Below are positions 1-64,000 of a stretch of DNA of 64,000 nt, in pieces (the first letter of the stretch is position 1; every line of letters starts with the position of its first letter). Location: assembly GCF_013408335.1 (NCBI RefSeq), contig NZ_JACBZR010000001.1:3759501-3823500 (forward strand), given 5' to 3'. The notes under the pieces were generated by a model that was not told the DNA's origin, did no database searches, and saw only the letters and a list, made by a program, of their open reading frames with translations. This stretch comes from Nocardioides panzhihuensis (GTDB lineage: Bacteria > Actinomycetota > Actinomycetes > Propionibacteriales > Nocardioidaceae). The translations under genes were made by a program, and so were the position numbers.

Positions 1-413
1 TACGACACTGCGTACTGCTGCTGCAGGAACGTCTCCACCCGCCCGGTTGTGATCTCCCCGAGCGTGTACGCCTCGAAGAACGGCATCACGTGCACCCGCA
101 GGTCATCGCGGTAGTTCTCCTTGGTGTTGTTCGCGATATCACGCCCGGCGAGCTCCTGGAGCCACAGATTGGCCAGGTCCGGGAAGGGGCTGGACAGCGA
201 GAGCAAGCCGCTCGCCCCGAATCCAAGGCGCTCCTTCAACCGCTCCCGGTGCACCGCCTTTGCCTGGTTGCGCGAACGCGAGGTGGCCTTGGCCTCGCGA
301 ACCTTTCCGTCAGCGTCACGGACCCGGCATCGAGCACGGTAGCGCCGCGGCGCCAATCGCTTGACGTGGATGTCACCGTGAGTGCCGATCGCCATGCGTG
401 GGCGGCCGGCCAT
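1..413 (-). CDS. Tyrosine-type site-specific integrase, N-terminal part (cut by window edge)
   Basis: This is the start of a phage-type integrase whose catalytic part lies outside the window. The visible residues include the start MAGRPRMAIG and the SAM-like core-binding region (NTKENYRDDLRVHVMPFFEA, TLGEITTGRVE). That region is closely related to the complete integrase at 21438-22739 (NTKDNYRDDLRLHVRPFFEN, TLGEITTGRVE). The ATG overlaps the stop of the upstream excisionase gene as TGATG, the same arrangement as in the second copy. It belongs to a different element from the one filling 859-23451 and marks the tRNA-proximal end of that older neighbour. The integrase role is confident from homology; activity cannot be judged because the catalytic domain is not seen. 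Confidence 0.85.
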   Translation of the reverse strand, partial: MAGRPRMAIGTHGDIHVKRLAPRRYRARCRVRDADGKVREAKATSRSRNQAKAVHRERLKERLGFGASGLLSLSSPFPDLANLWLQELAGRDIANNTKENYRDDLRVHVMPFFEAYTLGEITTGRVETFLQQQYAVS

Positions 414-700
414 CACGCATCGCCCCGGTGTCGATCGGCGTCCTCTTCCTCGAGCCTGGCCAGCCAGGCGTCGATCTCGGAGCGCCGGAATCGTAGACAG
501 CGACCGATCCGGAATCCGACCGGTCCGCGGCCCTGCGTGCGCAGGTCGTAGAGCGTCTGGACACGCACCCCGAGCTCCGCGGCCAGATCCTTGATCGAAT
601 AGGACGCCTCGAAGGCGCCATGGACGACGTTGTCGACCTCACTGTCACGGACGTCGTCGTGCCCAGCATCGGTCGTGGTGAGAGCTCTGGAGGTCTTCAT
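413..700 (-). CDS. Excisionase-like helix-turn-helix protein
   Basis: A small DNA-binding protein of the excisionase/AlpA class, expected to set the direction of the adjacent integrase. A winged-helix signature runs YSIKDLAAELGVRVQTLYDL, then GRGPVGFRIGRCLRFRRSEI and DAWLARLEEED. The parallel protein at 22739-23245 has the same order (TQIAEHLGVSVQALYDL, then GFKVGRCLHFRVSEVDAWL). The start at 700 (MKTSRALTTTD) is a choice; the frame stays open to 814 but the extra residues look non-coding. The stop and the integrase start share TGATG, so the two are probably translationally coupled. Confidence 0.75.
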   Translation of the reverse strand: MKTSRALTTTDAGHDDVRDSEVDNVVHGAFEASYSIKDLAAELGVRVQTLYDLRTQGRGPVGFRIGRCLRFRRSEIDAWLARLEEEDADRHRGDA

Positions 701-858
701 GCACCAGAGGTGCACGCCCGTCTCCGAGCTGATTCGCAGCCGTCCGAGACAGCGCGCAGAGGTTCCGAAACCGGAACGATAAACGCGACAAATACGGGTC
801 AGGGCCATGTTCAAATCCTTCAGTTAGGATTCAGAACACGGCCCTGACCTGGTGTTTC

Positions 859-894
859 GGTGGAGGTGAGGGGACTCGAACCCCTGACCCTCTG
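859..894. repeat. att site: 36-bp copy of the tRNA-Ala 3' half
   Basis: A 36-bp block identical to 23416-23451, where it forms the 3' half (T arm, acceptor strand and all but one base of CCA) of tRNA-Ala(GGC). Here only this half is present and the sequence diverges from base 895, so it is not a tRNA gene. It is the distal attachment site of the element ending at the intact tRNA and at the same time the tRNA-side junction of the neighbouring element on its left. Upstream similarity continues weakly (TGACCTGGTGTTTCGG here, TGACCAGGTGTTTTGG at 23402), as expected for two related integrase-proximal ends. Confidence 0.9.
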
Positions 895-1051
895 GAGCGT
901 CCTCGGCCACGCTCGCCAGTTCGAATTGGTTCGATCCTTCTCGCCTCAACACCATCCTGACCTGCAGCGATGTGTCGAGTCGATGGCATTGACGTCCACA
1001 ACGTTACCATCCCGCCTCGACCCCGCCAGAGCCCTCTCGACTGATCTCGTG

Positions 1052-1081
1052 CCGACTTTATGGCCACCTTCTGGCTACCGG
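1052..1081 (+). repeat. Subterminal repeat, left end of the element
   Basis: CCGACTTTATGGCCAC followed by four variable bases and TGGCTAC matches 23332-23361 at 25 of 30 positions. The right copy lies about 55 bp inside the tRNA-side att site and this one about 160 bp inside the distal att site. Each copy holds two direct half-sites (TGGCCAC and TGGCTAC). This is the layout expected of arm-type integrase or excisionase binding sites, which is an inference. The rest of 895-1156 holds no gene that I can see. Confidence 0.5.
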
Positions 1082-1156
1082 ATCAAACCGGGGCGCTTCA
1101 ACTCGAACCGGTGACCACAAGACCCAGCGAACTGGGGCATCGTGGTATCCCAAAGG

Positions 1157-1822
1157 CTACGGGGCTACCTCTTCACCTGGAAGACGGCGCGGCCGCCGGA
1201 AGCGCCCCAGCCGCCTGGACTCTGCACCGATGGTGGTGTCATCGCCGTGTCCGGTGTGCACGACAGTGTCGTCGGGCAGCGCGAAGAGCCGCATTCGGAT
1301 CGACTCCTTGATGAGGTTCTCGTCGGAATAGGACCGCCCGGTAGCGCCGGGACCACCGTTGAAGAGCGTGTCACCGGTGAAGATGCACCCGAGGTCGGGT
1401 GCGTAGAGGCAAACCGCCCCCGGTGCGTGACCAGGTGTGTGCAGTACCTGCAGGGTCGTATCTCCGACCTCGATCAGCTGCTCGTCGACCAAGCTCTCGT
1501 CCCAGGGGCGTTCGGGGTGTGTGAGCTCCCACAGCGGCTTGTCGTCGGGGTGCAGCATGATCGGCGCGCCGACCTCGTCGCGCAGCGCCGGCGCGACCCG
1601 CACGTGGTCGTCGTGGGCGTGGGTGCAGACGATCGCTTTGACCTCGCGGTGGCCGACGACAGCCAGGATGTCGGCGACATTGTGGGGCGCGTCAATCACG
1701 ATGCACTCCCGGTCGTCGCCAACTACCCAGATGTTGTTGTCGACGTCGAAGGTCTGGCCGTCGAGGCTGAAGGTGCCGCTGCTGACGCCGTGGTCCACTC
1801 GGGCCCGAGTGGGGTCCGTCAT
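1157..1822 (-). CDS. Metallo-beta-lactamase-fold hydrolase, candidate S-formylmycothiol hydrolase
   Basis: An MBL-fold hydrolase of 221 residues with the metal-binding motif THAHDDH (near residue 72), a later HTPGHAPG and a GDTLF loop. Its start overlaps the stop of the mycothiol-dependent formaldehyde dehydrogenase gene (TGATG). MBL-fold genes commonly sit beside mscR in actinobacteria, and hydrolysis of the S-formylmycothiol made by that enzyme is the natural role; this is by context. The C-terminus after residue about 200 turns into an Arg-rich tail (RRLGRFRRPRR) unlike the family's normal ending, which suggests the original 3' end was replaced by a junction near 1200, close to the element's left end. 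Confidence 0.75.
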   Translation of the reverse strand: MTDPTRARVDHGVSSGTFSLDGQTFDVDNNIWVVGDDRECIVIDAPHNVADILAVVGHREVKAIVCTHAHDDHVRVAPALRDEVGAPIMLHPDDKPLWELTHPERPWDESLVDEQLIEVGDTTLQVLHTPGHAPGAVCLYAPDLGCIFTGDTLFNGGPGATGRSYSDENLIKESIRMRLFALPDDTVVHTGHGDDTTIGAESRRLGRFRRPRRLPGEEVAP

Positions 1823-2937
1823 CAGAACACCACCACCGAGCGAAGCACGTCGCCGTGGTGCATGTGCTCGAATGCTGCCTCGATGTTGCCGATGCCGATC
1901 TCCTCGGTGACGAACGTGTCGAGGTCGAGGCGGCCCTGGCGGTAGAGGTCGACAAGCAGCGGGAAATCACGGTTGGGTAGGCAATCGCCGTACCAGCTGG
2001 ACTTGAGTGCGCCCCCGCGGCCGAAGACGTCGATGAGAGGGAGGTCGGGGATCTTCATGTCCGGCGTGGGAACACCGACCAGAACGACGGTGCCGGCGAG
2101 GTCGCGGGCATAGAACGCTTGCTTCCAGGTCTCTGGGCGACCGACCGCGTCGATGACGACGTCGGCGCCGTCGGCGCCGTCGAAGTACTCGCCGCTGATT
2201 CGTTTGATCTCCCCGACGGCGTCGGCCTGGCTCGAGTCGATTGTGTGGGTGGCGCCCATCTTCTTCGCCGTTTTGAGCTTCTCGGGGTCGATGTCGACAG
2301 CGATGATCGGGCTTGCGCCGACCAACGCGGAGCCGGCGATCGCAGCGACGCCGACGCCGCCGCAGCCGATGACGGCGACCGACTTGCCGCGGCTCACGGC
2401 ACCGGTGTTGATCGCCGAGCCGATGCCGGCCATGACACCGCAGCCGAGCAGCCCAACGGCGGCTGGTCGGGCGTCTGGATCGACCTTGGTGCACTGTCCG
2501 GCCGCGACCAAGGTCTTCTCCGCGAAGGCGCCGATGCCGAGCGCCGGGGACAGCTCGACCCCGGAATCCGGTCCCTCGGCCAAGGTCATCTTCTGGGTGG
2601 CGTTGTGGGTGTTGAAGCAGTACTGGAGGTCGCCGCGCTTGCAGGCCCTGCACTCGCCGCAGACCGCGCGCCAGTTGAGGACCACGAAGTCACCCGGTGC
2701 GACCCCGGTAACGCCCTCGCCCACGGCCTCGACAACGCCAGAGGCCTCGTGTCCCAGTAGGAATGGGAAGTCGTCGTTGATGCCACCCTCTCGATAGTGC
2801 AGGTCGGTGTGGCAGACACCGCAGGCCTGGACCTTCACCAGCGCCTCACCCGGACCCGGATCCGGGACGTTGATGGAGACGACCTCAACGGGCTGACCTT
2901 TCCCACGGGCGACAACAGCTCGTACGGTGTGGGGCAT
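1822..2937 (-). CDS. mscR: S-(hydroxymethyl)mycothiol dehydrogenase (mycothiol-dependent formaldehyde dehydrogenase)
   Basis: A zinc-dependent medium-chain alcohol dehydrogenase of 371 residues that oxidises the formaldehyde-mycothiol adduct. Visible features are the catalytic zinc site ([13 protein letters not shown], then [12 protein letters not shown]), the structural zinc cysteines ([15 protein letters not shown]) and a Rossmann motif ([10 protein letters not shown]). The start at 2937 ([10 protein letters not shown]) follows an AAGGAAG ribosome site; the open frame runs further upstream but without family likeness. It lies downstream of the O-demethylase genes on the same strand, so its probable job is to clear formaldehyde released by demethylation. 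Assignment to the MscR subfamily rests on overall sequence character and actinobacterial context. Confidence 0.88.
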
Positions 2938-3189
2938 TTGCTTCCTTTCGAGATGGTGGCCGGCGTTGACACGCCGCCTCGGTATGGCGGCGCCCAGCGG
3001 GGGCCATAAAGAGTGGGCTTGCGATCGGAATGGGGCTGACATTCCGTTGAGCGCGCTATCTCACAGACGTGCTCGCTCCGCTCGGAACAGGCACCAGATA
3101 GACACCGGACCGGAGCGAGCTGGTCCGGCGGGTTCGGGTCGCGCGGCACAACTCGGCGGGGACGGCCGCTGCGGAGACGTCGCTCGCCG
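2938..3189 (-). other. Gap between reductase and mscR genes with a hairpin
   Basis: About 250 bases with no convincing gene. An inverted repeat CCGGACC (3105-3111) and GGTCCGG (3122-3128) with a 10-nt loop could attenuate transcription or protect RNA between the reductase and mscR. No T-rich tract follows, so I do not call it a terminator, and read-through from the demethylase promoter remains likely. Confidence 0.4.
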
Positions 3190-4170
3190 TCAGGGAAGCT
3201 CGAGCGTGACGCTCGCGCCTTCTCCGAAGGCGCGCGTGACACAGGTACACAAGAGGCGGCCTTCGGTGTGCTGTTCAGCGCTGAAGAAGACATCGCGGTG
3301 ATCCAGGCCGCCGCGCTGATCGAGAACCTTGACCTGGCACAAGCCGCACTCGCCCTTACGGCAGTCGTACATCATGTCGAAGCCCGCGGATTCCAAGGTG
3401 TCAAGGATCGACTGGTCCGCCGGCACCTCAATCTCGACTCCCTGCGTTGGGAGCTTGACGGTGAAGGACTGACTCGGGTGGCGACCGCTTGCACCGAACG
3501 TCTCGAACCGGAGATCGCGGGAGTCCCGTCCTTGAGTTGCCCAGGATGCCCGCACTGCTTCCATCAGGCGCAACGGCCCACACATGTACGCCATTGCATC
3601 CGCTGGACAAGCACTCACCCATGCCTCTACGTCGAAACGCCCGTCGCGGTCGTCCAGATGGTCCTGGAACCGGTGCCCGTGAAGGGTCTCGAGTTCCTCG
3701 AGGAATGCCAGCCGTGCAGGTTCCCGACCGACGTAGGTCAATGTGTAGTCCGCGTTCTCCATCGCTGCTTGGCGGGCCATCGCGAAGAGGGCCGTGATTC
3801 CAATGCCACCGGCGAGCAGACGCACGGGCCGCCGGCTCCCGGCGTAGCTGAAGTTGTTGAGGGGCTGGGTGATAGCCAGGCGTGCGCCCGTCTCCAGCGT
3901 GTGCATGTATGCCGAACCGCCTCGCGACCTGTCGGCGAGTTGGACGGCGATGGTGAGCGTTGCTGGGTGACGATCAGAGCGCCTCACGACCGAGTAACTG
4001 CGGGTGTCGATGCGTTCTCGAATCGGCACGCGGACGTCGATGTGGCTGCCCGGATCGGGCCGAGGGACCAGCGACTCGTAGCGCAGGGTTATCGCCCGGA
4101 CTCCCTTGGCTTCGTCGCGAACGTCGACGACAGTTGCCCACGACCAACGCTTCTGGTTTGTTGCGCTCAC
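3190..4170 (-). CDS. Oxidoreductase partner of the Rieske oxygenase (VanB-like)
   Basis: An electron-transfer reductase of 326 residues that passes electrons from NAD(P)H to the Rieske oxygenase. The order is FMN-type flavin domain (RSYSVVRRSDRHPATLTIAV), NAD-binding segment (LLAGGIGITALFAMARQ, later YMCGPLRLMEAV) and a C-terminal plant-type 2Fe-2S domain (YDCRKGECGLCQVKVLD with a distal cysteine in LLCTC). This order is that of vanillate demethylase and phthalate dioxygenase reductases. The GTG start at 4170 overlaps the oxygenase stop (GTGA), so the two are coupled. A longer frame running to 4848 lies inside the oxygenase gene and is discarded. Confidence 0.88.
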   Translation of the reverse strand: MSATNQKRWSWATVVDVRDEAKGVRAITLRYESLVPRPDPGSHIDVRVPIRERIDTRSYSVVRRSDRHPATLTIAVQLADRSRGGSAYMHTLETGARLAITQPLNNFSYAGSRRPVRLLAGGIGITALFAMARQAAMENADYTLTYVGREPARLAFLEELETLHGHRFQDHLDDRDGRFDVEAWVSACPADAMAYMCGPLRLMEAVRASWATQGRDSRDLRFETFGASGRHPSQSFTVKLPTQGVEIEVPADQSILDTLESAGFDMMYDCRKGECGLCQVKVLDQRGGLDHRDVFFSAEQHTEGRLLCTCVTRAFGEGASVTLELP

Positions 4171-5315
4171 TCCCGTCCCGCCTCCTGTGAGCTCGCGGGC
4201 GGCAGGTCGGACTCGGCCGCAAGCATCTCCTTGATCATCCGGCGCACCCACATGCCACCCGCGTCGATGTTGAGGTTGTAGAAGTCGTAGCCGGGGTTGG
4301 TGTCGATCGCCTGCTGTTGCGCATTCAGCATCGTCTCGTCCTCGAAGAACACCTTGCTGACGCCCTCGCGCAGTTCGTTGGTCACTCGCTGCCGGTCGAT
4401 GGCGAAGTTGCGAGCGATAGCCCACAGGTACCGAGCGGTCTTTGGGCCGGTGGGGCACATGGTGTTGAGCACGTACCCGTTGACGCCCTGGCTGCGGTCG
4501 CCTTCGGGCGCGCCAGTGCCTGCGATGGCGACACCGACGTCGATGCAGATGGTGGCCGGTGCCTGGTACCGGATGATCTGCCACCGGTCGACGCGGCCGT
4601 CGTACTCGGGGTACTTGACCTTGAGCAGGTTCTTCCACAGCGGCGGCGGCTCGATGTCTCGCATCCATCTGGTGACGGTGACCTGACGGGTCTCCTTGTC
4701 GTGGACGGTGTCGAACTCGGCGTTGCTGAGCGCGTCGTTGCCGATGCTGGAGGTGTGGATGAACTCTTCGTGGGTCAGGTCCATCAGGTTGTCCAGGATG
4801 AGCTGATACCCGGCGTCGACCTCGATGACCTTGCCATCCGCGGCCCACTCTGGATCGTCGTTCCAGTGGATGTCCGGGATCAGGTCGGGGTCAGCCTTGC
4901 TTGGATTTCCGGGCCATACCCACACGAAGCGGTGCCGCTCCACGGTCGGGTAGGACTGCACGCCGGCACTTGGGTTAATGGTCTTCTGCGCCGGCATGAA
5001 GGTGCATCCGCCCTCGGTGTCGTAGCGGATACCGTGATAGCCGCACTCGACGTCGTCGCCGCAGAGCTTGCCCATCGACAGCGGAACGAGGCGGTGCCAG
5101 CACGCATCTGCGAGGGCGACCGGCACACCCGCAAGGGTGCGGTAGAGCACCACGGGCAAGCCGGCCACCTTGAACGGGGCCAACTGTCGACCGACTTCGG
5201 TGTCGTACGCCGCTGCGTACCAGGCGTCCATTGGCCATTCGCTCGCCGCGATGTCGGTGAGCGCGTCGAGGTCGGCCTCGGGCTTGGGCCCGTGGTCGGT
5301 GCTGCGGACAGTCAT
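4167..5315 (-). CDS. Rieske non-heme iron oxygenase, probable aromatic O-demethylase (VanA-like)
   Basis: The terminal oxygenase of a two-component system, 382 residues. The Rieske cluster ligands are CWH (near residue 82) and CGYHG (near 101), and the mononuclear iron site is DLTHEEFIH preceded by DNLMD. It belongs to the VanA/dicamba-monooxygenase side of the family, which removes methyl groups from methoxybenzoates as formaldehyde. The substrate is not readable from sequence. The downstream 3-hydroxybenzoate 6-hydroxylase makes 3-methoxybenzoate or a related ether attractive. The start at 5315 follows GGAAGGA; a longer form lacks support. Its promoter, just upstream, carries the operator motif shared with two other promoters in the cluster. 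Confidence 0.85.
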   Translation of the reverse strand: MTVRSTDHGPKPEADLDALTDIAASEWPMDAWYAAAYDTEVGRQLAPFKVAGLPVVLYRTLAGVPVALADACWHRLVPLSMGKLCGDDVECGYHGIRYDTEGGCTFMPAQKTINPSAGVQSYPTVERHRFVWVWPGNPSKADPDLIPDIHWNDDPEWAADGKVIEVDAGYQLILDNLMDLTHEEFIHTSSIGNDALSNAEFDTVHDKETRQVTVTRWMRDIEPPPLWKNLLKVKYPEYDGRVDRWQIIRYQAPATICIDVGVAIAGTGAPEGDRSQGVNGYVLNTMCPTGPKTARYLWAIARNFAIDRQRVTNELREGVSKVFFEDETMLNAQQQAIDTNPGYDFYNLNIDAGGMWVRRMIKEMLAAESDLPPASSQEAGRE

Positions 5316-5335
5316 GCGTAATCCTTCCCATTTGC

Positions 5336-5379
5336 TCCGTACACGTACTAGCATGGCGTGATCATGCTCACATAGTCAA
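5336..5379 (-). promoter_or_regulatory. Promoter and operator of the O-demethylase operon
   Basis: On the minus strand TTGACT (5374-5379) and CATGCT (5350-5355), 18 bp apart, form a promoter that leads into the oxygenase gene. The operator-like motif lies immediately after the -10; on the plus strand it reads TCCGTACACGTACTA at 5336-5350, identical to the 15 bases at 8802-8816 and close to 6249-6262. A protein bound here would block initiation. The divergent PucR-type regulator gene starts at 5419, so the same stretch may also serve that gene. Confidence 0.65.
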
Positions 5380-5418
5380 TGTTTGAGCGGACGATCTGCT
5401 GGAAATTGAGGAGCGGGC

Positions 5419-6153
5419 ATGGTCGCGGCGACTCTCTGTCAGTCCGAGTGGCTTCGTTCGCTCTCTGCGATTTGCCGCGCATTCGCAGTGCATCCCGACC
5501 ATCACTACATCGCGGTAGTGGGCGACCGGAGCGGCGCCTGCGAGGACGTCTTGAGGTCGTGGCTCTCACGACAGGGAGAAGAGGCGCACATCTGCCGGCT
5601 GGGCGCGACCGCAAGTCAGACGGCTCTCGCGATTGACCTGGGACGCACATCCGGAGACGCGGAGACGCGCCTGTGGGGTGACGTAGCCCGATCGGTCTCG
5701 GCGGGTGGAGCGGCGTTGGGAGCCGGGCCAGCCCTGCCAGGACACCAGGGCCTTCGGATCTCGGTGCTGGTCGCCGGATGGCTCGCAGGGCAGGCCGCGA
5801 CGCGGGCAGACAGTTGGCGTATAGCCGCCTTGGTCTCCTCGCTCGCCCAAGATCCGGCGCGCGCCAGGTCGTTCGTCCACGCAGTTCTGGGGCCGTTGGC
5901 CGAGGACTCGGCAGCTGCATCACAAGACCGACAGACGCTCGCGGCGTATCTGACGGCAGGTCGAAGTCTGCGCCACGTCGCAGAGCAACAGCACGTCCAT
6001 CGCAACACGGTCGTATATCGACTGCACCGGCTAACGGAGCGCCTTCCCGTCCCCCTGGACGGGGCGGAGGTCGATCTCGTGTGCGCCCTGAGAGTCATGG
6101 AGGTACTCGGGGTCGGCGCTCTGGACGAGCTCGCCTCACACCCGCCCTGCTAA
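5419..6153 (+). CDS. PucR/CdaR-type transcriptional regulator, short form
   Basis: A 244-residue protein whose C-terminal third is the PucR helix-turn-helix (ASQDRQTLAAYLTAGRSLRH, then VHRNTVVYRLHRLTE). This domain is found in regulators of aromatic and purine catabolism. The N-terminal part resembles the middle segment of such regulators and no separate sensory domain is visible, so it is shorter than usual family members. The ATG follows GAGGAGCGGGC. It is divergent from the O-demethylase operon and upstream of the transporter gene, so it is a candidate activator of this cluster. Which ligand it senses is unknown. Confidence 0.7.
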   Translation: MVAATLCQSEWLRSLSAICRAFAVHPDHHYIAVVGDRSGACEDVLRSWLSRQGEEAHICRLGATASQTALAIDLGRTSGDAETRLWGDVARSVSAGGAALGAGPALPGHQGLRISVLVAGWLAGQAATRADSWRIAALVSSLAQDPARARSFVHAVLGPLAEDSAAASQDRQTLAAYLTAGRSLRHVAEQQHVHRNTVVYRLHRLTERLPVPLDGAEVDLVCALRVMEVLGVGALDELASHPPC

Positions 6154-6217
6154 GGGAGTCGACGCCCGCCACTCGCCTGCGACCCTCGTACCCGAGTACA
6201 GATCTGAGAACGGCGTG

Positions 6218-6262
6218 TTGTGCGTCACATGCGTCTTATCTATGGTCCTCCGTACACGTATC
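6218..6262 (+). promoter_or_regulatory. Promoter and operator of the transporter gene
   Basis: TTGTGC (6218-6223) and TATGGT (6241-6246), 17 bp apart, precede the transporter start at 6284. TCCGTACACGTAT begins at 6249, two bases after the -10, matching the first 12 bases of the motif at 5336 and 8802. A GGAGGAA ribosome site lies just before the ATG. Confidence 0.65.
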
Positions 6263-6283
6263 TTCTAGAACTCGGAGGAACCC

Positions 6284-7624
6284 ATGAGTCACCTCGATCA
6301 TCCCGAACCACCCGCCGCCCCGGACGCGCATGAGCATGCCGGAGCTCGGATCCCAACCGCTGCCCAGCGGCGCCGTGTCGGTGCGGCAAGTCTGATCGGC
6401 ACCACCATCGAGTGGTACGACTACTTCATCTTCGGTAGCGCAGCTGCGCTGGTGTTCGGCCCCCTGTTCTTTCCCCAGGTCGACCCCCTGACCGGGACCC
6501 TCGCGTCGTTCGCCACGTTCGCGGTCGGTTTCATCGCGCGCCCGATCGGCGGCATCGTGATGGGACACTTCGGCGACCGTGTCGGACGAAAGTCGATGCT
6601 CGTGACGTCGATGATGATGATGGGCGTCGCGACGGTCCTCATCGGTCTTCTGCCGACCTATGACGCCATCGGCATCGCCGCACCGGTACTTCTGGTCATC
6701 CTGCGTCTCGTTCAAGGCTTCGGCGTGGGCGGCGAGTGGGGAGGCGCGGTGTTGATGGCCGTTGAGTACGCACCGCGAAAGCGCCGAGCGATCTTCGGCG
6801 CGCTGCCCCAGATGGGCCTGCCCGCAGGAGTCATCTTGGCAAACCTGGCGTTCATCGTAGCGGCACAGCAGCTCGCTCCCGAGGAGTTCGCGCAATGGGG
6901 ATGGCGGGTGCCGTTCCTGCTCAGCGCCATTCTCATCATCGTCGGCCTGGTCCTGCGACTGAAGATCGAGGAGAGCCCCGAGTTCGCCGGCGTGCAGAGT
7001 CGGAGCGAGGTAGAGAGGGCGCCGATGGTCGAGGTGGTGCGGTCGCACCCCTGGAATCTCATGCTCGCCAGCGCAGCCTCGGTAGCCGCTCCGGCGCTCG
7101 GGTATCTGATCCTGGTCTACATGCTCTCCTACGGCTCCGGCGTCTTGGGACACGCGCCCCGAACGGTGCTCTGGGTCATCGTCGGCGCCAGCGTTGCGTG
7201 GCTGATCGCGGTCGGCCTCTCCGCCGTCGCTGCAGAAAGGTTCGGACGCAAGCGAGTGTTCCTGGCAGGCGCCCTCCTGGTTGCGGCGTGGGCATTCCCG
7301 TTCTTCGCGCTCGTCGACTCCGGGAACGTCGCGGCGATGCTGCTTGCCATGACGGTCGCCGCCGTCGCCGTCGCAACGATGGCCGGGCCCCAGGCAGCAC
7401 TCGTGGCGGACCTGTTCCCCGTCCAGGTGCGCTACAGCGGTGCATCGCTGGCCTACCAGGTTGGGTCTGTGCTCGGAGGCGCGTTCGCGCCATCGATCGC
7501 CACCTCCTTGTTCGCGGCCTACCACGAGTCGTGGCCGATCGCGTTGTACATGGCAGGCCTGGGCGCCATCAGCTTTGGCGCGTTGCTGTTCTTGCGCGAG
7601 GAGCCGACCCGGACTATCGGGTAG
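6284..7624 (+). CDS. MFS transporter of the metabolite:H+ symporter (MHS) family, probable aromatic acid uptake
   Basis: A 446-residue membrane protein with about twelve hydrophobic segments. The family-typical motifs are IEWYDYFIFG near residue 46, GHFGDRVGRKSMLVTSMMMM in the first loop, and RLVQGFGVGGEWGGAVLMAV. These place it with ProP, shikimate and other MHS importers. Its position between the regulators and the gentisate genes, and the shared operator at its promoter, suggest import of the pathway's aromatic acid. Family assignment is firm; the substrate is inferred. Confidence 0.85.
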   Translation: MSHLDHPEPPAAPDAHEHAGARIPTAAQRRRVGAASLIGTTIEWYDYFIFGSAAALVFGPLFFPQVDPLTGTLASFATFAVGFIARPIGGIVMGHFGDRVGRKSMLVTSMMMMGVATVLIGLLPTYDAIGIAAPVLLVILRLVQGFGVGGEWGGAVLMAVEYAPRKRRAIFGALPQMGLPAGVILANLAFIVAAQQLAPEEFAQWGWRVPFLLSAILIIVGLVLRLKIEESPEFAGVQSRSEVERAPMVEVVRSHPWNLMLASAASVAAPALGYLILVYMLSYGSGVLGHAPRTVLWVIVGASVAWLIAVGLSAVAAERFGRKRVFLAGALLVAAWAFPFFALVDSGNVAAMLLAMTVAAVAVATMAGPQAALVADLFPVQVRYSGASLAYQVGSVLGGAFAPSIATSLFAAYHESWPIALYMAGLGAISFGALLFLREEPTRTIG

Positions 7625-7727
7625 GTGGCGCCGCGGCGATACGAACACGAGTACCGTCGGCGGTCGCCGCTAAGGTGTGGTTCCTTCGAGTCGAACACGG
7701 CGATGGGCATGCAGGAGGTGCAGACAG

Positions 7728-8702
7728 ATGAACGAGCCCGGTCTCGTTGACCGCTTGAGCTCTCCTGGGCACCTGTTGCGCCGCGCCCAGCAGGTCCACA
7801 CAGAGGCATGGAGCCGGATCGTCGCCGAGGTGACCGGGCCGCAGTACGCGGTGCTGGTGACCGTGGCCGGCTGGGAGGGGCTGGACCAGAAGCGGGCCGG
7901 GGAGCTCGCGTCATTGGACAAATCGACCGCAGCGGCCATCGTGACACGGCTGGTCTCCGGGGGGTGGCTCGAGCGCGTGCGCGACCCCGGAGACCGACGC
8001 CGACGATTGCTCGAGTTGACAGCGAAGGGCCGGCGAGAACTTCCCAGTCTCACCATAGGAGCGCGCCGTGTCCAGGACGAACTGCTGTCACCACTGCCCG
8101 AGCAGGAACGCGACGACTTCCTTGATGTTCTCGGTCGGGTGGCTCGACTTGACGAGTCTGACATCGGAGAGCAGCGCATCGAAGAGCGCGCCCTCGTGAT
8201 GGCCCGAACCCCGGGCTACCTCATCCGACGGGCACAGCAGCTCCACACCGCGTACTGGAACGCGCAGGTCCGTGACGTCACCGGCCCGCAGTACGCCGTC
8301 CTGGCCGCGGTGCTCGCCGCAGGCGTGGCCACCCAAGCGGAGATCGGTAGCTGGGCCTCGTTGGACTCTTCAAGTACGCGCGAGATCGTCGGCCGACTCA
8401 TCGACAAGGGGTGGTTGGAGCCGGTCGAGAACGCCAAGGATCGCCGTAGCCGGCCAGTTCGAGTGACCGCACCAGCGACAACGGCGGTCCGGCTCCTGCG
8501 GGAGCCTGTCCGCGACGTTCAGCGCCATGTCCTGGGCCCTCTCGCCCCCGGCGACCAGGATCGCTTCATCGCGTGGATGCGTCTGGTTGCCAGCGTCGAT
8601 ACGCCAACCGCAGCGTTGAAAGCCGCGACCTCCACCGCCGGTCCGTCTGATGCAACGCCGGACATCGCGCCGCAAGCTTCGCTTACCAACAACCCGAGCT
8701 AG
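7728..8702 (+). CDS. Tandem MarR-family regulator (two MarR domains in one chain)
   Basis: A 324-residue protein with two complete MarR winged-helix domains. The first (about residues 10-145) has VTGPQYAVLVTVAGWEGLDQ and DKSTAAAIVTRLVSGGWLER with wing RDPGDRRRRLLELT. The second (about 160-295) has VTGPQYAVLAAVLAAGVATQ and DSSSTREIVGRLIDKGWLEP with wing DRRSRPVRVT. Ordinary MarR proteins are about 150 residues and act as dimers, so this is a covalent dimer. The start at 7728 follows GGAGGTG. It lies between the transporter and gentisate genes and is the best candidate to bind the near-palindromic operators at the three cluster promoters. Confidence 0.85.
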   Translation: MNEPGLVDRLSSPGHLLRRAQQVHTEAWSRIVAEVTGPQYAVLVTVAGWEGLDQKRAGELASLDKSTAAAIVTRLVSGGWLERVRDPGDRRRRLLELTAKGRRELPSLTIGARRVQDELLSPLPEQERDDFLDVLGRVARLDESDIGEQRIEERALVMARTPGYLIRRAQQLHTAYWNAQVRDVTGPQYAVLAAVLAAGVATQAEIGSWASLDSSSTREIVGRLIDKGWLEPVENAKDRRSRPVRVTAPATTAVRLLREPVRDVQRHVLGPLAPGDQDRFIAWMRLVASVDTPTAALKAATSTAGPSDATPDIAPQASLTNNPS

Positions 8703-8772
8703 TCCGAGCGAGCGAGCGGAGAGCGCGTCGGCCTCCGCGTCCGCCTCGTATCAGTCGCGTCGACCGGCAGCG

Positions 8773-8817
8773 TTGGAATTCCGGCAACTCATTGCATATA
8801 GTCCGTACACGTACTAT
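8773..8817 (+). promoter_or_regulatory. Promoter and 20-bp near-palindromic operator of the gentisate genes
   Basis: TTGGAA (8773-8778) and TATAGT (8797-8802), 18 bp apart, form a promoter. ATAGTCCGTACACGTACTAT (8798-8817) overlaps the -10 and matches its own reverse complement at 16 of 20 positions, a size and symmetry usual for MarR operators. The expected transcript start is within a few bases of the dioxygenase start codons, so the message may be leaderless. The site is the clearest copy of the motif also found at 5336 and 6249. Confidence 0.7.
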
Positions 8818-8825
8818 TGTCCGTG

Positions 8826-9920
8826 ATGTCCGCCACATCGGGATGCTGGGCACCTACACCGAAAGCGAGGAAGCAGTTGCGTTATCGCGCCGCCGAACCC
8901 GACCTCGATGCCTACTACGGCGACATCGAGCAGGCCCACCTTCAGCCTCTCTGGGAGATGAGTGGTCTACTGACACCCACCCCGGTCGTCAAGGCCGTCC
9001 CATACCGCTGGAGCGCCGATAACCTGCAGAAACTAGCTGCGCGTGCCGGCGAACTCGTACCCATCGACCGCGGCGGGGACCGTCGGGTCCTGGCCATGAG
9101 CAATCCCGGCCTAGGTGGAGCGCCCTTCATCTCGGGCACCCTGTGGGCGGCGGTGCAGTTCCTCCAGGCCGCCGAGGTCGCACCGGCGCATCGGCACACT
9201 CCCGGGGCGCTTCGCTTCGTGCTCGACGGAGATGGTGTGTACACGTTGCTTGATGGTGATCCTGTTGCCATGAGCCGCGGTGACCTCATTCTGACCCCGT
9301 CCTGGGTCTACCACGAGCACCACAACCCGAGCAGCGCTCCGATGATGTGGCTCGATGTCCTGGACCTACCGATGGTCGCCGCGCTGGACGCGGTGTTCTT
9401 CGAGGAGGGACCGTCCGAGGAAGCCGACCAGTCCGTCTCGCCACGGTCGGCGGCGGAGCGACGTTTCGGCCAGGGACCGGGCCTCGTTCCTACCGGGGTG
9501 AGTGCTGCTGTCCACGATCGCCCGCACTCGCCGCTGACTGTGTACCGCTGGGCTGAGACCGACGCCACCTTGAACTCGCTCCTGGAGTTCGGTGACGGCC
9601 AACAGGCTGAGTTGCGATACCGCGACCCCACCCGCGACCGAGATGTCATGCCCACGTTGCGGTGCGAAATGCGTCGCGTTGTCGGAGGGCACACGACCGC
9701 GACCGACCAGCAAACCGGAACTCGCGTGTGCGCAGTACTTGATGGCACCGGAACCGTTCAGCTCGGCGGACAGGAGCTGTCGCTGGCCCCGGGGGACGTC
9801 TTTGTCGTGCCTTCCTGGTGCGAGCACCAGTTGGAAGCGACCAGCACCCTCGACATCTTCACGACCAGCGACGCGCCCGTTCTCGAAGCGCTCGGGCTCT
9901 TCCGCCGGAAGGTAGCCTGA
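8826..9920 (+). CDS. Gentisate 1,2-dioxygenase
   Basis: A bicupin Fe(II) ring-cleavage enzyme of 364 residues that converts gentisate to maleylpyruvate. The N-terminal cupin shows the metal motif PAHRHTPGALRFVLDGDGVY (two His, then a downstream His in WVYHEHHNP). The C-terminal cupin region (GTVQLGGQELSLAPGDVFVV, then WCEHQLEA) follows. Length and motif order fit the family. ATG 8826 is chosen; TTG 8817 and GTG 8823 in the same frame are alternatives, and no strong ribosome site is seen, in keeping with a leaderless message. The hydroxylase gene begins one base after its stop. Confidence 0.85.
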   Translation: MSATSGCWAPTPKARKQLRYRAAEPDLDAYYGDIEQAHLQPLWEMSGLLTPTPVVKAVPYRWSADNLQKLAARAGELVPIDRGGDRRVLAMSNPGLGGAPFISGTLWAAVQFLQAAEVAPAHRHTPGALRFVLDGDGVYTLLDGDPVAMSRGDLILTPSWVYHEHHNPSSAPMMWLDVLDLPMVAALDAVFFEEGPSEEADQSVSPRSAAERRFGQGPGLVPTGVSAAVHDRPHSPLTVYRWAETDATLNSLLEFGDGQQAELRYRDPTRDRDVMPTLRCEMRRVVGGHTTATDQQTGTRVCAVLDGTGTVQLGGQELSLAPGDVFVVPSWCEHQLEATSTLDIFTTSDAPVLEALGLFRRKVA

Positions 9921-9921
9921 G

Positions 9922-11154
9922 ATGAGTAAGGGACTCTCGATCCCGGCGGCCGACATCCTGGTCGTCGGAGGAGGTATTGGAGGACTCGCAACCGCCCTCT
10001 CGGCCGCGCGCGCCGGGCGACAGGTTCGCCTCGTCGAGCAGGCACCCGAGTTCGGCGAGATCGGCGCGGGTCTCCAGCTCGGACCCAACGCCATGCGCGC
10101 CTTCGACCGGCTGGGCGTGTACGACGCGGTAGCCCAGTCAGCAGTCTTCCCGTCGCGCGGGGTGTTCCGAGACGCTGTCGACGGGTCAACCCTTACCGTG
10201 CTCGACTTCGGCGAGACCTTCCGGCAACGCTACGGCTACCCCTACGTCGTCGCGCACCGACGCGACGTCCTCGATGCTCTCCTGGCAGCGTGCCACGCCG
10301 AGCCGAGGATCGTGCTGGAGAACAATCGCACCGTCATCGCTGCACGGGAGACGTCTGACGCGGCTGAGGTCGAATTCGCCGACGGGGAGACCTACCGCGC
10401 GAACCTGCTGGTTGGTGCGGATGGCATTCGCTCGCGGGTACGGCACCTGATCGATGACAGCGACCCGACTTTCAGTGGTCATGTCGCCTACCGCGGGGCG
10501 ATCTCGATCGAGGACGTACCTGGAGAAGTTTCCAGCGACGAGGTGCTGCTGTGGATCGGGCCCGGGATGCACCTCATGCAATACCCGGTGCGCAGCGGCA
10601 CGATGTACAACCAGGTCGCCGTCTACGAGCGGCCGGCGGGCCGCACCGAGCCTGTCGGTGACCAAGACGAGCTCGAGGCAGCCTTCACGCGCGCATGCGA
10701 TGAGGTCAAGAGGTCCGTGGCCCTCATCGACACCTCCCGCGGCTGGCCCGTATGCGACCGAGCTCCGCTAGCGAACTGGAGCACAGATCGCTCAGTCCTG
10801 ATCGGCGACGCCGCTCACGCGATGCTTCAATACCTCGGCCAAGGCGCCTGCCAAGCCCTCGAAGACGCCCTCGAGCTCGGCGCTGCCCTCCAGCAGCACC
10901 CCCACGACCACACGCTCGCGTTCAAGAGTTACGAACAGGTCCGCCGGCCCGTGGCATCCCAGTGCCAGACCGTGGCCCGGCCGTGGGGCGCCCTCTGGCA
11001 CACCGAGGACCCCACCCTTCTCGCGCTGCGCAATCGAGTGTTCCGCATGCGCGACGCCGACGACTACGACGACCTCGACTGGCTCTACGCCGAACGCGAC
11101 TCCACCCTGCTGGAGAGCCCTCCAAGTCGCGCGGCAGCGGTCGCGGCCTCCTAG
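9922..11154 (+). CDS. FAD-dependent 3-hydroxybenzoate 6-hydroxylase
   Basis: A single-component flavoprotein hydroxylase of 410 residues that makes gentisate from 3-hydroxybenzoate. Visible are the N-terminal dinucleotide fold ILVVGGGIGGLATALSAARA, the middle motif NLLVGADGIRSRVR and the second FAD motif VLIGDAAHAMLQYLGQGACQ. From memory of the family it follows the actinobacterial 3-hydroxybenzoate 6-hydroxylases along its length (for example EFGEIGAGLQLGPNAMR and the WGALWH and DWLY segments near the C-terminus). Salicylate-type hydroxylases are the main alternative, but the neighbouring gentisate dioxygenase favours 6-hydroxylation. It overlaps no gene and lies one base after the dioxygenase stop. 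Confidence 0.85.
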   Translation: MSKGLSIPAADILVVGGGIGGLATALSAARAGRQVRLVEQAPEFGEIGAGLQLGPNAMRAFDRLGVYDAVAQSAVFPSRGVFRDAVDGSTLTVLDFGETFRQRYGYPYVVAHRRDVLDALLAACHAEPRIVLENNRTVIAARETSDAAEVEFADGETYRANLLVGADGIRSRVRHLIDDSDPTFSGHVAYRGAISIEDVPGEVSSDEVLLWIGPGMHLMQYPVRSGTMYNQVAVYERPAGRTEPVGDQDELEAAFTRACDEVKRSVALIDTSRGWPVCDRAPLANWSTDRSVLIGDAAHAMLQYLGQGACQALEDALELGAALQQHPHDHTLAFKSYEQVRRPVASQCQTVARPWGALWHTEDPTLLALRNRVFRMRDADDYDDLDWLYAERDSTLLESPPSRAAAVAAS

Positions 11155-11213
11155 CGCCCGGCGATCCCAAACACGACGAACCGCCCTCCACCGATCGACC
11201 CAGAAGGACGAAC

Positions 11214-12125
11214 ATGAAGTACCTCAGCTTCCGCACCCGAGCCGGCAACGAGTCCGTCGGCGCCCTTGTCGGTGACCGTGTCATGGACCTCGGCACCCGC
11301 CTGCCGGGCGATACCTCGGGCCTGAGCGCCCTCCGTCGACTCCTGCTCGAGCACGACGGGAACCTGCCGGGAGCAGCCGACGACCTCCTCGGCCTGCCGG
11401 GGTTCCCTGTGAGTGAAGTCGAGCTGCTGCCGGTCGTCACCGATCCGACCAAGGTCGTCGCTGCTCCGGTCAACTACTTCGACCACAAGGCCGAGATGAA
11501 CGAGGACGCCCACATCGATGCGCTCGGGGTGTTCCTCAAGGCGCCGTCTTCGGTGATCGCGACAGGTCAGACGGTCAAACTGCCGTACGTCGACCGACGT
11601 TTCGACCAAGAAGGTGAGCTCGCATTCGTCATCGGAAGAACGGCCCGCAACATCTCCGCTGACGACGCCGCCTCCTACATCGCCGGATACACCTGCCTTC
11701 TCGACATGACCATGCGTGGCGGCGAGGACCGTTCCACCCGCAAGTCCTTCGACACGTTCAGCCCCGTCGGCCCCTACCTGGTCACCCCGGACGAGGTCGG
11801 CTCCCTTTCCGACCTCCGTCTGCAGACCTGGGTCAACGGCGAGCTGCGTCAGGATGCCGACATCTCGGACCTGATCTGGGGAGTCCCGGCTCTCCTCGAG
11901 TACGTCAGCTCTGTCATGACCCTGAACGCCGGCGACATCGTCACGACCGGAACTCCGGCAGGGGTCGGCCAAGTCGGTGACGGCGACAGCATCGCCGTTG
12001 AGATCACCAGCATCGGCCGCCTCGAGGCCACGGTGAGCGCCCAGGACGCCGTCAAGTGCCCCACCCTCGGGGCAAACCGGGGTCCGAAGCCACCCGCCGA
12101 GGTCACCGCCGTCCGGCAGCGCTGA
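11214..12125 (+). CDS. FAH-family hydrolase, probable fumarylpyruvate or maleylpyruvate hydrolase
   Basis: A fumarylacetoacetate-hydrolase-fold protein of 303 residues. The C-terminal catalytic domain shows KAPSSVIATG, the metal-binding DQEGELAFVIGRTARN, an internal FDTFSPVGPYLV and the family signature DIVTTGTPAGVGQ. In the gentisate route this fold splits fumarylpyruvate into fumarate and pyruvate. No maleylpyruvate isomerase is encoded in the element, so either the host supplies the mycothiol-dependent isomerase or this enzyme acts directly on maleylpyruvate. The ATG follows AGAAGGACGAAC. It is the third gene of the gentisate operon. Confidence 0.8.
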   Translation: MKYLSFRTRAGNESVGALVGDRVMDLGTRLPGDTSGLSALRRLLLEHDGNLPGAADDLLGLPGFPVSEVELLPVVTDPTKVVAAPVNYFDHKAEMNEDAHIDALGVFLKAPSSVIATGQTVKLPYVDRRFDQEGELAFVIGRTARNISADDAASYIAGYTCLLDMTMRGGEDRSTRKSFDTFSPVGPYLVTPDEVGSLSDLRLQTWVNGELRQDADISDLIWGVPALLEYVSSVMTLNAGDIVTTGTPAGVGQVGDGDSIAVEITSIGRLEATVSAQDAVKCPTLGANRGPKPPAEVTAVRQR

Positions 12126-12211
12126 ACGACCTCGAAGCACCGTCGTCGACCCGTGATGGGTCGCTCGAAGAACGTTCGCAAACCTAAGCCCAAGCATGCA
12201 AGGAGTCCGCG

Positions 12212-13261
12212 ATGGGGAAGAGAACCAAGCCGCGCAAGTGGATCGCCGACGAGATGGCGAGCCTCGATCCGCGTACCGACTACGCCAGGATCTGGGCGTT
12301 GTCGAGTATCTACTACGTCAACGACTTCCTGCTGGACTGGGTATACGCCATCACCTTCCCCCGGTTCATCGCTCCGCTGCGCGGGGCACAGGCGGTTCTC
12401 CGCGACGGGACGGGCAAGATCTACACCGACCCGAACAAGCGCATGGACGACACCTCGCGTCACATGCTCGTGTGGTGGGAGAAGGGCCCCGATGACCCAG
12501 CGACCCAGCGCTCGGTGAAGTCGCTCAACAACCTCCACAGCTACTGGGCGCGGCAGTACCCGGGGCGCTTCACGTTCAACGAGGACTACGTCTACACCCT
12601 GTGCTACGAGGCCGCGATGATGCATCGCCTCCGGCTCAGCATCGGGATGAAAGGATTCGATGAGCGCCTGCAGGTCGCGTCCTGGGAGTTCTGGTCCCGA
12701 ATGGCGGCTCTGTTCGAGAACGCCGGCGGCGAAGAGAACAAGCCCCTGGAGGGCTTTCCGGCTGACTTCGCCGGCATCAATGCCTACATGGACTGGTACG
12801 AGAACGAGAACTGGCCATCCAACCCGATGGGGGCACAGGTCGCCGACGTCGTCCTGCGTCCCTTCGCGGAGCGGTACTTCCCAACACTCCTGCACCCGCT
12901 CGCCAAGCAGATGGTCACCTCGCTCTACCCGGACTTCGTGTTCGCTGCTCACGGAATCAAGCGACCGAACCCGATCATCCAACGCCTGGTCCGAGCCGGG
13001 TTCAAGTTCGGCCTCGTCATGAGCGAGAAGATCGCGCCGGACCCTGAGCTCTCCCTCCCGGAGATCCACCGGCAGCGCAAAGAGGAGACGGGCCGCGTGC
13101 GCCCGCTCACGTGGCGGGAGAAGAAGACGCGCGCTCACGCCGATATCTCCGCGTGCCCTGTCCATGCCGTCGACACCTCGGCATCTGCTCAGGGCGAGAC
13201 CTCCGCCACCACAGCGGTGGACGAGGCGGACCGCACCCTGAGAGAGGTAGGCGCCTCCTAG
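12212..13261 (+). CDS. MpaB/DUF2236-like putative oxygenase, copy 1
   Basis: A 349-residue protein that I assign tentatively to the oxygenase MpaB (DUF2236) group, whose studied members (latex-clearing protein, mycophenolic acid MpaB) cleave carbon-carbon double bonds with heme. The conserved core contains DPNKRMDDTSRHMLVWWEKG and, later, FNEDYVYTLCYEAAMMHRL, rich in the Arg, His and Asp typical of the group. It is a paralogue of the protein at 15020-16054, and an aldehyde dehydrogenase gene lies between the two. There is no signal peptide. The ATG follows AAGGAGTCCGCG. The Ser/Thr/Ala-rich tail after residue 310 looks disordered. Family call moderate, function inferred. Confidence 0.55.
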   Translation: MGKRTKPRKWIADEMASLDPRTDYARIWALSSIYYVNDFLLDWVYAITFPRFIAPLRGAQAVLRDGTGKIYTDPNKRMDDTSRHMLVWWEKGPDDPATQRSVKSLNNLHSYWARQYPGRFTFNEDYVYTLCYEAAMMHRLRLSIGMKGFDERLQVASWEFWSRMAALFENAGGEENKPLEGFPADFAGINAYMDWYENENWPSNPMGAQVADVVLRPFAERYFPTLLHPLAKQMVTSLYPDFVFAAHGIKRPNPIIQRLVRAGFKFGLVMSEKIAPDPELSLPEIHRQRKEETGRVRPLTWREKKTRAHADISACPVHAVDTSASAQGETSATTAVDEADRTLREVGAS

Positions 13262-13379
13262 CGCCGACCGGCGCATCTCCCGCTGCAGGCACGGCACTCA
13301 ACCGGACGCAGGCTCTCAGGTCACACCAACCGCTCAACCTCGCCAACATCACCACACACCACTGCCAAGGAAGACCGAC

Positions 13380-14831
13380 ATGACCACAGATCACACTCAG
13401 CTCCTCATCGGCGGCGGCTGGACCGCCCCGGCCACCAACAACCGCATCACCGTCCGGTCTGCATCGACCGAAGAGATCATCGGGTCGGTCCCGGAGGCCT
13501 CGACGACCGATGTGGACGCTGCCGTGGCCTCGGCTCGCCGCGCTTTCGATGACCCCAACGGCTGGTCGACCTGGGACCCGGCACGGCGTGCTGAGGTCCT
13601 AGACCGCCTCGCGGAGGAGTACGAGAAGCGCGCCGAACAGATCTACGCCGCCGTCTCGGCCCAGAACGGCATGCCGATCGCCATCGCACGTCAGCTCGAG
13701 AGCTTCCCCCCGCTGCTCTTCCGCTATTACGCCGACCTGATCCGCAAGCAGCAGGTCGAAGAAGTGCGCGACGGGATCCTGGCCAGCACCGTCACCGTCC
13801 GCCGCAGCCCCATCGGTGTCGTCGCCGCGATCATCCCGTGGAACGTGCCCCAGACCTTGACCGCCACCAAGGTAGGCCCAGGCCTCGCGGCTGGCTGCAC
13901 CATCGTGATCAAGCCGTCCCCGGAAACGGTCCTGGACGCCTACCTGCTCGCGGACGCCGCTGTCGCGGCGGGCGTTCCCGAGGGCGTCATCAGCATCATT
14001 CCCGGCGGACGTGAACTGGGGGCCTACCTGGTCTCCCACCCCGGCATCGACAAGGTCGCCTTCACCGGCTCGACCGCCGGCGGCCGCGCCGTCGCTCAGG
14101 CATGCGCAAGCCTGCTCCGGCCGGTTTCCCTCGAGCTCGGCGGCAAGTCCGCAGCGATCGTCCTCGACGACGCCGACCTCGATCTGGCGAAGGTCGGGCA
14201 GTCGCTGTTCGCCGCGACCTTGGCCAACAACGGACAGGTGTGCTTCCTCGGCACCCGCGTGCTGGCACCCCGAAACCGGTACGAGGAGGTCGTCGACGCG
14301 TTCGCTGCTCTCATGAGCGGAGCCCTAGTCGGCGACAGCCTCGACGAGTCCACGCTCATCGGCCCGATGGCCAGCAGCGTTCAGCGCGACCGGGTACACG
14401 GCTACATCGAGCGCGGAGCTGCCGACGGCGCCCGCGTGGTCGTCGGTGGCACCGGGCGGCCCGACGGTCTGGACCGCGGATGGTTCGTCCGCCCGACCCT
14501 GTTCGCCGACCTCGACAACAACGCCGCGGTCGCCCGGGAGGAGATCTTCGGACCCGTGCTCTCGGTCATCCCCTACGGCAACGACGCGGAGGCCATCGCG
14601 ATCGCCAACGACTCCGACTACGGCCTGGGCGGCAGCGTGTGGTCCACCGATCCGGAGCGGGCGACAACCGTCGCGAACGCCGTCCAGACCGGCACCATCG
14701 GCATCAACGGCTACCTTCCCGACCCCCAGGGGCCGTTCGGTGGCGTCAAGGCCAGTGGTATCGGCAGGGAGTTCGGACCAGAGGGCCTCGCCGCGTACCA
14801 GGCACTGAAGTCGGTCTACCGCTTCGACTGA
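13380..14831 (+). CDS. NAD(P)-dependent aldehyde dehydrogenase
   Basis: A complete aldehyde dehydrogenase of 483 residues. The oxyanion asparagine lies in IPWNVPQTL, the coenzyme motif is FTGSTAGGR, the general base glutamate is in LELGGKSAA and the catalytic cysteine is in NNGQVCF (about residue 284). EEIFGPVLSVI and GPFGGVKASGIGRE complete the family pattern. The ATG follows AAGGAAGACCGAC. Its place between two MpaB-like genes suggests that it oxidises the aldehyde they release, perhaps an aromatic aldehyde feeding the O-demethylase. Substrate specificity is not readable. Confidence 0.88.
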   Translation: MTTDHTQLLIGGGWTAPATNNRITVRSASTEEIIGSVPEASTTDVDAAVASARRAFDDPNGWSTWDPARRAEVLDRLAEEYEKRAEQIYAAVSAQNGMPIAIARQLESFPPLLFRYYADLIRKQQVEEVRDGILASTVTVRRSPIGVVAAIIPWNVPQTLTATKVGPGLAAGCTIVIKPSPETVLDAYLLADAAVAAGVPEGVISIIPGGRELGAYLVSHPGIDKVAFTGSTAGGRAVAQACASLLRPVSLELGGKSAAIVLDDADLDLAKVGQSLFAATLANNGQVCFLGTRVLAPRNRYEEVVDAFAALMSGALVGDSLDESTLIGPMASSVQRDRVHGYIERGAADGARVVVGGTGRPDGLDRGWFVRPTLFADLDNNAAVAREEIFGPVLSVIPYGNDAEAIAIANDSDYGLGGSVWSTDPERATTVANAVQTGTIGINGYLPDPQGPFGGVKASGIGREFGPEGLAAYQALKSVYRFD

Positions 14832-15019
14832 CGGTGGCCCCAAACGTCCGGGGCAGAGCTCGGTCGCTCGCAGCTGTGCCCCGGACAGACCATCGCAACG
14901 TTCAGGCGCTCAACCCATCCTGGGCCCGAAGCCCCAGACCCGTTGTCACCTCGGACTCACCATCACCTCCGACACCGCCAACACATCCAGACCTCGTCTG
15001 CCTCAGGAAGGGACGACAG

Positions 15020-16054
15020 ATGACGAAGCCAGCCGCCAGCCGTGGTGCGAATCGCCGCCGACGCAAGTGGATCGACCATCGGATGAGCGAACTGAACCCC
15101 GAGACCGACTACGCGGAGATCGTCCGCCTCAGCACCCTCTATCGGGTCAACGACCTCCAGCTGGCCTGGTTCTACGCGGTAGGCACTCCCGCCGCGGGCA
15201 TCGCGCCAGCGGTCATCGACTCCGTGTGGCGCGAAGGCAAAGGGACCTACAACACAGAGCCGAATCGCCGCCGCGACGACTCCGTCGACCACCTCATGAT
15301 GTGGTTCGAACACGGGCCCAGCGATGCCGTGACCATTGCGTCGGTCGACACAGTCAACAAGTACCACGCCCACTTCGCGCGTACCTATCCCGAGGGGTTC
15401 GCCCAGTCCGACGACTACATCTACATCCTCTGCCTCAACGCGACCCTCTTCCACACCGCTGCACTGCAACTGCGGCTCCCGGGCTTCACGGCCAAGCAGA
15501 AACGCGCGGCCTGGATATTCTGGTCCCAACTGGCCGACCACTTCACCCTCGGCACCACCGGCGAGAAGGCCAGCGACCTCAGCGGATTCCCAACAGACTT
15601 CGACGCCATGGTCGAGCTGGTCGAGAGCTACCAGGAACGCCCATGGCCCGTCCACGCGGCGGGGCACGAGTCGACCATCTCGGCCATCGAGAACTTCGCC
15701 TGCACATGGTTCCCGCGTCCTCTTCGACCGTTCGGCAGGGCACTCATCACGACGTTCCTCTCGCCACACGTGCGCAGGGCACACGACATCAAACCCGCGC
15801 CCTGGCCGCTCGCCGTCGCCGCTCGGGCGTTCATGTGGTCCGGGATCGTCTTCTCGACCTATATCGCTCGCGACCCTCACGAGACTCTGTTGGACCGACG
15901 CCGCGCGACGTCGGCCGAAAGTCAAGGGTCAGGCGTCGACGCCGCCGTCCACCGAAAGGCTGGGCGCAGCGGCCCGAATGGGGCGATGACCGGCCTGTGC
16001 CCTCACCGACCCGCCACGGGCAACCCCGCCGCCCAACAGGCGACTTCGCTGTAG
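15020..16054 (+). CDS. MpaB/DUF2236-like putative oxygenase, copy 2
   Basis: A 344-residue paralogue of the protein at 12212-13261. Shared landmarks are RRKWIDHRMSELNPETDY at the N-terminus, EPNRRRDDSVDHLMMWFEHG, VDTVNKYHAHFARTYPEGF and QSDDYIYILCLNATLFH. The two differ through most of the C-terminal half, so they are likely to have distinct substrates or to form a heteromer. The tail after about residue 290 is low-complexity. The ATG follows CAGGAAGGGACGACAG. It is the last recognisable gene of the catabolic block before the IS110 insertion. Family call moderate. Confidence 0.55.
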   Translation: MTKPAASRGANRRRRKWIDHRMSELNPETDYAEIVRLSTLYRVNDLQLAWFYAVGTPAAGIAPAVIDSVWREGKGTYNTEPNRRRDDSVDHLMMWFEHGPSDAVTIASVDTVNKYHAHFARTYPEGFAQSDDYIYILCLNATLFHTAALQLRLPGFTAKQKRAAWIFWSQLADHFTLGTTGEKASDLSGFPTDFDAMVELVESYQERPWPVHAAGHESTISAIENFACTWFPRPLRPFGRALITTFLSPHVRRAHDIKPAPWPLAVAARAFMWSGIVFSTYIARDPHETLLDRRRATSAESQGSGVDAAVHRKAGRSGPNGAMTGLCPHRPATGNPAAQQATSL

Positions 16055-16339
16055 GGACGCACGGCGACGCGCGTTACCGTGCGGAAGCCGTCAAGCCGCC
16101 AGTACGGCAAGCCCTTCAGCCAGCCCGTTGAAGGAGAAGACGGTGGCACGATCCACGTAGGGCGCGGTCATCGGTCACAACGTCCAGAACCCGCACCATG
16201 GAACTCTCGAAGGGCTTGAGAGCTCCGGCTGACGACAGCAGTCGAGATGCCAGCTCTATGGCCTCGACGGCTGTCGACGGCTGGCAACGGCTTCCCAGAA
16301 ACCCACCTTGACCACCCACGACACACATCCCAACCGTCG
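16055..16339. other. Gap before the IS110 element
   Basis: About 285 bases with no gene that I can support. A ribosome-site-like GAAGGAGAAGACG at 16131 is followed by GTG and a stop six codons on, which could be the stub of a gene broken by the IS110 insertion or by earlier rearrangement. No similarity to a known family is recognisable. Confidence 0.4.
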
Positions 16340-16357
16340 GCTTGGCTCCTATGTCAA

Positions 16358-17434
16358 CTAGGCCGCGGCACGGACCTCGGTAGCATGCGTGCAGGCGGTT
16401 TGGGTGTCTTTCATGGTTGTCTGGTCGGCGAGGAGTCTCCTGTAGACGATGCGGGCTAGCTGGCGTTTCAGACAGCGCAGAGCCTCGGGATTCGACTTCC
16501 CTTCGGCCTTCTTCTTCGCGTAGTAGGTCTTGCCCGGTCCCGGGATCCGCAGCTGGGTGATCGCGACGCGATGGATGGCGGCGTTGAGCTGCCGGTTCCC
16601 GGATCTGGTCAGCCGGACCCGGCCGGCGCTGTTGCCCGACCAGACCGGGATCGGGGCGATGCCGCCATGTCGGGCAAAGGCGGCCTCGGACTTGAACCGG
16701 GCGATGCCGGCAGTCTCCCCGACGATCTTGGCAGCGCTCAACGGGCCAACTCCGGGCAGAGCCAACAACGAGGGCGCGACCGCCTCGACGAGCGGGCTGA
16801 TGCGCCGCTTGAGCTCGTTGATCTTGCGGGTGAGTTCCACGATGTCGGCCAGCTCCTCGCGGGCCAGCTCGGCAACGATCCCAGGGATGTCGGCCAGGCG
16901 TGCGGCGAGCTCACGTTGCTTGACCTGACGGTCCAGCGACGCTTTCGGGGGCGCGAGGTCTGGGTCGATCTCGTGCAGTCTCCACAGCAGACGGTTGCTG
17001 GTCGCGATGCGCTGTTGCAGCAGGTCATCGCGACGATCGGTGAGCAGCTTCAGCTCGCGGGAGGTCTCATCGTGGGTCGCGACGGGAAGATCGGGGTCAC
17101 GCATCGCGGCACGAGCAACCGCAAGCGCGTCGATGGGGTCCGACTTGCCGACCGTTCGTGCCGTACGACGCTGCTCGGCCATCATGTAGGGCGGCACACG
17201 CACCACTGCCTGGCCCGCCCCCAGCAAGTCTCGTTCCAACCGAGTCGACAGGTGGCGGCAGTCCTCGATCGCCCACCGCCGATCCTGGCTGAACTGCTCC
17301 CGAGCCCACGCGATCGCGGCCTGGTGGCCCGCTGTGGTTGCGGCAACGGTCTTGCTCCCGAGCTCGCGGCCGACTTCATCGACGGCGACAAACGTGTGGT
17401 TCCACTTGTGGACATCGGCACCAATGACAACCAT
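16358..17434 (-). CDS. IS110-family transposase (DEDD recombinase)
   Basis: A full-length transposase of 358 residues. The RuvC-like DEDD domain begins at VVIGADVHKWNHTFVAVDE (first Asp) and continues with WAIEDC and KSDPIDALAVARAA. A coiled middle segment (ADIVELTRKINELKRRISPL) follows. The C-terminal Tnp20 domain has LLALPGVGPLSAAKIVGE, FARHGGIAPIPVWSGNSAG and RLTRSGNRQLNAAIHRVAI, which includes the conserved serine. The start at 17434 (MVVIGADVHK) matches the family; a longer frame to 17512 is disfavoured. It looks intact and probably active. Confidence 0.92.
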   Translation of the reverse strand: MVVIGADVHKWNHTFVAVDEVGRELGSKTVAATTAGHQAAIAWAREQFSQDRRWAIEDCRHLSTRLERDLLGAGQAVVRVPPYMMAEQRRTARTVGKSDPIDALAVARAAMRDPDLPVATHDETSRELKLLTDRRDDLLQQRIATSNRLLWRLHEIDPDLAPPKASLDRQVKQRELAARLADIPGIVAELAREELADIVELTRKINELKRRISPLVEAVAPSLLALPGVGPLSAAKIVGETAGIARFKSEAAFARHGGIAPIPVWSGNSAGRVRLTRSGNRQLNAAIHRVAITQLRIPGPGKTYYAKKKAEGKSNPEALRCLKRQLARIVYRRLLADQTTMKDTQTACTHATEVRAAA

Positions 17435-17700
17435 GGAGGCTGCCTCCTTCACCAAGAGAGTGACTGACGGCTGGGCCGGTCGGTAGACACTTCTCAGTTG
17501 GGGCGACGCCACGCTCCTATCAAGTCATGCCGACCGGTCCATCAACATCCGCCACCGGCAGAACCCGAACAAAGCCACCCGAACAAAGCCACGGGGACAC
17601 GCATGCTAGGAGCCAGGTGACGAACGTTGATGGATCCAACCACCGCTAGGTGCGGCACCGCCATCATTCACTGACACGCATGCTACGAAGGTAGGGAGCA
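17435..17700 (-). ncRNA. Candidate IS110 bridge RNA region
   Basis: IS110 elements encode a structured guide (bridge) RNA in the non-coding end upstream of the transposase, established for relatives such as IS621. Here the 5' flank is about 260 nt, long enough for such an RNA. I cannot see a certain fold or guide loops by eye; the call rests on position and length. Confidence 0.4.
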
Positions 17701-17742
17701 ACACGGCCGCCTTCGGGCGGCCGACCTGCATTTTGAGGGTAC

Positions 17743-17761
17743 GTGACGGTTGTCGACGGAC
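17743..17761 (+). repeat. 19-bp inverted repeat flanking the mobilization module, copy 1
   Basis: GTGACGGTTGTCGACGGAC. Its inverted partner at 21374-21392 reads GTGACGGTTGTCGACGAAC on the minus strand, 18 of 19 identical. The two bracket the relaxase, HTH gene and palindrome array. A match of this length is very unlikely by chance. Possible roles are relaxase or integrase binding. Confidence 0.6.
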
Positions 17762-17813
17762 ATCGACGGCCGCCTTCTTGAGTACCCCATGCAGGGGAGC
17801 AAGGGGGTACGTG

Positions 17814-20522
17814 GTGCATGGCGGGGTGAAGTTCTACAGCAGTGCGGCGGGAGCTGCCAGGAGCTACTTGGAGAAGGACCACTCCCGTGCAGATGACTAC
17901 TACCTGACCGACGGCGCCTGCCTGGCCGAGCGCTTCGCCGGCACCTCGAGTGGTGTCGTTGCTCGCGGGCCGATGGACGGCAATACCTATGAGCGGTGGG
18001 TCGCCGGCTACGACGTCGACACCGGGCTGGCGAAGGGCCGGCTGCTCAAGGACGGCGGGAAACGGCCACCGGTCCGGTTCGTCGAGGTCATCGTCAACGG
18101 CCCCAAGACTTGGTCACTGGCCGCCGCTCTCCATCCCGAGATCGGCGCCGCCTATGACCACGCTCAAGACCGGGCCGCCCGGGAGATCATCGGCTGGGTC
18201 GCCCAGCACTCCACCACCCGGGTGGGGCCACGGGACCGGCAGGTCCAGGTGCCGGTCGAGGAGATCGAGGCGGCGGTGATCCGGCACTACACCTCCCGGG
18301 CCGGTGACCCGCACCGGCATCTGCATCTGCAGATCAACGCCCGCGTCTACGCGCAGGGCCGGTGGCGGGGCCTGCACACCGTCGGGACACGGGACGCTAT
18401 TGCAGCGATCAACGGGATCGGGCACGCAGCCGTGATGGCCGACCTCGAGTTCCGTCGCGTGCTGGCTGCGCACGGGTACACGATGGACCTAGTCTCCGGA
18501 GAGATCACCGAACTCCGCGAATACGTTGGTGAGTTCTCCGCACGAGCCGAGCAGATCCGCTCCAACATGGACCGGTACGCGGCGCGATGGCGCCGGGAGC
18601 ACCCGGGCGAGGAACCCGGACCCCGACTCCGGCAAGTCTGGGATCGACGGGCATGGGCGGATGCCCGGCCCGACAAGGTCCCGCCGACCGACGGGGCTGA
18701 GATTGCCCGGCATTGGATCGAAGAACTCCACGCGCTTGGCCACCGGGCTCCCGAGGGGCCGGCGCGGCTGCCGGTGACCGCGATCGGGCGGCTCGACCGG
18801 GATCTCGCCGCTGGTCTCATCCTGGACCGTCTCGGGATGAAGGCATCGGCGTGGAACTCCGCAGATATTCGTGGCGGCGCCGAGCAACTGATTGCCGAGA
18901 CTGGCATCGTCACCGAATCAGCGATCCACCGCGAGGTCGCCGAGGACCTAACCGCCCGGGCGATCCGTCAGTGCGTGCCGCTGCTGGACCGCAACGATGT
19001 GCCCGAGCACGTACGTGCGCTCACCTCCCAGCGGGTCCTCGAGGTCGAGGCCGACCTCAACGCCCGCCTCGCCCTCCGTGCCGAGGCTGATCCCGTCCCG
19101 GGTCTTCTCGGCAAGGTCCCAGACCTTGATCGAGCGCAACGGAAGGTGGTCAAAGCGATGCTTGGAGAGGCCCGGCTGCTGGTGATCGAGGGCGCCGCTG
19201 GGGCGGGCAAGACCAAGACCCTCGCCACCGCGGCAGCCGCGCTGCTGCGCCAACGTACGCGGATGATCGTGGTAACCCCGACCAAGAAGGCAGCCAAGGT
19301 CGCCGCCCGCGAAGTCGGCGGCGCCGCATCCTCCGCCGCGTGGCTGGCCTACCAGCACGGGTTCCGCTGGGACCACGACGGCCAGTGGGGACGCATCCGA
19401 CCCAACCAGCCCCAGGACGCCGGCCCGGTGAACCGACGAGCTCGGCTGCGGCCCGGTGACCTGCTGGTCGTCGACGAGGCCGGGATGCTCGACCAAGACC
19501 TCGCCCTCGCGCTCTTGATCATCGCCGACGAGGCGGGCGCCCGGGTCGCGTTCGTCGGTGACCGACACCAGCTCCCCGCCGTCGGCCGCGGTGGCGTCCT
19601 CGACCTGGCCACCCGTTGGACCGACGAAGGCACTCACCTGACCCTCGACGTGCTGCACCGCTTCACCGATCCCGACTACGCCGACCTGACCCTGAAACTA
19701 CGCGAGGGTCGCGACACCGAGGACGTCTTCGACCGGCTCCTCGCCCGAGGCGAGATCATCATCCATCCCAGCGAGGCCGAACGTCTCCAGGCACTGGCCT
19801 CGCTCGGGGCCGCGGATCGGCCGCCGCTGATCACCGCGGACACCCGCGACCAGGTCACCGCGCTGAACGCCGAGGTACGACACCATCGGGCCACGACACA
19901 CACGGCACCAGAGGCAACCGTCATGCGGTCGGTGGTGACCGACGCCGGGGATCGGATCGGCGTCGGGGACCGGATCACCACCCGCCGCAACGACCCGGAC
20001 CTGGATGTGGTCAACCGCGACACCTGGACCGTCACTCAGGTCAGCATCGACGGCGGGCTCCGAGTCAAAGGCACTCCCGGGAGGCGACGTCTCCCCTCCA
20101 GCTACGTGGCCGAGCACGTCGAACTCGCCTACGCCAGTACCATCCACGGCGCCCAAGGCGAGACCGTCGACGAAGCCCACCTCCTCATCGGCGAGCGCAT
20201 CAACGCCGCGGCGGCGTATGTCGGGATGACCCGTGGACGACGCCGCAACATCGCGCATCTGGTCGCCGACGACCTCGACGATGCCCGGCACCAGTGGGTC
20301 GAGATCTTCAGCCGCGACCGGGCTGACCTCGGCCCGGGGCACGCTGCCTTGCGCGCGGCCGAGGACATCGATCGGTACGGTCCGAACGGCGCCCCGCGCT
20401 ATATCGGCATCCGCCGGGAGCCGCGACAGGAACGCCGCCGCGTATCGGTACACAGTCTGCCTGACCCGCTGATCGCAAGGACCGCGCCGTCGTCCGAGCC
20501 GGATCGGGGTCTCGGCCTGTGA
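17814..20522 (+). CDS. MobF-family relaxase with C-terminal RecD-like helicase (TrwC/TraI type)
   Basis: The conjugative relaxase that would nick and carry the transferred strand, 902 residues from the GTG chosen here. The N-terminal relaxase domain has the tyrosine-bearing KDHSRADDYYLTDGACLAER, NGPKTWSLAAAL and the metal-binding histidine cluster DPHRHLHLQINARV. The helicase part shows Walker A EGAAGAGKTKTLATAAAALL, Walker B LLVVDEAGMLDQ and a terminal UvrD-like motif YASTIHGAQGETVDEAHLL. The start is uncertain: an in-frame ATG lies at 17733, but family likeness begins at VKFYSSAAGAARSYLE. No partner transfer genes are nearby, so it probably supports mobilization by another system. Confidence 0.88.
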   Translation: MHGGVKFYSSAAGAARSYLEKDHSRADDYYLTDGACLAERFAGTSSGVVARGPMDGNTYERWVAGYDVDTGLAKGRLLKDGGKRPPVRFVEVIVNGPKTWSLAAALHPEIGAAYDHAQDRAAREIIGWVAQHSTTRVGPRDRQVQVPVEEIEAAVIRHYTSRAGDPHRHLHLQINARVYAQGRWRGLHTVGTRDAIAAINGIGHAAVMADLEFRRVLAAHGYTMDLVSGEITELREYVGEFSARAEQIRSNMDRYAARWRREHPGEEPGPRLRQVWDRRAWADARPDKVPPTDGAEIARHWIEELHALGHRAPEGPARLPVTAIGRLDRDLAAGLILDRLGMKASAWNSADIRGGAEQLIAETGIVTESAIHREVAEDLTARAIRQCVPLLDRNDVPEHVRALTSQRVLEVEADLNARLALRAEADPVPGLLGKVPDLDRAQRKVVKAMLGEARLLVIEGAAGAGKTKTLATAAAALLRQRTRMIVVTPTKKAAKVAAREVGGAASSAAWLAYQHGFRWDHDGQWGRIRPNQPQDAGPVNRRARLRPGDLLVVDEAGMLDQDLALALLIIADEAGARVAFVGDRHQLPAVGRGGVLDLATRWTDEGTHLTLDVLHRFTDPDYADLTLKLREGRDTEDVFDRLLARGEIIIHPSEAERLQALASLGAADRPPLITADTRDQVTALNAEVRHHRATTHTAPEATVMRSVVTDAGDRIGVGDRITTRRNDPDLDVVNRDTWTVTQVSIDGGLRVKGTPGRRRLPSSYVAEHVELAYASTIHGAQGETVDEAHLLIGERINAAAAYVGMTRGRRRNIAHLVADDLDDARHQWVEIFSRDRADLGPGHAALRAAEDIDRYGPNGAPRYIGIRREPRQERRRVSVHSLPDPLIARTAPSSEPDRGLGL

Positions 20523-20707
20523 CTGTGCGAGGGCTGGCGGTCAGGCGGCGTCGTGGCCGGCGCCACGCAGGATGTACATGTCGTCGCCGAGCCGAGCCCG
20601 TTTGGCGCCACCCGCACACCTACCTGTTGAAACCAACGGTTGCCGTCAACGAGCCAAGACGAACCTTGCCGTGGCGAGCGGCCGATACCGACGGGCAGGA
20701 GGAAGTC

Positions 20708-20932
20708 ATGAGGATCGACCAGGTTGGGTTCTCCGAGCGCGACGAGGACGAGTTGCTGACACTCATCGAGGTCGCGGAGATCTTGAAGGTCTCGCCGAAC
20801 ACGCTGCGCTGGTGGCGTCAGCAGCACACCGGGCCGAAGACGTTCCGGATGGGGCGGCGGGTGATGAGCACGGTCGGCGACGTACGCCGGTTCATGCGGG
20901 CCCAGCGGCTGGCGGGCAGGTCACGTCACTGA
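20708..20932 (+). CDS. Small MerR/excisionase-type helix-turn-helix protein
   Basis: A 74-residue DNA-binding protein made almost entirely of one winged HTH: LLTLIEVAEILKVSPNTLRW, then WRQQHTGPKTFRMGRRVM and DVRRFMRAQRLAG. The start is fixed by AGGAGGAAGTC before ATG 20708; a longer frame from 20519 overlaps the relaxase stop and lacks family likeness. It lies between the relaxase gene and the palindrome array at 20950-21220, so it could regulate mobilization or bind the array. A second excisionase is the main alternative. Confidence 0.75.
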   Translation: MRIDQVGFSERDEDELLTLIEVAEILKVSPNTLRWWRQQHTGPKTFRMGRRVMSTVGDVRRFMRAQRLAGRSRH

Positions 20933-20949
20933 CCCGCGTCGAGCGCGGT

Positions 20950-21220
20950 GGCGGTTCCGATGGACCATCGGAACCGCCATCTCCTCAGAAAATTCGCTCA
21001 CGGTGCCGATGACTCATCGGCACCGTGCATTTCCTCCAAGGTTCCGTTGAGTCACCGGAACCGTCTCCGCCTCCGGAATGCGGCGGCGCCTGCGGTGGGG
21101 ATGATTCATCACCGCCAGGGTCTCCCCCGGTGCTGATGAATCATCAGCATCGAAGCTTCGCCCGACATCGCCACGGTGCAGGTCAGTTCCCGTCACCGTG
21201 CGGTCGTGTTGAATCAACAC
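20950..21220. repeat. Array of six short palindromes sharing a TGA-N-TCA-like centre
   Basis: Inverted repeats with a single unpaired centre base at 20964, 21013, 21051, 21105, 21140 and 21213. The first two have perfect 14-bp arms (20950-20963 with 20965-20978; 20999-21012 with 21014-21027). The third has GGTTCCGTTGA and TCACCGGAACC with one mismatch, the fourth carries a 3-nt insertion, the fifth has 11-bp arms with one mismatch and the sixth GTGTTGA with TCAACAC. The centre is TGA-N-TCA in five and TGG-A-CCA in the first, while the outer arms differ between units but stay self-complementary. Several units are followed by a pyrimidine run such as TTCCTCC. There is no convincing gene here. 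Confidence 0.75.
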
Positions 21221-21373
21221 CACCGGATCCCGCTTCACCGTTGCCGTCGAGGCCCACACAGACGTGCGTGACCCACGGACCGGAGCCACGCGGAGATCGA
21301 ACATACCTTCGACGATGCGCCTCCTCGACAGGTTTGTCAACGATCAGATCCAGGCCCGTTCATGACCGTCAGC

Positions 21374-21392
21374 GTTCGTCGACAACCGTCAC
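21374..21392 (-). repeat. 19-bp inverted repeat flanking the mobilization module, copy 2
   Basis: The inverted partner of 17743-17761 (18 of 19 identical), lying about 45 bp beyond the integrase stop. The rest of 21221-21437 shows no gene that I can support. Confidence 0.6.
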
Positions 21393-21437
21393 CCCAGCCC
21401 GGGCGTCGGCACGGCGCCAGGGCAGCCCGAGACCTGG

Positions 21438-22739
21438 TCAGGCTGCGTCGCTGCCGCCGGCAGCGGCTTCGTCCTCGTCGTCGGGGCCGTCGATCTCGTC
21501 GAGGATGTCGTCCTCGTAGGCCGATCCGGGCTGAGCCAGCAGGGTGCCGTCGGGATCCTGCGGACGCAGCGAGCGCTCGAGGAGGCTGGCGGTGCCGAAG
21601 TCGATGCTCTGGTCGGGCTCGATGTAGTAGCCCTCGGTGATCGCCTTGGAGGTGTGGCCGAGGTGGGTCGCGGCGACGTCGACCCCGAGACCGCGGGCGA
21701 GGACGGTGGCGCCGGTGCGGCGATACCAGCGCGGCGAGATCTCGGTGTCCTCCAGACCGGCGAGGATCTTGAACTCGCGGAAGGTACGCCGCACATTGTG
21801 CAGCCGCAGCGGCTTGTTGGTGCGCGTACGGAAGATCGTGACCTCGGCCTGGGCGGGAGTCATGTACATCAGCCGGTTCCGGAGCACCTCGGCTGCGAAG
21901 TCGGGCACCGGCAGGTCCCGGAATGACGCATGGGTCTTGGGGTGGTCCTGCCGGAAGGTGCCCTTGCCCTTCACCGTGGTGATCGTGCCGCAGACGTGGG
22001 CGACCATGCCGCGTCTCGTCTCGGTGATGTCGACCGGCCGCAGCGCGAGCGCCTCGCCAGGGCGCATCGAGGTGCCGAGCAGCACCTCGAGGAGATCCTT
22101 GACCTGGTCGTCAGGCTTGGGCCCCTTCACCTCAGGGCCGGTACGCCACCGGGCCGCGGCCGCGCGCAGCGCCTGGACCTGCTCCAGGGTCAGCGCCTGG
22201 ATCTGGCTCTTCGGCTTGGTCAACGGTGAAGTGCCGTCGACCGGGTTGCGGCTGATCGCGTCATGGCGCAGCGCGAACCCGAAGAGCTGATTGAGCAACG
22301 TACGGGAGTGCTTGGCGCGGGAGTAGGAGACCGTCCGTTCGGACTTGAGGAAGAACTCGACTCGGCCGGTGGTGATCTCTCCGAGGGTGTAGTTCTCGAA
22401 GAACGGGCGCACATGCAGGCGCAGGTCGTCGCGGTAGTTGTCCTTGGTGTTGTCCACGATGTCGCGCAGCTCCAGGTCGGCCAGCCACAGCTCGCACAGA
22501 TCCGGGAACGGGCTGGAGGCCGACAGCAGTCCGCCGGCCCCATAGCCGGTCCGGTTGGCGATACGGAGCTTGAGCTCGGCCTCGGCCGCGCGAGTGGAGT
22601 CACCGGTAGCGACCACGCGGCGCAGCTGGCCGTCGAGATCGCGGACCCGGGTGCGGGCGCGGAATCGGCCCGTGCCCATCGGCTTGGTGTGGATCCGCCC
22701 GAACGTTCCGATCGGTGTCCGCGGACGCCCGAAGCCCAT
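21438..22739 (-). CDS. Tyrosine recombinase integrase of the element
   Basis: A 433-residue phage-type integrase expected to recombine the element at the tRNA-Ala 3' end. It has an N-terminal arm-binding region, a SAM-like core-binding domain (NTKDNYRDDLRLHVRPFFEN) and a catalytic domain with the first Arg in LGTSMRPGEALALRP, box II as RWYRRTGATVLARG (His of the usual HxxR replaced), the LGH box in ATHLGHTSKAITEGYY and the nucleophilic Tyr there. An acidic C-terminal tail (DDILDEIDGPDDEDE) is unusual. The start at 22739 overlaps the excisionase stop (TGATG). Its location next to the intact tRNA fits its role. Confidence 0.92.
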   Translation of the reverse strand: MGFGRPRTPIGTFGRIHTKPMGTGRFRARTRVRDLDGQLRRVVATGDSTRAAEAELKLRIANRTGYGAGGLLSASSPFPDLCELWLADLELRDIVDNTKDNYRDDLRLHVRPFFENYTLGEITTGRVEFFLKSERTVSYSRAKHSRTLLNQLFGFALRHDAISRNPVDGTSPLTKPKSQIQALTLEQVQALRAAAARWRTGPEVKGPKPDDQVKDLLEVLLGTSMRPGEALALRPVDITETRRGMVAHVCGTITTVKGKGTFRQDHPKTHASFRDLPVPDFAAEVLRNRLMYMTPAQAEVTIFRTRTNKPLRLHNVRRTFREFKILAGLEDTEISPRWYRRTGATVLARGLGVDVAATHLGHTSKAITEGYYIEPDQSIDFGTASLLERSLRPQDPDGTLLAQPGSAYEDDILDEIDGPDDEDEAAAGGSDAA

Positions 22740-23245
22740 CACGACCGCCTCCCCGACCCACCGCGCCCCTCGGGATAGGGCAGGTCGAGCAGCAGCGCCC
22801 ACTGATCGCCGGCGAGCTCTTGGCTCGGCTGGTCATCCGTCGACGAGCCCGGGACCGGATCGTCCGCTGGTCCCCGCCGCGACGTCGCGCCGCCAGCAGA
22901 CTCGGGCGGCACCTCAACCGCCCGCAGGACGGGCGAGAGTGCCGGCGGTGCAGCGGCGGATGCTGACGCAGAGTCGGCGGCGGCCGGGTTGGAGTCCTCG
23001 GACTCCAGCTGCCGCAGCCAGGCGTCGACCTCGCTGACCCGGAAGTGCAGGCATCGGCCGACCTTGAACCCGCGCGGGCCGCGGCCCTTGTTGCGCAGGT
23101 CGTAGAGCGCCTGGACGGAGACGCCGAGGTGCTCGGCGATCTGGGTCAGCGTCAGGACCGGCTCGATCGAGCCGGTCGTCGTCTCGACCGGGCTCGTCTG
23201 GACGGTCGCGGCAGCGATGGAGGTGGTGTTGGCGTGAGTGTTCAT
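22739..23245 (-). CDS. Excisionase-like helix-turn-helix protein of the element
   Basis: A 168-residue protein with an excisionase/AlpA winged HTH (TLTQIAEHLGVSVQALYDLR, then GPRGFKVGRCLHFRVSEVDA). After it comes a 70-residue Ala/Pro/Ser-rich tail not seen in the related protein at 413-700. The start at 23245 (MNTHANTTS) is chosen over a longer frame. It is coupled to the integrase by TGATG and would control excision. The promoter must lie between 23246 and the tRNA, where the repeat at 23332-23361 is found. Confidence 0.82.
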   Translation of the reverse strand: MNTHANTTSIAAATVQTSPVETTTGSIEPVLTLTQIAEHLGVSVQALYDLRNKGRGPRGFKVGRCLHFRVSEVDAWLRQLESEDSNPAAADSASASAAAPPALSPVLRAVEVPPESAGGATSRRGPADDPVPGSSTDDQPSQELAGDQWALLLDLPYPEGRGGSGRRS

Positions 23246-23331
23246 GCCAGTCAGGTGCGCGAGCCCAACCAGAGCGGATCGAGACGTGTCGAGACACGCG
23301 CTGAGACTCGATCCGCGGGCAGCGTACGCTC

Positions 23332-23361
23332 CCGACTTTATGGCCACTAAATGGCTACAGG
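23332..23361 (+). repeat. Subterminal repeat, right end of the element
   Basis: CCGACTTTATGGCCAC followed by TAAATGGCTACAGG, the partner of 1052-1081 (25 of 30 identical). It lies upstream of the excisionase gene and about 55 bp from the tRNA-side att site, so it may be both a recombinase arm site and part of the excisionase control region. Confidence 0.5.
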
Positions 23362-23414
23362 CCATGTTCGGCTCCTATTGCTAGGACTCGAACATGGCCT
23401 GTGACCAGGTGTTT

Positions 23415-23490
23415 TGGTGGAGGTGAGGGGACTCGAACCCCTGACCCTCTGCATGCCATGCAGATGCGCTACCAGCTGCGCCACACCCCC
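23415..23490 (-). tRNA. tRNA-Ala(GGC)
   Basis: A 76-base cloverleaf including an encoded CCA. The 5' acceptor strand GGGGGTG pairs with CACCTCC (one G-U), the anticodon stem is TCTGC/GCAGA with loop ATGGCAT (anticodon GGC), and the T arm is AGGGG-TTCGAGT-CCCCT. Its 3' half (23416-23451) is the attachment site shared with 859-894; the integrated element supplies this half, so the tRNA stays intact. Confidence 0.95.
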
Positions 23491-23553
23491 GTGGCGTTGT
23501 CCCGGTCGATCACCCCGGGCAACGAGAAGAACATTAGCGGAATCGCTTCTCGA

Positions 23554-24213
23554 TCACGAAATCGGGGTCCCCATTCCGTACGTCGCGAGTCGCCATGGCG
23601 CTGACGGGATGAGTCCATGAGTGGACTCTCGGGCGGTGAGCTCGATCCAGGCGCAGTTCGTCAGCGGGGCGAGGGTGGTGACGACGGACGGATCCCAGCC
23701 GAGGAACGCGGCCAGACCCTGGCGGATGGCGCCGCCGTGGGCGACGACCACGACGGTCTCGCCGGGCTCGACGGTCTCGGCCACGTCGTGGAGCGCGGCA
23801 CTGAAGCGCGCCGCCACGGTGGGCCACGACTCCCCGCCGTAGGGCTCCCAGCTGGCCGGCATCTCACCGAAGCGCTCGTGGATCTGGGCCCGGTTCATCC
23901 CCTCGGCCTCCCCCGCGCAGACCTCACGCAAACGAGGGTCGTACGCAGCCTCCCGACCGGTCTCCTCGGCGACGTAGCCCGCGGTCTGGCGCGCCCGCAT
24001 CAGGTCGGAGGAGACGAGTCGGGTCACGGCGTACGTCGTCGCGAGCGTACGAGCGGCGGCCTTGGCCTGCTGATGGCCGGTCTCGGCCAGCTCGATGTCG
24101 GTCTGGCCCTGGTAGCGACCGTCGGCGTTCCAGCCGGTGACGCCGTGGCGGAGCAGGATGAGACGACGGGGCTCCAGATGCCCGGCGGGTCTGAACGAAG
24201 TGGCCCCGCTCAC
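23554..24213 (-). CDS. Histidine phosphatase family protein (phosphoglycerate-mutase-like)
   Basis: A 219-residue acid phosphatase of the histidine phosphatase superfamily. The catalytic motif is LILLRHGVTGWN near residue 20, followed by SSDLMRARQTAGYVAEE, the acid/base Glu region REVCAGEAEGM and the second histidine in VVVVAHGGAIRQGL. The substrate is not evident; this class includes broad-specificity phosphatases and phosphoglycerate mutase relatives. It is the first chromosomal gene after the tRNA and ends the rsfS-nadD transcription unit, eight bases after rsfS. Confidence 0.85.
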   Translation of the reverse strand: MSGATSFRPAGHLEPRRLILLRHGVTGWNADGRYQGQTDIELAETGHQQAKAAARTLATTYAVTRLVSSDLMRARQTAGYVAEETGREAAYDPRLREVCAGEAEGMNRAQIHERFGEMPASWEPYGGESWPTVAARFSAALHDVAETVEPGETVVVVAHGGAIRQGLAAFLGWDPSVVTTLAPLTNCAWIELTARESTHGLIPSAPWRLATYGMGTPIS

Positions 24214-24220
24214 CGGACCC

Positions 24221-24595
24221 TCAGTCCTCGGAGAGGACGTCGGCGGGCAGCGAGATGGCGGGGCAGTCGCGCCAGAGTCGCTCGAGGGCGTAGAACTGGC
24301 GCTCTTCCTCGTGCTGGACGTGCACGACGATCTCGCCGTAGTCGAGCAGCACCCAGCGCCCCTCCTTGTGACCCTCGCGCCGCAGCGGCTTCGAGCCGAG
24401 GTCGCGAAGCTTGAGCTCGACCTCGTCGACGATCGACTGCACCTGCCGCTCGTTGGGGGCGGAGGCCAGCAGGAAGGTGTCGGTGATCGCCAGCTGGTCG
24501 CTGACGTCGAAGGCGAGGATGTGTCCGGCCTTCTTCTCCGAGGCCGCGCGGGCGGCCGTGATGGTGAGCTCGAGAGCGTGCTCGGTCGCGGTCAT
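24221..24595 (-). CDS. rsfS: Ribosomal silencing factor RsfS
   Basis: A 124-residue protein of the RsfS/Iojap family, which binds ribosomal protein L14 and blocks subunit joining in poor conditions. Family marks are [40 protein letters not shown] and [16 protein letters not shown]. The start at 24595 ([10 protein letters not shown]) overlaps the nadD stop by four bases, the common actinobacterial nadD-rsfS order. A longer frame in this phase to 25099 is a shadow of nadD. Confidence 0.92.
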
Positions 24596-25272
24596 GGGCC
24601 ATCCTTGTAATGGGAAGTCTTGAGGTGGGGTGTCTTGGGTCGGTAGAGGTCGTGCTTGCCGATGTACTGCACCACGCCGTCGGGGACGAGATACCAGACC
24701 GGCTCGCCCCGGTGACGCCGCTCGCGGCAGTCGGACGAGGAGATCGCCAGTGCCGGGATCTCGAGCATGGTGATGCGGTCCGCGGGGATCTTCGAGATGA
24801 CCTCGGGATCCATCGTGTAGCCAGGGCGTGTGCACCCCACGAACTGAGCGAGCTCGAAGAGCTCGTCGGTGTCGCGCCAGGTGAAGATCTCGGCGAGCGC
24901 GTCGGCCCCGGTGATGAAGTAGAGATCGGCCTCGGGCAGCACCTTGGCGAGATCGCGCAGCGTGTCGATGGTGAAGGTCCGACCGGCGCGTTCGATGTCG
25001 ACCCGGCTGACGGTGAAGCGCGGGTTGGCGGCGGTCGCGATGACCGTCATCAGGTAGCGGTGCTCGGCCGGGGAGACGTCCCGGTCGGCCTTCTGCCACG
25101 GGTCGCCGGTGGGCACGAAGACGACCTCGTCGAGGTCGAAGAACGACTGCACCTCGGAGGCGGCCACCAGGTGGCCGTGATGGATGGGATCGAAGGTGCC
25201 GCCCATCACCCCGACACGGCGCTTGCCGGGCAGGCCTTCCAGACCTGGCTCGGGCGCTCCCCCGCTGCCCAT
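24592..25272 (-). CDS. nadD: Nicotinate-nucleotide adenylyltransferase
   Basis: Joins nicotinate mononucleotide and ATP to form deamido-NAD, in cytoplasmic NAD synthesis. The 226-residue protein has the nucleotidyltransferase motif [25 protein letters not shown] and the C-terminal [20 protein letters not shown] signature (family ISSTxIR). The N-terminal 18 residues are Gly/Pro-rich, so an internal start (near VGVMGG) is possible. It is coupled to rsfS by a 4-bp overlap. Confidence 0.92.
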
Positions 25273-25283
25273 CTGATCAGCGC

Positions 25284-25445
25284 TCAGGAGTGCTCACGGC
25301 CACCGGCGAACCAGACCAGAGCCATCAGCGCGAAGGCCAGGATGGCCAGGGTCAGGCCACCGATGACCCACTCGATGCCAGAGGTGCCGTGCTCGGCCCC
25401 GTGCTCAGCGGAGGTGATGATGCTCGACAGAACGGAGTTCGACAT
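25284..25445 (-). CDS. Small single-span membrane protein (53 residues)
   Basis: An unrecognised short protein, [20 protein letters not shown] at its N-terminus, then one hydrophobic span [20 protein letters not shown] and a short tail ending GGREHS. It lies between proA and nadD on the same strand, with good actinobacterial codon use (third positions mostly G/C). The His/Glu-rich stretch before the membrane segment is notable. Its function is unknown; an annotation pass with a length cutoff would miss it. Confidence 0.6.
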
Positions 25446-25488
25446 GACGCACAGATTACCTTGTGACCGCTCGTGTAGCCGCTTCGGA

Positions 25489-26739
25489 CTAGCGTACGTG
25501 TCCCTCGCCGGTGACGATGTACTTCGTCGAGGTCATCTCGGGCAGGCCCATCGGGCCCCGAGCGTGCAGCTTCTGGGTCGAGATCCCGATCTCCGCACCG
25601 AAGCCGAACTCGCCGCCGTCGGTGAACCGTGTCGAGGCGTTGACCATGACCGCCGCGGAGTCGACCGCGGCGGTGAACCGCCGGGCGGCGCCCAGATCGT
25701 CGGTGACGATCGCCTCGGTGTGACCGCTCGACCAGCGTCGGATGTGCTGGACGGCAGCATCGAGGGAAGGTACGACGGCGGCACTGATCTTCAGCTCCAG
25801 GAACTCGGCCGCGTAGTCCTCGTCGGTGACCGGCTCGACCAGGTCATAGGCCTGGAAGGCCTCGTCTCCGTGGATCTGAACGCCACGCTCCTGGAGCGCG
25901 GGGATCACCTTGGGCAGGAACTCCTCGGCGATGTCGGCGTGCACGAGCAGCGACTCGGCGGAGTTGCACACGCTGGTGCGCTGGGTCTTGGAGTTGATGA
26001 CGATCGCGAGCGCCTTGTCGAGATCGGCGGCCTTGTCGACATAGACGTGCACGTTGCCCACCCCGGTCTCGATGACCGGCACGGTGGACTCCTCGACGAC
26101 GCTGCGGATCAGGCCGGCGCCACCGCGCGGGATGAGCACGTCGGCCAGCCCACGGGCACGCATCAGGGCCTTGACCGAGTCGTGGCCCTCCCCGGGCACG
26201 ACCTGGATCACGTCGGCCGGGAGGCCGACGGAGACCACGGCGTCGCGGAGCACGGCGACGATCGCCACGTTGCTGGCCGCGATGTTGGAGGAACCACGCA
26301 GCAGCGCCGCGTTGCCGGACTTGAGGCAGATCCCGGCCGCGTCCACGGTGACGTTGGGGCGTGCCTCGTAGATCATCCCGACGACACCGAAGGGGACTCG
26401 CACCTGGCGCAGCTCGAGGCCGTTGGCGAGGGTGCTGCCGCGGACGACATCTCCGACCGGATCCGGCAGTGCGGCGAGGTCGCGGAGCGCGGTGGCGATG
26501 CCGTCGAGGCGCTCCTGGGTCAGGGTGAGGCGGTCGACGATGTTGGCCGGGCTGCCGGACGCCTCGGCACGGGCCACGTCGGCCGCATTGGCCGCCAGCA
26601 CCTCGTCGGCCCGGTCGAGCAGGGCATCGGCCATCGCGTGCAGCGCCGCGTCCTTCACGCTGCGCGGCGCGACCGCGAGCTCGTAGCTCGCCGCTCGTGC
26701 CTTCGCCGCCACCTCACGGATCACTGCCTCTGCGCTCAT
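25489..26739 (-). CDS. proA: Gamma-glutamyl phosphate reductase (glutamate-5-semialdehyde dehydrogenase)
   Basis: The second step of proline synthesis, reducing gamma-glutamyl phosphate with NADPH. The 416-residue protein has the ALDH-like fold with [54 protein letters not shown] and the catalytic cysteine region [36 protein letters not shown] family residues appear near the C-terminus. The start at 26739 overlaps by four bases (ATGA) the stop of a 27-codon leader ORF that recurs before two other genes in this window, so its translation is probably coupled to that leader. Confidence 0.95.
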
Positions 26740-26819
26740 GCCGCCGCCTCCGTAGGGCAGATCGAAGAATACGGAACCGGCGGCCTGAGGCCCGTTGCCG
26801 CTCGCTGACGCTCGCTCAT
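26736..26819 (-). CDS. Conserved 27-codon leader ORF upstream of proA
   Basis: Reads [13 protein letters not shown], then [14 protein letters not shown], and stops on the TGA of the proA start (ATGA). It is 72 of 84 bases identical to the leader before the ECF41 sigma gene (40631-40714), and of the same length. The final third holds TCCGTA and TACGGA, which can pair across 15 nt, the second arm running into the proA ribosome site ACGGAGG. Rare codons for this genome (AGG, TAT, TCT) are kept between copies. Most differences between copies change amino acids, so nucleotide or RNA constraint may matter as much as peptide sequence. Confidence 0.65.
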
Positions 26820-26826
26820 GATGGAA

Positions 26827-26832
26827 ACCCTA
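26827..26832 (-). promoter_or_regulatory. TAGGGT box, 7 nt before the proA leader
   Basis: TAGGGT on the minus strand ends 7 nt before the leader ATG, the spacing of a -10 hexamer for a leaderless transcript. The same hexamer lies 7 nt before the leader at 40714 and 6 nt before the one at 41389. Confidence 0.55.
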
Positions 26833-26888
26833 TGCCGTCGGCCGTACGCAGCCACCACCCTTTCGCCGTGCGGACCGCACGGGCAGGG

Positions 26889-27314
26889 TCAGTCCTCGCC
26901 GCCCAGCCCCAACAGCGCGCCCAGCCCCTCGAGCGGACCGCGGGGGCGCTCGGAGGGTTTTGCCGTCGCCATCGGCTCACCGCTCGCCGATGCGGAGGGC
27001 CTCGGCTTCCGCGGCGGCTTCGCCGGCTTCGACTCGTCGGGCTCGCCCACCGGTCGGGCTCGTGGCGAGACCTCGAGCCGTTCCTGCTTCCCGGCCGGAC
27101 TCGCCGCGGCCGATGCGCTCGCCGCGGGCTCCGACTCGGTCATCGCCGGATAGTCAACCGGTGGCTGGTGGGACCTCCTGACGAACGCGATCCCCGACAT
27201 CGCACCGGCGAAGAGCGCCGACAGCACCAGCGCCGAGATCCAGGGCGTCCAGCCGCGCCACCAACCTCCGGCGGGGCCTCGCGCCCCGTCGAGCTCACTC
27301 GCTCCCACAACCAT
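26889..27314 (-). CDS. Hypothetical single-span membrane protein with Pro/Ala-rich tail
   Basis: A 141-residue protein of unknown function. A short N-terminus is followed by one membrane span (WISALVLSALFAGAMSGIAF, residues 25-44), a basic boundary and a low-complexity tail rich in Ala, Pro, Ser and Lys (SKPAKPPRKPRPSASAS). It ends GALLGLGGED. The start at 27314 (ATG, MVVGASELDG) is chosen because the upstream frame is antisense-like shadow. A membrane-anchored protein with a disordered tail is as far as the sequence goes. Confidence 0.5.
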   Translation of the reverse strand: MVVGASELDGARGPAGGWWRGWTPWISALVLSALFAGAMSGIAFVRRSHQPPVDYPAMTESEPAASASAAASPAGKQERLEVSPRARPVGEPDESKPAKPPRKPRPSASASGEPMATAKPSERPRGPLEGLGALLGLGGED

Positions 27315-27354
27315 CCCCCAGGCTGCGCCGGCACCGTCCGGCGCGCTCCGAATC

Positions 27355-28260
27355 CTAGCCGCGAACCGAGCCCTCTGGGGCGATGTGGACATCACCGGAT
27401 CGCGCGATCTCGAGCAGGAGGTCGTGCGCCCGCGCGGCGACCGGGTTGTCGGTACGCCGCGCGCCGAGCTCCACCAGCGCGACCAGGTCCGCGGAGCGCG
27501 CCAGGTCGAGGGCGTCCATGGTGCTGCCACCGCGCGCCGAGACGTAGCCCTCCAGCACTCCCGCGACGTAAGCCTCCTGCCGGTCGAACCGCAGCAGATT
27601 GCCGAGATCGGCGTACGGGGATCCGGCATGGGCGAACTCCCAGTCGACGACCGCACGCACGCTCAGCGTCTCCGGATCGAGGATGAGGTTCTTCGGGTTG
27701 AGGTCGCTGTGCACCAGGCTCACCCTGGCGACCGTGTCGAGCAGGAGCTGGGCGTCGGCGGCCGCGTCGCGCAGACCCTCCAGGACGTCAGGTGACCAGT
27801 CGAGTCGATCCGCATACGACTCGACCCAGTCGGTCAGGTCCAACGCGTGCGCCTCGACCCGCAGCTCCTTGTCGGCGAAGGTCCCGGCAGTCAGGAACGG
27901 CATCCCGGCGAGGGTCGCCGCGATCTCCCCGAGTCCGCGTCCGAGCCTGCGCTGCTGCTCCTCGTCCAGGTCAGGAACCAGCAGGTCGCCGCGTACGCCT
28001 TCGACGAACTCGGTCACCAGCAGCGCGGGCGTGCCCACGTCGGGGTCGGCGCGGCGTACCTCCAAGACCTTCGGGACCGGGAGGAGGCCCCGCACCAGAC
28101 GGTGCAGGGCCTCTTGGATCTCCGCGGCCTGCGGGGGATGGCGCGGGTCGGCGAAGACCCGCACGACCGACCGCTCACCACCGGCCTCCGCCAGGAACGT
28201 CTCTCCCGACCAGCCGCCGTCGAGCGGCCGGATGCCTCCATCGAGTTCACCGAAGCTCAC
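27355..28260 (-). CDS. Aminoglycoside phosphotransferase/kinase-fold protein
   Basis: A 301-residue small-molecule kinase of the APH (choline/aminoglycoside kinase-like) superfamily. The catalytic loop is LVHSDLNPKNLILD and the metal-binding Asp is in AVVDWEFAHAGSPYADLGNL. The N-lobe has GGWSGETFLAEAGGERSVVR and TPALLVTEFVEG. Its substrate is unknown; many such proteins phosphorylate metabolites rather than antibiotics. There is no neighbour that suggests a resistance role. Confidence 0.85.
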   Translation of the reverse strand: MSFGELDGGIRPLDGGWSGETFLAEAGGERSVVRVFADPRHPPQAAEIQEALHRLVRGLLPVPKVLEVRRADPDVGTPALLVTEFVEGVRGDLLVPDLDEEQQRRLGRGLGEIAATLAGMPFLTAGTFADKELRVEAHALDLTDWVESYADRLDWSPDVLEGLRDAAADAQLLLDTVARVSLVHSDLNPKNLILDPETLSVRAVVDWEFAHAGSPYADLGNLLRFDRQEAYVAGVLEGYVSARGGSTMDALDLARSADLVALVELGARRTDNPVAARAHDLLLEIARSGDVHIAPEGSVRG

Positions 28261-28277
28261 CCTTGGAGGCTAACCGG

Positions 28278-29564
28278 TCAGGCGCAGGGCCGACGCTTCG
28301 GCTGGCTGTAGACCTTGTGGGTCGCGTTCGAGCTGTTCCACATCCTGTTGAACCGGTCGGTGTAGGCGTTGTAGTAGCTCTTCGAGGTGAACCGGAAGGT
28401 GACCTCGTCGTTGCTGAACGACGGCGGCGACCAGTTCTCCGAACCGGTCCAGACGCTGTTCGTGCCCCGGCCCGCGAAGGCGCCGTTGACGCTCATCCAC
28501 TTGTAGTGGGAGTAGCAGCGCGAGCCATAGACGATGGCGTCACCGCTCGTGGACTTCTTCTGGCCCCAGTCCCAGGCAGCGTCGCGCACCGGGATGCCGA
28601 CGCGCTTGAGCTTGCGGTAGACGATGTCACTGGTCACCGAGCCGATCACCCGGACCACGCAGCCGCGCTTCTTCAGCCGGACGACCTCGTCGGCGATGCG
28701 CTCGCCACGGCGGCTGTACCACGCGTACATGTGGATCCGCAGGATCGTCTTGCCCTTGGTGCCGTAGCCGCTGGGCGCGCGGCAACCGACCTGGCGCAGC
28801 CGGTCGATCACCCGGTCGCCGGTGCCGCGGGCGTAGACCTCGTCGCTGGTCGCCCCGGGGCGGGTGCGCTGGAACCCGACAGAGGTCCCGCCACCGGACC
28901 ACGAGACGTAGCGCGGCGAGGCCTTCCGGTCGGCCTTGAGCTCGTTGAACATCCGCAGCCAGGTCCGCCACAGGCTGTCGCCGGCGTAGATCGTCTGGGC
29001 GTCGTTCCACTGGGAGCCGGCCGCGCCGCCACCGAGGTTGCCGGAGCTGTTGATCATGATGTTGCGCTTGGAGCCGACCTGGGTGAACGAGTGGATCTTG
29101 ATGTGCAGGTTGCCCTTGTCGTATCCACGGCAGGCACCGGCGCATCCGTAGATGAAGCTCGGCCGGTGGCGCTTGGTGCCGAGGCGCGCGGCCAGCTTCT
29201 TCTCGCCGCTGCTCCACATCTTCCGGTTGACCAGGATCTGCACGTGAACACCACGCTTGTGGGCGGCGATCAGATGGTCGACGGTGTCGGCGCGGTCCAG
29301 GTTGTAGGTGACGAACCGGATGTAGGAGCCACGCACCGAGTGCCGGATGCTGGTGTTGATCCGGCTGACGACGGCGTTGCGCTGCGCCGAGCTGCCTGTC
29401 GGATTGTTGAAGAACGGGCCCGCGGGCGGCGACCAGGGCGCCGCTGTCGCTGGTGTCGAGACCACCGACATCGTCGCCATGACCAGCGCCGCGACACATC
29501 CCGCCACAGCCGAGGCGATCGATATCTTTCGGGTCGTCTTCGACCTCAGCAAATTGACCCACAT
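28278..29564 (-). CDS. Secreted phospholipase D-like protein
   Basis: A 428-residue exported protein with a signal peptide ([20 protein letters not shown], cleavage near ATAAPW). Two PLD-like half-domains follow. The first has [13 protein letters not shown] and later INSSGNLGG, the second [15 protein letters not shown] and [10 protein letters not shown]. Both keep the HxK of the family's HKD motif, while the Asp of the motif is not in its classical place. It would act on phosphodiesters outside the cell. It stands alone between two terminators or gaps. Confidence 0.78.
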
Positions 29565-29636
29565 GGGCCCGGACTATACCCAGCGACGTATGGCCCGCGC
29601 GACAATTCGCCGAACCCGACACCAAACAGAAAGGAA

Positions 29637-29666
29637 CCCGCCTCCGAGCGGGGGCTCGGAGGCGGG
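29637..29666 (-). terminator. Intrinsic terminator between etfA and the PLD-like gene
   Basis: A 13-bp perfect stem, CCCGCCTCCGAGC with GCTCGGAGGCGGG, and a GGGG loop. On the minus strand it is followed by TTCCTTTCTGTTT, and on the plus strand by TTTT, so it can act both ways. It closes the etfBA unit. Confidence 0.9.
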
Positions 29667-29705
29667 TTTTCAGGACGTACGTCCCGGGTCGAACGGGTCG
29701 ACTCG

Positions 29706-30659
29706 TCAGCCCTTGGCGGCCTTCACCGCGTCGGTGACGGCCGGGAGGACGGTGTGCAGGTCGCCCACCACGCCGAAGTCTACGAGCTCGAAGATCGGGG
29801 CCTCCTCGTCCTTGTTGACCGCGACGATGGTCTTCGAGGTCTGCATGCCGGCACGGTGCTGGATCGCACCGGAGATCCCGTTGGCCACGTAGAGCTGCGG
29901 GGAGACGGTCTTGCCGGTCTGGCCGACCTGGAAGGTGTGCGGCATCCAGCCGGAGTCGACCGCGGCACGCGAGGCGCCGACGGCGGCACCGAGCGCGTCG
30001 GCGAGACCCTCGACGGCGGAGAAGTCGCCGCCGGTGCCACGACCACCGGAGACCACGATCGCGGCCTCGGTGAGCTCGGGGCGACCCGAGGCCTTACGCG
30101 GCTGGGAGGCCACGATCTGGGCGGTCTTGGCGGCGTCGGAGATGGTCACCTCGAACGGGGTGACCGCGGCGGCGCCGGCCTTCTCGACCGGAGCGGCCGA
30201 GTTGGGCTTGACCGTGATGATCGGGGTGCCCTTGGTGACCTTGCCCTTGACCGTGAAGTTGCCGGCGAAGACCGACTGGGTCGCCACACCGGACTCGTCG
30301 AGGTCGACGGCGTCGGTGATCAGACCGGAGTCGAGCTTGATCGCCAGACGTCCGGCGACCTCCTTGTTCTCCGCGGAGGAGGGCAGCAGGATCGCGGCCG
30401 GGGAGGCGGAACCGGCCAGCTGCGCGAGCGCTTCGGCCTTCGGCGCCACCAGGTAGCCCTTGATCTGGGCGTCGTCGATGACGTAGACCTTCTCGGCGCC
30501 GTAGCCCTTGACGGCCTCCGCGGCACCAGCGGCGCCGCCGGCGTCACCGATGTAGACCGCGGACGGCTCGCCGAGCTTGGCGGCCAGGGTGAGCAGCTCG
30601 TAGGTCGGCTTCTTGACCTGACCACCTACGTGGTCGATGAGAACGAGAACTTCAGCCAT
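29706..30659 (-). CDS. etfA: Electron transfer flavoprotein alpha subunit
   Basis: The FAD-binding subunit of the ETF dimer, which takes electrons from acyl-CoA dehydrogenases. The 317-residue protein has [20 protein letters not shown] and [15 protein letters not shown] followed by [40 protein letters not shown], the family's FAD-binding signature. It is 22 bp downstream of etfB and precedes a strong terminator. With the enoyl-CoA hydratase nearby it serves fatty acid or C4 oxidation. Confidence 0.95.
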
Positions 30660-30681
30660 GATTCAGAATCCTTTCTCGGCC

Positions 30682-31473
30682 TCAGATGAACTTCTTGGAC
30701 GCGAGGAACTCGGCCAGCGCCTTGGCGCCCGAGCCGTCCTCGTCGGTGACGATCTCACCGGCGGTACGCGGCGGGCGGGCCGCCGTCTCCTCGACCGCGG
30801 TGTACGCGGCACCGAGCCCCACCTGACCGGCGTCGACGCCGAGGTCGGCCAGCGACCAGGTCTCCAGCGGCTTCTTCTTGGCCGCCATGATCCCCTTGAA
30901 CGACGGGTAGCGGGCCTCGCCCGACTGGTCGGTCACCGAGAGGACCAGCGGCAGCGTGCCGCCGATGACCTCGGTGGCGACATCGCCGTCACGCTTGATG
31001 CGGATCTGGTCGCCCTGGGTCTCGACGACCGAGGCCAGCGTGACCTGCGGCAGACCCAGACGCTCGGCGAGCATCGCCGGGACGACGCTCATGCTGGCGT
31101 CGGTCGAGGCCAGGCCGCCGACCACCAGGTCGACCGGACCGAGCTTCTCGATCGCCTTGGCCAGCACCAGCGAGGTGGCGATGGAGTCGGAGCCGGCGAT
31201 CGCGTCGTCGACGACGTGGACACCCTTGTCGGCGCCCATCTGCAGCGCCTTGCGCACAGCAGCCTCGGCGGCCTGGGGGCCCACGGTCAGCGCGGTGACG
31301 GTGATCTCCTCACCGTCGCGCTTCTCCTTGATCTGCAACGACTGCTCGACCGCGTACTCATCGAGCTCGGAGAGCAGACCATCGACGTTCACGCGGTCGA
31401 CGGTGAAGTCGTCCTCGAACTGCCGGTCCGCGGTCGCGTCCGGTACGTACTTCACAAGCACAACAATGTTCAT
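30682..31473 (-). CDS. etfB: Electron transfer flavoprotein beta subunit
   Basis: The AMP-binding partner of EtfA, 263 residues. Typical segments are the N-terminal IVVLVKYVPDAT, TVGPQAAEAAVRKALQMGAD, DLVVGGLASTDASMSVVPAM and the C-terminal IMAAKKKPLETWSLADLGVD. The order etfB then etfA on the minus strand, with 22 bp between, indicates one transcript ending at the terminator at 29637. Confidence 0.95.
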   Translation of the reverse strand: MNIVVLVKYVPDATADRQFEDDFTVDRVNVDGLLSELDEYAVEQSLQIKEKRDGEEITVTALTVGPQAAEAAVRKALQMGADKGVHVVDDAIAGSDSIATSLVLAKAIEKLGPVDLVVGGLASTDASMSVVPAMLAERLGLPQVTLASVVETQGDQIRIKRDGDVATEVIGGTLPLVLSVTDQSGEARYPSFKGIMAAKKKPLETWSLADLGVDAGQVGLGAAYTAVEETAARPPRTAGEIVTDEDGSGAKALAEFLASKKFI

Positions 31474-31582
31474 GATGGTGCGGCCTTGCCGGCCCCTCCT
31501 GAATGGTCGTAGTTCGCCAGCGATGTTACCGGTCAGTCACATAGGACGACAGGTGCCTTCGAGTTGAGAATGTCACATGGGG

Positions 31583-31918
31583 TCAGGGCCGGATGAAACC
31601 AGCCACGATCCGGCCGACGATCAGCCAGGCCAGCGCACCGATGCCCCAGTTGAAGAGCGCGTTCTTGGTGGCTGCGTCCTCACCGCCGAACTGCTTGATG
31701 CCGTTCTCACGCGAGAACAGGCCGAGATCGGCCACGTCTGCCGCGTCGAGCACGAAGGCGACGAGCGTGTTGCTCTGGTTGGCGTCGAGCGCGATCAGCA
31801 GGGCGCCGATCGCCAGCGCCAGAGCGGCGATCAGTGCGATCACCCAGATCGCCCTGGAGGCGTAGGACCGGATGGTCTTCACCACGCCCGGACCGGAGGA
31901 GGTCTTGGTGTCGGACAC
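31583..31918 (-). CDS. Small two-span membrane protein, unknown function
   Basis: A 111-residue protein with two hydrophobic spans (AIWVIALIAALALAIGALLI and ALFNWGIGALAWLIVGRIVA) flanking a polar segment containing LGLFSRENGIKQF. The GTG start at 31918 is chosen because upstream frame overlaps the enoyl-CoA hydratase gene, whose stop is only 6 bp away; the two are probably co-transcribed. I do not recognise the family. The pattern of a short N-terminus, span, loop and span near the end is typical of small actinobacterial membrane proteins. Confidence 0.65.
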   Translation of the reverse strand: MSDTKTSSGPGVVKTIRSYASRAIWVIALIAALALAIGALLIALDANQSNTLVAFVLDAADVADLGLFSRENGIKQFGGEDAATKNALFNWGIGALAWLIVGRIVAGFIRP

Positions 31919-31923
31919 GAGAG

Positions 31924-32703
31924 TCACTTCCCTTCGAAGTTGGCTTTGCCCGGACCGTTCTCGAGAAACGATCCCATCCCGATCTGGGAGTCCTGCGTCG
32001 CGAACACGCCGGCGAACTGCTGCTGCTCGATGGCCAGCCCGGTGGCGAGGTCCACCCCGAGCCCCTTGTCGATCGCCGTCTTCGCCGCCGCCAGAGCGTA
32101 CGGGGCCGCCGTCTTGAACTGGCTCGCCCACGCGAGCGCCTCCTCGTATACCGAGGCCGCCGGCACCAGCCGGTCGGCCAAGCCGATAGCAAGCGCCTCG
32201 TCTGCCTTGACGAAGCGCCCCGAGAAGATCAGATCCTTGGCCTTGGACGGCCCGACCAGTCGGGCCAGCCGCTGGGTGCCCCCGGCACCGGGGATGATGC
32301 CCAGCAGCACCTCCGGCTGACCGAAGGTGGCGTCATCGGCGGCGATCCGGAGGTCGGCCGCGAGCGCCAGCTCGCAGCCCCCGCCCAGCGCATAGCCGGT
32401 CACCGCGGCCACCACCGGCTTGGGGATCTCCGCGACCGCCGTCACCGCGGCCTGCACACCCGCGACCCGCTTGGCCATCTCGGAATAGGAGAGGCCGGCC
32501 ATCTCCTTGACGTCGTTACCGGCGGCGAACAGCCTCTCCCCGCCATAGACGACCACCGCGCGTACGTCGTCGTCGCCCGCCGCCTGGATCGCGACCTCGA
32601 GCAGCTCGTCCTGCACCTGGAAGCTGATCGCGTTCATCTTGGGCCGGTCGAGCCGGATCGTGCCTACACCGTCCTCGACGCTGAGGTTGACGAAGTCACC
32701 CAT
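31924..32703 (-). CDS. Enoyl-CoA hydratase/isomerase
   Basis: A crotonase-family enzyme of 259 residues that hydrates 2-enoyl-CoA in beta-oxidation. The CoA-binding and oxyanion region is VYGGERLFAAGNDVKEMAGL, and the second catalytic region is AVTGYALGGGCELALAADLR, with both glutamates of classical hydratases (GQPEVLLGIIPGAGGTQRLA). The ATG is the first Met of the conserved MGDFVNLSVEDGV. Its neighbours etfBA and the later thiolase and dehydrogenase genes fit fatty acid oxidation. Confidence 0.9.
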   Translation of the reverse strand: MGDFVNLSVEDGVGTIRLDRPKMNAISFQVQDELLEVAIQAAGDDDVRAVVVYGGERLFAAGNDVKEMAGLSYSEMAKRVAGVQAAVTAVAEIPKPVVAAVTGYALGGGCELALAADLRIAADDATFGQPEVLLGIIPGAGGTQRLARLVGPSKAKDLIFSGRFVKADEALAIGLADRLVPAASVYEEALAWASQFKTAAPYALAAAKTAIDKGLGVDLATGLAIEQQQFAGVFATQDSQIGMGSFLENGPGKANFEGK

Positions 32704-32756
32704 GGTGATGCTCCCTTGTCTGTGAGGCTTGTCTGTCAGGTCCGTCTGTGAAGGCG

Positions 32757-32832
32757 GTTACATGTGTCCGGAACACTATCTGGTGGCTTCCCGGCGTCGC
32801 GCCCCTATCCGTTGCACAGGCGTTACATGTGC
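32757..32832. promoter_or_regulatory. Paired GTTACATGTG repeats in a divergent promoter region
   Basis: GTTACATGTG occurs at 32758-32767 and 32823-32832, between the divergent enoyl-CoA hydratase and M36 peptidase genes. The second copy is followed by GTAAC, giving GTTAC and GTAAC nine bases apart. This could be an operator for either gene; no regulator is identified. Confidence 0.4.
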
Positions 32833-32869
32833 GGCGTAACCAATTTCAGTAAAGTGACGTTGGCCACAT

Positions 32870-35800
32870 ATGACCGAAATTCGTTCCAGTCGCGCTCGCG
32901 TAGGCCTCGGTGCAGCGCTGAGCATCGCCCTCGGCGCGTTCGTGCTGGCGACGCCGGTCTCGGGTGCCGCGCTCTCCACTACGGATGACACTGCCAACAC
33001 CAGGTCCGACGCAGCTCGCTCAGGCGGGCTGCTCGGTCACGAGGCCGATGCAGGCCTGGACGTACGCGACCGCGTACTGCCCACCTCGACCCAGAAGTCC
33101 GCTGCCGAGGCTCTGGACGCGGTCGACATCCGCTGGAACGATCATGGGACTCCGACCTCGCTGATCACGGCCGACGGCGTGCTGGCCCCGGTCAGCTCCT
33201 CGGACCCGGTGACCGCCGCCCGAGACTTCATCGACGACAACGCGGCGGTCTTCGGGCTCTCCGCGGCTCAGCTGGACGACCTGGAGCTGGTCAGCGACCA
33301 GAAGCTGGCCGCCGGAGGTGGCCATGCGGTGCTCTTCCGCCAGACGTACGGCAGCCTGTCCGCCGCCACCGAAGGCCTGGTCACCGTCGGGGTCGCCGAC
33401 GGCAACATCGCCTACGTCTCCTCCTCCCTGTCGAAGGTGACCGGCACCCCGGCGAAGGCGGAGCTCACCCCGACCGAGGCGTGGTTGAAGGCAGCGGCCT
33501 CGGCCGGACGCCCGATCACCGGCTCGAAGGTCGGCGAGATCGTCACCACCGCGGCAGCGAAGCCAACCGACTGGACGAAGCTGACGGTTCCCGGCCTGGC
33601 GACCGATCAGCTGGTGCGGCTGCGGGCCTTCCCGGTCCCCGGCGAGGGCGTACGCCCCGTCTTCCAGGCCACCGTCGTCGACTCCGCCGCCGCGACCCTG
33701 CTGGGGCAGACGGTGCTGGTCGATGCGGTCACGGGTGAGGTGCTCCTGCGTCACGACAACGTCGACCACGAGAACGAGGTCGAGGGACCGTTCACCGGCA
33801 CCGCGCTCGACGCCTGCGGGCCCAAGCACCCCTTCGAGATCGCCGACGACAAGACCCGCACCCTGGCCGCGGTCGCCGTCGGGCTGCCGACCGACGACTT
33901 CACCGTGAAGCTCTTCGCCCCCGACGGAAAGCTGCTCGTCGAGGGTGACCTGCTCTTCAACCCTGAGGCCGCGACCTACACCGCCGACAAGATCGACCCC
34001 GGGACGTACTCCGTCCAGGTCTGTCCCTTCGACGACTCGCTCCTCGTCGGCAGCTACACCGTCACCGTCGCGTCCTCCGATGCCGGCGCGGAAACCGGTG
34101 AGCTGCCGGGCAGCAACCCAGGCTGGTCCTACTTCCCCGGCATCCCGGACATCGCCTCGACCGGCGGCGACGCGGTCCCCACCAACGACGTGATCGCCTG
34201 CTGGACCAAGGTCGCCGACTGCACCGGCCCGGAGCTGAAGAGCCTGGCCAACGCCGGCCCGTGGGACACGCTGCTGAACACGACCGTCGGGGTGCCGTCG
34301 CTGACGACCATCGGCAACAACGCCAACACCCACGAAGGCTGGCTCTCGCCGCTCGCCGCTGGTGGGCTCGAGCAGGCGCCGGTCTCGCCGGTGCGCGACT
34401 ACACGGGCAAGTTCACCGACGCCTGGAACAACTCCAAGTGCTCGCCCACGACCCTGGTCCCCGGCGGCAACGACGTGAACTACGTGGTCGGCAACCTGTT
34501 CGCCAGCCACAACCGGATGCACGACTGGTCCTACTTCCTCGGCTTCACCGAGGAGAACTACAACCTGCAGACCGACAACCTCGGCCGTGGCGGACGTGGG
34601 CTCGACGCCGAGGTCGGCAACGCGCAGGCCGCTGCGCTCGACTCGCAGGTCATCGAGCAGAGCGGGCTGCTGACCGGCCGCAACAACGCCAACCAGCTGA
34701 CCCTGATGGACGGCGTGCCGGGCGTCACCAACCAATACCTCTTCCAGCCCGCCGCCGGCGCGTTCTACGCACCCTGCACCGACGGCTCGCTGGACTTCGG
34801 GATCGTGGGCCACGAATACACCCACGCCATCTCGAACCGGATGGTCGGCGGCCCCGACGACGGGCTCACCTCGGAGCAGGGCGGCGCGATGGGCGAGTCC
34901 TGGAGCGACCTGGCCGCAGGCGAGAACATGTTTGCCCACGACCTCGACAACGGCGGCAGCCCGTGGGCCGTCGGCGCCTACGCCACCGGCAACACCGACG
35001 TCGCCATCCGCGACTTCGCGATCGACAAGAACCCCCTCAACTTCTCCGACTACGGGTTCGACTCCACCGGACCCGAGGTCCACGCCGACGGCGAGATCTG
35101 GAACGGCACGATGTGGTCGGTGCGGCAGGCGCTGGTCGACAAGTACAACGCCACCCACCCCTACGCCGACAAGGCCCTGCAGCGGCGCTGTTCGGTTGGC
35201 ACCACGTCGGCCTCGCCGCTGGCGCCCGACCACTGCCCCGGCAACCGCCGCTGGATCCAGCTGGTCTTCGACTCGTTCCTGCTCCAGCAGGGTGCGACGT
35301 CGATGCTGGATGCCCGCGACGCGTTCCTGGCCGCCGACCAGATGCGTTTCGGCGGCGCCAACCGGCAGGTGATCGCTGACGCGTTCGCGCGCCGCGGCAT
35401 GGGTCAGTACGCCACCACGACCGCCGACGACCACGAGCCGACCCCGAGCTTCGCCTCGCCGGCCTCGCGCAACACCAAGGTCACCTTCAGCGCGCCCGCC
35501 GGCACACCCGGCAAGGTGTACGTCGGCCGGTTCGAGGCTCGGGCCACGCCCATCGCCGACACACTGGTCGACACCGCGATGGGGTCGGTCGCCCACTTCG
35601 TCCCTGGGACGTACGAGTTCCTCTACGTCGCCAAGACCGGAGGCGCCCAGCGCAAGACCGTCACCATCTCCCCCTCGGAGACGAGCAAGACGGTCTCGTT
35701 CGCGGGGAGCACCAACCTCGCCGCGGCCGCCAAGGGGGCCACGGTGATCGCCTCGACCGAGGGCTCGCGCAACCCGGACGCGTTGCTCGACGGCACCGAG

Positions 35801-36289
35801 AGCACCAACTGGGGCGGCGTGACCGAGGGCAACGTGGACGCGACCACGCCGTCGGTCGCCATCGACCTGGCCGGCGGAACTCACACCGTCACCAGGGTGA
35901 ACGTGAGCGCCTACCTCTCCCCCGCCACCGAGACGGACGCCGACTCAGGCTCCCGTTTCACCGCCCTGCGGAAGTTCGCGCTCGAGGCCTGCGTCTCGGC
36001 CTGTGGCACCAGCGGCGCGACCTGGAAGCGCTTCTACACCTCGAGCGACGACGCCTTCCCCGGCAAGCGCCCGAGGCCAGTCGCACCCAACCTCAACCTG
36101 CGTACCTTCGACGTCCCCGACACCGCCGCGGCCGCGGTACGTCTGGTGGCACTGGAGAACCAGTGCACGGGCTACGAGGGCTACGCCGGCGAGCAGGACG
36201 CCGACCCCCTCACCACCACCGACTGCAAGACCGGCTCCGACCGCGGCACCATCGTTCACGCCGCCGAGCTGCAGGTCTTCGGAAAGTGA
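32870..36289 (+). CDS. Secreted M36-family (fungalysin-like) zinc metallopeptidase
   Basis: A 1139-residue exported protease. A signal peptide (GAALSIALGAFVLATPVSGA) leads a propeptide with FTP-like segments (residues 60-250). The catalytic domain has the zinc motif GIVGHEYTHAISNRM (about residue 645) and the downstream Glu in GGAMGESWSDLAAGE. The last 200 residues form a beta-sandwich with a discoidin-like stretch (NPDALLDGTESTNWGG) that may bind carbohydrate or surface. It would degrade extracellular protein. A long antisense frame (33020-35884) is a GC shadow and is not reported. Confidence 0.9.
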   Translation: MTEIRSSRARVGLGAALSIALGAFVLATPVSGAALSTTDDTANTRSDAARSGGLLGHEADAGLDVRDRVLPTSTQKSAAEALDAVDIRWNDHGTPTSLITADGVLAPVSSSDPVTAARDFIDDNAAVFGLSAAQLDDLELVSDQKLAAGGGHAVLFRQTYGSLSAATEGLVTVGVADGNIAYVSSSLSKVTGTPAKAELTPTEAWLKAAASAGRPITGSKVGEIVTTAAAKPTDWTKLTVPGLATDQLVRLRAFPVPGEGVRPVFQATVVDSAAATLLGQTVLVDAVTGEVLLRHDNVDHENEVEGPFTGTALDACGPKHPFEIADDKTRTLAAVAVGLPTDDFTVKLFAPDGKLLVEGDLLFNPEAATYTADKIDPGTYSVQVCPFDDSLLVGSYTVTVASSDAGAETGELPGSNPGWSYFPGIPDIASTGGDAVPTNDVIACWTKVADCTGPELKSLANAGPWDTLLNTTVGVPSLTTIGNNANTHEGWLSPLAAGGLEQAPVSPVRDYTGKFTDAWNNSKCSPTTLVPGGNDVNYVVGNLFASHNRMHDWSYFLGFTEENYNLQTDNLGRGGRGLDAEVGNAQAAALDSQVIEQSGLLTGRNNANQLTLMDGVPGVTNQYLFQPAAGAFYAPCTDGSLDFGIVGHEYTHAISNRMVGGPDDGLTSEQGGAMGESWSDLAAGENMFAHDLDNGGSPWAVGAYATGNTDVAIRDFAIDKNPLNFSDYGFDSTGPEVHADGEIWNGTMWSVRQALVDKYNATHPYADKALQRRCSVGTTSASPLAPDHCPGNRRWIQLVFDSFLLQQGATSMLDARDAFLAADQMRFGGANRQVIADAFARRGMGQYATTTADDHEPTPSFASPASRNTKVTFSAPAGTPGKVYVGRFEARATPIADTLVDTAMGSVAHFVPGTYEFLYVAKTGGAQRKTVTISPSETSKTVSFAGSTNLAAAAKGATVIASTEGSRNPDALLDGTESTNWGGVTEGNVDATTPSVAIDLAGGTHTVTRVNVSAYLSPATETDADSGSRFTALRKFALEACVSACGTSGATWKRFYTSSDDAFPGKRPRPVAPNLNLRTFDVPDTAAAAVRLVALENQCTGYEGYAGEQDADPLTTTDCKTGSDRGTIVHAAELQVFGK

Positions 36290-36310
36290 TCCGAGCCCAG
36301 TGATCCGAGG

Positions 36311-36345
36311 GTCTCGGTGTCCCGCCAGCCGCGGGGCACCGAGAC
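36311..36345 (+). terminator. Probable terminator of the M36 peptidase gene
   Basis: GTCTCGGTG (36311-36319) pairs with CACCGAGAC (36337-36345); the inner CCCGC and GCGGG extend the stem. There is no clean T tract, so strength is uncertain. Confidence 0.6.
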
Positions 36346-36434
36346 TCTGCGGTCTTGGCCGGGCCGAGGCTGTAGCCGTGGAGACGGTCGGGCGAGACTC
36401 CCCGCTCCGCCGGATCCTGTCCCCGGCGCGGGGA

Positions 36435-36560
36435 TCAGTCGATCGCCGCAGCGACAGCCTCGATCTCGACCAGCTGATCGTCATAGCCCACGACCGTGAC
36501 TCCCATCAGGGTGCTGGGAACGTCATGGTCACCGTACGCATCGCGAACGACCGCCCACAT
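36435..36560 (-). pseudogene. C-terminal remnant of a RidA-family gene
   Basis: About 41 codons reading MWAVVRDAYGDHDVPSTLMG and then VTVVGYDDQLVEIEAVAAAI. This matches the last third of RidA/YjgF-family proteins, where P-S-T-L-x-G-V and LVEIEAVA are conserved. The upstream two thirds are missing: from 36561 the frame reads unrelated sequence up to the DUF222/HNH gene at 36616. The break lies within 60 bp of that gene's 3' end, so insertion or rearrangement involving the repeat element probably truncated it. Confidence 0.7.
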
Positions 36561-36615
36561 CACTGACCTCGGCAGACCGGATGAGACGGACAGCGTTGAC
36601 CACCCCGCGATCCCG

Positions 36616-37903
36616 TCACGCGCGCACATCGAGCACGTCCTGATCGCGTCGGGTGAACCGGATCCGTCCATCCGGTAGGCGTTCATAGTCGTAGTTCGGG
36701 TCGTGGATCCGGCGATGATCGCTGGAACACAACAAGACCATGTTGGCCAGATTCGTAAGCCCGCCTTGAGACCAGGGTTTCAGATGATGGGCCTCGGTCC
36801 AGGCCGCGGGGGCATCGCAGTCTTCGGCCTGGCAGCACTTGTCCCGTAGCCGGAGTGCTCGGTGTTGGACTGGGGGCGCGAGGCGGGTGGTTCGGCCGAA
36901 GTCGAAGATCTCGGAGTCTGTGCCGAGGACGACGGGGATGAGGTCGGCGTTGCAGGCCATCCGGCGGGCCTCGGCGGCGGTGATCTTGTCGCCGTCGAAC
37001 CCCAACGCCGCGGTGCCGAGGTCGTTGCGGAGGTCTTCGACGTTCATGGTGATGAAGACCGTGGTCGCGTGGCCACCATGGCGGGGGAGCTGGTCGACGT
37101 CGTAGGTCTCGACGACCCGGGCGAAGGCCTGGCCCAGCAGCCGGTCATAGGGGGGCCTTACGGCCCCGGTCCTCGACAGAGAGCTTCCTCGGCTGGGCCA
37201 GGGAGTCCAAGAGGGTGCGCAGCCTCATCCCGACCGCGTAGGAGACCCGGGCGTGGATATCGACCGTCCCGTCGCCGTTGGCGCGGGATTGAAAGAAGGT
37301 GCGCCGCTGGGCTTGTTCTTCCTCGCGCTGCAGGGCTTTGGCTTCGGCGGCCTCGAACCGTTCGGGGTCGACCTCGACCAGGATCCGCTTCCCGATGTTC
37401 TTGAGGTCGTCAGCGGTCAGCCGGGTGGCGTAATCGACCAACAGCTTCTCCGCGTAGGCCAGATCCTCGCGACTGGCAGTCGGGTCGGCCTCGACCGCCT
37501 CGAGGGCCTTGGTGATCACCCTCGCCTTGTCCTGGGACACCACGCCCTCAGCGAGGCCGGCGGCAGCGAGCTCATACTTCGCGAGCGCCGCGGCGAATTT
37601 CACCTCAGCACGGCCGATCTTCTTGTCGACCAGCAACTCGGTCAGCATCCACCCCGAGACGTCTTTCGCGCCGGTCTCTTCGGCGATGTCACCGGCAGCA
37701 GCGAGGATCCGGAGCTTCAGCGCGGCCTGTTTGGCCTGGATGATCTCCAGGCGCTTCAGCCGGTCTTTCTTTTGGCTGGTGCGCCAGTAGGCCGGGTCCC
37801 TGGCGAGAAGGTTGTCGAGGGAGGACTCCAGGGCAGCGAGCTCTGCGTCGATCGGGTCCACAGGGTTGGTGCCCCAGTGGTTGATCTCGGGTTCGAGACT
37901 CAT
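36616..37903 (-). pseudogene. DUF222/HNH endonuclease gene (13E12-repeat type) with a frameshift
   Basis: Two frames make one DUF222/HNH protein. The first (37145-37903) is 252 residues of DUF222 starting MSLEPEINHW and ends early at KAPL. The second carries on with YDRLLGQAFARVVETYDVDQ and, from 37047, NVEDLRNDLGTAAL to the HNH motif RDKCCQAEDCDAPAAW, AHHLKPWSQGGLTNLANMVL and CSSDHRRIHD. The frames join if one G is removed from the six-G run at 37150-37155. The gene may be dead, phase variable, or read by slippage. Its upstream flank shares a repeat with the second DUF222/HNH gene at 57952. Confidence 0.8.
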
Positions 37904-38481
37904 CGCGGCCGCCCTCCTCTCCGGCGTGTAGAGGCGTGTCGTGATGGGTCTGATTCTACTCGTTTCGACCGTTCTATTCTACTTATATTAGCAGGTCAAG
38001 CCTTGTTTTCGCGGTGAGCGAACGACCTCATACTTGTGGATGGTAAGTGGCCCGAAGGGCCACCCTCCCACCCCACGAACAGCACCGTTCCGAAGCGAGA
38101 CTTCGCTGCGCCACACCCGGGCCGCCGCCCCGATAGCCAGCCAAATCTTCTCTCGACGGATCCCGGTGTCCAGGACCGCGAAGCGGCCGGCGAAGCCGGC
38201 GGCCGTAGGCCGTCCTTGACTCCGGGGTTCGTCGAGAAGACCCTCGAAGTCGGGTCGGCGGCCCTGTCCGGCCTTTGGGTGGGACGATCCGGCAGGGAAC
38301 CGTGTTGGTCTCGACACGCCTCCGCCTAGCGGCTCCGGCGGCTCGACCAGCGGAGGTCGGGGTCTCGACCAGCGGAGGTCGGGGTCTCGACCAGCGGAGG
38401 CCGGGCTCTCGACCAGCAAGGATGGGATCTCGACACGCCCCCACCAAGCCGCTCCAACGGCTCGACCAGCAACGCCGCCCC
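37904..38481. repeat. Dispersed repeat region upstream of the DUF222/HNH gene
   Basis: No gene is seen. Near the HNH gene an AT-rich promoter lies on the minus strand (TTGACC, then TATAAG). Bases 38298-38354 are identical over 57 bp, in inverted orientation, to 57601-57657 upstream of the second DUF222/HNH gene, and in the same orientation relative to the two genes. Beyond it come four direct copies of a CGACCAGC-containing unit (38343-38470). Flanking sequence on the gene side is also related but diverged between the two loci. Confidence 0.75.
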
Positions 38482-39672
38482 TCACCCCCGATCGAACGAC
38501 GCCAACGCAACCCCAGCAATCCCAGCAGCAACAAGCGCAGTCCCAGCAAGCACCCAGAAGAGCCCGTCGTACCCACCCATCACAACAGCGATCCCAGCCC
38601 CGACAGCCGGAGCGAGCGCACCCGCGACCCCCGCCGGCGCGGAGTAGACCCCGTTGAGCGCGGCGTACCTCTCCGGACCCCACACGTCGCTGACGACGGT
38701 CGCGGAGATGAGCGTGTAGAGCCCGCGGGCGGTCCCGGTGAGGATCGCGACGAAGATCATCACCCAGCCGACCACAGGCAGCAACGGAAGCAGCGCCACC
38801 GAGGCCGAGAACCAGAGCACTCCCCCGAGCATCCGGGCCCGGACGCCGAAGCGTCGCGCCAGCAGCGGGTAGAACGCCCGCCCCGCGACCTGGCCGGCGC
38901 CACTGAGTCCGAGCGCCCAGGCGGCGGTGGTCGGGCTCAGCCCATGCTCGACGAGGAACGGCACCAGGTGGACGATCGAGGCGAACACGGCCATCGTGAC
39001 CAGCGTGCCCGCGAGCGTGAGCAGTACGAACCGACGGCTCCGCAGCACCTCCCGGTCCCGCACCGGTCGATCGTCGCCAGAAGCCGTCGGCTTCCAGCCG
39101 AGATCGAGCACCACGACGCTCGGGACGAACGTCAGCACGACGAAGACACCGGCCAGGATCACGTACGTCCACCGCCACTCCACCCAGCCCGCCAGCGCGT
39201 CGGTGAGCGGCGCGAAGATCGTCGAGGCGAACCCGCCCGCGAGGGTGAGCGTCGTGATCGCATCCACCCGCCGCGTACCGAACCAGTGCGTCAGCGCCGC
39301 GAAGGCCGGCGGATAGAAGGTGCCGGCGGTCGAGAGCCCGACCAGCAGCCAGCCCAGCGCGAAGATCCAGTACGAAGGCGCAGCAGCGACCACGAGCAGC
39401 GCGACAGTCCCCAGCAGGCTGGCCCCAGCCATCACCCACCGCGGCCCGTAGCGCTGGATGACCCGTCCGACGGGGATGCCCGCCACGGCTCCGAGAAGCG
39501 TGCCGGCGGAGAACGCGGCGGTGATCGCGGCCGCCGACCAGCCGGTGGAGTCGATGATCCGCGGCTGCAGGACGGTGAAGGCGTAGTAGAGGACGCCGTA
39601 CGCCACCGTGACGGTCACGCAGAGCGAGACCAGCACCGCACGCAGCTGCCGAGCCTCGACCCGCTGCTCCAC
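38482..39672 (-). CDS. MFS transporter (monocarboxylate/oxalate-formate antiporter type)
   Basis: A 396-residue protein with about twelve membrane spans. Family features are TVTVAYGVLYYAFTVLQPRI in the first span, GIPVGRVIQRYGPRWVMAGA in the first cytoplasmic loop and a second-half repeat ARRFGVRARMLGGVLWF. This matches monocarboxylate-porter-like MFS proteins. The substrate is unknown. GTG 39672 is chosen for its spacing to GGGGAGG; the preceding frame to 40503 is shadow of the sigma gene. Confidence 0.82.
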   Translation of the reverse strand: MEQRVEARQLRAVLVSLCVTVTVAYGVLYYAFTVLQPRIIDSTGWSAAAITAAFSAGTLLGAVAGIPVGRVIQRYGPRWVMAGASLLGTVALLVVAAAPSYWIFALGWLLVGLSTAGTFYPPAFAALTHWFGTRRVDAITTLTLAGGFASTIFAPLTDALAGWVEWRWTYVILAGVFVVLTFVPSVVVLDLGWKPTASGDDRPVRDREVLRSRRFVLLTLAGTLVTMAVFASIVHLVPFLVEHGLSPTTAAWALGLSGAGQVAGRAFYPLLARRFGVRARMLGGVLWFSASVALLPLLPVVGWVMIFVAILTGTARGLYTLISATVVSDVWGPERYAALNGVYSAPAGVAGALAPAVGAGIAVVMGGYDGLFWVLAGTALVAAGIAGVALASFDRG

Positions 39673-39734
39673 TCCCACACCTCCCCAGCACGTACGTCCG
39701 TCACGCTCGTGCACGCACCGTGTCGGCACCGGGG

Positions 39735-40634
39735 TCAGCGTTCCAGATGGACCTCTCCCGCGACGCCGCCGAGCTTGGCCGGATTGCGGACGTAGTAGAG
39801 CCCGGTGACCATACCGTCCTCGACGTGCAGGGTGACGACGCCGTCGACCTCCTCGCCGAAGTAGACCAGCATCCCCGGCGATCTGTTCACACTGGTCAGC
39901 TCGAACCTGGGGATGCCGTACTTCGTCGCCAGCCCCGTGAAGAACCGCAGCACCTTGTCGGCGCCGTGGATCGGGTTGCGGGCGGCCTGCACCACACCGC
40001 CCCCGTCGGAGAAGAGCACGACATCGGGTGCGAGCACGTCCAGCAGCGACTGCAGGTCGCCACCGGTCGCGGCGTCGCGGAACCGCTCCAGGGCGCGACG
40101 CGCCTCGGTGGCCGAGACCGCCTCGCGCGGCCGCCGCTCGGCGACGTGGTCGCGGGCCCGATGAGCGATCTGCCGCACCGCGGCCGGCGACTTGTCGACC
40201 GCCGCGGCGATCTCGTCGTAGCCCAGCGCGAAGACCTCGCGAAGGACGAAGACCGCCCGCTCGGTCGGCGAGAGGGTCTCCAGGACCAGCAGTACGGCGG
40301 TCGAGAGCGAGTCGGCGAGCTCGGCGTCCTCGGCGACGTCGGGGGCGGTCAACAGCGGCTCCGGCAGCCACGGACCGACGTACGTCTCCTTGCGGCGCGA
40401 CAGCGTCCGGATGCGGTTGAGGGCGAGCCGGGTGGTGATCCGCACCAGGTAGGCGCGCTGGTCGCGCACCTCCTCCAGCGGGACATCGGCCCAGCGCAAC
40501 CACGTCTCCTGGAGCACGTCCTCGGCGTCGGCGGCCGAACCGAGCATCTCGTAGGCCACCGTGAAGAGCAGGTTGCGGTGGGCGACGAAGGCCTCCGTCG
40601 CGGCGTCGTCGCTCGCCCCGTCGGACTCGATCAT
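39735..40634 (-). CDS. ECF41-group RNA polymerase sigma factor (SigJ-like) with SnoaL-like C-terminal domain
   Basis: A 299-residue extracytoplasmic sigma factor. Region 2 (FVAHRNLLFTVAYEMLGSAA, DAEDVLQETWLRWADV) and region 4 (LSPTERAVFVLREVFALGYD, AAAVDKSPAAVRQIAHRARD) are followed by a C-terminal NTF2/SnoaL domain with DGGGVVQAARNPIHG, the group's DGGG-type motif. ECF41 members are controlled by this tail rather than an anti-sigma factor and are usually next to a carboxymuconolactone decarboxylase-like gene, as here (40711-41295). The start overlaps a conserved leader ORF by ATGA. Confidence 0.92.
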   Translation of the reverse strand: MIESDGASDDAATEAFVAHRNLLFTVAYEMLGSAADAEDVLQETWLRWADVPLEEVRDQRAYLVRITTRLALNRIRTLSRRKETYVGPWLPEPLLTAPDVAEDAELADSLSTAVLLVLETLSPTERAVFVLREVFALGYDEIAAAVDKSPAAVRQIAHRARDHVAERRPREAVSATEARRALERFRDAATGGDLQSLLDVLAPDVVLFSDGGGVVQAARNPIHGADKVLRFFTGLATKYGIPRFELTSVNRSPGMLVYFGEEVDGVVTLHVEDGMVTGLYYVRNPAKLGGVAGEVHLER

Positions 40635-40714
40635 GCCGCCGGCTCCGTAGTGCAGAGCAAAGAATACGGACCCAGCGGCCTGAGGCCGATCGTCGCTCGC
40701 TTGCGCTCGCTCAT
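40631..40714 (-). CDS. Conserved 27-codon leader ORF upstream of the ECF41 sigma gene
   Basis: Reads MSERKRATIGLRP, then LGPYSLLCTTEPAA, and stops on the sigma gene's start (ATGA). Its own ATG overlaps the stop of the decarboxylase gene, so three genes are linked by 4-bp overlaps. It matches the proA leader at 18 of 27 residues and 72 of 84 bases. TCCGTA and TACGGA can pair with the sigma ribosome site ACGGAG in the second arm. TAGGGT lies 7 nt before the ATG, inside the end of the decarboxylase gene, and could be an internal leaderless promoter. Confidence 0.65.
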   Translation of the reverse strand: MSERKRATIGLRPLGPYSLLCTTEPAA

Positions 40715-41295
40715 GCCTGCGACCCTACCGGCGCGGGCGCCAGCGGGATCTCGCAGACGTCGGAGTAGCCCTGGCTCTGCAGCCCAGCGGCGGAGTTGAA
40801 CCGCGATCGCATGTTCTCCAGCGCGATCATCTGGGTCAGCTCCACCATCGCCTCGGCGCCCAGCTCGGCCAGCAGGGCGGCGACCATCTCGTCGGTGACC
40901 GTCATCGGCGTGGTCGTCATCGCCTCGGCGTACTCGATGACCTTCCTCTCGGTCTCGTCGAAGACGTCGGAGGTCCGCCACACCTGTACCTGGCTGATCT
41001 TCTCGAGATCGAGGTTCTCGTTGCCGGCGAGGTAGTAGCCGAAGTCCAGGCACCAGCTGCACCCGATCGTGCTCGCCGCGGCCATCTCGGCCAGCGACTT
41101 GTACGTCGGGTCGAGCGCCTTCCACTTCCCCGCTCTCGTCTCGAACCCCATCACCGCGCGCAGCACCGGCTTGTGGTGGAACAGGACGTAGCCGACGTCG
41201 GGGACCTCGCCGTACATCTTCCTGCTCACCCGCCGCACCACGGCGCCGTAGAGACCGGTCAGATCTGCCTTCGGGATCCTGAACGTACTGGGCAT
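40711..41295 (-). CDS. Carboxymuconolactone decarboxylase/AhpD-like protein, ECF41 partner
   Basis: A 194-residue all-helical protein of the CMD/AhpD superfamily. The redox-type motif is STIGCSWCLDFGYYLAG, with CxxC and a following Asp, and the second helix pair has DVFDETERKVIEYAEAMTTT. In ECF41 systems such genes are the target and neighbour of the sigma factor; the biochemical role is unknown, perhaps a peroxidase-type redox function. ATG 41295 (MPSTFRIPKAD) follows GGAGGGCGACG; the longer frame to 41349 overlaps the promoter. Transcribed toward the sigma gene from a promoter matching ECF41. Confidence 0.85.
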   Translation of the reverse strand: MPSTFRIPKADLTGLYGAVVRRVSRKMYGEVPDVGYVLFHHKPVLRAVMGFETRAGKWKALDPTYKSLAEMAAASTIGCSWCLDFGYYLAGNENLDLEKISQVQVWRTSDVFDETERKVIEYAEAMTTTPMTVTDEMVAALLAELGAEAMVELTQMIALENMRSRFNSAAGLQSQGYSDVCEIPLAPAPVGSQA

Positions 41296-41338
41296 CGTCG
41301 CCCTCCTCTTTCTGGGTCGAGCATCTCGTCCCCATCCA

Positions 41339-41365
41339 GACACCGACAACCGTCAGGCTGTGACA
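41339..41365 (-). promoter_or_regulatory. ECF41-type promoter of the decarboxylase-sigma operon
   Basis: On the minus strand TGTCACA (41359-41365) is followed 16 nt later by TGTC (41339-41342). The ECF41 consensus as I recall it is TGTCACA, 16 bp, CGTC, so the -35 is perfect and the -10 differs by one base. It lies about 45 bp before the decarboxylase start and would give autoregulation of the operon. The Nudix-leader promoter runs the other way a few bases on. Confidence 0.75.
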
Positions 41366-41376
41366 ACACGGCTCGC

Positions 41377-41382
41377 TAGGGT
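41377..41382 (+). promoter_or_regulatory. TAGGGT box, 6 nt before the Nudix leader
   Basis: TAGGGT ends 6 nt before the GTG of the leader at 41389. It matches the hexamers before the two other leaders and is a plausible -10 for a leaderless transcript. Confidence 0.55.
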
Positions 41383-41388
41383 GGTCGC

Positions 41389-41475
41389 GTGAGCGAGCGC
41401 CAGCGAGGGACCCAACAAAAACTCACGCGACCATGTCCGTACTCTGGCGCTTGCGCTACGGAGGTGGTCGCGTGA
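41389..41475 (+). CDS. Conserved 28-codon leader ORF upstream of the Nudix gene
   Basis: Starts GTG and reads MSERQRGTQQKLTRP, then CPYSGACATEVVA; its stop overlaps the Nudix GTG start (GTGA). It shares MSERxR at the start and P-x-PYS-xx-C-x-TE near the end with the leaders at 26736 and 40631, with a diverged middle. TCCGTA and TACGGA are again present 15 nt apart, the second merging into GGAGG before the Nudix start. One codon longer than the other two. Confidence 0.6.
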   Translation: MSERQRGTQQKLTRPCPYSGACATEVVA

Positions 41476-42215
41476 GCGAGCCAGAGACGACGACGGTGGC
41501 GGAGGGCGTTGCCCGGATCGAGTGGGCCGCGGGCGAGTCCGTCGATGTCGTACGCCGCGAGGTGGCCGCCGCGCTGCTCACCCACCATCGGGTGGAGGCG
41601 CTGATCGACCCGGTCGACCCTGCTGAACAGCGCACCGCGACCTGGTCGGGTCTCCACCGTGAGGGCCTGCTCCGGGGTGTGTCGGGCGGCGAGGACCGGA
41701 TGATCTACGCCCGGGTGGCGAGCGATGCGCCGGTGGAGGCCCCCGAGGGCTTCCGGGCGCTGCTCAACTCGTTCCTTCCGCGCAAGCGCGCGATCGGGCA
41801 GATGCTGGTGCGCGACCCCGAGGACCGGGTCCTGATGTGCCAGCTGACCTACAAGAAGGACTGGGACCTGCCCGGCGGGATCGTGGAGGTCGGCGAGTCG
41901 CCGAAGCTGGCGACCACCCGCGAGATCGAGGAGGAGCTCGCCCTCCTGATCCCCGCCGGCGACCTGCTCCTCACCGACTGGCTGCCGCCCTGGGGCGGCT
42001 GGGACGACGCCATCTGCCTCGTCTTCGACGGCGGCATCCGTCCTTCCTCGATCATCGAGCAGGCCACCCTCCAGCCGCGCGAGATCCGCTCAGTGGCGTT
42101 CTGCACCCTCGACGAGGTCCGCGACCGGGCCGCCGACTTCACCGCCCGCCGGGTCGAGGCCGCTCTCGCCGCGCTGCGGGGCGGCCGCGGCTACACCGAG
42201 TCGGGGCGGGCGTAG
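41472..42215 (+). CDS. Nudix hydrolase with an N-terminal extension
   Basis: A 247-residue protein. The C-terminal half is a Nudix domain with a clear Nudix box, GGIVEVGESPKLATTREIEE followed by EL, preceded by LMCQLTYKKDWDLP. It would hydrolyse nucleoside diphosphate-linked compounds. The N-terminal 95 residues (AAGESVDVVRREVAAALLTH) are not recognised with certainty. GTG 41472 is chosen since it overlaps the leader stop and follows GGAGGTGG. The 3' end overlaps the convergent EamA gene by 126 bp. Confidence 0.85.
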   Translation: MSEPETTTVAEGVARIEWAAGESVDVVRREVAAALLTHHRVEALIDPVDPAEQRTATWSGLHREGLLRGVSGGEDRMIYARVASDAPVEAPEGFRALLNSFLPRKRAIGQMLVRDPEDRVLMCQLTYKKDWDLPGGIVEVGESPKLATTREIEEELALLIPAGDLLLTDWLPPWGGWDDAICLVFDGGIRPSSIIEQATLQPREIRSVAFCTLDEVRDRAADFTARRVEAALAALRGGRGYTESGRA

Positions 42216-43076
42216 CACTCCCTGCGCAACGAGCGCGCCGAGCACCAGGAGCGCACCACCGGCGAGCTCGCCGCCGCTCGGCACCTCCCCGAGCAGCAGC
42301 CACGCGGAGCCGATCGCAACCGGGGGCACCAGCAGGATCCACGGGACCACCGACGACGCCGGATGCTTCGCCAGCAGCGAGTTGAAGATCCCGTAGCCGA
42401 CGAACGAGGCGAGCACCACGGTGTAGCCCGTCGAGACGAGTGCCTCCCAGCCGAACGCCGCCACCCCCTCACGTACGCCGCCGGGCCCGTCGATCACCAG
42501 CGAGAGCGCCAGCAGCGGGAGCGGCACGACCAGCGCGGACCAGACCGTCAGCGAGAGCCCACCGGAGACCTTGGCCGCGCGGGAGATCACGTTGCCGATC
42601 GCCCAGGACAGCGCGGCGAGCAGGCACAGCAGGAGCGCCACGACAGGCACGTGCCCACCCCGGCCCAACGCCACGACGACCAGCCCGAGGGCGCCGGCGA
42701 GGACCCCGACCGTCTGCAGCCGGCTCGGCCGCTCGCGCAGCACGCCGGCCGCGATGACGATGGTGAGCACGACCTGCGCCTGGAGTACGAGCCCGGCAAG
42801 GCCGGGCGGCATCCCGGCGGCCATGCTGGTGTAGAGCAGGCCGAACTGGCCCAGGCTCATGAAGACCCCCACCGCGGCGATCACCCGCCACGGCGCCTTC
42901 GGACGCGGCAGCAGGAAGACCGCCGGGAACGCGACCAGGACGAAGCGCACGGCGAGCAGCAACAGCGGCGGCACCGACTGCCCGTCGCGCTCCTCGAGGC
43001 CCCAGTCGATGACGACGAAGTTGAAACCCCACAGCACGGCGACGAGGACGGCGAGCAACGAGTCACGACGATTCAC
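42090..43076 (-). CDS. EamA-family (DMT) transporter
   Basis: A 328-residue ten-span permease of the drug/metabolite transporter superfamily. The duplicated EamA repeats are visible: VLVAVLWGFNFVVIDWGLEE with LLYTSMAAGMPPGLAGLVLQ, and WAIGNVISRAAKVSGGLSLT with VVPWILLVPPVAIGSAWLLL. It is most likely an exporter of amino acids or similar metabolites. GTG 43076 is chosen by the membrane topology; the frame open to 43340 crosses the LysR promoter. It is divergent from the LysR gene, which probably controls it. Confidence 0.85.
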   Translation of the reverse strand: MNRRDSLLAVLVAVLWGFNFVVIDWGLEERDGQSVPPLLLLAVRFVLVAFPAVFLLPRPKAPWRVIAAVGVFMSLGQFGLLYTSMAAGMPPGLAGLVLQAQVVLTIVIAAGVLRERPSRLQTVGVLAGALGLVVVALGRGGHVPVVALLLCLLAALSWAIGNVISRAAKVSGGLSLTVWSALVVPLPLLALSLVIDGPGGVREGVAAFGWEALVSTGYTVVLASFVGYGIFNSLLAKHPASSVVPWILLVPPVAIGSAWLLLGEVPSGGELAGGALLVLGALVAQGVLRPPRLGVAAAAPQRGESGLDPAGGEVGGPVADLVEGAERH

Positions 43077-43148
43077 TCCACCAGGATGAAGGCAACGATC
43101 ATGAAGCACCAGCGAATGATTCTTCATCCGACGACGTAGCATGGCTTC

Positions 43149-44078
43149 ATGATCGATCTTGCCGCCGTGGTCGCCCTCCGCGCCGTCGACACCCACGGGT
43201 CGGTGGTCGCGGCCGCCGAGGCCCTCGGCTTCACCCCCAGTGCCGTGTCCCAGCAGGTCAAGCGGCTCGAGCGGCAGGTGGGCGTGCCGCTCTTGGAGCG
43301 GATCGGGCGCGGCGTGACGCTCACCCATGCCGGGCGGCATCTGGTCGAGGAGGGGTCGCGGCTGCTCGCCGACATGGAGTCGCTGGAGTCAGGGCTGCAC
43401 GAGCAGGCCACGACCGTGGCCGGCCGGCTGCGACTGACCGCCTTCTCGACCGCGATGCGCGGGCTGATCGCGCCGGTCGCCGGCGCGCTCCGCACCGCGC
43501 ACCCCGAGCTCGTCCTCACCCTCTCCGAGCGGGAGCCGTGGGACACCGTCGGGCTGGTCGCCACCGGCCACAGCGAGATCGGCGTGGTGCACTCCTGGGG
43601 CGACGTACCTCTCTCCATCCCGGACCATCTCGTCACCACCGAGCTCCACCGCGACATCGCCGACGTGATCGCCCATCGCGACCATCCGCTGGCCCAGCTC
43701 GCCAAAGTGACGCCGCACGACCTCGTCGCCGAGGACTGGATCGCGACGCCCGAGGGCACGATCTGCCGGCAGTGGCTGAACCGGATGTACGCCGGGACCG
43801 GTCACCTGCCCCGGATCGCGCACGTCTCGATGGAGTTCGACAGCCACCTGGCGTTGGTACGAGCCGGCCTCGGGATCGCGCTCGTCCCCCGCCTCGGACG
43901 GGCAGTGCTGGGCGAGGACCTGGTCGCCGTACGTGTCGTCGACCCGGTCCCCACCCGCGAGATCCTCGCGTTGCACCGGCGCACGATGGCCGCCTCTCCG
44001 GCGGTCACCGCGGTGCTCTCGGCCTTGGCCGCTCAGCCGGCCACGCCGGCTCAGAACAGCGCGGAAGCCAGCGACTGA
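43149..44078 (+). CDS. LysR-family transcriptional regulator
   Basis: A 309-residue regulator with the N-terminal LysR HTH (VVALRAVDTHGSVVAAAEAL, FTPSAVSQQVKRLERQVGVP) and a substrate-binding domain (LVLTLSEREPWDTVGLVATG through LALVRAGLGIALVPRLGRAV). It is divergent from the EamA exporter gene with 72 bp between. That gap has ATGAAG (43087-43092 and 43100-43105) and CTTCAT (43122-43127), which could be its binding sites. The ligand is unknown. Confidence 0.9.
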   Translation: MIDLAAVVALRAVDTHGSVVAAAEALGFTPSAVSQQVKRLERQVGVPLLERIGRGVTLTHAGRHLVEEGSRLLADMESLESGLHEQATTVAGRLRLTAFSTAMRGLIAPVAGALRTAHPELVLTLSEREPWDTVGLVATGHSEIGVVHSWGDVPLSIPDHLVTTELHRDIADVIAHRDHPLAQLAKVTPHDLVAEDWIATPEGTICRQWLNRMYAGTGHLPRIAHVSMEFDSHLALVRAGLGIALVPRLGRAVLGEDLVAVRVVDPVPTREILALHRRTMAASPAVTAVLSALAAQPATPAQNSAEASD

Positions 44079-45010
44079 CGACCCTTGAGCACTCGCTCGT
44101 CGTCGTTGCCGACGGCGGCGAAGAGGCCCAGCAGGTGCTCGCGCGCCTGGTTGCGCTCGTCCTCGGACGTACGCCGCACCAGCTCGATCAGCCGGATGAA
44201 GGCGTCCTCGACGTGGCCGCCGAGCAGGTCCAGGTCGGCGACCAGGGTCTGCGCGTCGACGTCGTCGGGCGCGGCCGCTGCCGCCGCACGGGCCGCGTTG
44301 AGGTCGACGCCCTGCGTACGCTGCAGGACCTTGGCCATCGCCAGTCCGGCGACAGCCTCGGAGTCAGCGGGGTTGGAGGCGATCAGCTTCTCGTACTCGA
44401 CCACCGCCGCGTCGATGTCTCCGCGCTCCAGCGCGTCCTGCGCGGGGGCGTAGCGCGGGTCCATCGCCGGCTCGGCGCCCTCCTCGGTCGCCGCGGCGCC
44501 ACCGAGGGCGTTGGGCTTGTGCCGCCCGCCGATCCCCTGGGTGGTGAGCTGCTGCCCGAGCTGCTGGAAGACCGTACGCAGCTCCTCGAGGTTGAGCGCA
44601 CCCAGGATCGGCTGGGTGACCGGTCGGCCGTCGAGCAGGATGTAGAGCAGCGGCACCTGGGGCACCTGCAGCGCCTGCGCGATCTGCGGGTTCTTGTCGA
44701 TGTCGACCAGGCCGACGAGGAACCGGCCGTCGTACTCCTCCACGACCGCCGAGACGTCGCCCGCATAGGTGACGCTCTCGGGGGCACGGGAGGCCGAGTA
44801 GAAGACCAGGACGACCGGAGCGGTCATCGAAGCCTCGAGAACCGACTGGAAGAGCTGCTCGTCGACCTCGACGGTATAGGAGCCGACGCTGCGCCCCTGG
44901 GCGGGAGCCGCATCGGCCGGACCGCCGAACGAGGCGTCCTGTGCGGGAGTGGTGCTGGCGAGTCCGGAGAGGTCGACGGCTCCGGGGCGGGAGAACGGCT
45001 GCTGCGTCAT
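44051..45010 (-). CDS. Tetratricopeptide thioredoxin-like protein (CnoX/YbbN type)
   Basis: A 319-residue cytoplasmic protein. The thioredoxin domain (residues 45-160, VVLVFYSASRAPESVTYAGD, QVPQVPLLYILLDGRPV) lacks the CxxC pair; the site reads SASRAPES. The C-terminal half is TPR-like (GDIDAAVVEYEKLIASNPAD, DAQTLVADLDLLGGHVEDAF). This is the CnoX chaperedoxin layout, without a redox active site, so a holdase role is more likely than disulfide exchange. Its 3' end overlaps the LysR gene by 28 bp. Confidence 0.85.
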   Translation of the reverse strand: MTQQPFSRPGAVDLSGLASTTPAQDASFGGPADAAPAQGRSVGSYTVEVDEQLFQSVLEASMTAPVVLVFYSASRAPESVTYAGDVSAVVEEYDGRFLVGLVDIDKNPQIAQALQVPQVPLLYILLDGRPVTQPILGALNLEELRTVFQQLGQQLTTQGIGGRHKPNALGGAAATEEGAEPAMDPRYAPAQDALERGDIDAAVVEYEKLIASNPADSEAVAGLAMAKVLQRTQGVDLNAARAAAAAAPDDVDAQTLVADLDLLGGHVEDAFIRLIELVRRTSEDERNQAREHLLGLFAAVGNDDERVLKGRQSLASALF

Positions 45011-45061
45011 GCGTCAATCCTATGAGCAGGCGCCAGCGGGGCAGTCACCCGACGCTGGTTA

Positions 45062-45565
45062 TCAGACACTGCCGCGCAGTCCGGCACGCTGGACGACGCG
45101 CTGGATGGTCAGGTCTCGCTCGTTCGGCCGGCCGACGAAGTAGATGTTGTTGAGCCCCTGCTCCTGGGCGGCCGACTCGAAGACGAAGTGGCCGTAGTTG
45201 AGGATCTGGCCGGTGAACGACTGCTTCACGGTGATGTCGAGGACTCGCGCCAGCGGCATCGTCGCCAGCTCGCTCGAGAGCACACCGTGGACGCGGAAGA
45301 TGCGCATGTTGGTGACCACGAACCGGTCCCGGCTGACCACCAGCGCCCGCCAGAACGCGTGCCCGACCAGCCCGAAGGCGAGCAGCACGATGATCCAGGC
45401 GACGTTCATGTTGATCGTCGCCGCCACGATCATCAGCGCCAGCCCGAGGATCACCTCCAGCACCGACCTGATGTAGGAGACCCAGTGATGGGTCACCTCG
45501 TCGACGACGACCTCACCTTCGTCACGCAGAAGGTGCTTGGAGATGTCGACACCGAAGAGGTTCAC
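45062..45565 (-). CDS. Bacterial PH domain membrane protein
   Basis: A 167-residue protein with two adjacent membrane spans (YIRSVLEVILGLALMIVAAT, NVAWIIVLLAFGLVGHAFWR) and a bacterial PH-like (bPH2) domain after them: DRFVVTNMRIFRVHGVLSSE, LATMPLARVLDITVKQSFTG, YGHFVFESAAQEQGL. Function is unknown; such proteins are common in actinobacteria. The start MNLFGVDISKHLL is at the first in-frame ATG. Confidence 0.82.
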   Translation of the reverse strand: MNLFGVDISKHLLRDEGEVVVDEVTHHWVSYIRSVLEVILGLALMIVAATINMNVAWIIVLLAFGLVGHAFWRALVVSRDRFVVTNMRIFRVHGVLSSELATMPLARVLDITVKQSFTGQILNYGHFVFESAAQEQGLNNIYFVGRPNERDLTIQRVVQRAGLRGSV

Positions 45566-45635
45566 GGTCCCAACGATAGTGATCCCGAGGCGCGAGAGTC
45601 GACAGAACGAGCCGTACGTCGGGACATCCTCCCCC

Positions 45636-45798
45636 GAGAAGTCGGTTTCTGAGCGCGAAAGGTCAGTTCTCGACGCCGAGACGGCAGTTCTTGACGACGA
45701 GAGGTCGATCCTCGACGTACGCCCTGCGCACTCGCTGTCGGGAACTGACCCCTCGGCGCCAAGAACTGACTACTCGGCGTCGGGAACTGACTTCTCGG
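45636..45798. repeat. Inward-facing arrays of a roughly 21-bp repeat
   Basis: Units of the form GTCAGTTC, two variable bases, GACGCCGAGA. About four degenerate copies run on the plus strand (45636-45715) and three on the minus strand (45736-45798), facing each other across a short centre. The last minus-strand copy forms the end of meaB (residues KSVPDAE and the stop), so the array has invaded the gene's 3' end. No gene lies in the rest. A similar symmetric array of another unit lies at 63266-63379. Confidence 0.75.
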
Positions 45799-46735
45799 CT
45801 AGGAGGGTGTCGGCTGCGGCGTACGGGTCCCGCTCGCCTTTGACCACCTCGGCCGCCAGGGCGTCCAGGTCGTCCATCTCGCCTACGGTGGTCCATCTCG
45901 CGCGGAGGGTCTCGACGGCGATGGCCTCGACCTCGGCACGGGCTCGACGGGTGCGCCGCGCCTCGAGCGTCCCGCTGGACCGCAGCCAGTCGCGGTGCTC
46001 GTCCAGCGCGGCGACGACCTCGGCCATGCCCTTGCCGGACTGCGCGACCGCGGCTAGGACGGGCGGGGCCCAGGACTCCGCCGGACGGTCGGCCAGGCGC
46101 AGCATCCCGCGCAGGTCGCGCTGGACCTTGGTCGCGCCGTCCCGGTCGGCCTTGTTGACGACGTAGAGGTCGCCGATCTCCAGGATGCCGGCCTTCGCGG
46201 CCTGGATGCCGTCACCCATCCCGGGCGCGACCAGCACCACGGTGGTGTCGGCGAGCCCGGCGATCTCGACCTCGGACTGACCGACGCCGACGGTCTCGAC
46301 CAGCACCACGTCGAAACCAGCAGCATCGAGCACTCGCAGGGCCTGCGGGGCCGACCAGGCCAGCCCACCGAGATGGCCCCGGGAGGCCATCGATCGGATG
46401 AAGACACCCGGGTCGGTGGCGTGGTCGGTCATCCGGATCCGGTCCCCCAGCAGCGCGCCGCCGGAGAACGGCGAGGACGGGTCGACCGCCAGCACCGCAA
46501 CGGTGCGGCCCGCGGAGCGCAGCTCGCGGACCAGCGCGGAGGTGGTGGTCGACTTCCCGACCCCGGGCGCACCGGTGAGCCCCACGATGTGGGCGTGCCC
46601 GCCGTGCGGCGCGAGCGCGGCCATCACCTCGCGGAGCCGCTCTCCGCCACCGACGGGAGCGTTCTCGACGTACGACACCAGCCGCGCGACCGCCCGGGGC
46701 TCACCGCCCCGGGCGCGCGCGACCAGGTCGCTCAC
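45770..46735 (-). CDS. meaB: Methylmalonyl-CoA mutase-associated GTPase MeaB (ArgK family)
   Basis: A G3E-type GTPase chaperone of 321 residues that protects and reloads B12-dependent acyl-CoA mutases. The P loop is VGLTGAPGVGKSTTTSALVR, switch regions include VLAVDPSSPFSGGALLGDRI and the conserved VETVGVGQSEVEIAGLAD, and the base motif is VVNKADRDG. Its neighbours are thiolase, methylmalonyl-CoA epimerase and crotonyl-CoA carboxylase/reductase, which fits C4-to-methylmalonyl metabolism. The C-terminal codons are supplied by an invading repeat. Confidence 0.95.
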   Translation of the reverse strand: MSDLVARARGGEPRAVARLVSYVENAPVGGGERLREVMAALAPHGGHAHIVGLTGAPGVGKSTTTSALVRELRSAGRTVAVLAVDPSSPFSGGALLGDRIRMTDHATDPGVFIRSMASRGHLGGLAWSAPQALRVLDAAGFDVVLVETVGVGQSEVEIAGLADTTVVLVAPGMGDGIQAAKAGILEIGDLYVVNKADRDGATKVQRDLRGMLRLADRPAESWAPPVLAAVAQSGKGMAEVVAALDEHRDWLRSSGTLEARRTRRARAEVEAIAVETLRARWTTVGEMDDLDALAAEVVKGERDPYAAADTLLAEKSVPDAE

Positions 46736-46747
46736 ATCAGCGATGGC

Positions 46748-47935
46748 TCAGGCCTTGGGCACACGCACGATCAGGGCGTCGCCCTGACCGCCACCGCCAC
46801 ACAGCGCGGCGGCACCGGTGCCGCCACCGCGGCGCTTGAGCTCGAGGGCGAGGTGCAGCACGACGCGGGTGCCGGACATGCCGACCGGGTGGCCGAGCGC
46901 GATGGCGCCACCGTTGACGTTGACCTTATCGGGGTCGAGGTCGAGCTTCTTGGTCGACTCGATGCCGACCGCGGCGAACGCCTCGTTGAACTCCACCAGG
47001 TCGAGGTCGGCGGCGGTGATGCCCTCCTTCTCGAGCGCCTTGGCGGTCGCGTTGGCCGGCTGCAGCTGCAGGCTCGAGTCGGGGCCGGCGACCATGCCGT
47101 GGGCGCCGATCTCGCACAGCCACTCCAGACCGAGCTCCTCAGCCTTGGCCTTCGACATCACCACGACGGCGGCAGCACCGTCGGAGATCTGCGAGGCGGA
47201 GCCGGCGGTGATGGTGCCCTCCTTGGAGAACGCCGGGCGGAGCTTGCCGAGGGACTCGGCGGTGGTGTCGCCGCGTACGCCCTCGTCGGCGCTGACGACG
47301 ATCGGGTCGCCCTTGCGCTGCGGAATCGACACCGGGACGATCTCATCGTCGAAGACGCCGTTCTTCTGAGCGGCGGCGGCACGCTGGTGCGACGTGGCGG
47401 CGAAGGCGTCCTGCTCCTCGCGGGTGAGCTTCACACCCTCGGAGTTGATCTGCTCGGTCAGCCCGCCCATCGCCTGCTGGGTGGCCTGGTCGTAGAGCGC
47501 GTCGTAGGCCATCGAGTCAACCAGCGTCGTGTCGCCGTACTTGAAACCCTCGCGCGACTTCGGCAGCAGGTGCGGCGCGTTGGTCATCGACTCCATGCCG
47601 CCGGCGACGATGATCTCCGCCTCGCCGGCGCGGATCAGCTGGTCGGCGGTGGCGATGGTGTTGAGGCCGGAGAGGCAGACCTTGTTGATGGTGATCGAGG
47701 GCACGTTCATCGGCAGCCCGCCGGCGATGCCCGCGGCGCGCGCCGGGTTCTGGCCGGCACCGGCCTGGATGACCTGACCCATGATCAGGTAGTCGACCTG
47801 ATCCGGCGAGACGCCCGCCTTCTCGAGGGCGCCCTTGATGGCGACGCCGCCCAGATCGGCCGCGGACAAGCTCTTGAGCCCGCCGAGCAGGCGGCCGATC
47901 GGCGTACGCGCCCCGGCGACGATGACGTTGGACAT
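46748..47935 (-). CDS. Acetyl-CoA C-acetyltransferase (thiolase)
   Basis: A 395-residue type II thiolase that condenses two acetyl-CoA or runs in reverse. It has the N-terminal [20 protein letters not shown], the active-site cysteine in [20 protein letters not shown], the middle [14 protein letters not shown] and [19 protein letters not shown], and the C-terminal second cysteine in [18 protein letters not shown]. Its promoter region holds a perfect 24-bp palindrome. With ccr and epimerase it would feed acetoacetyl-CoA into the ethylmalonyl-CoA route. It is 13 bp upstream of meaB on the same strand. Confidence 0.95.
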
Positions 47936-47972
47936 GGGTCCTCCAAGAATGTTGGGTGGTGCTGATCTGCCT

Positions 47973-47996
47973 TGAGGTTACTAATTAGTAACCTCA
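47973..47996. promoter_or_regulatory. Perfect 24-bp palindromic operator between thiolase and epimerase genes
   Basis: TGAGGTTACTAA followed by its exact reverse complement. The core GGTTACTN4AGTAACC is repeated in part upstream of ccr (48655-48671). It lies between the divergent thiolase (start 47935) and epimerase (48080) genes, so one dimeric repressor, probably of the TetR type, could control both. The regulator gene is not in the window. Confidence 0.8.
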
Positions 47997-48079
47997 GTGG
48001 GAAGAGTGTTGAGCGCAGCCTGGTGTGGCTGTCATCACACATTGTGCCCGTTGACCCCGACCTCAAGGAGAGTAGGCCC

Positions 48080-48529
48080 ATGACATCCGTGGAGATCCCA
48101 TCGCACCTGTTCACCCAGATCGACCACGTCGGTCTCGCCGTCGCCGATCTGGACGCGGCGATCGACTTCTACGAGAAGACCTTCGGCATGAAGCTCGCCC
48201 ACCGCGAGACCAACGAGGAGCAGGGCGTCGAGGAGGCGATGATCGCGATCGGCGAATCCGACAACAAGCTCCAGCTGCTCGCCCCGCTCAACGAGAAGAG
48301 CACCATCGCCAAGTTCCTCGACCGCAACGGCCCCGGCATGCAGCAGCTCGCCTACCGGGTCACCGACGTCGAGCAGGTCTCCGCGATCCTGAAGGAGCGC
48401 GGCGTACGCCTTCTCTACGACGCACCGCGACGCGGCACCGCCGACTCGCGGATCAACTTCATCCACCCCAAGGACGCCGGCGGCGTCCTGGTCGAGCTCG
48501 TCGAGCCGGCCGCCCAGCCCGGCCACTGA
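48080..48529 (+). CDS. mce: Methylmalonyl-CoA epimerase
   Basis: Interconverts the 2R and 2S forms of methylmalonyl-CoA (or ethylmalonyl-CoA). The 149-residue vicinal-oxygen-chelate protein has the metal ligands in FTQIDHVGLAVADLDAAIDF (His), IGESDNKLQLLAPLNEKS (Gln), GPGMQQLAYRVTD and the C-terminal GGVLVELVEP (Glu). ATG 48080 follows AAGGAG; the upstream frame to 47972 crosses the operator. It is followed by a 12-bp tandem repeat and the ccr gene. Confidence 0.92.
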   Translation: MTSVEIPSHLFTQIDHVGLAVADLDAAIDFYEKTFGMKLAHRETNEEQGVEEAMIAIGESDNKLQLLAPLNEKSTIAKFLDRNGPGMQQLAYRVTDVEQVSAILKERGVRLLYDAPRRGTADSRINFIHPKDAGGVLVELVEPAAQPGH

Positions 48530-48536
48530 GCCCGCT

Positions 48537-48592
48537 CACCGGACCCATCACCGGACCCATCACCGGACCCATCACCGGACCCATCACCGGAC
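48537..48592 (+). repeat. 12-bp tandem repeat, 4.7 copies
   Basis: CACCGGACCCAT repeated four times perfectly with a final partial copy CACCGGAC. It starts eight bases after the epimerase stop. The lack of any divergence between copies suggests recent slippage, so copy number may vary between strains. Confidence 0.95.
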
Positions 48593-48627
48593 AAGAGCCC
48601 ACCAGGGCACATGAACGTTCCAAGAGT

Positions 48628-48671
48628 CATGTGTCACATGAGGCTGGTCAAGACGGTTACTCACCAGTAAT
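48628..48671. promoter_or_regulatory. Operator-like sites upstream of ccr
   Basis: CATGTGTCACATG (48628-48640) is a 13-bp palindrome. GGTTACTCACCAGTAATG (48655-48672) has GTTACT and AGTAAT around a 4-bp spacer, matching the arms of the perfect palindrome at 47973-47996 with one base changed. The shared motif suggests one regulator for thiolase, epimerase and ccr. Confidence 0.65.
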
Positions 48672-48725
48672 GTCCAGCGAATAGAGTCAACCGCGACCCC
48701 TACGACGACGCAGGAGCCGACCACC

Positions 48726-50066
48726 ATGCAGAACATCCTCGACGCGATCCTCGCCGGCGACACGCCCGGCGAGGAGTTCGCGAACCTCGAGATCCCCAGC
48801 CACTACCGTGCCGCAACCGTCCACAAGGACGAGGTCGACATGTTCGAGGGCGTCGCGACCAAGGAGAAGGACCCGCGCAAGTCCCTCCACGTCGAGGACG
48901 TCGCTCTCCCCCAGCTCGGTCCGGGCGAGGCCTTCGTCGCGGTGATGGCCTCGGCGATCAACTACAACACCGTGTGGACCTCGATCTTCGAGCCGGTCTC
49001 GACCTTCGGGTTCCTGGAGCGCTACGGCAAGGAGTCCGAGCTCGGCGCCCGCCACAACCTCGACTACCACGTCGTCGGCTCCGACCTGTCCGGCGTCGTG
49101 CTGGCCGTGGGTGCCGGCGTGACCAAGTGGAAGCCGGGCGACCGCGTCGTCGCCCACTGCCTCTCGGTCGAGCTCGAGGCCCCCGACGGCCACAACGACA
49201 CGATGATGGATCCCTCGCAGCGCATCTGGGGCTTCGAGACCAACTTCGGCGGCCTCGCCGACGTCGCGATGGTCAAGGCCAACCAGCTCATGCCCAAGCC
49301 CGAGCACCTCACCTGGGAGGAGGCCGCCTCCCCCGGCCTGGTCAACTGCACCGCCTACCGCCAGCTCGTCTCCGTCAACGGTGGCAACATGAAGCAGGGC
49401 GACAACGTCCTGATCTGGGGCGCCTCCGGCGGTCTCGGCGGCTTCGCGACGCAGTACGCCCTCAACGGCGGCGCCAACCCGGTCTGTGTCGTCTCCAACG
49501 AGGAGAAGGCCAAGATCGTGCGCAACATGGGCGCCGAGATGGTCATCAACCGCTCCGAGATGGACTTCAAGTTCTGGAACGAGGAGGGCACCCAGCAGAA
49601 CCCGAAGGAGTGGAAGCGCCTCGGCAAGGCGATCCGCGATCTCACCGGCGGCGAGGACATCGACATCGTCTTCGAGCACCCGGGCCGCGAGACCTTCGGC
49701 GCGAGCGTGTACGTGACCCGCAAGGGCGGCACCATCACCACCTGCGCGTCGACCTCGGGTTACATGCACGAGTACGACAACCGCTACCTGTGGATGAACC
49801 TCAAGCGGATCATCTCCAGCCACTTCGCCAACTACCGCGAGTCGTGGGAGGCCAACCGCCTCATCGCGCAGGGCAAGATCCACCCGACGCTGTCGCGGAC
49901 CTACACCCTCGAGGATGTCGGCCAGGCCTCGCTCGACGTGCACCACAACAAGCACCAGGGCAAGGTCGGCGTGCTCTGCCTGTCCCCCGAGGAGGGTCTC
50001 GGCGTCCTCGATGAGGAGAAGCGTGCGGCTCACATCGACAAGATCAACCTCTTCCGCGGAATCTGA
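48726..50066 (+). CDS. ccrA: Crotonyl-CoA carboxylase/reductase
   Basis: The key enzyme of the ethylmalonyl-CoA pathway: NADPH-dependent reductive carboxylation of crotonyl-CoA to ethylmalonyl-CoA. The 446-residue medium-chain reductase has the N-terminal FANLEIPSHYRAATVHKDEV, NYNTVWTSIFEPVSTFGFLE, HVVGSDLSGVVLAVGAGVTK and the nucleotide loop LIWGASGGLGGFATQYALNG. FEHPGRETFGASVYVTRKGG and TCASTSGYMHEYDNRYLWMN, with the CO2- and crotonyl-binding residues, identify the carboxylating subgroup. MeaB, the epimerase and thiolase genes are next to it. A terminator follows. Confidence 0.95.
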   Translation: MQNILDAILAGDTPGEEFANLEIPSHYRAATVHKDEVDMFEGVATKEKDPRKSLHVEDVALPQLGPGEAFVAVMASAINYNTVWTSIFEPVSTFGFLERYGKESELGARHNLDYHVVGSDLSGVVLAVGAGVTKWKPGDRVVAHCLSVELEAPDGHNDTMMDPSQRIWGFETNFGGLADVAMVKANQLMPKPEHLTWEEAASPGLVNCTAYRQLVSVNGGNMKQGDNVLIWGASGGLGGFATQYALNGGANPVCVVSNEEKAKIVRNMGAEMVINRSEMDFKFWNEEGTQQNPKEWKRLGKAIRDLTGGEDIDIVFEHPGRETFGASVYVTRKGGTITTCASTSGYMHEYDNRYLWMNLKRIISSHFANYRESWEANRLIAQGKIHPTLSRTYTLEDVGQASLDVHHNKHQGKVGVLCLSPEEGLGVLDEEKRAAHIDKINLFRGI

Positions 50067-50109
50067 GACTCGCAGTCTGGGTAAATAGATCTCGTTTGAG
50101 ACTCGATTC

Positions 50110-50147
50110 ACGGCCGGTCTCCTCTTGCGTGAGAGGCGACCGGCCGT
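50110..50147 (+). terminator. Terminator after ccrA
   Basis: ACGGCCGGTC (50110-50119) pairs with GACCGGCCGT (50138-50147), with inner CCTCT and AGAGG lengthening the stem. A TCTTGCCCTTT tract follows. Confidence 0.75.
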
Positions 50148-50211
50148 AGTCTTGCCCTTTGGGAGCAGAGGCAGCTCGTAGAAGACCTACAGTGTGAGGA
50201 ATCCGCCACAA

Positions 50212-51555
50212 ATGACGAATGAGGGACTGTCCATCTTCAACGAGGCTTCAGAGCCTCGGAAGAACCCCGAGCAGGACTCGACCGAGACACAGGTCCTCCC
50301 CCGGGTCCCCGGCGCGTCCGGGTCGCCCAGCTCCGGCCACAACTCACCACCACCGGCGCCAGGCTCACTCCCAGCCTTCCCGGTCGTGCGACGTGGCGGA
50401 TACGACCCCGGGACGGTCAACGCCCGGGTCCAGCAGCTGCTTCAGGCCAACGGCCAGGGTCAGTCGGCCCTGCGCAACGCGCAGCGACGCATCGCCGAGC
50501 TCGAGCGCCAGGTCAACGACCTGAAGGCCACGGCCGCGCAAGGCAACGAGGCCCCGTCCTACGCCTCCCTCGGTGGTCGCGCAAGCGCGATGCTCCGACT
50601 GGCCGAGGAAGAGGCCGCAGCCGTCAAGGAGGCCGCCGAGAAGGAGGCCGCGGTCATCCGCGAGGCCGCCCAGCGCGAGGCCGCCGCAGCCAAGGCGTCC
50701 GCCCAGCGTGACATCGAGTCGCTGCGTACGACTCACTACAAGGAGATCGACGACCACCGCGAGAAGGTGACGTCCGAGGTCCAGCAGGCCCGCAAGATGG
50801 TGCAGGCCGAGAGCGAGGAGCTGCTCGCCGCCGCCAAGCGCGAGGCCGACCAGATCCGGCTCGCCGTCCAGCAGGAGGTCACCCAGCTGCGTACGTCGAC
50901 CCAGCGCGAGGTCGAGAAGGCCCGGGCCGGCGCGGACCGCGAGGTCCAGGAGGCCCGGCGGATGCTCGCCGTCGAGCGCGAGCGTCTCGCCCGCGAGGCC
51001 GCCGACCACCACGACCAGGCGATGGCCGAGACCACTCGCATCGTCACCGAGGGCGAGACCCGCGCCGCCGACGCCGAGGAGCGGGCCCGGATCGCCGCCC
51101 AGCACGTCGCCGACCAGCGCGCCGAGCTGGCCAAGGAGTCCGAGGGAATCATCGCCCGCGCCCGCCGCGACGCCGAGGCGATCCTGTCCAAGGCTCGCGC
51201 CGAGGCCGACCACCTCGCCTCCACCGCGACCGTCGAGGCCGAGAAGGGTCACGCGATCATCAAGGCCGAGGTCGACCGCCTCACCAAGCGCCGCGACGCG
51301 ATCGCCGCTCAGCTCTCCTCGCTCACCGACCTGGTCTCCGGGTTCGGCAAGACCGAGGACCCGGCCGAGCTCGAGGCTCCCAAGCCGATCACCGAGGAGG
51401 AGGACATCGTCGACGGCGAGCTCGTCGACCAGGTCGAGGAGAGCGTCACCGTGGTCGACTCCGAGGATGGCCTCGGTGACGACTACGACGACTACGACGA
51501 GCCGTCCGAGAAGACCGCGATCCGCGAGCCCGAGACAGCTAAGTCCGAGAGGTGA
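50212..51555 (+). CDS. DivIVA-like coiled-coil protein
   Basis: A 447-residue, highly charged protein with a long coiled coil from about residue 75 to 370. It is built of Ala/Glu/Arg heptads (AKREADQIRLAVQQEVTQLR, EVEKARAGADREVQEARRML) like actinobacterial DivIVA, Scy and FilP polarity proteins. The N-terminal 70 residues are Pro/Ser-rich and the C-terminus is acidic (DDYDDYDEPSE). It probably organises the cell pole or a membrane-associated scaffold. ATG 50212 is chosen; GTG 50194 in frame is possible. The AI-2E permease gene overlaps its stop by four bases. Confidence 0.8.
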   Translation: MTNEGLSIFNEASEPRKNPEQDSTETQVLPRVPGASGSPSSGHNSPPPAPGSLPAFPVVRRGGYDPGTVNARVQQLLQANGQGQSALRNAQRRIAELERQVNDLKATAAQGNEAPSYASLGGRASAMLRLAEEEAAAVKEAAEKEAAVIREAAQREAAAAKASAQRDIESLRTTHYKEIDDHREKVTSEVQQARKMVQAESEELLAAAKREADQIRLAVQQEVTQLRTSTQREVEKARAGADREVQEARRMLAVERERLAREAADHHDQAMAETTRIVTEGETRAADAEERARIAAQHVADQRAELAKESEGIIARARRDAEAILSKARAEADHLASTATVEAEKGHAIIKAEVDRLTKRRDAIAAQLSSLTDLVSGFGKTEDPAELEAPKPITEEEDIVDGELVDQVEESVTVVDSEDGLGDDYDDYDEPSEKTAIREPETAKSER

Positions 51556-52757
51556 ACGCCGCCGCTGCCGACCGTCCAGGGGACGGTCCGGAGACGACGT
51601 CTGCCGAGACCGGCCCCAGCGACGACTCGACGGTCGACAGCGGGTCCGCGATCACCGCCGACGAGCCGGAACCGGAGCCAGAGGAGAGCGAACGGGACAA
51701 GCGGTACGGCAAGCCCGGACCGCCGTTCGACCGGAGGTCTCCCTACCTCTTCGGGCTGCTTCTCGGCTTCGGTCTGCTGACTGCCTACGCGGCGTCGAAC
51801 CTCTTCACCACGATGGGGAGCGTGATCCTCCAGGTGGTGGTCTCGCTCTTCATCGCCGCGGGGATCAACCCGATGGTGGTGTTCCTCCAGAGGCGCGGCT
51901 TCCCCCGGCCGTGGGCGGTCCTGACGGTCATCCTCGGCGTCCTGGGTGCGCTTGCCCTTTTCTTCGTGGCGCTCGTGCCGGTGATCAGCGACCAGATCGC
52001 CAAGATCTCGGCCAACGTGCCCGACTGGATCGAGGAGCTCCAGCGCAACCAGCGCATCCAGCAGCTCAACGACGAATACCGGATCCTCGACAAGGTGCAG
52101 GACTACGTCGCCAGCGGCGACTTCGTCAGCAGTGCCTTCGGCGGGGCGCTGGGCGTGGGCCTGGCGGTGATCAACGTGCTCGTCACGGGCTTCATCGTCA
52201 TCGTCTTGACGCTCTACTTCATCGCCGCCTACGACCAGACGAAGAACGCCCTCTACCGCCTCGCCCCGGCCTCGCGCCGCGACCGGGTCAGCAAGCTGGG
52301 CGACCGGGTCTTCGAGGGCATCGGGGGCTATGTCTCCGGCGCCTTCATCGTCGCGCTGTGCGCCGGCCTGTCCACGCTGGTGCTGCTCTTCGCCGTCGGG
52401 ATGGGCGAGTACGCAGTCGCTCTCGCCTTCGTCGTCATGATCACCGACGTGATCCCGATGATCGGGGCCACCATCGGCGCGATCATCGTCTGCTCGATCA
52501 CCTTCGCGACGACCGACCTGAAGACGGGCATCATCGCGGTGATCTTCTACATCGCCTACCAGCAGTTCGAGAACTACGTCATCTACCCACGGGTGATGTC
52601 TCGCTCCGTCGACGTCCCCGGGGTCGTCATCGTGATCGCGGCGCTCGTCGGCGCCTCGCTCCTCGGTGTCGTCGGCGCGCTGCTGGCGATCCCGACCGCG
52701 GCCGCCATCCTGATGCTGGTCCGCGAGGTCTACGTCAGGGCTCAGGACCAGAGGTAG
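51552..52757 (+). CDS. AI-2E family transporter (PerM/YdiK-like permease)
   Basis: A 401-residue membrane protein with an acidic N-terminal extension (residues 1-55), then spans LFGLLLGFGLLTAYAASNLF and GSVILQVVVSLFIAAGINPM. Later segments are LIVLTLYFIAAYDQTKNALY, IGGYVSGAFIVALCAGLSTL and IPMIGATIGAIIVCSITFAT, the order of the AI-2E exporter family. The substrate of actinobacterial members is not settled. GTG start overlaps the coiled-coil gene stop (GTGA), so the two are co-translated. Confidence 0.88.
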   Translation: MNAAAADRPGDGPETTSAETGPSDDSTVDSGSAITADEPEPEPEESERDKRYGKPGPPFDRRSPYLFGLLLGFGLLTAYAASNLFTTMGSVILQVVVSLFIAAGINPMVVFLQRRGFPRPWAVLTVILGVLGALALFFVALVPVISDQIAKISANVPDWIEELQRNQRIQQLNDEYRILDKVQDYVASGDFVSSAFGGALGVGLAVINVLVTGFIVIVLTLYFIAAYDQTKNALYRLAPASRRDRVSKLGDRVFEGIGGYVSGAFIVALCAGLSTLVLLFAVGMGEYAVALAFVVMITDVIPMIGATIGAIIVCSITFATTDLKTGIIAVIFYIAYQQFENYVIYPRVMSRSVDVPGVVIVIAALVGASLLGVVGALLAIPTAAAILMLVREVYVRAQDQR

Positions 52758-52769
52758 CCAGACCCTGGG

Positions 52770-52802
52770 AAGCGCCGCACGCAGCCGATGCGTGCGGCGC
52801 TT
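52770..52802. terminator. Bidirectional terminator
   Basis: AAGCGCCGCACGCA and TGCGTGCGGCGCTT form a perfect 14-bp stem with loop GCCGA between the convergent AI-2E and EamA genes. Confidence 0.9.
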
Positions 52803-52809
52803 CGCCGTC

Positions 52810-53769
52810 TCAGGAGGCAGTCGTCGACTGCTCGCCCTGCTGGACCGCGATGATGCCGGCCAGCACCACCAGCCCACCGATGAGCTGAATGAGCCCCGGG
52901 GCCTCGCCGAGCAGCAGCCAGGCGAAGACGACGGCCGAGACGACCTCGAGAAGCCCGACGAACGAGGAGAGCCGCGAGCCCAGGTTTCGGGTGGCGGCGA
53001 TGCCGGTGGCGTACGCGACCGAGCAGGTCAGCACACCGAGGCCGATCAGCGGCACCCACCAGGCCACCTCGAGGCCCGCCATGACCACGGGCGACGTCTC
53101 GATCGCGAACGGGATGGCCCCGATCAGGCAGAGCAGCGCCAGCAGGATCGTCGCACCCGTCAGGCCGAGCCAGGCCAGCGCGAGCGGCGGCAGCGTGGTG
53201 CTGGAGTGGGCGTTGAGGACGAAGTAGCCGGCCAGGCCGACGGCCGCCCCTGCAGCCCACAGGATCCCGACCGGGTGGACGTTCGCGCCGCTGACCAGAT
53301 CGAGGACGAGCACGAGCCCGGCGATCGCGATCAGAGCGCCCACCATCGTCAGCCGCGAGGGCCGCTCCCCGTGTCGCAGCCACATCCACGCGACGACGAG
53401 CACGACCCCCATGTACTCCATCAGCAGTGCCGGCCCGACGGCCATCCACTGCACCGCCGAGAAGAACGCGAACTGCGGCACCACGATCGCAAGCAGCGCG
53501 TACGCCACCACGAGCCGCCAGCTCGCCGCGACGCTCCGCCACCGGCCGGAGAGCGCGCGCACCGCGAAGGGGGCGAGCACGACGGCACCGATGCCGACAC
53601 GGAAGATCAGCACGCCTCCCGTCGTCCAGCCGGTGTCGAAGAGGCCGCGCCCGAGCGGGCCGGAGAGGCTGAACGTGACCGCCGAGACGACCGCCAGGAG
53701 GAGCCCGGCAGCCACCAGCGGCGTCTTCGTGCTCTGCGGCACCGCTTCGTCATTGGTCAACGTCGTCAT
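52810..53769 (-). CDS. EamA-family (DMT) transporter, RhtA-like
   Basis: A 319-residue ten-span permease with two EamA repeats (AVVSAVTFSLSGPLGRGLFD, FFSAVQWMAVGPALLMEYMG; and VLTCSVAYATGIAATRNLGS, FVGLLEVVSAVVFAWLLLGE). It is close to RhtA-type amino acid exporters. ATG 53769 (MTTLTNDEAVP) is preferred to the in-frame TTG upstream. It is divergent from a CGNR zinc-finger regulator, with an inverted repeat between them, so efflux control by that regulator is likely. Confidence 0.85.
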   Translation of the reverse strand: MTTLTNDEAVPQSTKTPLVAAGLLLAVVSAVTFSLSGPLGRGLFDTGWTTGGVLIFRVGIGAVVLAPFAVRALSGRWRSVAASWRLVVAYALLAIVVPQFAFFSAVQWMAVGPALLMEYMGVVLVVAWMWLRHGERPSRLTMVGALIAIAGLVLVLDLVSGANVHPVGILWAAGAAVGLAGYFVLNAHSSTTLPPLALAWLGLTGATILLALLCLIGAIPFAIETSPVVMAGLEVAWWVPLIGLGVLTCSVAYATGIAATRNLGSRLSSFVGLLEVVSAVVFAWLLLGEAPGLIQLIGGLVVLAGIIAVQQGEQSTTAS

Positions 53770-53805
53770 GACACATGACAATCCCATCGTCGCGGTAATG
53801 TGTCA
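53769..53805. promoter_or_regulatory. Inverted repeat between EamA and CGNR genes
   Basis: TGACACAT (53769-53776) and ATGTGTCA (53798-53805) are perfect 8-bp arms with 21 bp between. They overlap the start codon of EamA and end two bases before the CGNR start, so a bound regulator could control both genes. Confidence 0.6.
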
Positions 53806-53807
53806 AC

Positions 53808-54353
53808 ATGGTTTTCACTTATGACACCGATATGGGTCTCCAGGCCGTTGTCGACCTCGTGAACACCGACGGCAGCAGCTCCGACGACCTGACGGAGGTC
53901 GCCCAGCTCGATGCCTTCTACCAGCGCTGGGGCTACACCGGACGCCACGACCGCACGCGAGCCGAGCTCGAGGACGTCCGCCGCATCCGACCCGTGATGC
54001 GCGAGCTCCTTCTCGCCGACCGCGACGAGGCGGTGCACCTCGTCAACAAGCTTCTCTCCGACTACGGCACCACTCCACAGCTGGTCCGCCACGACGAGAC
54101 CGACTGGCACATCCATGCCTCCGCCGAGGACCGGCCCTATGCCGAGCGGATCATCGTCGAGACCGCGATGGCCATGGTCGACGTCATTCGCACCGACGAG
54201 CTGTCCCGGCTCTCGATCTGCGCCGACGAGGGCTGTGAGGGAGTGGTCGTCGATCTGTCCCGCAATCGCTCGAAACGCTACTGCTCACAGACGTGCACCA
54301 ACCGCAACGCGGTCGCGGCCTATCGGGAGCGTCAGGGCTCGGCGAGGAAGTAG
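53808..54353 (+). CDS. CGNR zinc-finger domain transcriptional regulator (ABATE domain)
   Basis: A 181-residue protein. The N-terminal part is an ABATE-type stress domain (DMGLQAVVDLVNTDG through VEVAQLDAFY-like segments), and the C-terminal zinc finger has CADEGCEGVVVDLSRNRSKR followed by YCSQTCTNRNAVAAYRERQ (C4 ligands, CTNR in place of CGNR). Such proteins are transcription factors of unclear ligand. It is divergent from an amino acid-type exporter. The 137 bases after it hold only GC-rich inverted repeats. Confidence 0.88.
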   Translation: MVFTYDTDMGLQAVVDLVNTDGSSSDDLTEVAQLDAFYQRWGYTGRHDRTRAELEDVRRIRPVMRELLLADRDEAVHLVNKLLSDYGTTPQLVRHDETDWHIHASAEDRPYAERIIVETAMAMVDVIRTDELSRLSICADEGCEGVVVDLSRNRSKRYCSQTCTNRNAVAAYRERQGSARK

Positions 54354-54490
54354 GCGGATGCGTCGCGTCGCCAGGGCGCGTACTCGGCAAGGCGCCCCGC
54401 CGAAGTCATACCGGGGTCTTTCGAGGCGGGGCAACGCCGCCGAGTGCGTGCCGTGGCGGCGCGGAGCGCCGCCTAGTTCCTGGTCGAGCC

Positions 54491-55777
54491 CTAGGCGAGC
54501 GCGAAGTAGCGGAGGGCGACGTAGACCCAGGCGACGGCCAGCGTCACGATCGTCACCACGATGCCGTACCGCGTGAACTTCCAGAAGCTGATCGGGTGGC
54601 CGGACTTGGCAGCGAGGCCGAGCACGACCACGTTGGCGCCGGCGGCGACGGCGGTGGTGTTGCCGCCGAGGTCGGCGCCGAAGACCAGGGCCCACCACAG
54701 CGGACTGTCGGCGCCCGAGGACGGCGTCGCGGCGACCATCTCCTCCACGATCGGCACCATCGCCGCGGTGTAGGGGATGTTGTCGACGAAGCCACCCACG
54801 ACCGCCGAGCCGATCATCAGCCCGGTCACCCCGGCGAGCTCGTTGTCGCCCATCAGGTCGGCGGCGTACGTTCCCAGCGACCCGATCACACCGACCTCGA
54901 CCAGGCCTCCGACCAGCACGAACAGAGCCATGAAGAAGGCGAGCGTCGACCACTCGACCTCCTCCAGGAAGGCCTCGGTCGGTGTCTGCGAGACGACGAC
55001 CATCGCGCCGGCGCCGAGCATGGCGACCAGCGACGGGTCCAGGTGGAGCTCGGTGTGCAGGCCGAAGGCGAGCATCACCAGGGCCAGGACGGCCAGGCAT
55101 CGGTAGAGCAGCCCACGGTCCGGGATCGCCGAGGCGGGCGGCTCGATCAGGCCGTCCAGGTCGACCTGGCCACGGAAGTCGCGGCGGAAGAGCACCCGGA
55201 CCAGACCGATCAGCACGACCAGCAGGATCAGGCACAGCGGCAGCGAGTGGATCAGGAAGTCGTCGAAGGTCAGGTTCGCCCGGCTGGCCACGATGATGTT
55301 GGGCGGGTCGGCGATCAGGGTCGAGGTGCCGCCGACGTTCGCGGCCAGGATGAGCGAGATCAGGTACGGCATCGGGTTCAGTCCCAGCCGCTCGCAGACC
55401 GACAACGTCACCGGCGTGACCAGCAGCACCGTGGTCACGTTGTCAAGGATGGGCGAGAGCGCCGCGGTGACGAGGATCAGCAGCGTCGCCAGACGCGCCG
55501 GGCGGCCGCCGGAGTGCTTGACCGCCCATAGCGCAAGGAACTCGAACAGGCCCGTCTGCTTCAGGACGCCGACGATCACCATCATCCCGAAGAGCAGGAA
55601 GATGACGTCCCAGTCGACCCCGGTCTCGTGACTGTAGAAGGCGGACTCGGCACTGATGATCCCGATCGCCACCATCGCCGCGACACCGCCCAGGGCTGCG
55701 GCGACGCGGTGGACACGCTCGGTGGCGATGAGACCGTAGGTGACGATGAAGATCGCGATTGCTGCGTACACGATCAT
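54491..55777 (-). CDS. SLC13/ArsB-NhaD-type ion transporter
   Basis: A 428-residue permease with about eleven spans. Characteristic segments are YAAIAIFIVTYGLIATERVH, VDWDVIFLLFGMMVIVGVLK, ATLLILVTAALSPILDNVTT, LILAANVGGTSTLIADPPNI and GGFVDNIPYTAAMVPIVEEM, which repeat the DN and DPPN motifs of the ArsB/NhaD ion transporter superfamily. It could move sodium, arsenite or dicarboxylate; sequence alone does not decide. It is divergent from the histidine kinase gene by 101 bp. Confidence 0.85.
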   Translation of the reverse strand: MIVYAAIAIFIVTYGLIATERVHRVAAALGGVAAMVAIGIISAESAFYSHETGVDWDVIFLLFGMMVIVGVLKQTGLFEFLALWAVKHSGGRPARLATLLILVTAALSPILDNVTTVLLVTPVTLSVCERLGLNPMPYLISLILAANVGGTSTLIADPPNIIVASRANLTFDDFLIHSLPLCLILLVVLIGLVRVLFRRDFRGQVDLDGLIEPPASAIPDRGLLYRCLAVLALVMLAFGLHTELHLDPSLVAMLGAGAMVVVSQTPTEAFLEEVEWSTLAFFMALFVLVGGLVEVGVIGSLGTYAADLMGDNELAGVTGLMIGSAVVGGFVDNIPYTAAMVPIVEEMVAATPSSGADSPLWWALVFGADLGGNTTAVAAGANVVVLGLAAKSGHPISFWKFTRYGIVVTIVTLAVAWVYVALRYFALA

Positions 55778-55878
55778 GTGTTGAGCTCCATGCCATCGAC
55801 TCTCCGCGACCGCACGCCCGATCCGAATGGGTGCTGCCACCCATAAGCCCTGGCCAGAGAGCATGTCAGGGTTGCTGC

Positions 55879-56826
55879 ATGAGTCATCTACCCCTCTACT
55901 GGCGGGTCTGCCTGACGAACTGGGCGGTGTTCTGCGTCGGGACCCTGGTCCTGGCGCTGTCCCCGGCCCGGGTCTCGGAGCGGGTCCTGGCCTCGGAGGC
56001 GCTGGTGCTGGCGGTGGGGCTGGTCGTGATGGCGACCCTCAACGCCCTCCTGCTGCTGCGCAGCCTGGCACCGATCGACCGGGTTATCCGCACGATGGAC
56101 TCGGTGGACCACCTCTCCCCCGACCAGCGCCTGTCCACCCAGGGCAAGGGCGCCGGCGCCCGGCTGGTCGCCAGCTACAACGCGATGCTCGAGCGACTGG
56201 AGACCGAGCGGAGCACCAGCAACGCCAAGGCGCTCGCCGCCCAGGAGGCCGAGCGGCACCGGATCGCCCAAGAGCTCCACGACGAGGTCGGGCAGTCGCT
56301 CACCGTCGTACTCCTGGGGCTCAAGGGGCTGGAGCGGCAGGTGCCGGAATCGGTTCGCGAGGAGTTCGCCGCCGTCCGTGAGTCGGCCCGGACCGGCATC
56401 GACGACGTACGCCGCGTGGCCCGGCAGCTACGTCCCGGCGTGCTCGAGGACCTCGGCCTGCACGCCGCCCTCGCCTCGCTGGCCACCGACGTCGGCGCCC
56501 GCGGCCGCACCACCGTACGGCGCACGATCGCGCCCGGACTTCCCGACCTCCCCCAGGACCGCGAGCTCGTGATCTACCGGGTCGCTCAGGAGGCGCTCAC
56601 CAACGTCGTACGACACGCCCACGCTGCCACCGCCGACCTCTCCCTCGGCAAGGTCGGCGACAAGGTGGTCCTCACCGTCACCGACGACGGCCGCGGCAGC
56701 GCCGACCTGGTGCCCGGCGCCGGGATCAGCGGCATGCGGGAGCGCGCCCTTCTCGTCGGTGCCGACCTGAGCGTGGCCAGCGCCCCCGGCCAGGGCACCA
56801 CCGTCCGTCTCGAGGTGCCGCTGTGA
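55879..56826 (+). CDS. Membrane sensor histidine kinase (NarL-system type)
   Basis: A 315-residue kinase. Two membrane spans (TNWAVFCVGTLVLALSPARV, LVLAVGLVVMATLNALLLLR) enclose only a short extracytoplasmic loop, so sensing is probably within the membrane. A HAMP-like linker leads to the HisKA_3 dimerisation helix with the phospho-acceptor in RIAQELHDEVGQSLTVVLLG and an ATPase domain with VIYRVAQEALTNVVRHAHA and LTVTDDGRGS. The response-regulator start overlaps its stop (GTGA). ATG 55879 is chosen. Confidence 0.92.
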   Translation: MSHLPLYWRVCLTNWAVFCVGTLVLALSPARVSERVLASEALVLAVGLVVMATLNALLLLRSLAPIDRVIRTMDSVDHLSPDQRLSTQGKGAGARLVASYNAMLERLETERSTSNAKALAAQEAERHRIAQELHDEVGQSLTVVLLGLKGLERQVPESVREEFAAVRESARTGIDDVRRVARQLRPGVLEDLGLHAALASLATDVGARGRTTVRRTIAPGLPDLPQDRELVIYRVAQEALTNVVRHAHAATADLSLGKVGDKVVLTVTDDGRGSADLVPGAGISGMRERALLVGADLSVASAPGQGTTVRLEVPL

Positions 56827-57485
56827 CCCCGACGCCCCCGAAGATCCGGATCCTGCTGGCCGACGACCACACCCTCGTACGCCGCGGGGTCCGCCTCATC
56901 CTCGACGCCGAGCCGGACCTCGAGGTCGTCGCGGAGGCGGCCGACGGCGCGGAGGCGGTCGCCGCCCTCCGCGATGTCCGGGCCGACCTGGTGATCCTGG
57001 ACGTCGCGATGCCTCGGATGACCGGCCTGCAGGCCGCGCGCACCATCGCTCGGATGCGTACGCCCCCGAAGATGCTGATGCTCTCGATGCACGACAACGA
57101 GCAGTACTTCTTCGAGGCGCTCAAGGTCGGCGCGAGCGGCTACGTTCTCAAGTCGGTCGCCGACGAGGACCTGGTCAAGGCTTGTCGCACCGCCATCCAG
57201 GGGCGAGCCTTCGTCTATCCCGGGGCGATGAGCGCGCTGGTCCGTGACTACCTCGACCGCCTCAACCGCGGCGAGAGCCTCCCGCGGACCGTGCTGACCG
57301 AACGCGAGGACGAGGTGCTCAAGCTCATCGCCGAGGGCCACTCCACTCGCGAGATCGCGCGCGAGCTGACGATCTCCTACAAGACCGTCGAGCGGCACCG
57401 CGAGAACATCCTCGCCAAGCTCGGGCTGCGGGACCGGACTCAGGTGACTCGGTACGCCATCCGTGCGGGCCTCATCGAACCGTGA
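56823..57485 (+). CDS. NarL/LuxR-family response regulator
   Basis: A 220-residue regulator with an N-terminal receiver (ILLADDHTLVRRGVRLILDA, phospho-acceptor Asp in LVILDVAMPRMTG, Lys in GYVLKSVADEDL) and a C-terminal LuxR HTH (LTEREDEVLKLIAEGHSTRE, IARELTISYKTVERHRENI). It partners the kinase at 55879-56826, with which it overlaps. The target genes are unknown. Confidence 0.94.
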   Translation: MTPTPPKIRILLADDHTLVRRGVRLILDAEPDLEVVAEAADGAEAVAALRDVRADLVILDVAMPRMTGLQAARTIARMRTPPKMLMLSMHDNEQYFFEALKVGASGYVLKSVADEDLVKACRTAIQGRAFVYPGAMSALVRDYLDRLNRGESLPRTVLTEREDEVLKLIAEGHSTREIARELTISYKTVERHRENILAKLGLRDRTQVTRYAIRAGLIEP

Positions 57486-57942
57486 CCTCGTCCGGTGGTC
57501 GAGCCGCTGCCTTCACGCTGGTCGAGCGTTGCGTCCCCGCTGGTCGAGCGTTGTGTCCCCGCTGGTCGAGCCGTTGTGTTCCGCTGGTCGAGACCTGCCT
57601 TCCGCTGGTCGAGCCGCCGGAGCCGCTAGGCGGAGGCGTGTCGAGACCAACACGGTTCTGGTCGGGGAAACCTCGCTTAGCGACTGTTTCTTCGTCTTCA
57701 GGTTCGCCGCCGACCCTTCTTCGAGTGTTTCTCGATCAGCCGCCGCGTCAAGGACGGGCTTCGCCCGCCGCTTCGCGGTGGCCTTCGGCCATCCTTGACT
57801 CGGCACCTGATCGAGAAAGATTTCGCCATTATCGGGGCGGCGGCGAGGGTGTGGCGCGGGGTCCAGGTTACTTGTTCACGGACTGCTTAAATCGGGTCTG
57901 ACCAGCACAAACAGGTAGCATCCTGGTGCTGTTTCACATATA
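57486..57942. repeat. Dispersed repeat region upstream of the second DUF222/HNH gene
   Basis: No gene is seen. Five degenerate copies of a CGCTGGTCGAGCGTTGTGTC-like unit (57497-57617) run into a 57-bp block (57601-57657) identical to 38298-38354 upstream of the other DUF222/HNH gene. A TATAAT box (57939-57944) lies 7 nt before the HNH start, so that message may be leaderless. Confidence 0.8.
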
Positions 57943-57951
57943 ATGAGGCGT

Positions 57952-59379
57952 ATGAACGAGACCGTCGACCAGCTCCTCGCCGGGCCGCCCCTGGGTGCGT
58001 CCGAGGGTGAGCTGGTCGACTGGATCGGCCGGCTCGAAGAGATCAAATGCGTCGCTGAGGCCGTTCAAACAGAGGCAGCCGTACGCCTCGACGAGGCCAC
58101 CCGCGCCCGGCAGGCCGAGGCCGGGATCCGTGCCCGGAAACTGGGGGAAGGCGTGGCCTCGCAGGTGGCGTTGGCGAGGCGAGTCTCACCGGCCAAGGGT
58201 GCCAAGCTCCTGGGCTTGGCGAAGATCCTCATCGTCGAGATGCCGCACACGTTCCGGTTGATGAAAGCAGGCCTGTTCTCGCAGTGGCAGGCCACCATCC
58301 TCGCCCGCGAGACCGCCTGTCTCTCGGTGGAGGACCGCCGAGTCATTGACTACCAGCTCTGTGCTCTCGGCCCCGATGGTGAACCGCCTGCAGTGGTGAC
58401 GATGGGCCTGCGACAGCTCGAGAACGCGGCCAAGAAGCTTGCGATTGCTCTGGACCAGGAGTCTGTCGTGGCTCGTGCCGCCAATGCGGAGAAGGACCGC
58501 CGGGTCAGCGTCCGGCCGGCTCCCGACACGATGACCTGGCTCGGCGCATTGTTGCCGGTCAAGGACGGCGTCACCGTCTACGCGGCCCTGGACCAGGCAG
58601 CCAAGGCTGCCCAGGCGGCCGGTGATGAGCGGTCGCGTGGGCAGGTCATGGCCGACACCCTGGTCGACCGCGTCACCGGGCGTGACGGCGTCGACGCGAA
58701 GCCTCGGATCGAGGTCAAGATCGTCATGACAGCCGACGCCCTCACCAACGACACCGACCAGCCCGCGATGGTCGAGGGCTACGGCCCCGTCCCCGCGACC
58801 TGGGCCCGCGAAGCACTCGCCGACGCGGAGGTCTTTATCCGCAGGCTGTTCACAGACCCTACCGGGCAGCTGGTCGCGATGGAGTCCCGCTCCCGCAAAG
58901 CCCCCGACGGCCTGGCCGAGTTCATCACCACCCGCGACGGCGGGATCTGCCGCACCAACGGCTGCGACGCACCCATCCGCAACATCGACCACGCCCAACG
59001 CCACGCAGACGGAGGCCACACCAAGGCCGCGAACCTCCAAGGCTTGTGCGAAAGATGCAACCAAGCCAAGGAAGCCCTCGGCTGGCAAGCCAGACCCGGA
59101 CCCGACGGCAGCATCATCACCATCACACCCACCGGGCACACCTACGTCAGCCCACCACCCACCACCCGACACCTGGCAACCAGACGCGCCGCCACTGTCC
59201 CGGGCCGAGTTCGTGCTGCGCGACGTACTCCTCGACTACGGCCTCGCAGCATGAGGCGCGCAGCTCCTACGGCCCGACCATCGTCAGGTACCAGAGAGAT
59301 CAGTCGCCGAGGAACTGACGAAGAGCCGCCAGGAAGGTCTCCGGCTTCTCGGAGTGGACCCAGTGGCCGGCGCCCTTGA
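57952..59379 (+). CDS. DUF222/HNH endonuclease domain protein (13E12-repeat type), probable 3' frameshift
   Basis: The uninterrupted frame gives 475 residues: a DUF222 domain (DWIGRLEEIKCVAEAVQTEA through TVYAALDQAAKAAQAAGDER) and an HNH motif (FITTRDGGICRTNGCDAPIR, NIDHAQRHADGGHTKAANLQ, GLCERCNQAKEALGWQA). After about 59160 the reading turns Arg/Pro-rich. A +1 frame there reads DTWQPDAPPLSRAEFVLRD and ends at 59254, more like a natural C-terminus, and would remove the 80-bp overlap with the next gene. ATG 57952 is chosen over 57943. It resembles mycobacterial REP13E12-type genes. Confidence 0.75.
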   Translation: MNETVDQLLAGPPLGASEGELVDWIGRLEEIKCVAEAVQTEAAVRLDEATRARQAEAGIRARKLGEGVASQVALARRVSPAKGAKLLGLAKILIVEMPHTFRLMKAGLFSQWQATILARETACLSVEDRRVIDYQLCALGPDGEPPAVVTMGLRQLENAAKKLAIALDQESVVARAANAEKDRRVSVRPAPDTMTWLGALLPVKDGVTVYAALDQAAKAAQAAGDERSRGQVMADTLVDRVTGRDGVDAKPRIEVKIVMTADALTNDTDQPAMVEGYGPVPATWAREALADAEVFIRRLFTDPTGQLVAMESRSRKAPDGLAEFITTRDGGICRTNGCDAPIRNIDHAQRHADGGHTKAANLQGLCERCNQAKEALGWQARPGPDGSIITITPTGHTYVSPPPTTRHLATRRAATVPGRVRAARRTPRLRPRSMRRAAPTARPSSGTREISRRGTDEEPPGRSPASRSGPSGRRP

Positions 59380-60079
59380 TCGTCACCTTGCGGTAGCGCG
59401 GGAACCACGCCTTCATCGCCGGCGCGTACTCGTCGGTGACGTAGTTCGACCGTTCCCCGGCCACCCAGAGCACCGGACCGTCGTACGCCTCGTACGCCTT
59501 CAGCTCCTCGGCCGGCCAGGCGCCGACCTGGTCGAGATCGCGGCCGAGGACGGGCAGGTTCATCGCCCAGCGCCAGCTGTCCCCGTCACGGCGCAGGTTC
59601 TGCAGCAGGAATCCGCGGACCGTCTGATCGGGCACCGCCTCCTGCATCCCGGCGTCGGCCTCCTCGCGCCGGGAGATGCTGTCCAGGTCGAGACTCTGCA
59701 TCGCGTCGACGTAGGTCTTGAAGCCACCGACGCGCTCGTAGACGACCGGGGACATGTCGGCCACGACGAGCTTCGCGACCAGCTCGGGGCGGGTGATCGC
59801 GAGCAGCATCGCCACCTTGCCGCCCATCGAGTGGCCGACCACGGTGGCGGGCTCCTCGGCCGAGAGCAGCTCGGCGACGGCCGCGGTCACCTCGAGGTAG
59901 TCGAAGGTGTCCGGCTGCGGCGACCTGCCATGGTGGGGAAGGTCCACGAGCGTGACTCGGTGCTTGTCGGCCAGCTGCTTGCCCAGCGTGTTCCAGTTGC
60001 GTCCCTGGCCGAAGAGTCCGTGCAGGAAGACGACGCGGCTACCGGTCTCGCCGAGCTCGAGCGTATGAAGTGATGGCAC
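59300..60079 (-). CDS. Alpha/beta-hydrolase (YbfF-like esterase)
   Basis: A 259-residue alpha/beta-hydrolase. The oxyanion region is VVFLHGLFGQGRNWNTLGKQ, the nucleophile elbow ATVVGHSMGGKVAMLLAI, the acid near VLWVAGERSNYVTDEY and the catalytic His in IKGAGHWVHSEKPETFL. The closest type is the YbfF/acyl-CoA esterase group, but a precise substrate cannot be assigned. It is convergent with the HNH gene. Confidence 0.88.
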   Translation of the reverse strand: MPSLHTLELGETGSRVVFLHGLFGQGRNWNTLGKQLADKHRVTLVDLPHHGRSPQPDTFDYLEVTAAVAELLSAEEPATVVGHSMGGKVAMLLAITRPELVAKLVVADMSPVVYERVGGFKTYVDAMQSLDLDSISRREEADAGMQEAVPDQTVRGFLLQNLRRDGDSWRWAMNLPVLGRDLDQVGAWPAEELKAYEAYDGPVLWVAGERSNYVTDEYAPAMKAWFPRYRKVTIKGAGHWVHSEKPETFLAALRQFLGD

Positions 60080-60096
60080 CGGGGAAGCGTACGTCG

Positions 60097-60885
60097 CTAG
60101 AAGTCGAAGCCGTCGAACATGTCACCGATGCCGTCGCCGATCCCGCCGAACATGTCGCCCATGCCCTCCCCGATCCCGCCGATCGCGTCACCCATGCCCT
60201 CACCGATCTCACCGAAGGCGTCGAAGCCGCCGAACGCGCTGAACATCAGCCCGGCGAACATCCAGTCCATCGGCGAGAAGGCACCGAAGTAGCCGGCAGC
60301 GTAGGGCCGGTAGGCCGGGCCACCCTGCCAGTAGGGCACGCGCTGGTTGCCGACCATCACCTTGCGGGTGTCCGGCTCCGCGCCGGCCTTGACCCGCTCG
60401 GCGTCGAGCGCGCAGGCGGGTACGTCACGGGCGGTGCCGCCCGGCGGCGCCCATTCCACGTCCTCGACCGAGAGGCCGTGGCGAGGGTCGAAGAAGCACG
60501 GCGGACGACGCTTCGGCAGCGGCTCGCCGGCGACGCGCGCCTTGACGCACGCGACCGCATAGCGGCCGTCCTCGACGATCGTGGTGATCTGCTTGACGTC
60601 TTCGGGAACGGTCATCTTGTCGACGGAGCGCTTGGCCGTCTCGTACTCGTCCAGGGCACGCTGGTAGTCGGCGTTGGCGCCCTCGTCGAGCTCCTTGCCT
60701 GCCATGTCGAGGTCGAGCCCCTGCAGCTCCTCGCCGAAGGCGGTGACGTCCTCGAAGGCGAGCTGCTTGACCGGCTCCAGATCCGCGCGCTGTTTTTCCA
60801 GCGCCCGCGCCTGCGAGCGCTTGTTGGTCACTACCACGGTCCCGATCACCGCGACGACGATGAGAAGTGCGATCAGAAGTCCCAC
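60097..60885 (-). CDS. Hypothetical membrane-anchored protein with glycine-rich C-terminal repeats
   Basis: A 262-residue protein with one N-terminal span (LLIALLIVVAVIGTVVVT), a charged coiled segment (LEKQRADLEPVKQLAFEDVT, ANADYQRALDEYETAKRSVD), a Cys-containing middle and a C-terminal tail. The tail has imperfect repeats of GEIGEGMGDAIGGIGEGMGD type ending MFDGFDF. The repeats suggest assembly or a flexible scaffold. I do not recognise a family. It lies 17 bp from the alpha/beta-hydrolase gene and may be co-transcribed. Confidence 0.7.
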   Translation of the reverse strand: MGLLIALLIVVAVIGTVVVTNKRSQARALEKQRADLEPVKQLAFEDVTAFGEELQGLDLDMAGKELDEGANADYQRALDEYETAKRSVDKMTVPEDVKQITTIVEDGRYAVACVKARVAGEPLPKRRPPCFFDPRHGLSVEDVEWAPPGGTARDVPACALDAERVKAGAEPDTRKVMVGNQRVPYWQGGPAYRPYAAGYFGAFSPMDWMFAGLMFSAFGGFDAFGEIGEGMGDAIGGIGEGMGDMFGGIGDGIGDMFDGFDF

Positions 60886-60930
60886 GTCAATCAGCGTAGC
60901 GCCACGGTGGTCGGGCCCGTCCCGATCGCG

Positions 60931-62709
60931 TCAGGAGTAGTCGCGGAAGCCCTTGCCGGTCTTGCGGCCGAGGTAGCCCGCGGTGACCAGGTGCTCCAGC
61001 AGCGGCGCGGGGGCGAAGCCCGGCTCACGGAACTCCAGGTAGAGCTCACGCTCGATGGCCAGGGAGACGTCGTTGCCGACCACGTCGAGCAGCTCGAAGG
61101 GTCCCATCGGCAGCGCACAGCCGAGCTTCATCGCGGTGTCGATGTCGTCGGCGGTCGCGTAGTGGGCCTCGAGCATCTTGACCGCGTCGTTGAGGTAGGG
61201 GAAGAGCAGGGCGTTGACGATGAAGCCGGCCCGGTCCCCGCACGAGACCGGCGACTTGCCGACGTTCGCGCACAGCGCCCGGACGGTCTCGGCGACCTCT
61301 TCGGAGGTGGTGACGGTGGAGACGACCTCGACCAGCTTCATGACCGGCGCCGGGTTGAAGAAGTGCATCCCGACGACGTCCGCCGGCCGCTTGGTCACCT
61401 TCGCCAGCTCGATGACCGGCAGGCTCGAGGTCGTCGTCGCCAGGATCGCGCCACGCTTGCAGATGTCATCGAGGTTCTCGAAGAGCGTGGTCTTGATGGC
61501 CAGGTCCTCGGCGATGGCCTCCACGACGATGTCGACGTCGGCCAGGTCGTCCAACGAGGTCGTGCCGGTCAGCCGACCGAGGATCTCCGGCTTCGCCGAC
61601 TCCTCCAGCTTGCCCCGTCCGATCGCCTTGTCGAGACTCTTGGTGATCCGCGCTGCGACGGCGTCGACCTTGTCCGGGCTGCGCCCGACGTACGTCACGT
61701 CGTAGCCGCCCTTCGCGAAGACCTCGACGATCCCCGATGCCATCGTCCCGGTGCCGACGACGCCGACCTTCGCGATCGGACGGCGCAGCTCGTGGGTCGC
61801 GTCAGCGCTCGGAGTGAGGGCGTCCGGGACCACGATCGGCGAGTCGGCGCCCTCGTAGGTGTAGAAGCCGCGGCCCGACTTCCGCCCGAGCATCCCGGCG
61901 GTGACCATCTGCTTGAGGATCGGCGCGGGAGCGTGCAGCCGGTCGCGACCCTGGCGGTACATCGTGTCGAGGATCTCGTAGGAGGTGTCGAGCCCGATCA
62001 GGTCCAGCAGCGCCAGCGGCCCCATCGGGTAGCCGCAGCCCAGCCGCATCGCGGTGTCGATGTCCTCGCGGGTGGCGTAGTGGCCCTCGAACATCGAGAC
62101 CGCGTGGTTCAGGTAGCCGAAGAGCAGCGCGTTGGCGATGAACCCGGCCCGGTCGCCGCAGACCACCGGCGACTTGCCGAGCTTGCCGACGACCTCGCGG
62201 GCGTCCTCGAGCACGTCGGGCTCGGTGACCACCGTGCGTACGATCTCGACGAACTTCTGCACCGGAGCGGGGTTGAAGAAGTGCACCCCGACGACGCGCC
62301 CCGGGTGCTTGGACGCGGCCGAGATCTCGGTCACCGACAGCGACGAGGTGTTCGTCGCCAGGATCGTCTCAGGAGCCACGATGTCGTCGAGGGTGGCCAG
62401 GATCGACTTCTTCAGCTCCAGCGACTCCACGACCGCCTCGACCACCATGTCGACGTCCTTGAGCGCCGTCGCGTCGGTGGCGAACGAGATCCGCCCGAGC
62501 AGCGCCTCCTGCTCCTCCTGGCTGAGCTTGCCGCGCTTGACCGCGCGCCCCGTCGAGTGGGCCAGGTGCTCCTTGCCGCGCTCGAGCCCCTCCTCGTCCC
62601 GCTCCACCCCGACGACGGTGAACCCGTTGCGGGCGAACACCTCCGCGATCCCGGCACCCATGGTGCCCAGGCCGACGATTCCGACTGTCTCGATCGTGCG
62701 CTCACTCAT
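60931..62709 (-). CDS. Tandem-domain 3-hydroxyacyl-CoA dehydrogenase
   Basis: A 592-residue protein made of two complete 3-hydroxybutyryl-CoA dehydrogenase units. Unit one (1-290) has VGIVGLGTMGAGIAEVFARN, NTSSLSVTEISAASKHPGRV and VVGVHFFNPAPVQKFVEIVR; unit two (310-592) has VGVVGTGTMASGIVEVFAKG, TTSSLPVIELAKVTKRPADV and VVGMHFFNPAPVMKLVEVVS. Both keep the Rossmann motif, the catalytic His in HFFNP and a GFIxNALLF segment. Single units are about 285 residues, so this is a fusion or duplication. It probably acts in fatty acid or C4 oxidation. ATG 62709 is chosen over a longer frame. Confidence 0.9.
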   Translation of the reverse strand: MSERTIETVGIVGLGTMGAGIAEVFARNGFTVVGVERDEEGLERGKEHLAHSTGRAVKRGKLSQEEQEALLGRISFATDATALKDVDMVVEAVVESLELKKSILATLDDIVAPETILATNTSSLSVTEISAASKHPGRVVGVHFFNPAPVQKFVEIVRTVVTEPDVLEDAREVVGKLGKSPVVCGDRAGFIANALLFGYLNHAVSMFEGHYATREDIDTAMRLGCGYPMGPLALLDLIGLDTSYEILDTMYRQGRDRLHAPAPILKQMVTAGMLGRKSGRGFYTYEGADSPIVVPDALTPSADATHELRRPIAKVGVVGTGTMASGIVEVFAKGGYDVTYVGRSPDKVDAVAARITKSLDKAIGRGKLEESAKPEILGRLTGTTSLDDLADVDIVVEAIAEDLAIKTTLFENLDDICKRGAILATTTSSLPVIELAKVTKRPADVVGMHFFNPAPVMKLVEVVSTVTTSEEVAETVRALCANVGKSPVSCGDRAGFIVNALLFPYLNDAVKMLEAHYATADDIDTAMKLGCALPMGPFELLDVVGNDVSLAIERELYLEFREPGFAPAPLLEHLVTAGYLGRKTGKGFRDYS

Positions 62710-62770
62710 GGCCCGCATCCTGCCATGGCGTGATCGGGGGCACGCCGGGATGCCGCTAGATTCCGTCTTC

Positions 62771-63262
62771 GTGACCGACGAGACCCAGACCAGCGAGCGC
62801 ATCGACGCCGAGCGGATCATCCCTGCCTCCCCCACCGCCATCTTCGCCGTCCTCACCGACCCCGACGGCCACGTCGCCATCGATGCCGCCGGCATGCTCC
62901 AGTCCGCGGAAGGATCGCCGGCAGCCGCCGTCGGCGACCGCTTCGTCGTCCACATGGACCGCGAGGCCCTCGGCGACTACCCGTTGGGCAAGTACGACGT
63001 CACCGTGATCATCACCGGCCTCGAGCCCGACCGATCGATCGAGTGGACCATCGAGGGCACCATCAAGCCGCCGATCGGCCACCGCTTCGGCTACGAGCTC
63101 GAGCGGCTCGACTCCGGGGACACCCGCGTCACCTCCTATTGCGACTGGTCCACTGCCCTCCCCGAGTGGAAGCCGATCTTCCCGGTCATCGACCAGAAGT
63201 CGATCCGGGCCACCCTGGGCATCCTGGAACGTGCCGTACGCCGCGGCTATCCCCGACCCTGA
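62771..63262 (+). CDS. SRPBCC (START/polyketide cyclase-like) family protein
   Basis: A 163-residue protein with the helix-grip fold pattern: IDAERIIPASPTAIFAVLTD at the start, ITGLEPDRSIEWTIEGTIKP in the middle and a long C-terminal helix (SIRATLGILERAVRRG). SRPBCC proteins bind hydrophobic ligands or act as cyclases; no active-site residues decide. The GTG start at 62771 is chosen as the first codon of the conserved part. Confidence 0.82.
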   Translation: MTDETQTSERIDAERIIPASPTAIFAVLTDPDGHVAIDAAGMLQSAEGSPAAAVGDRFVVHMDREALGDYPLGKYDVTVIITGLEPDRSIEWTIEGTIKPPIGHRFGYELERLDSGDTRVTSYCDWSTALPEWKPIFPVIDQKSIRATLGILERAVRRGYPRP

Positions 63263-63265
63263 ATC

Positions 63266-63379
63266 GCCGAAGCGTCACTCCCGCTGGCCGAGGCGTCACT
63301 CGCCCGAATCGAGACGGCACCGAAGTGCCGTCTCGATTCGCGTAAGTGACGTCTCGGCCGGCGTGGGTGACGCCTCGGC
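63266..63379. repeat. Symmetric nested repeat with a perfect 16-bp hairpin
   Basis: CGAATCGAGACGGCAC (63305-63320) and its reverse complement (63325-63340) enclose the loop CGAA. On the left are two direct copies of GCCGARGCGTCACT (63266-63279, 63287-63300) and on the right two inverted copies (63345-63358, 63366-63379), so the whole is an approximate palindrome. It lies between convergent genes and could terminate transcription, though T tracts are absent. Confidence 0.8.
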
Positions 63380-63389
63380 AGGGGCGGGA

Positions 63390-64000
63390 TCAGTAGGTGT
63401 GGAAGCCCTCGCCGGTCTTGCGGCCGAGCTTGCCTTCCCGGACCTTCTCGACCAGGAGAGCGGCGGGCTCGAAGCCGGGCTCGCCGAACTCGTTGCGGAG
63501 CTCGGTCTGGATGGCCAGGGAGACGTCGTTGCCGACGACGTCGAGGAGCTCGAAGGGGCCCATCGGGAAGGCTGCGGTCTCCTTGACCGCGGTGTCGATC
63601 TCAGCCATCGCGACGCCCGACTCGTGCAGCTTGACGGCATCGTTGAGGTAGGGGAACAGCAGCGCGTTGACGATGAAGCCGGACCGGTCGCCGCAGGAGA
63701 CCGGGACCTTCTTGACGGCCGCGGACAGGGCGCGCACGGTCTCGTCGACCTCGGGCGAGGTGAGCTCGGTGGTGACCACCTCGACGAGCTTCATGACCGG
63801 CGCGGGGTTGAAGAAGTGCATACCGATGACGTCACCGGGGCGCCCGGTGACCTTGGCGAGCTCGATGATCGGCATCGAGCTGGTCGTCGTGGCCAGGATG
63901 GCGCCGGCCTTGGCGATCCGGTCGAGATCCTTGAAGAGCTCCGTCTTGACCTCCAGGTCCTCGGCGATGCCCTCGACGATCAGGTCGGCCTCGCCGAGGT
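63390..64000 (-). CDS. 3-hydroxyacyl-CoA dehydrogenase, partial (continues past the window end)
   Basis: The C-terminal 200 residues of a second 3-hydroxyacyl-CoA dehydrogenase. It begins here with DLIVEGIAEDLEVKTELFKD and continues with TTTSSMPIIELAKVTGRPGD, VIGMHFFNPAPVMKLVEVVT and GFIVNALLFPYLNDAVKLHE, ending LGRKTGEGFHTY. It is close to the second unit of the tandem enzyme at 60931-62709. Whether the gene is single or tandem cannot be seen. A start at the internal ATG 63875 is not right because the conserved sequence runs on to 64000. Confidence 0.9.
   Translation of the reverse strand, partial: LGEADLIVEGIAEDLEVKTELFKDLDRIAKAGAILATTTSSMPIIELAKVTGRPGDVIGMHFFNPAPVMKLVEVVTTELTSPEVDETVRALSAAVKKVPVSCGDRSGFIVNALLFPYLNDAVKLHESGVAMAEIDTAVKETAAFPMGPFELLDVVGNDVSLAIQTELRNEFGEPGFEPAALLVEKVREGKLGRKTGEGFHTY

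Follow-up and report, generated by a model that had tools for sequence, protein, structure and literature searches.

MIRUs are best known as typing markers in tuberculosis, and the work of Supply from 1997 is said to be the original paper on them. In published work they figure as apparently mobile units whose insertion at a start codon couples their ORF to the gene at a −4 nt spacing (PMC12548453); the kind of device is thus known, while the original prediction for the locus discussed here knew of no description of it. The parA gene is reported to be leaderless in M. marinum, and its ortholog in M. bovis to have a 77-nt 5′ UTR that is a class I MIRU (PMC4128351). Another point of comparison is provided by IS200/IS605 elements, at whose ends a guide sequence is described to pair with the cleavage site (PMC6006769, PMC8266576). 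In the titles and abstract openings of the literature matches listed, no such start-codon unit was described outside mycobacteria, and two reviews of small mobile sequences did not mention MIRUs.

The window analysed in this work is a stretch of 64,000 nucleotides from the genome of Nocardioides panzhihuensis. The proA gene (25489..26739, minus strand) encodes glutamate-5-semialdehyde dehydrogenase (NF001221 and TIGR00407 above the cut-off) and is preceded by a 27-codon leader ORF (26736..26819, minus strand), which we regard as a mobile unit. Read from 26819 to 26736, the layout is ATGA-N76-ATGA, i.e., 84 nt including both ATGA motifs, with a repeat period of 80 bp. The left ATGA (26816..26819) forms the leader start codon and would represent the host target site; in the right ATGA (26736..26739) the leader TGA overlaps the proA ATG, exactly as had been predicted. 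Directly behind the left ATGA lies a 5′ hairpin (26800..26815) of the form GC-GA-GC-GTCA-GC-GA-GC, with two G·A mismatch pairs and outer pairs that covary among copies. It is followed by the 5′ arm of a 3′ hairpin (26770..26789), whose CTCA end pairs with TGAG at the proA start, and by the 3′ arm (26735..26754), which contains the proA start codon and a unit-borne Shine-Dalgarno sequence (SD), GGAGG (26747..26751), 7 nt 5′ of the proA ATG. The predicted TCCGTA/TACGGA arms are real and form part of this longer pair of 20-nt arms, which are 85% complementary and span both the SD and the start codon. TAGGGT, a TANNNT −10 box attributable to the host proA promoter, lies outside the unit (26827..26832). 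An APH-family phosphotransferase-like gene (27355-28260, minus strand) is located upstream of the proA locus.

Two other copies are present in the window. The second (40631..40714, minus strand) has 27 codons and lies between a CMD-domain gene (40711..41349, minus strand), whose stop overlaps it, and an ECF sigma gene with a SnoaL_2 domain (39735..40634, minus strand; SigJ/SigX4 models); its left TGA is the stop of the former gene and its right ATG the start of the latter. The region 39735-41349 therefore reads as a CMD-domain gene followed by a SnoaL_2-bearing ECF sigma gene, split by the unit at their overlap, an arrangement that we take to be ECF41-like. The third copy (41389..41475, plus strand) precedes a Nudix-domain gene (41472..42215, plus strand), has 28 codons and carries GTGA at both ends. 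The original prediction, which gave all three leaders the same length, holds for the ECF copy and fails for the Nudix copy; likewise, the TAGGGT box expected 7 nt before the ATG is found at that distance at proA, and 6 nt upstream at the Nudix copy.

The Nocardioides elements closely resemble MIRUs in architecture, the two being likened by layout and not by sequence. In our opinion, with a probability of roughly 0.83, the leader is a non-autonomous mobile element of MIRU-like type which captures a start that was leaderless or coupled and, by means of its own SD, passes ribosomes back to the host gene. As the sources present MIRUs, the common features are dispersed units of 40-100 bp at start codons, that of a leaderless gene included, an ORF at −4 nt spacing, and a copy number that varies between isolates (PMC12548453, PMC4128351, PMC2734929). 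The M. bovis parA MIRU would accordingly be the same kind of event as the unit at proA (PMC4128351). The differences lie in the genus and in the length, which is 80/83 bp here versus 77 and 53 bp at senX3-regX3 (PMC4213456). In addition, covarying hairpins, a unit-borne SD, the selection profile described below and a match between hairpin arm and target are found here and are features that the passages on MIRUs drawn on here leave unmentioned. Small mobile sequences compatible with reading frames are also known, in the accounts drawn on here, as Rickettsia palindromic elements and enterobacterial RU elements, which are located inside genes or between them. Unlike them, the unit described here stands exactly at a start codon, with a frame of its own that ends there.

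When the genome of N. panzhihuensis was searched by BLAST with the proA leader, 48 matches were obtained, 43 of them (query included) at E<=4.1e-7 and several in tandem with an 80-bp period. Thirty-nine of these 43 begin at query position 30-33, which corresponds to the left RTGA, and the others at positions 1 (the query itself), 6, 24 and 28. As similarity stops at the left RTGA in 39/43 matches, TAGGGT belongs to the host site, and the earlier view of it as a box of the cassette had to be abandoned. A pass with nhmmer over the fetched loci gave 46 copies, and the covariance model built from them scored 48 bits or more at 80 places in the 6.3-Mb genome. At E<=1e-6, the model matched 9 of 215 Nocardioides genomes (N. 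panzhihuensis included), with 17 to 20 matches in each of the nine carriers among the best 20 scored per genome; the search in relatives suggested in the original prediction thus yielded further copies. The unit is an 80- or 83-bp repeat bounded by RTGA, and its dozens of dispersed copies fall within the 40-100 bp size class of MIRUs. Rfam models gave no match at E<=1 in the interval 26600-27000 of the window. When the threshold was lowered to E<=0.01, 16 of 58 relatives matched; these weak-scoring loci were not accepted as true units, as the sampled ones were mostly other hairpin repeats or members of a second family (L048-L059; L and G numbers are our handles for loci and genomes). Some matches across the phylum were also rejected, L329 and L330 being other repeats and L334 probably a chance match.

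Empty sites were sought by joining the flanks of occupied sites at one RTGA and comparing the products with all fetched loci and the window. A total of 87 alignments spanned the junction, many of them to tandem neighbours, and the empty alleles named here are those among the matches listed. Three pairs are gapless: L061 (G011) against window positions 55680-56182 (91% over 503 bp), L279 (G176) against L045 (G011; 89.5% over 467 bp) and L225 (G218) against L222 (G015; 93.7% over 504 bp). In the first pair, the occupied G011 site is orthologous to a single ATGA at 55879..55882 (plus strand) of the window. Small indels elsewhere in the alignment accompany the empty alleles found for L025 of the N. 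panzhihuensis genome against L222 (G015) and for the Nudix copy (L009), whose site is empty in L062 (G015). The proA site is occupied in N. panzhihuensis and in G218 (L227) and empty in N. turkmenicus (L086), whose strain KC13 has a ProA 95% identical to that of N. panzhihuensis; all 22 named-genome loci searched lack the unit at proA. Insertion at start codons with empty sites in relatives is therefore shared with MIRUs, and so are tandem arrays of variable copy number: a single site may hold 3 copies versus 1 (L028/L281), 2 versus 1 (L036/L178), or 0, 1 and 2 (L062/L009/L267). At L213, a further GTGAGCGAGCG... stretch directly follows the unit; it was left out of the copy count, and its frame stays open into the gene.

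This distribution bears on the alternative that the leader is a dedicated regulatory element, acting by attenuation or as a translational switch and kept to control proA, the ECF sigma gene and other genes. The empty sites in relatives argue against it, as does the absence of the unit from the 22 searched proA loci (it is present in G218). The N. panzhihuensis genome has 70 non-tandem downstream genes, and the 30 of them that were scanned with Pfam disclosed no common theme: they comprise proA, sepF-, tilS-, clpS-, Pup-ligase-, lumazine-synthase-, permease-, LacI- and Y-family-polymerase-like genes, three genes without a family, and others. Placement before unrelated genes, as originally noted, is thus borne out in the genes scanned, and it weakens the case for dedicated control. 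We consider a dedicated regulatory leader unlikely, even though its intact ORF, the stems conserved at resident sites and the predicted folding of the SD and start codon, all described below, would be expected of one.

For the frame analysis, we used 167 distinct full-length copies from nine genomes, 84 of them 84 nt and 83 of them 87 nt long. Seventy-five came from the N. panzhihuensis genome, and those of the relatives were the best-scoring ones only; because detection by the model also favours intact copies, decay is undercounted in these figures. The 27- or 28-codon ORF is intact and closes on the right RTGA in 169 of the 172 copies examined (77 of 80 in the N. panzhihuensis genome; 166 of the 167 full-length copies), so that by layout, as read from the sequence, these copies share with MIRUs the small ORF overlapping the host start at −4 nt spacing. 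The five copies of the N. panzhihuensis genome that failed the full-length filter include three intact ones, one with a 10-nt deletion and one that has lost its right end. The 167 copies contain no internal stop in frame, versus 79 in the +1 and 36 in the +2 frame, and the linker and loop codons at 107 independent sites have 0 stops in 805, where 22.5 would be expected from composition. Of 166 copies, 156 have a frame of at least 60 codons starting at the right RTG; in 7 of the 10 others that frame has 27 or 28 codons, i.e., another unit. In a tandem pair at L197, one unit has no stop (GTGC) and its frame does not close on RTGA.

A frame preserved in 169/172 copies could also be that of a small-protein gene with a functional peptide, but the substitution pattern makes this very improbable. 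Peptide dN/dS is 1.08, compared with 0.11 for the host genes over their first 60 codons (30 pairs, some of them not independent); the differences in linker and loop are distributed over the three codon positions as 41, 26 and 26, with no concentration at third positions; and the slow-changing parts are the stems. Judged from these comparisons, the leader peptide is unconstrained in sequence. The dN/dS of about 1 and the lack of single-residue runs in 46 unit peptides also speak against the dedicated leader, and neither conserved sensing codons nor functionally related target genes, as in attenuator leader peptides, were found.

The structure assigned to the unit consists of 26 pairs in two hairpins and an apical stem, with 89.1% of cells pairing. 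The proposed covariance analysis of the stem supported both hairpins, the covariation score being 0.223 versus 0.111 in shuffled alignments (0/500), and RNAalifold alone predicted 19 pairs, all of them among the 26 assigned. The 5′ hairpin has the general form GC-GA-GC-loop-GC-GA-GC, and the 3′ hairpin comprises TCCGTA/TACGGA, GCCGCC/GGCGGC and, at the end of its arms, TCAN/RTGA, enclosing the SD and the start codon; the SD is exactly GGAGG in 88 of 107 independent sites. In pairs of species sharing the same site (21 independent), 4-6% of stem positions differ, compared with 15-18% in linker and loop. Broken pairs at resident sites number 16, versus 47.6 ± 4.8 in controls with relocated changes (0/2000 as low), and their share is 0.48 versus 0.70. 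Double changes were discarded as proof of compensation in their own right (4 versus 1.7 expected, a number reached by 174/2000 controls). Because their excess is weak, the support for hairpin retention comes from the shortage of changed and broken pairs, by which both hairpins are maintained after insertion at resident sites. Conservation of the hairpins at these sites can thus be read from the alignments, as can dispersal, empty sites, frame and overlap. A retained hairpin exceeds what a purely passive insertion needs, and a regulatory effect of some kind may therefore exist. With the 5′ arm kept open, predicted exposure rises from 0.16 to 0.39 for the SD and from 0.19 to 0.53 for the start codon. 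The predicted sequestration is partial, mean SD exposure being below 0.2 at only 31% of the 107 sites and, after opening, above 0.5 at only 30%.

The sites of insertion were characterized by their upstream sequences. The upstream frame ending on the left TGA is open for at least 100 codons in 107 of 167 copies, for fewer than 60 in 56, and for an intermediate length in 4, although long open frames often arise by chance where GC content is so high. In 86 of the 167, a frame of at least 80 open codons also has its GC content highest at third positions, the pattern to be expected if a gene overlaps the left RTGA. TANNNT boxes occur 6, 7 or 8 nt upstream in 41 copies, and only one other, at 12 nt, was seen within 3-12 nt. 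They stand at 6-8 nt in 21 of the 56 copies without a long upstream frame and in 20 of the 107 with one, and TAGGGT was rejected as a cassette part; at the ECF copy, it is located inside the coding end of the CMD gene. Of 18 proA loci of relatives, 17 have an in-frame start no more than 75 nt from the match that is preceded by TANNNT at 6-8 nt; in the remaining one (L098), inspected by eye, the box lies further out. TAGGGT is therefore most simply the −10 box of the gene itself, proA being probably leaderless without the unit, and at both the proA and the Nudix copies the box is a probable leaderless promoter of the host.

From these observations, we infer leaderless transcription, ribosome hand-over and hairpin gating as the steps by which a MIRU-like element would be tolerated. 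The unit would insert at RTGA, which is either an ATGA or GTGA start of a probably leaderless gene or a 4-nt stop/start overlap within an operon, leaving RTGA on either side. Since its length of 80 or 83 nt leaves a remainder of 2 on division by three, a frame of 27 or 28 codons begins at the left RTG and closes on the TGA of the right RTGA. Host initiation, whether on a leaderless mRNA or by coupling to the upstream gene, would now start the leader, and ribosomes terminating on it would pass to the host start four nucleotides back, aided by the unit-borne GGAGG. If the leader were not translated, the SD and start codon would remain folded in the hairpin, which leader translation would open. 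With leader start and hand-over, insertion would be nearly transparent and the gene would remain dependent on upstream translation; by bringing its own tiny frame and hairpins, the unit probably allows the host gene still to be translated. The coupling or attenuation cassette originally proposed thus survives as a portable leader ORF with a coupling layout and a hairpin over the SD before unrelated genes, and gives way to a mobile repeat where a purpose-built attenuator had been supposed. On this account, a selfish sequence can exploit translational coupling and leaderless starts to enter important genes, which would explain a class of tiny leader ORFs that are open to misreading as regulators or peptides.

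In the study of target choice, which covered 107 independent non-tandem sites, left and right RTGA share the same first base in 101 cases, and the host bases to the left of RTGA match the right end of the element, with shuffles as high in 0/2000 at position −1, 14/2000 at −2, 25/2000 at −3 and 57/2000 at −4. Contiguous matches of at least 5 nt from the first RTGA base occur at 18 sites versus 6.6 ± 1.8 (0/5000). The match is significant at 68 ATGA sites (0/5000) and not at 33 GTGA sites (597/5000). L063, among the longest left-flank matches, may adjoin a decayed older copy. A similar signal was obtained for the arm against the left flank (0/2000 at −1, 7/2000 at −2 and 14/2000 at −4; weaker at −3, with 91/2000). 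Pairing of the arm with the base immediately behind the right RTGA was also seen, at 57 of the 107 sites versus 46.9 (6/5000), with no excess at the next two bases in the same set. The GTGA sites, these two bases and L063 count against a guide reading. In nine of the 167 copies, several of them tandem, the left and right first bases are unlike; the right base pairs with the arm in 7 of these and the left would in 1, which speaks against simple target duplication. The commonest right end, moreover, recurs with many unlike left flanks, and target-site duplication is disfavoured as the cause of the left/right similarity.

A statistical match between arm and target beyond chance, which may point to a guide-like choice of target without a detectable Y1 transposase, raises the question of the mover. 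REP/BIME sequences with TnpA_REP and IS200/IS605 elements share with the units multi-copy hairpins, a tetranucleotide at the hairpin foot and a guide-like complement, as far as the sources describe them (PMC6006769, PMC8266576). The unit could be a single-strand element of this type, moved in trans by a Y1 HUH transposase: it has a pair of imperfect hairpins, the first immediately 3′ of the left RTGA and the second with the right RTGA at its end, and 5′ of this second hairpin an arm complementary to the right RTGA, resembling a right-end guide as the same sources present it (PMC6006769, PMC8266576). The tetranucleotide at the foot, however, is RTGA instead of the GT[AG]G of REP/TnpA_REP systems, and the units differ further in their ORF and start-codon target. 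PF01797 (Y1 transposase) was found in 0/37 genus genomes and in 0/16 carriers and relatives. Y1 transposase genes occur in two genomes of another family, including G052, where 9 such matches accompany 3 matches to the pattern of the second family. In this second family of units, the sequence complementary to the left RTGA is found 3′ of the hairpin, whereas published guides, in the accounts cited, lie 5′ (PMC6006769, PMC8266576). Taken together, we regard a Y1-driven element as quite improbable. A reverse transcriptase was also dismissed as the mover, PF00078 being present in only 1 of 9 carriers. More tentatively, and with more doubt than confidence, we propose that the MIRU-like units form a start-codon-targeting class in which the folded strand picks its target by base pairing around RTGA and is moved by a non-Y1 enzyme. 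Pairing would involve the 3′ hairpin through its 5′ arm, joined in the second family by the 5′ hairpin through its foot. If this is true, base-paired target choice would also suggest how MIRUs move.

The second family was recovered with an exact pattern for a shorter 5′ hairpin, which matched in 30 of 209 genus genomes. Among its 30 loci (one per genome), 27 have an ORF that closes on RTGA; in 20 cases it is 84 nt long and mostly encodes MSERSERVIQHS...CAHGAKRVRA; the other ORFs measure 33, 54, 81, 102 or 114 nt, and the exceptions are two loci without a stop in the stretch read and one ending otherwise. At L283-L312, from other Nocardioides genomes, and at L313, from another family, these units have covarying hairpins of their own, and by eye no SD was seen at the usual distance. 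The first base of the left RTGA covaries with the base behind the 5′ hairpin (4 G-C, 15 A-U and 1 G-U; n=20, Fisher p 0.001). MIRU-like elements would thus be numerous in environmental Nocardioidaceae and fall into several sequence families; because both occupied and empty alleles exist, their mobility and effect on translation are testable in harmless hosts.

Related arrangements were observed further afield. In the sister genus g9, a second genus of the family (L319, L321, L328), tandem arrays of related units with 80-bp spacing have long arms ending in RTGA, and in G354 pattern matches lie 83 bp apart. A similar hairpin with GA mismatches (GAGCGAGCG..AGCGAGC) occurs in palindromic repeats without RTGA bounds (L048, L064, L072, L329, L330). 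In a distant actinobacterial family, L332 and L333 (G627, G455) contain 62-bp tandem units beginning GTGAGCGAGCGCCAGCGAGCG, and at L333, inspected by eye, the next GTGA once more ends the frame.
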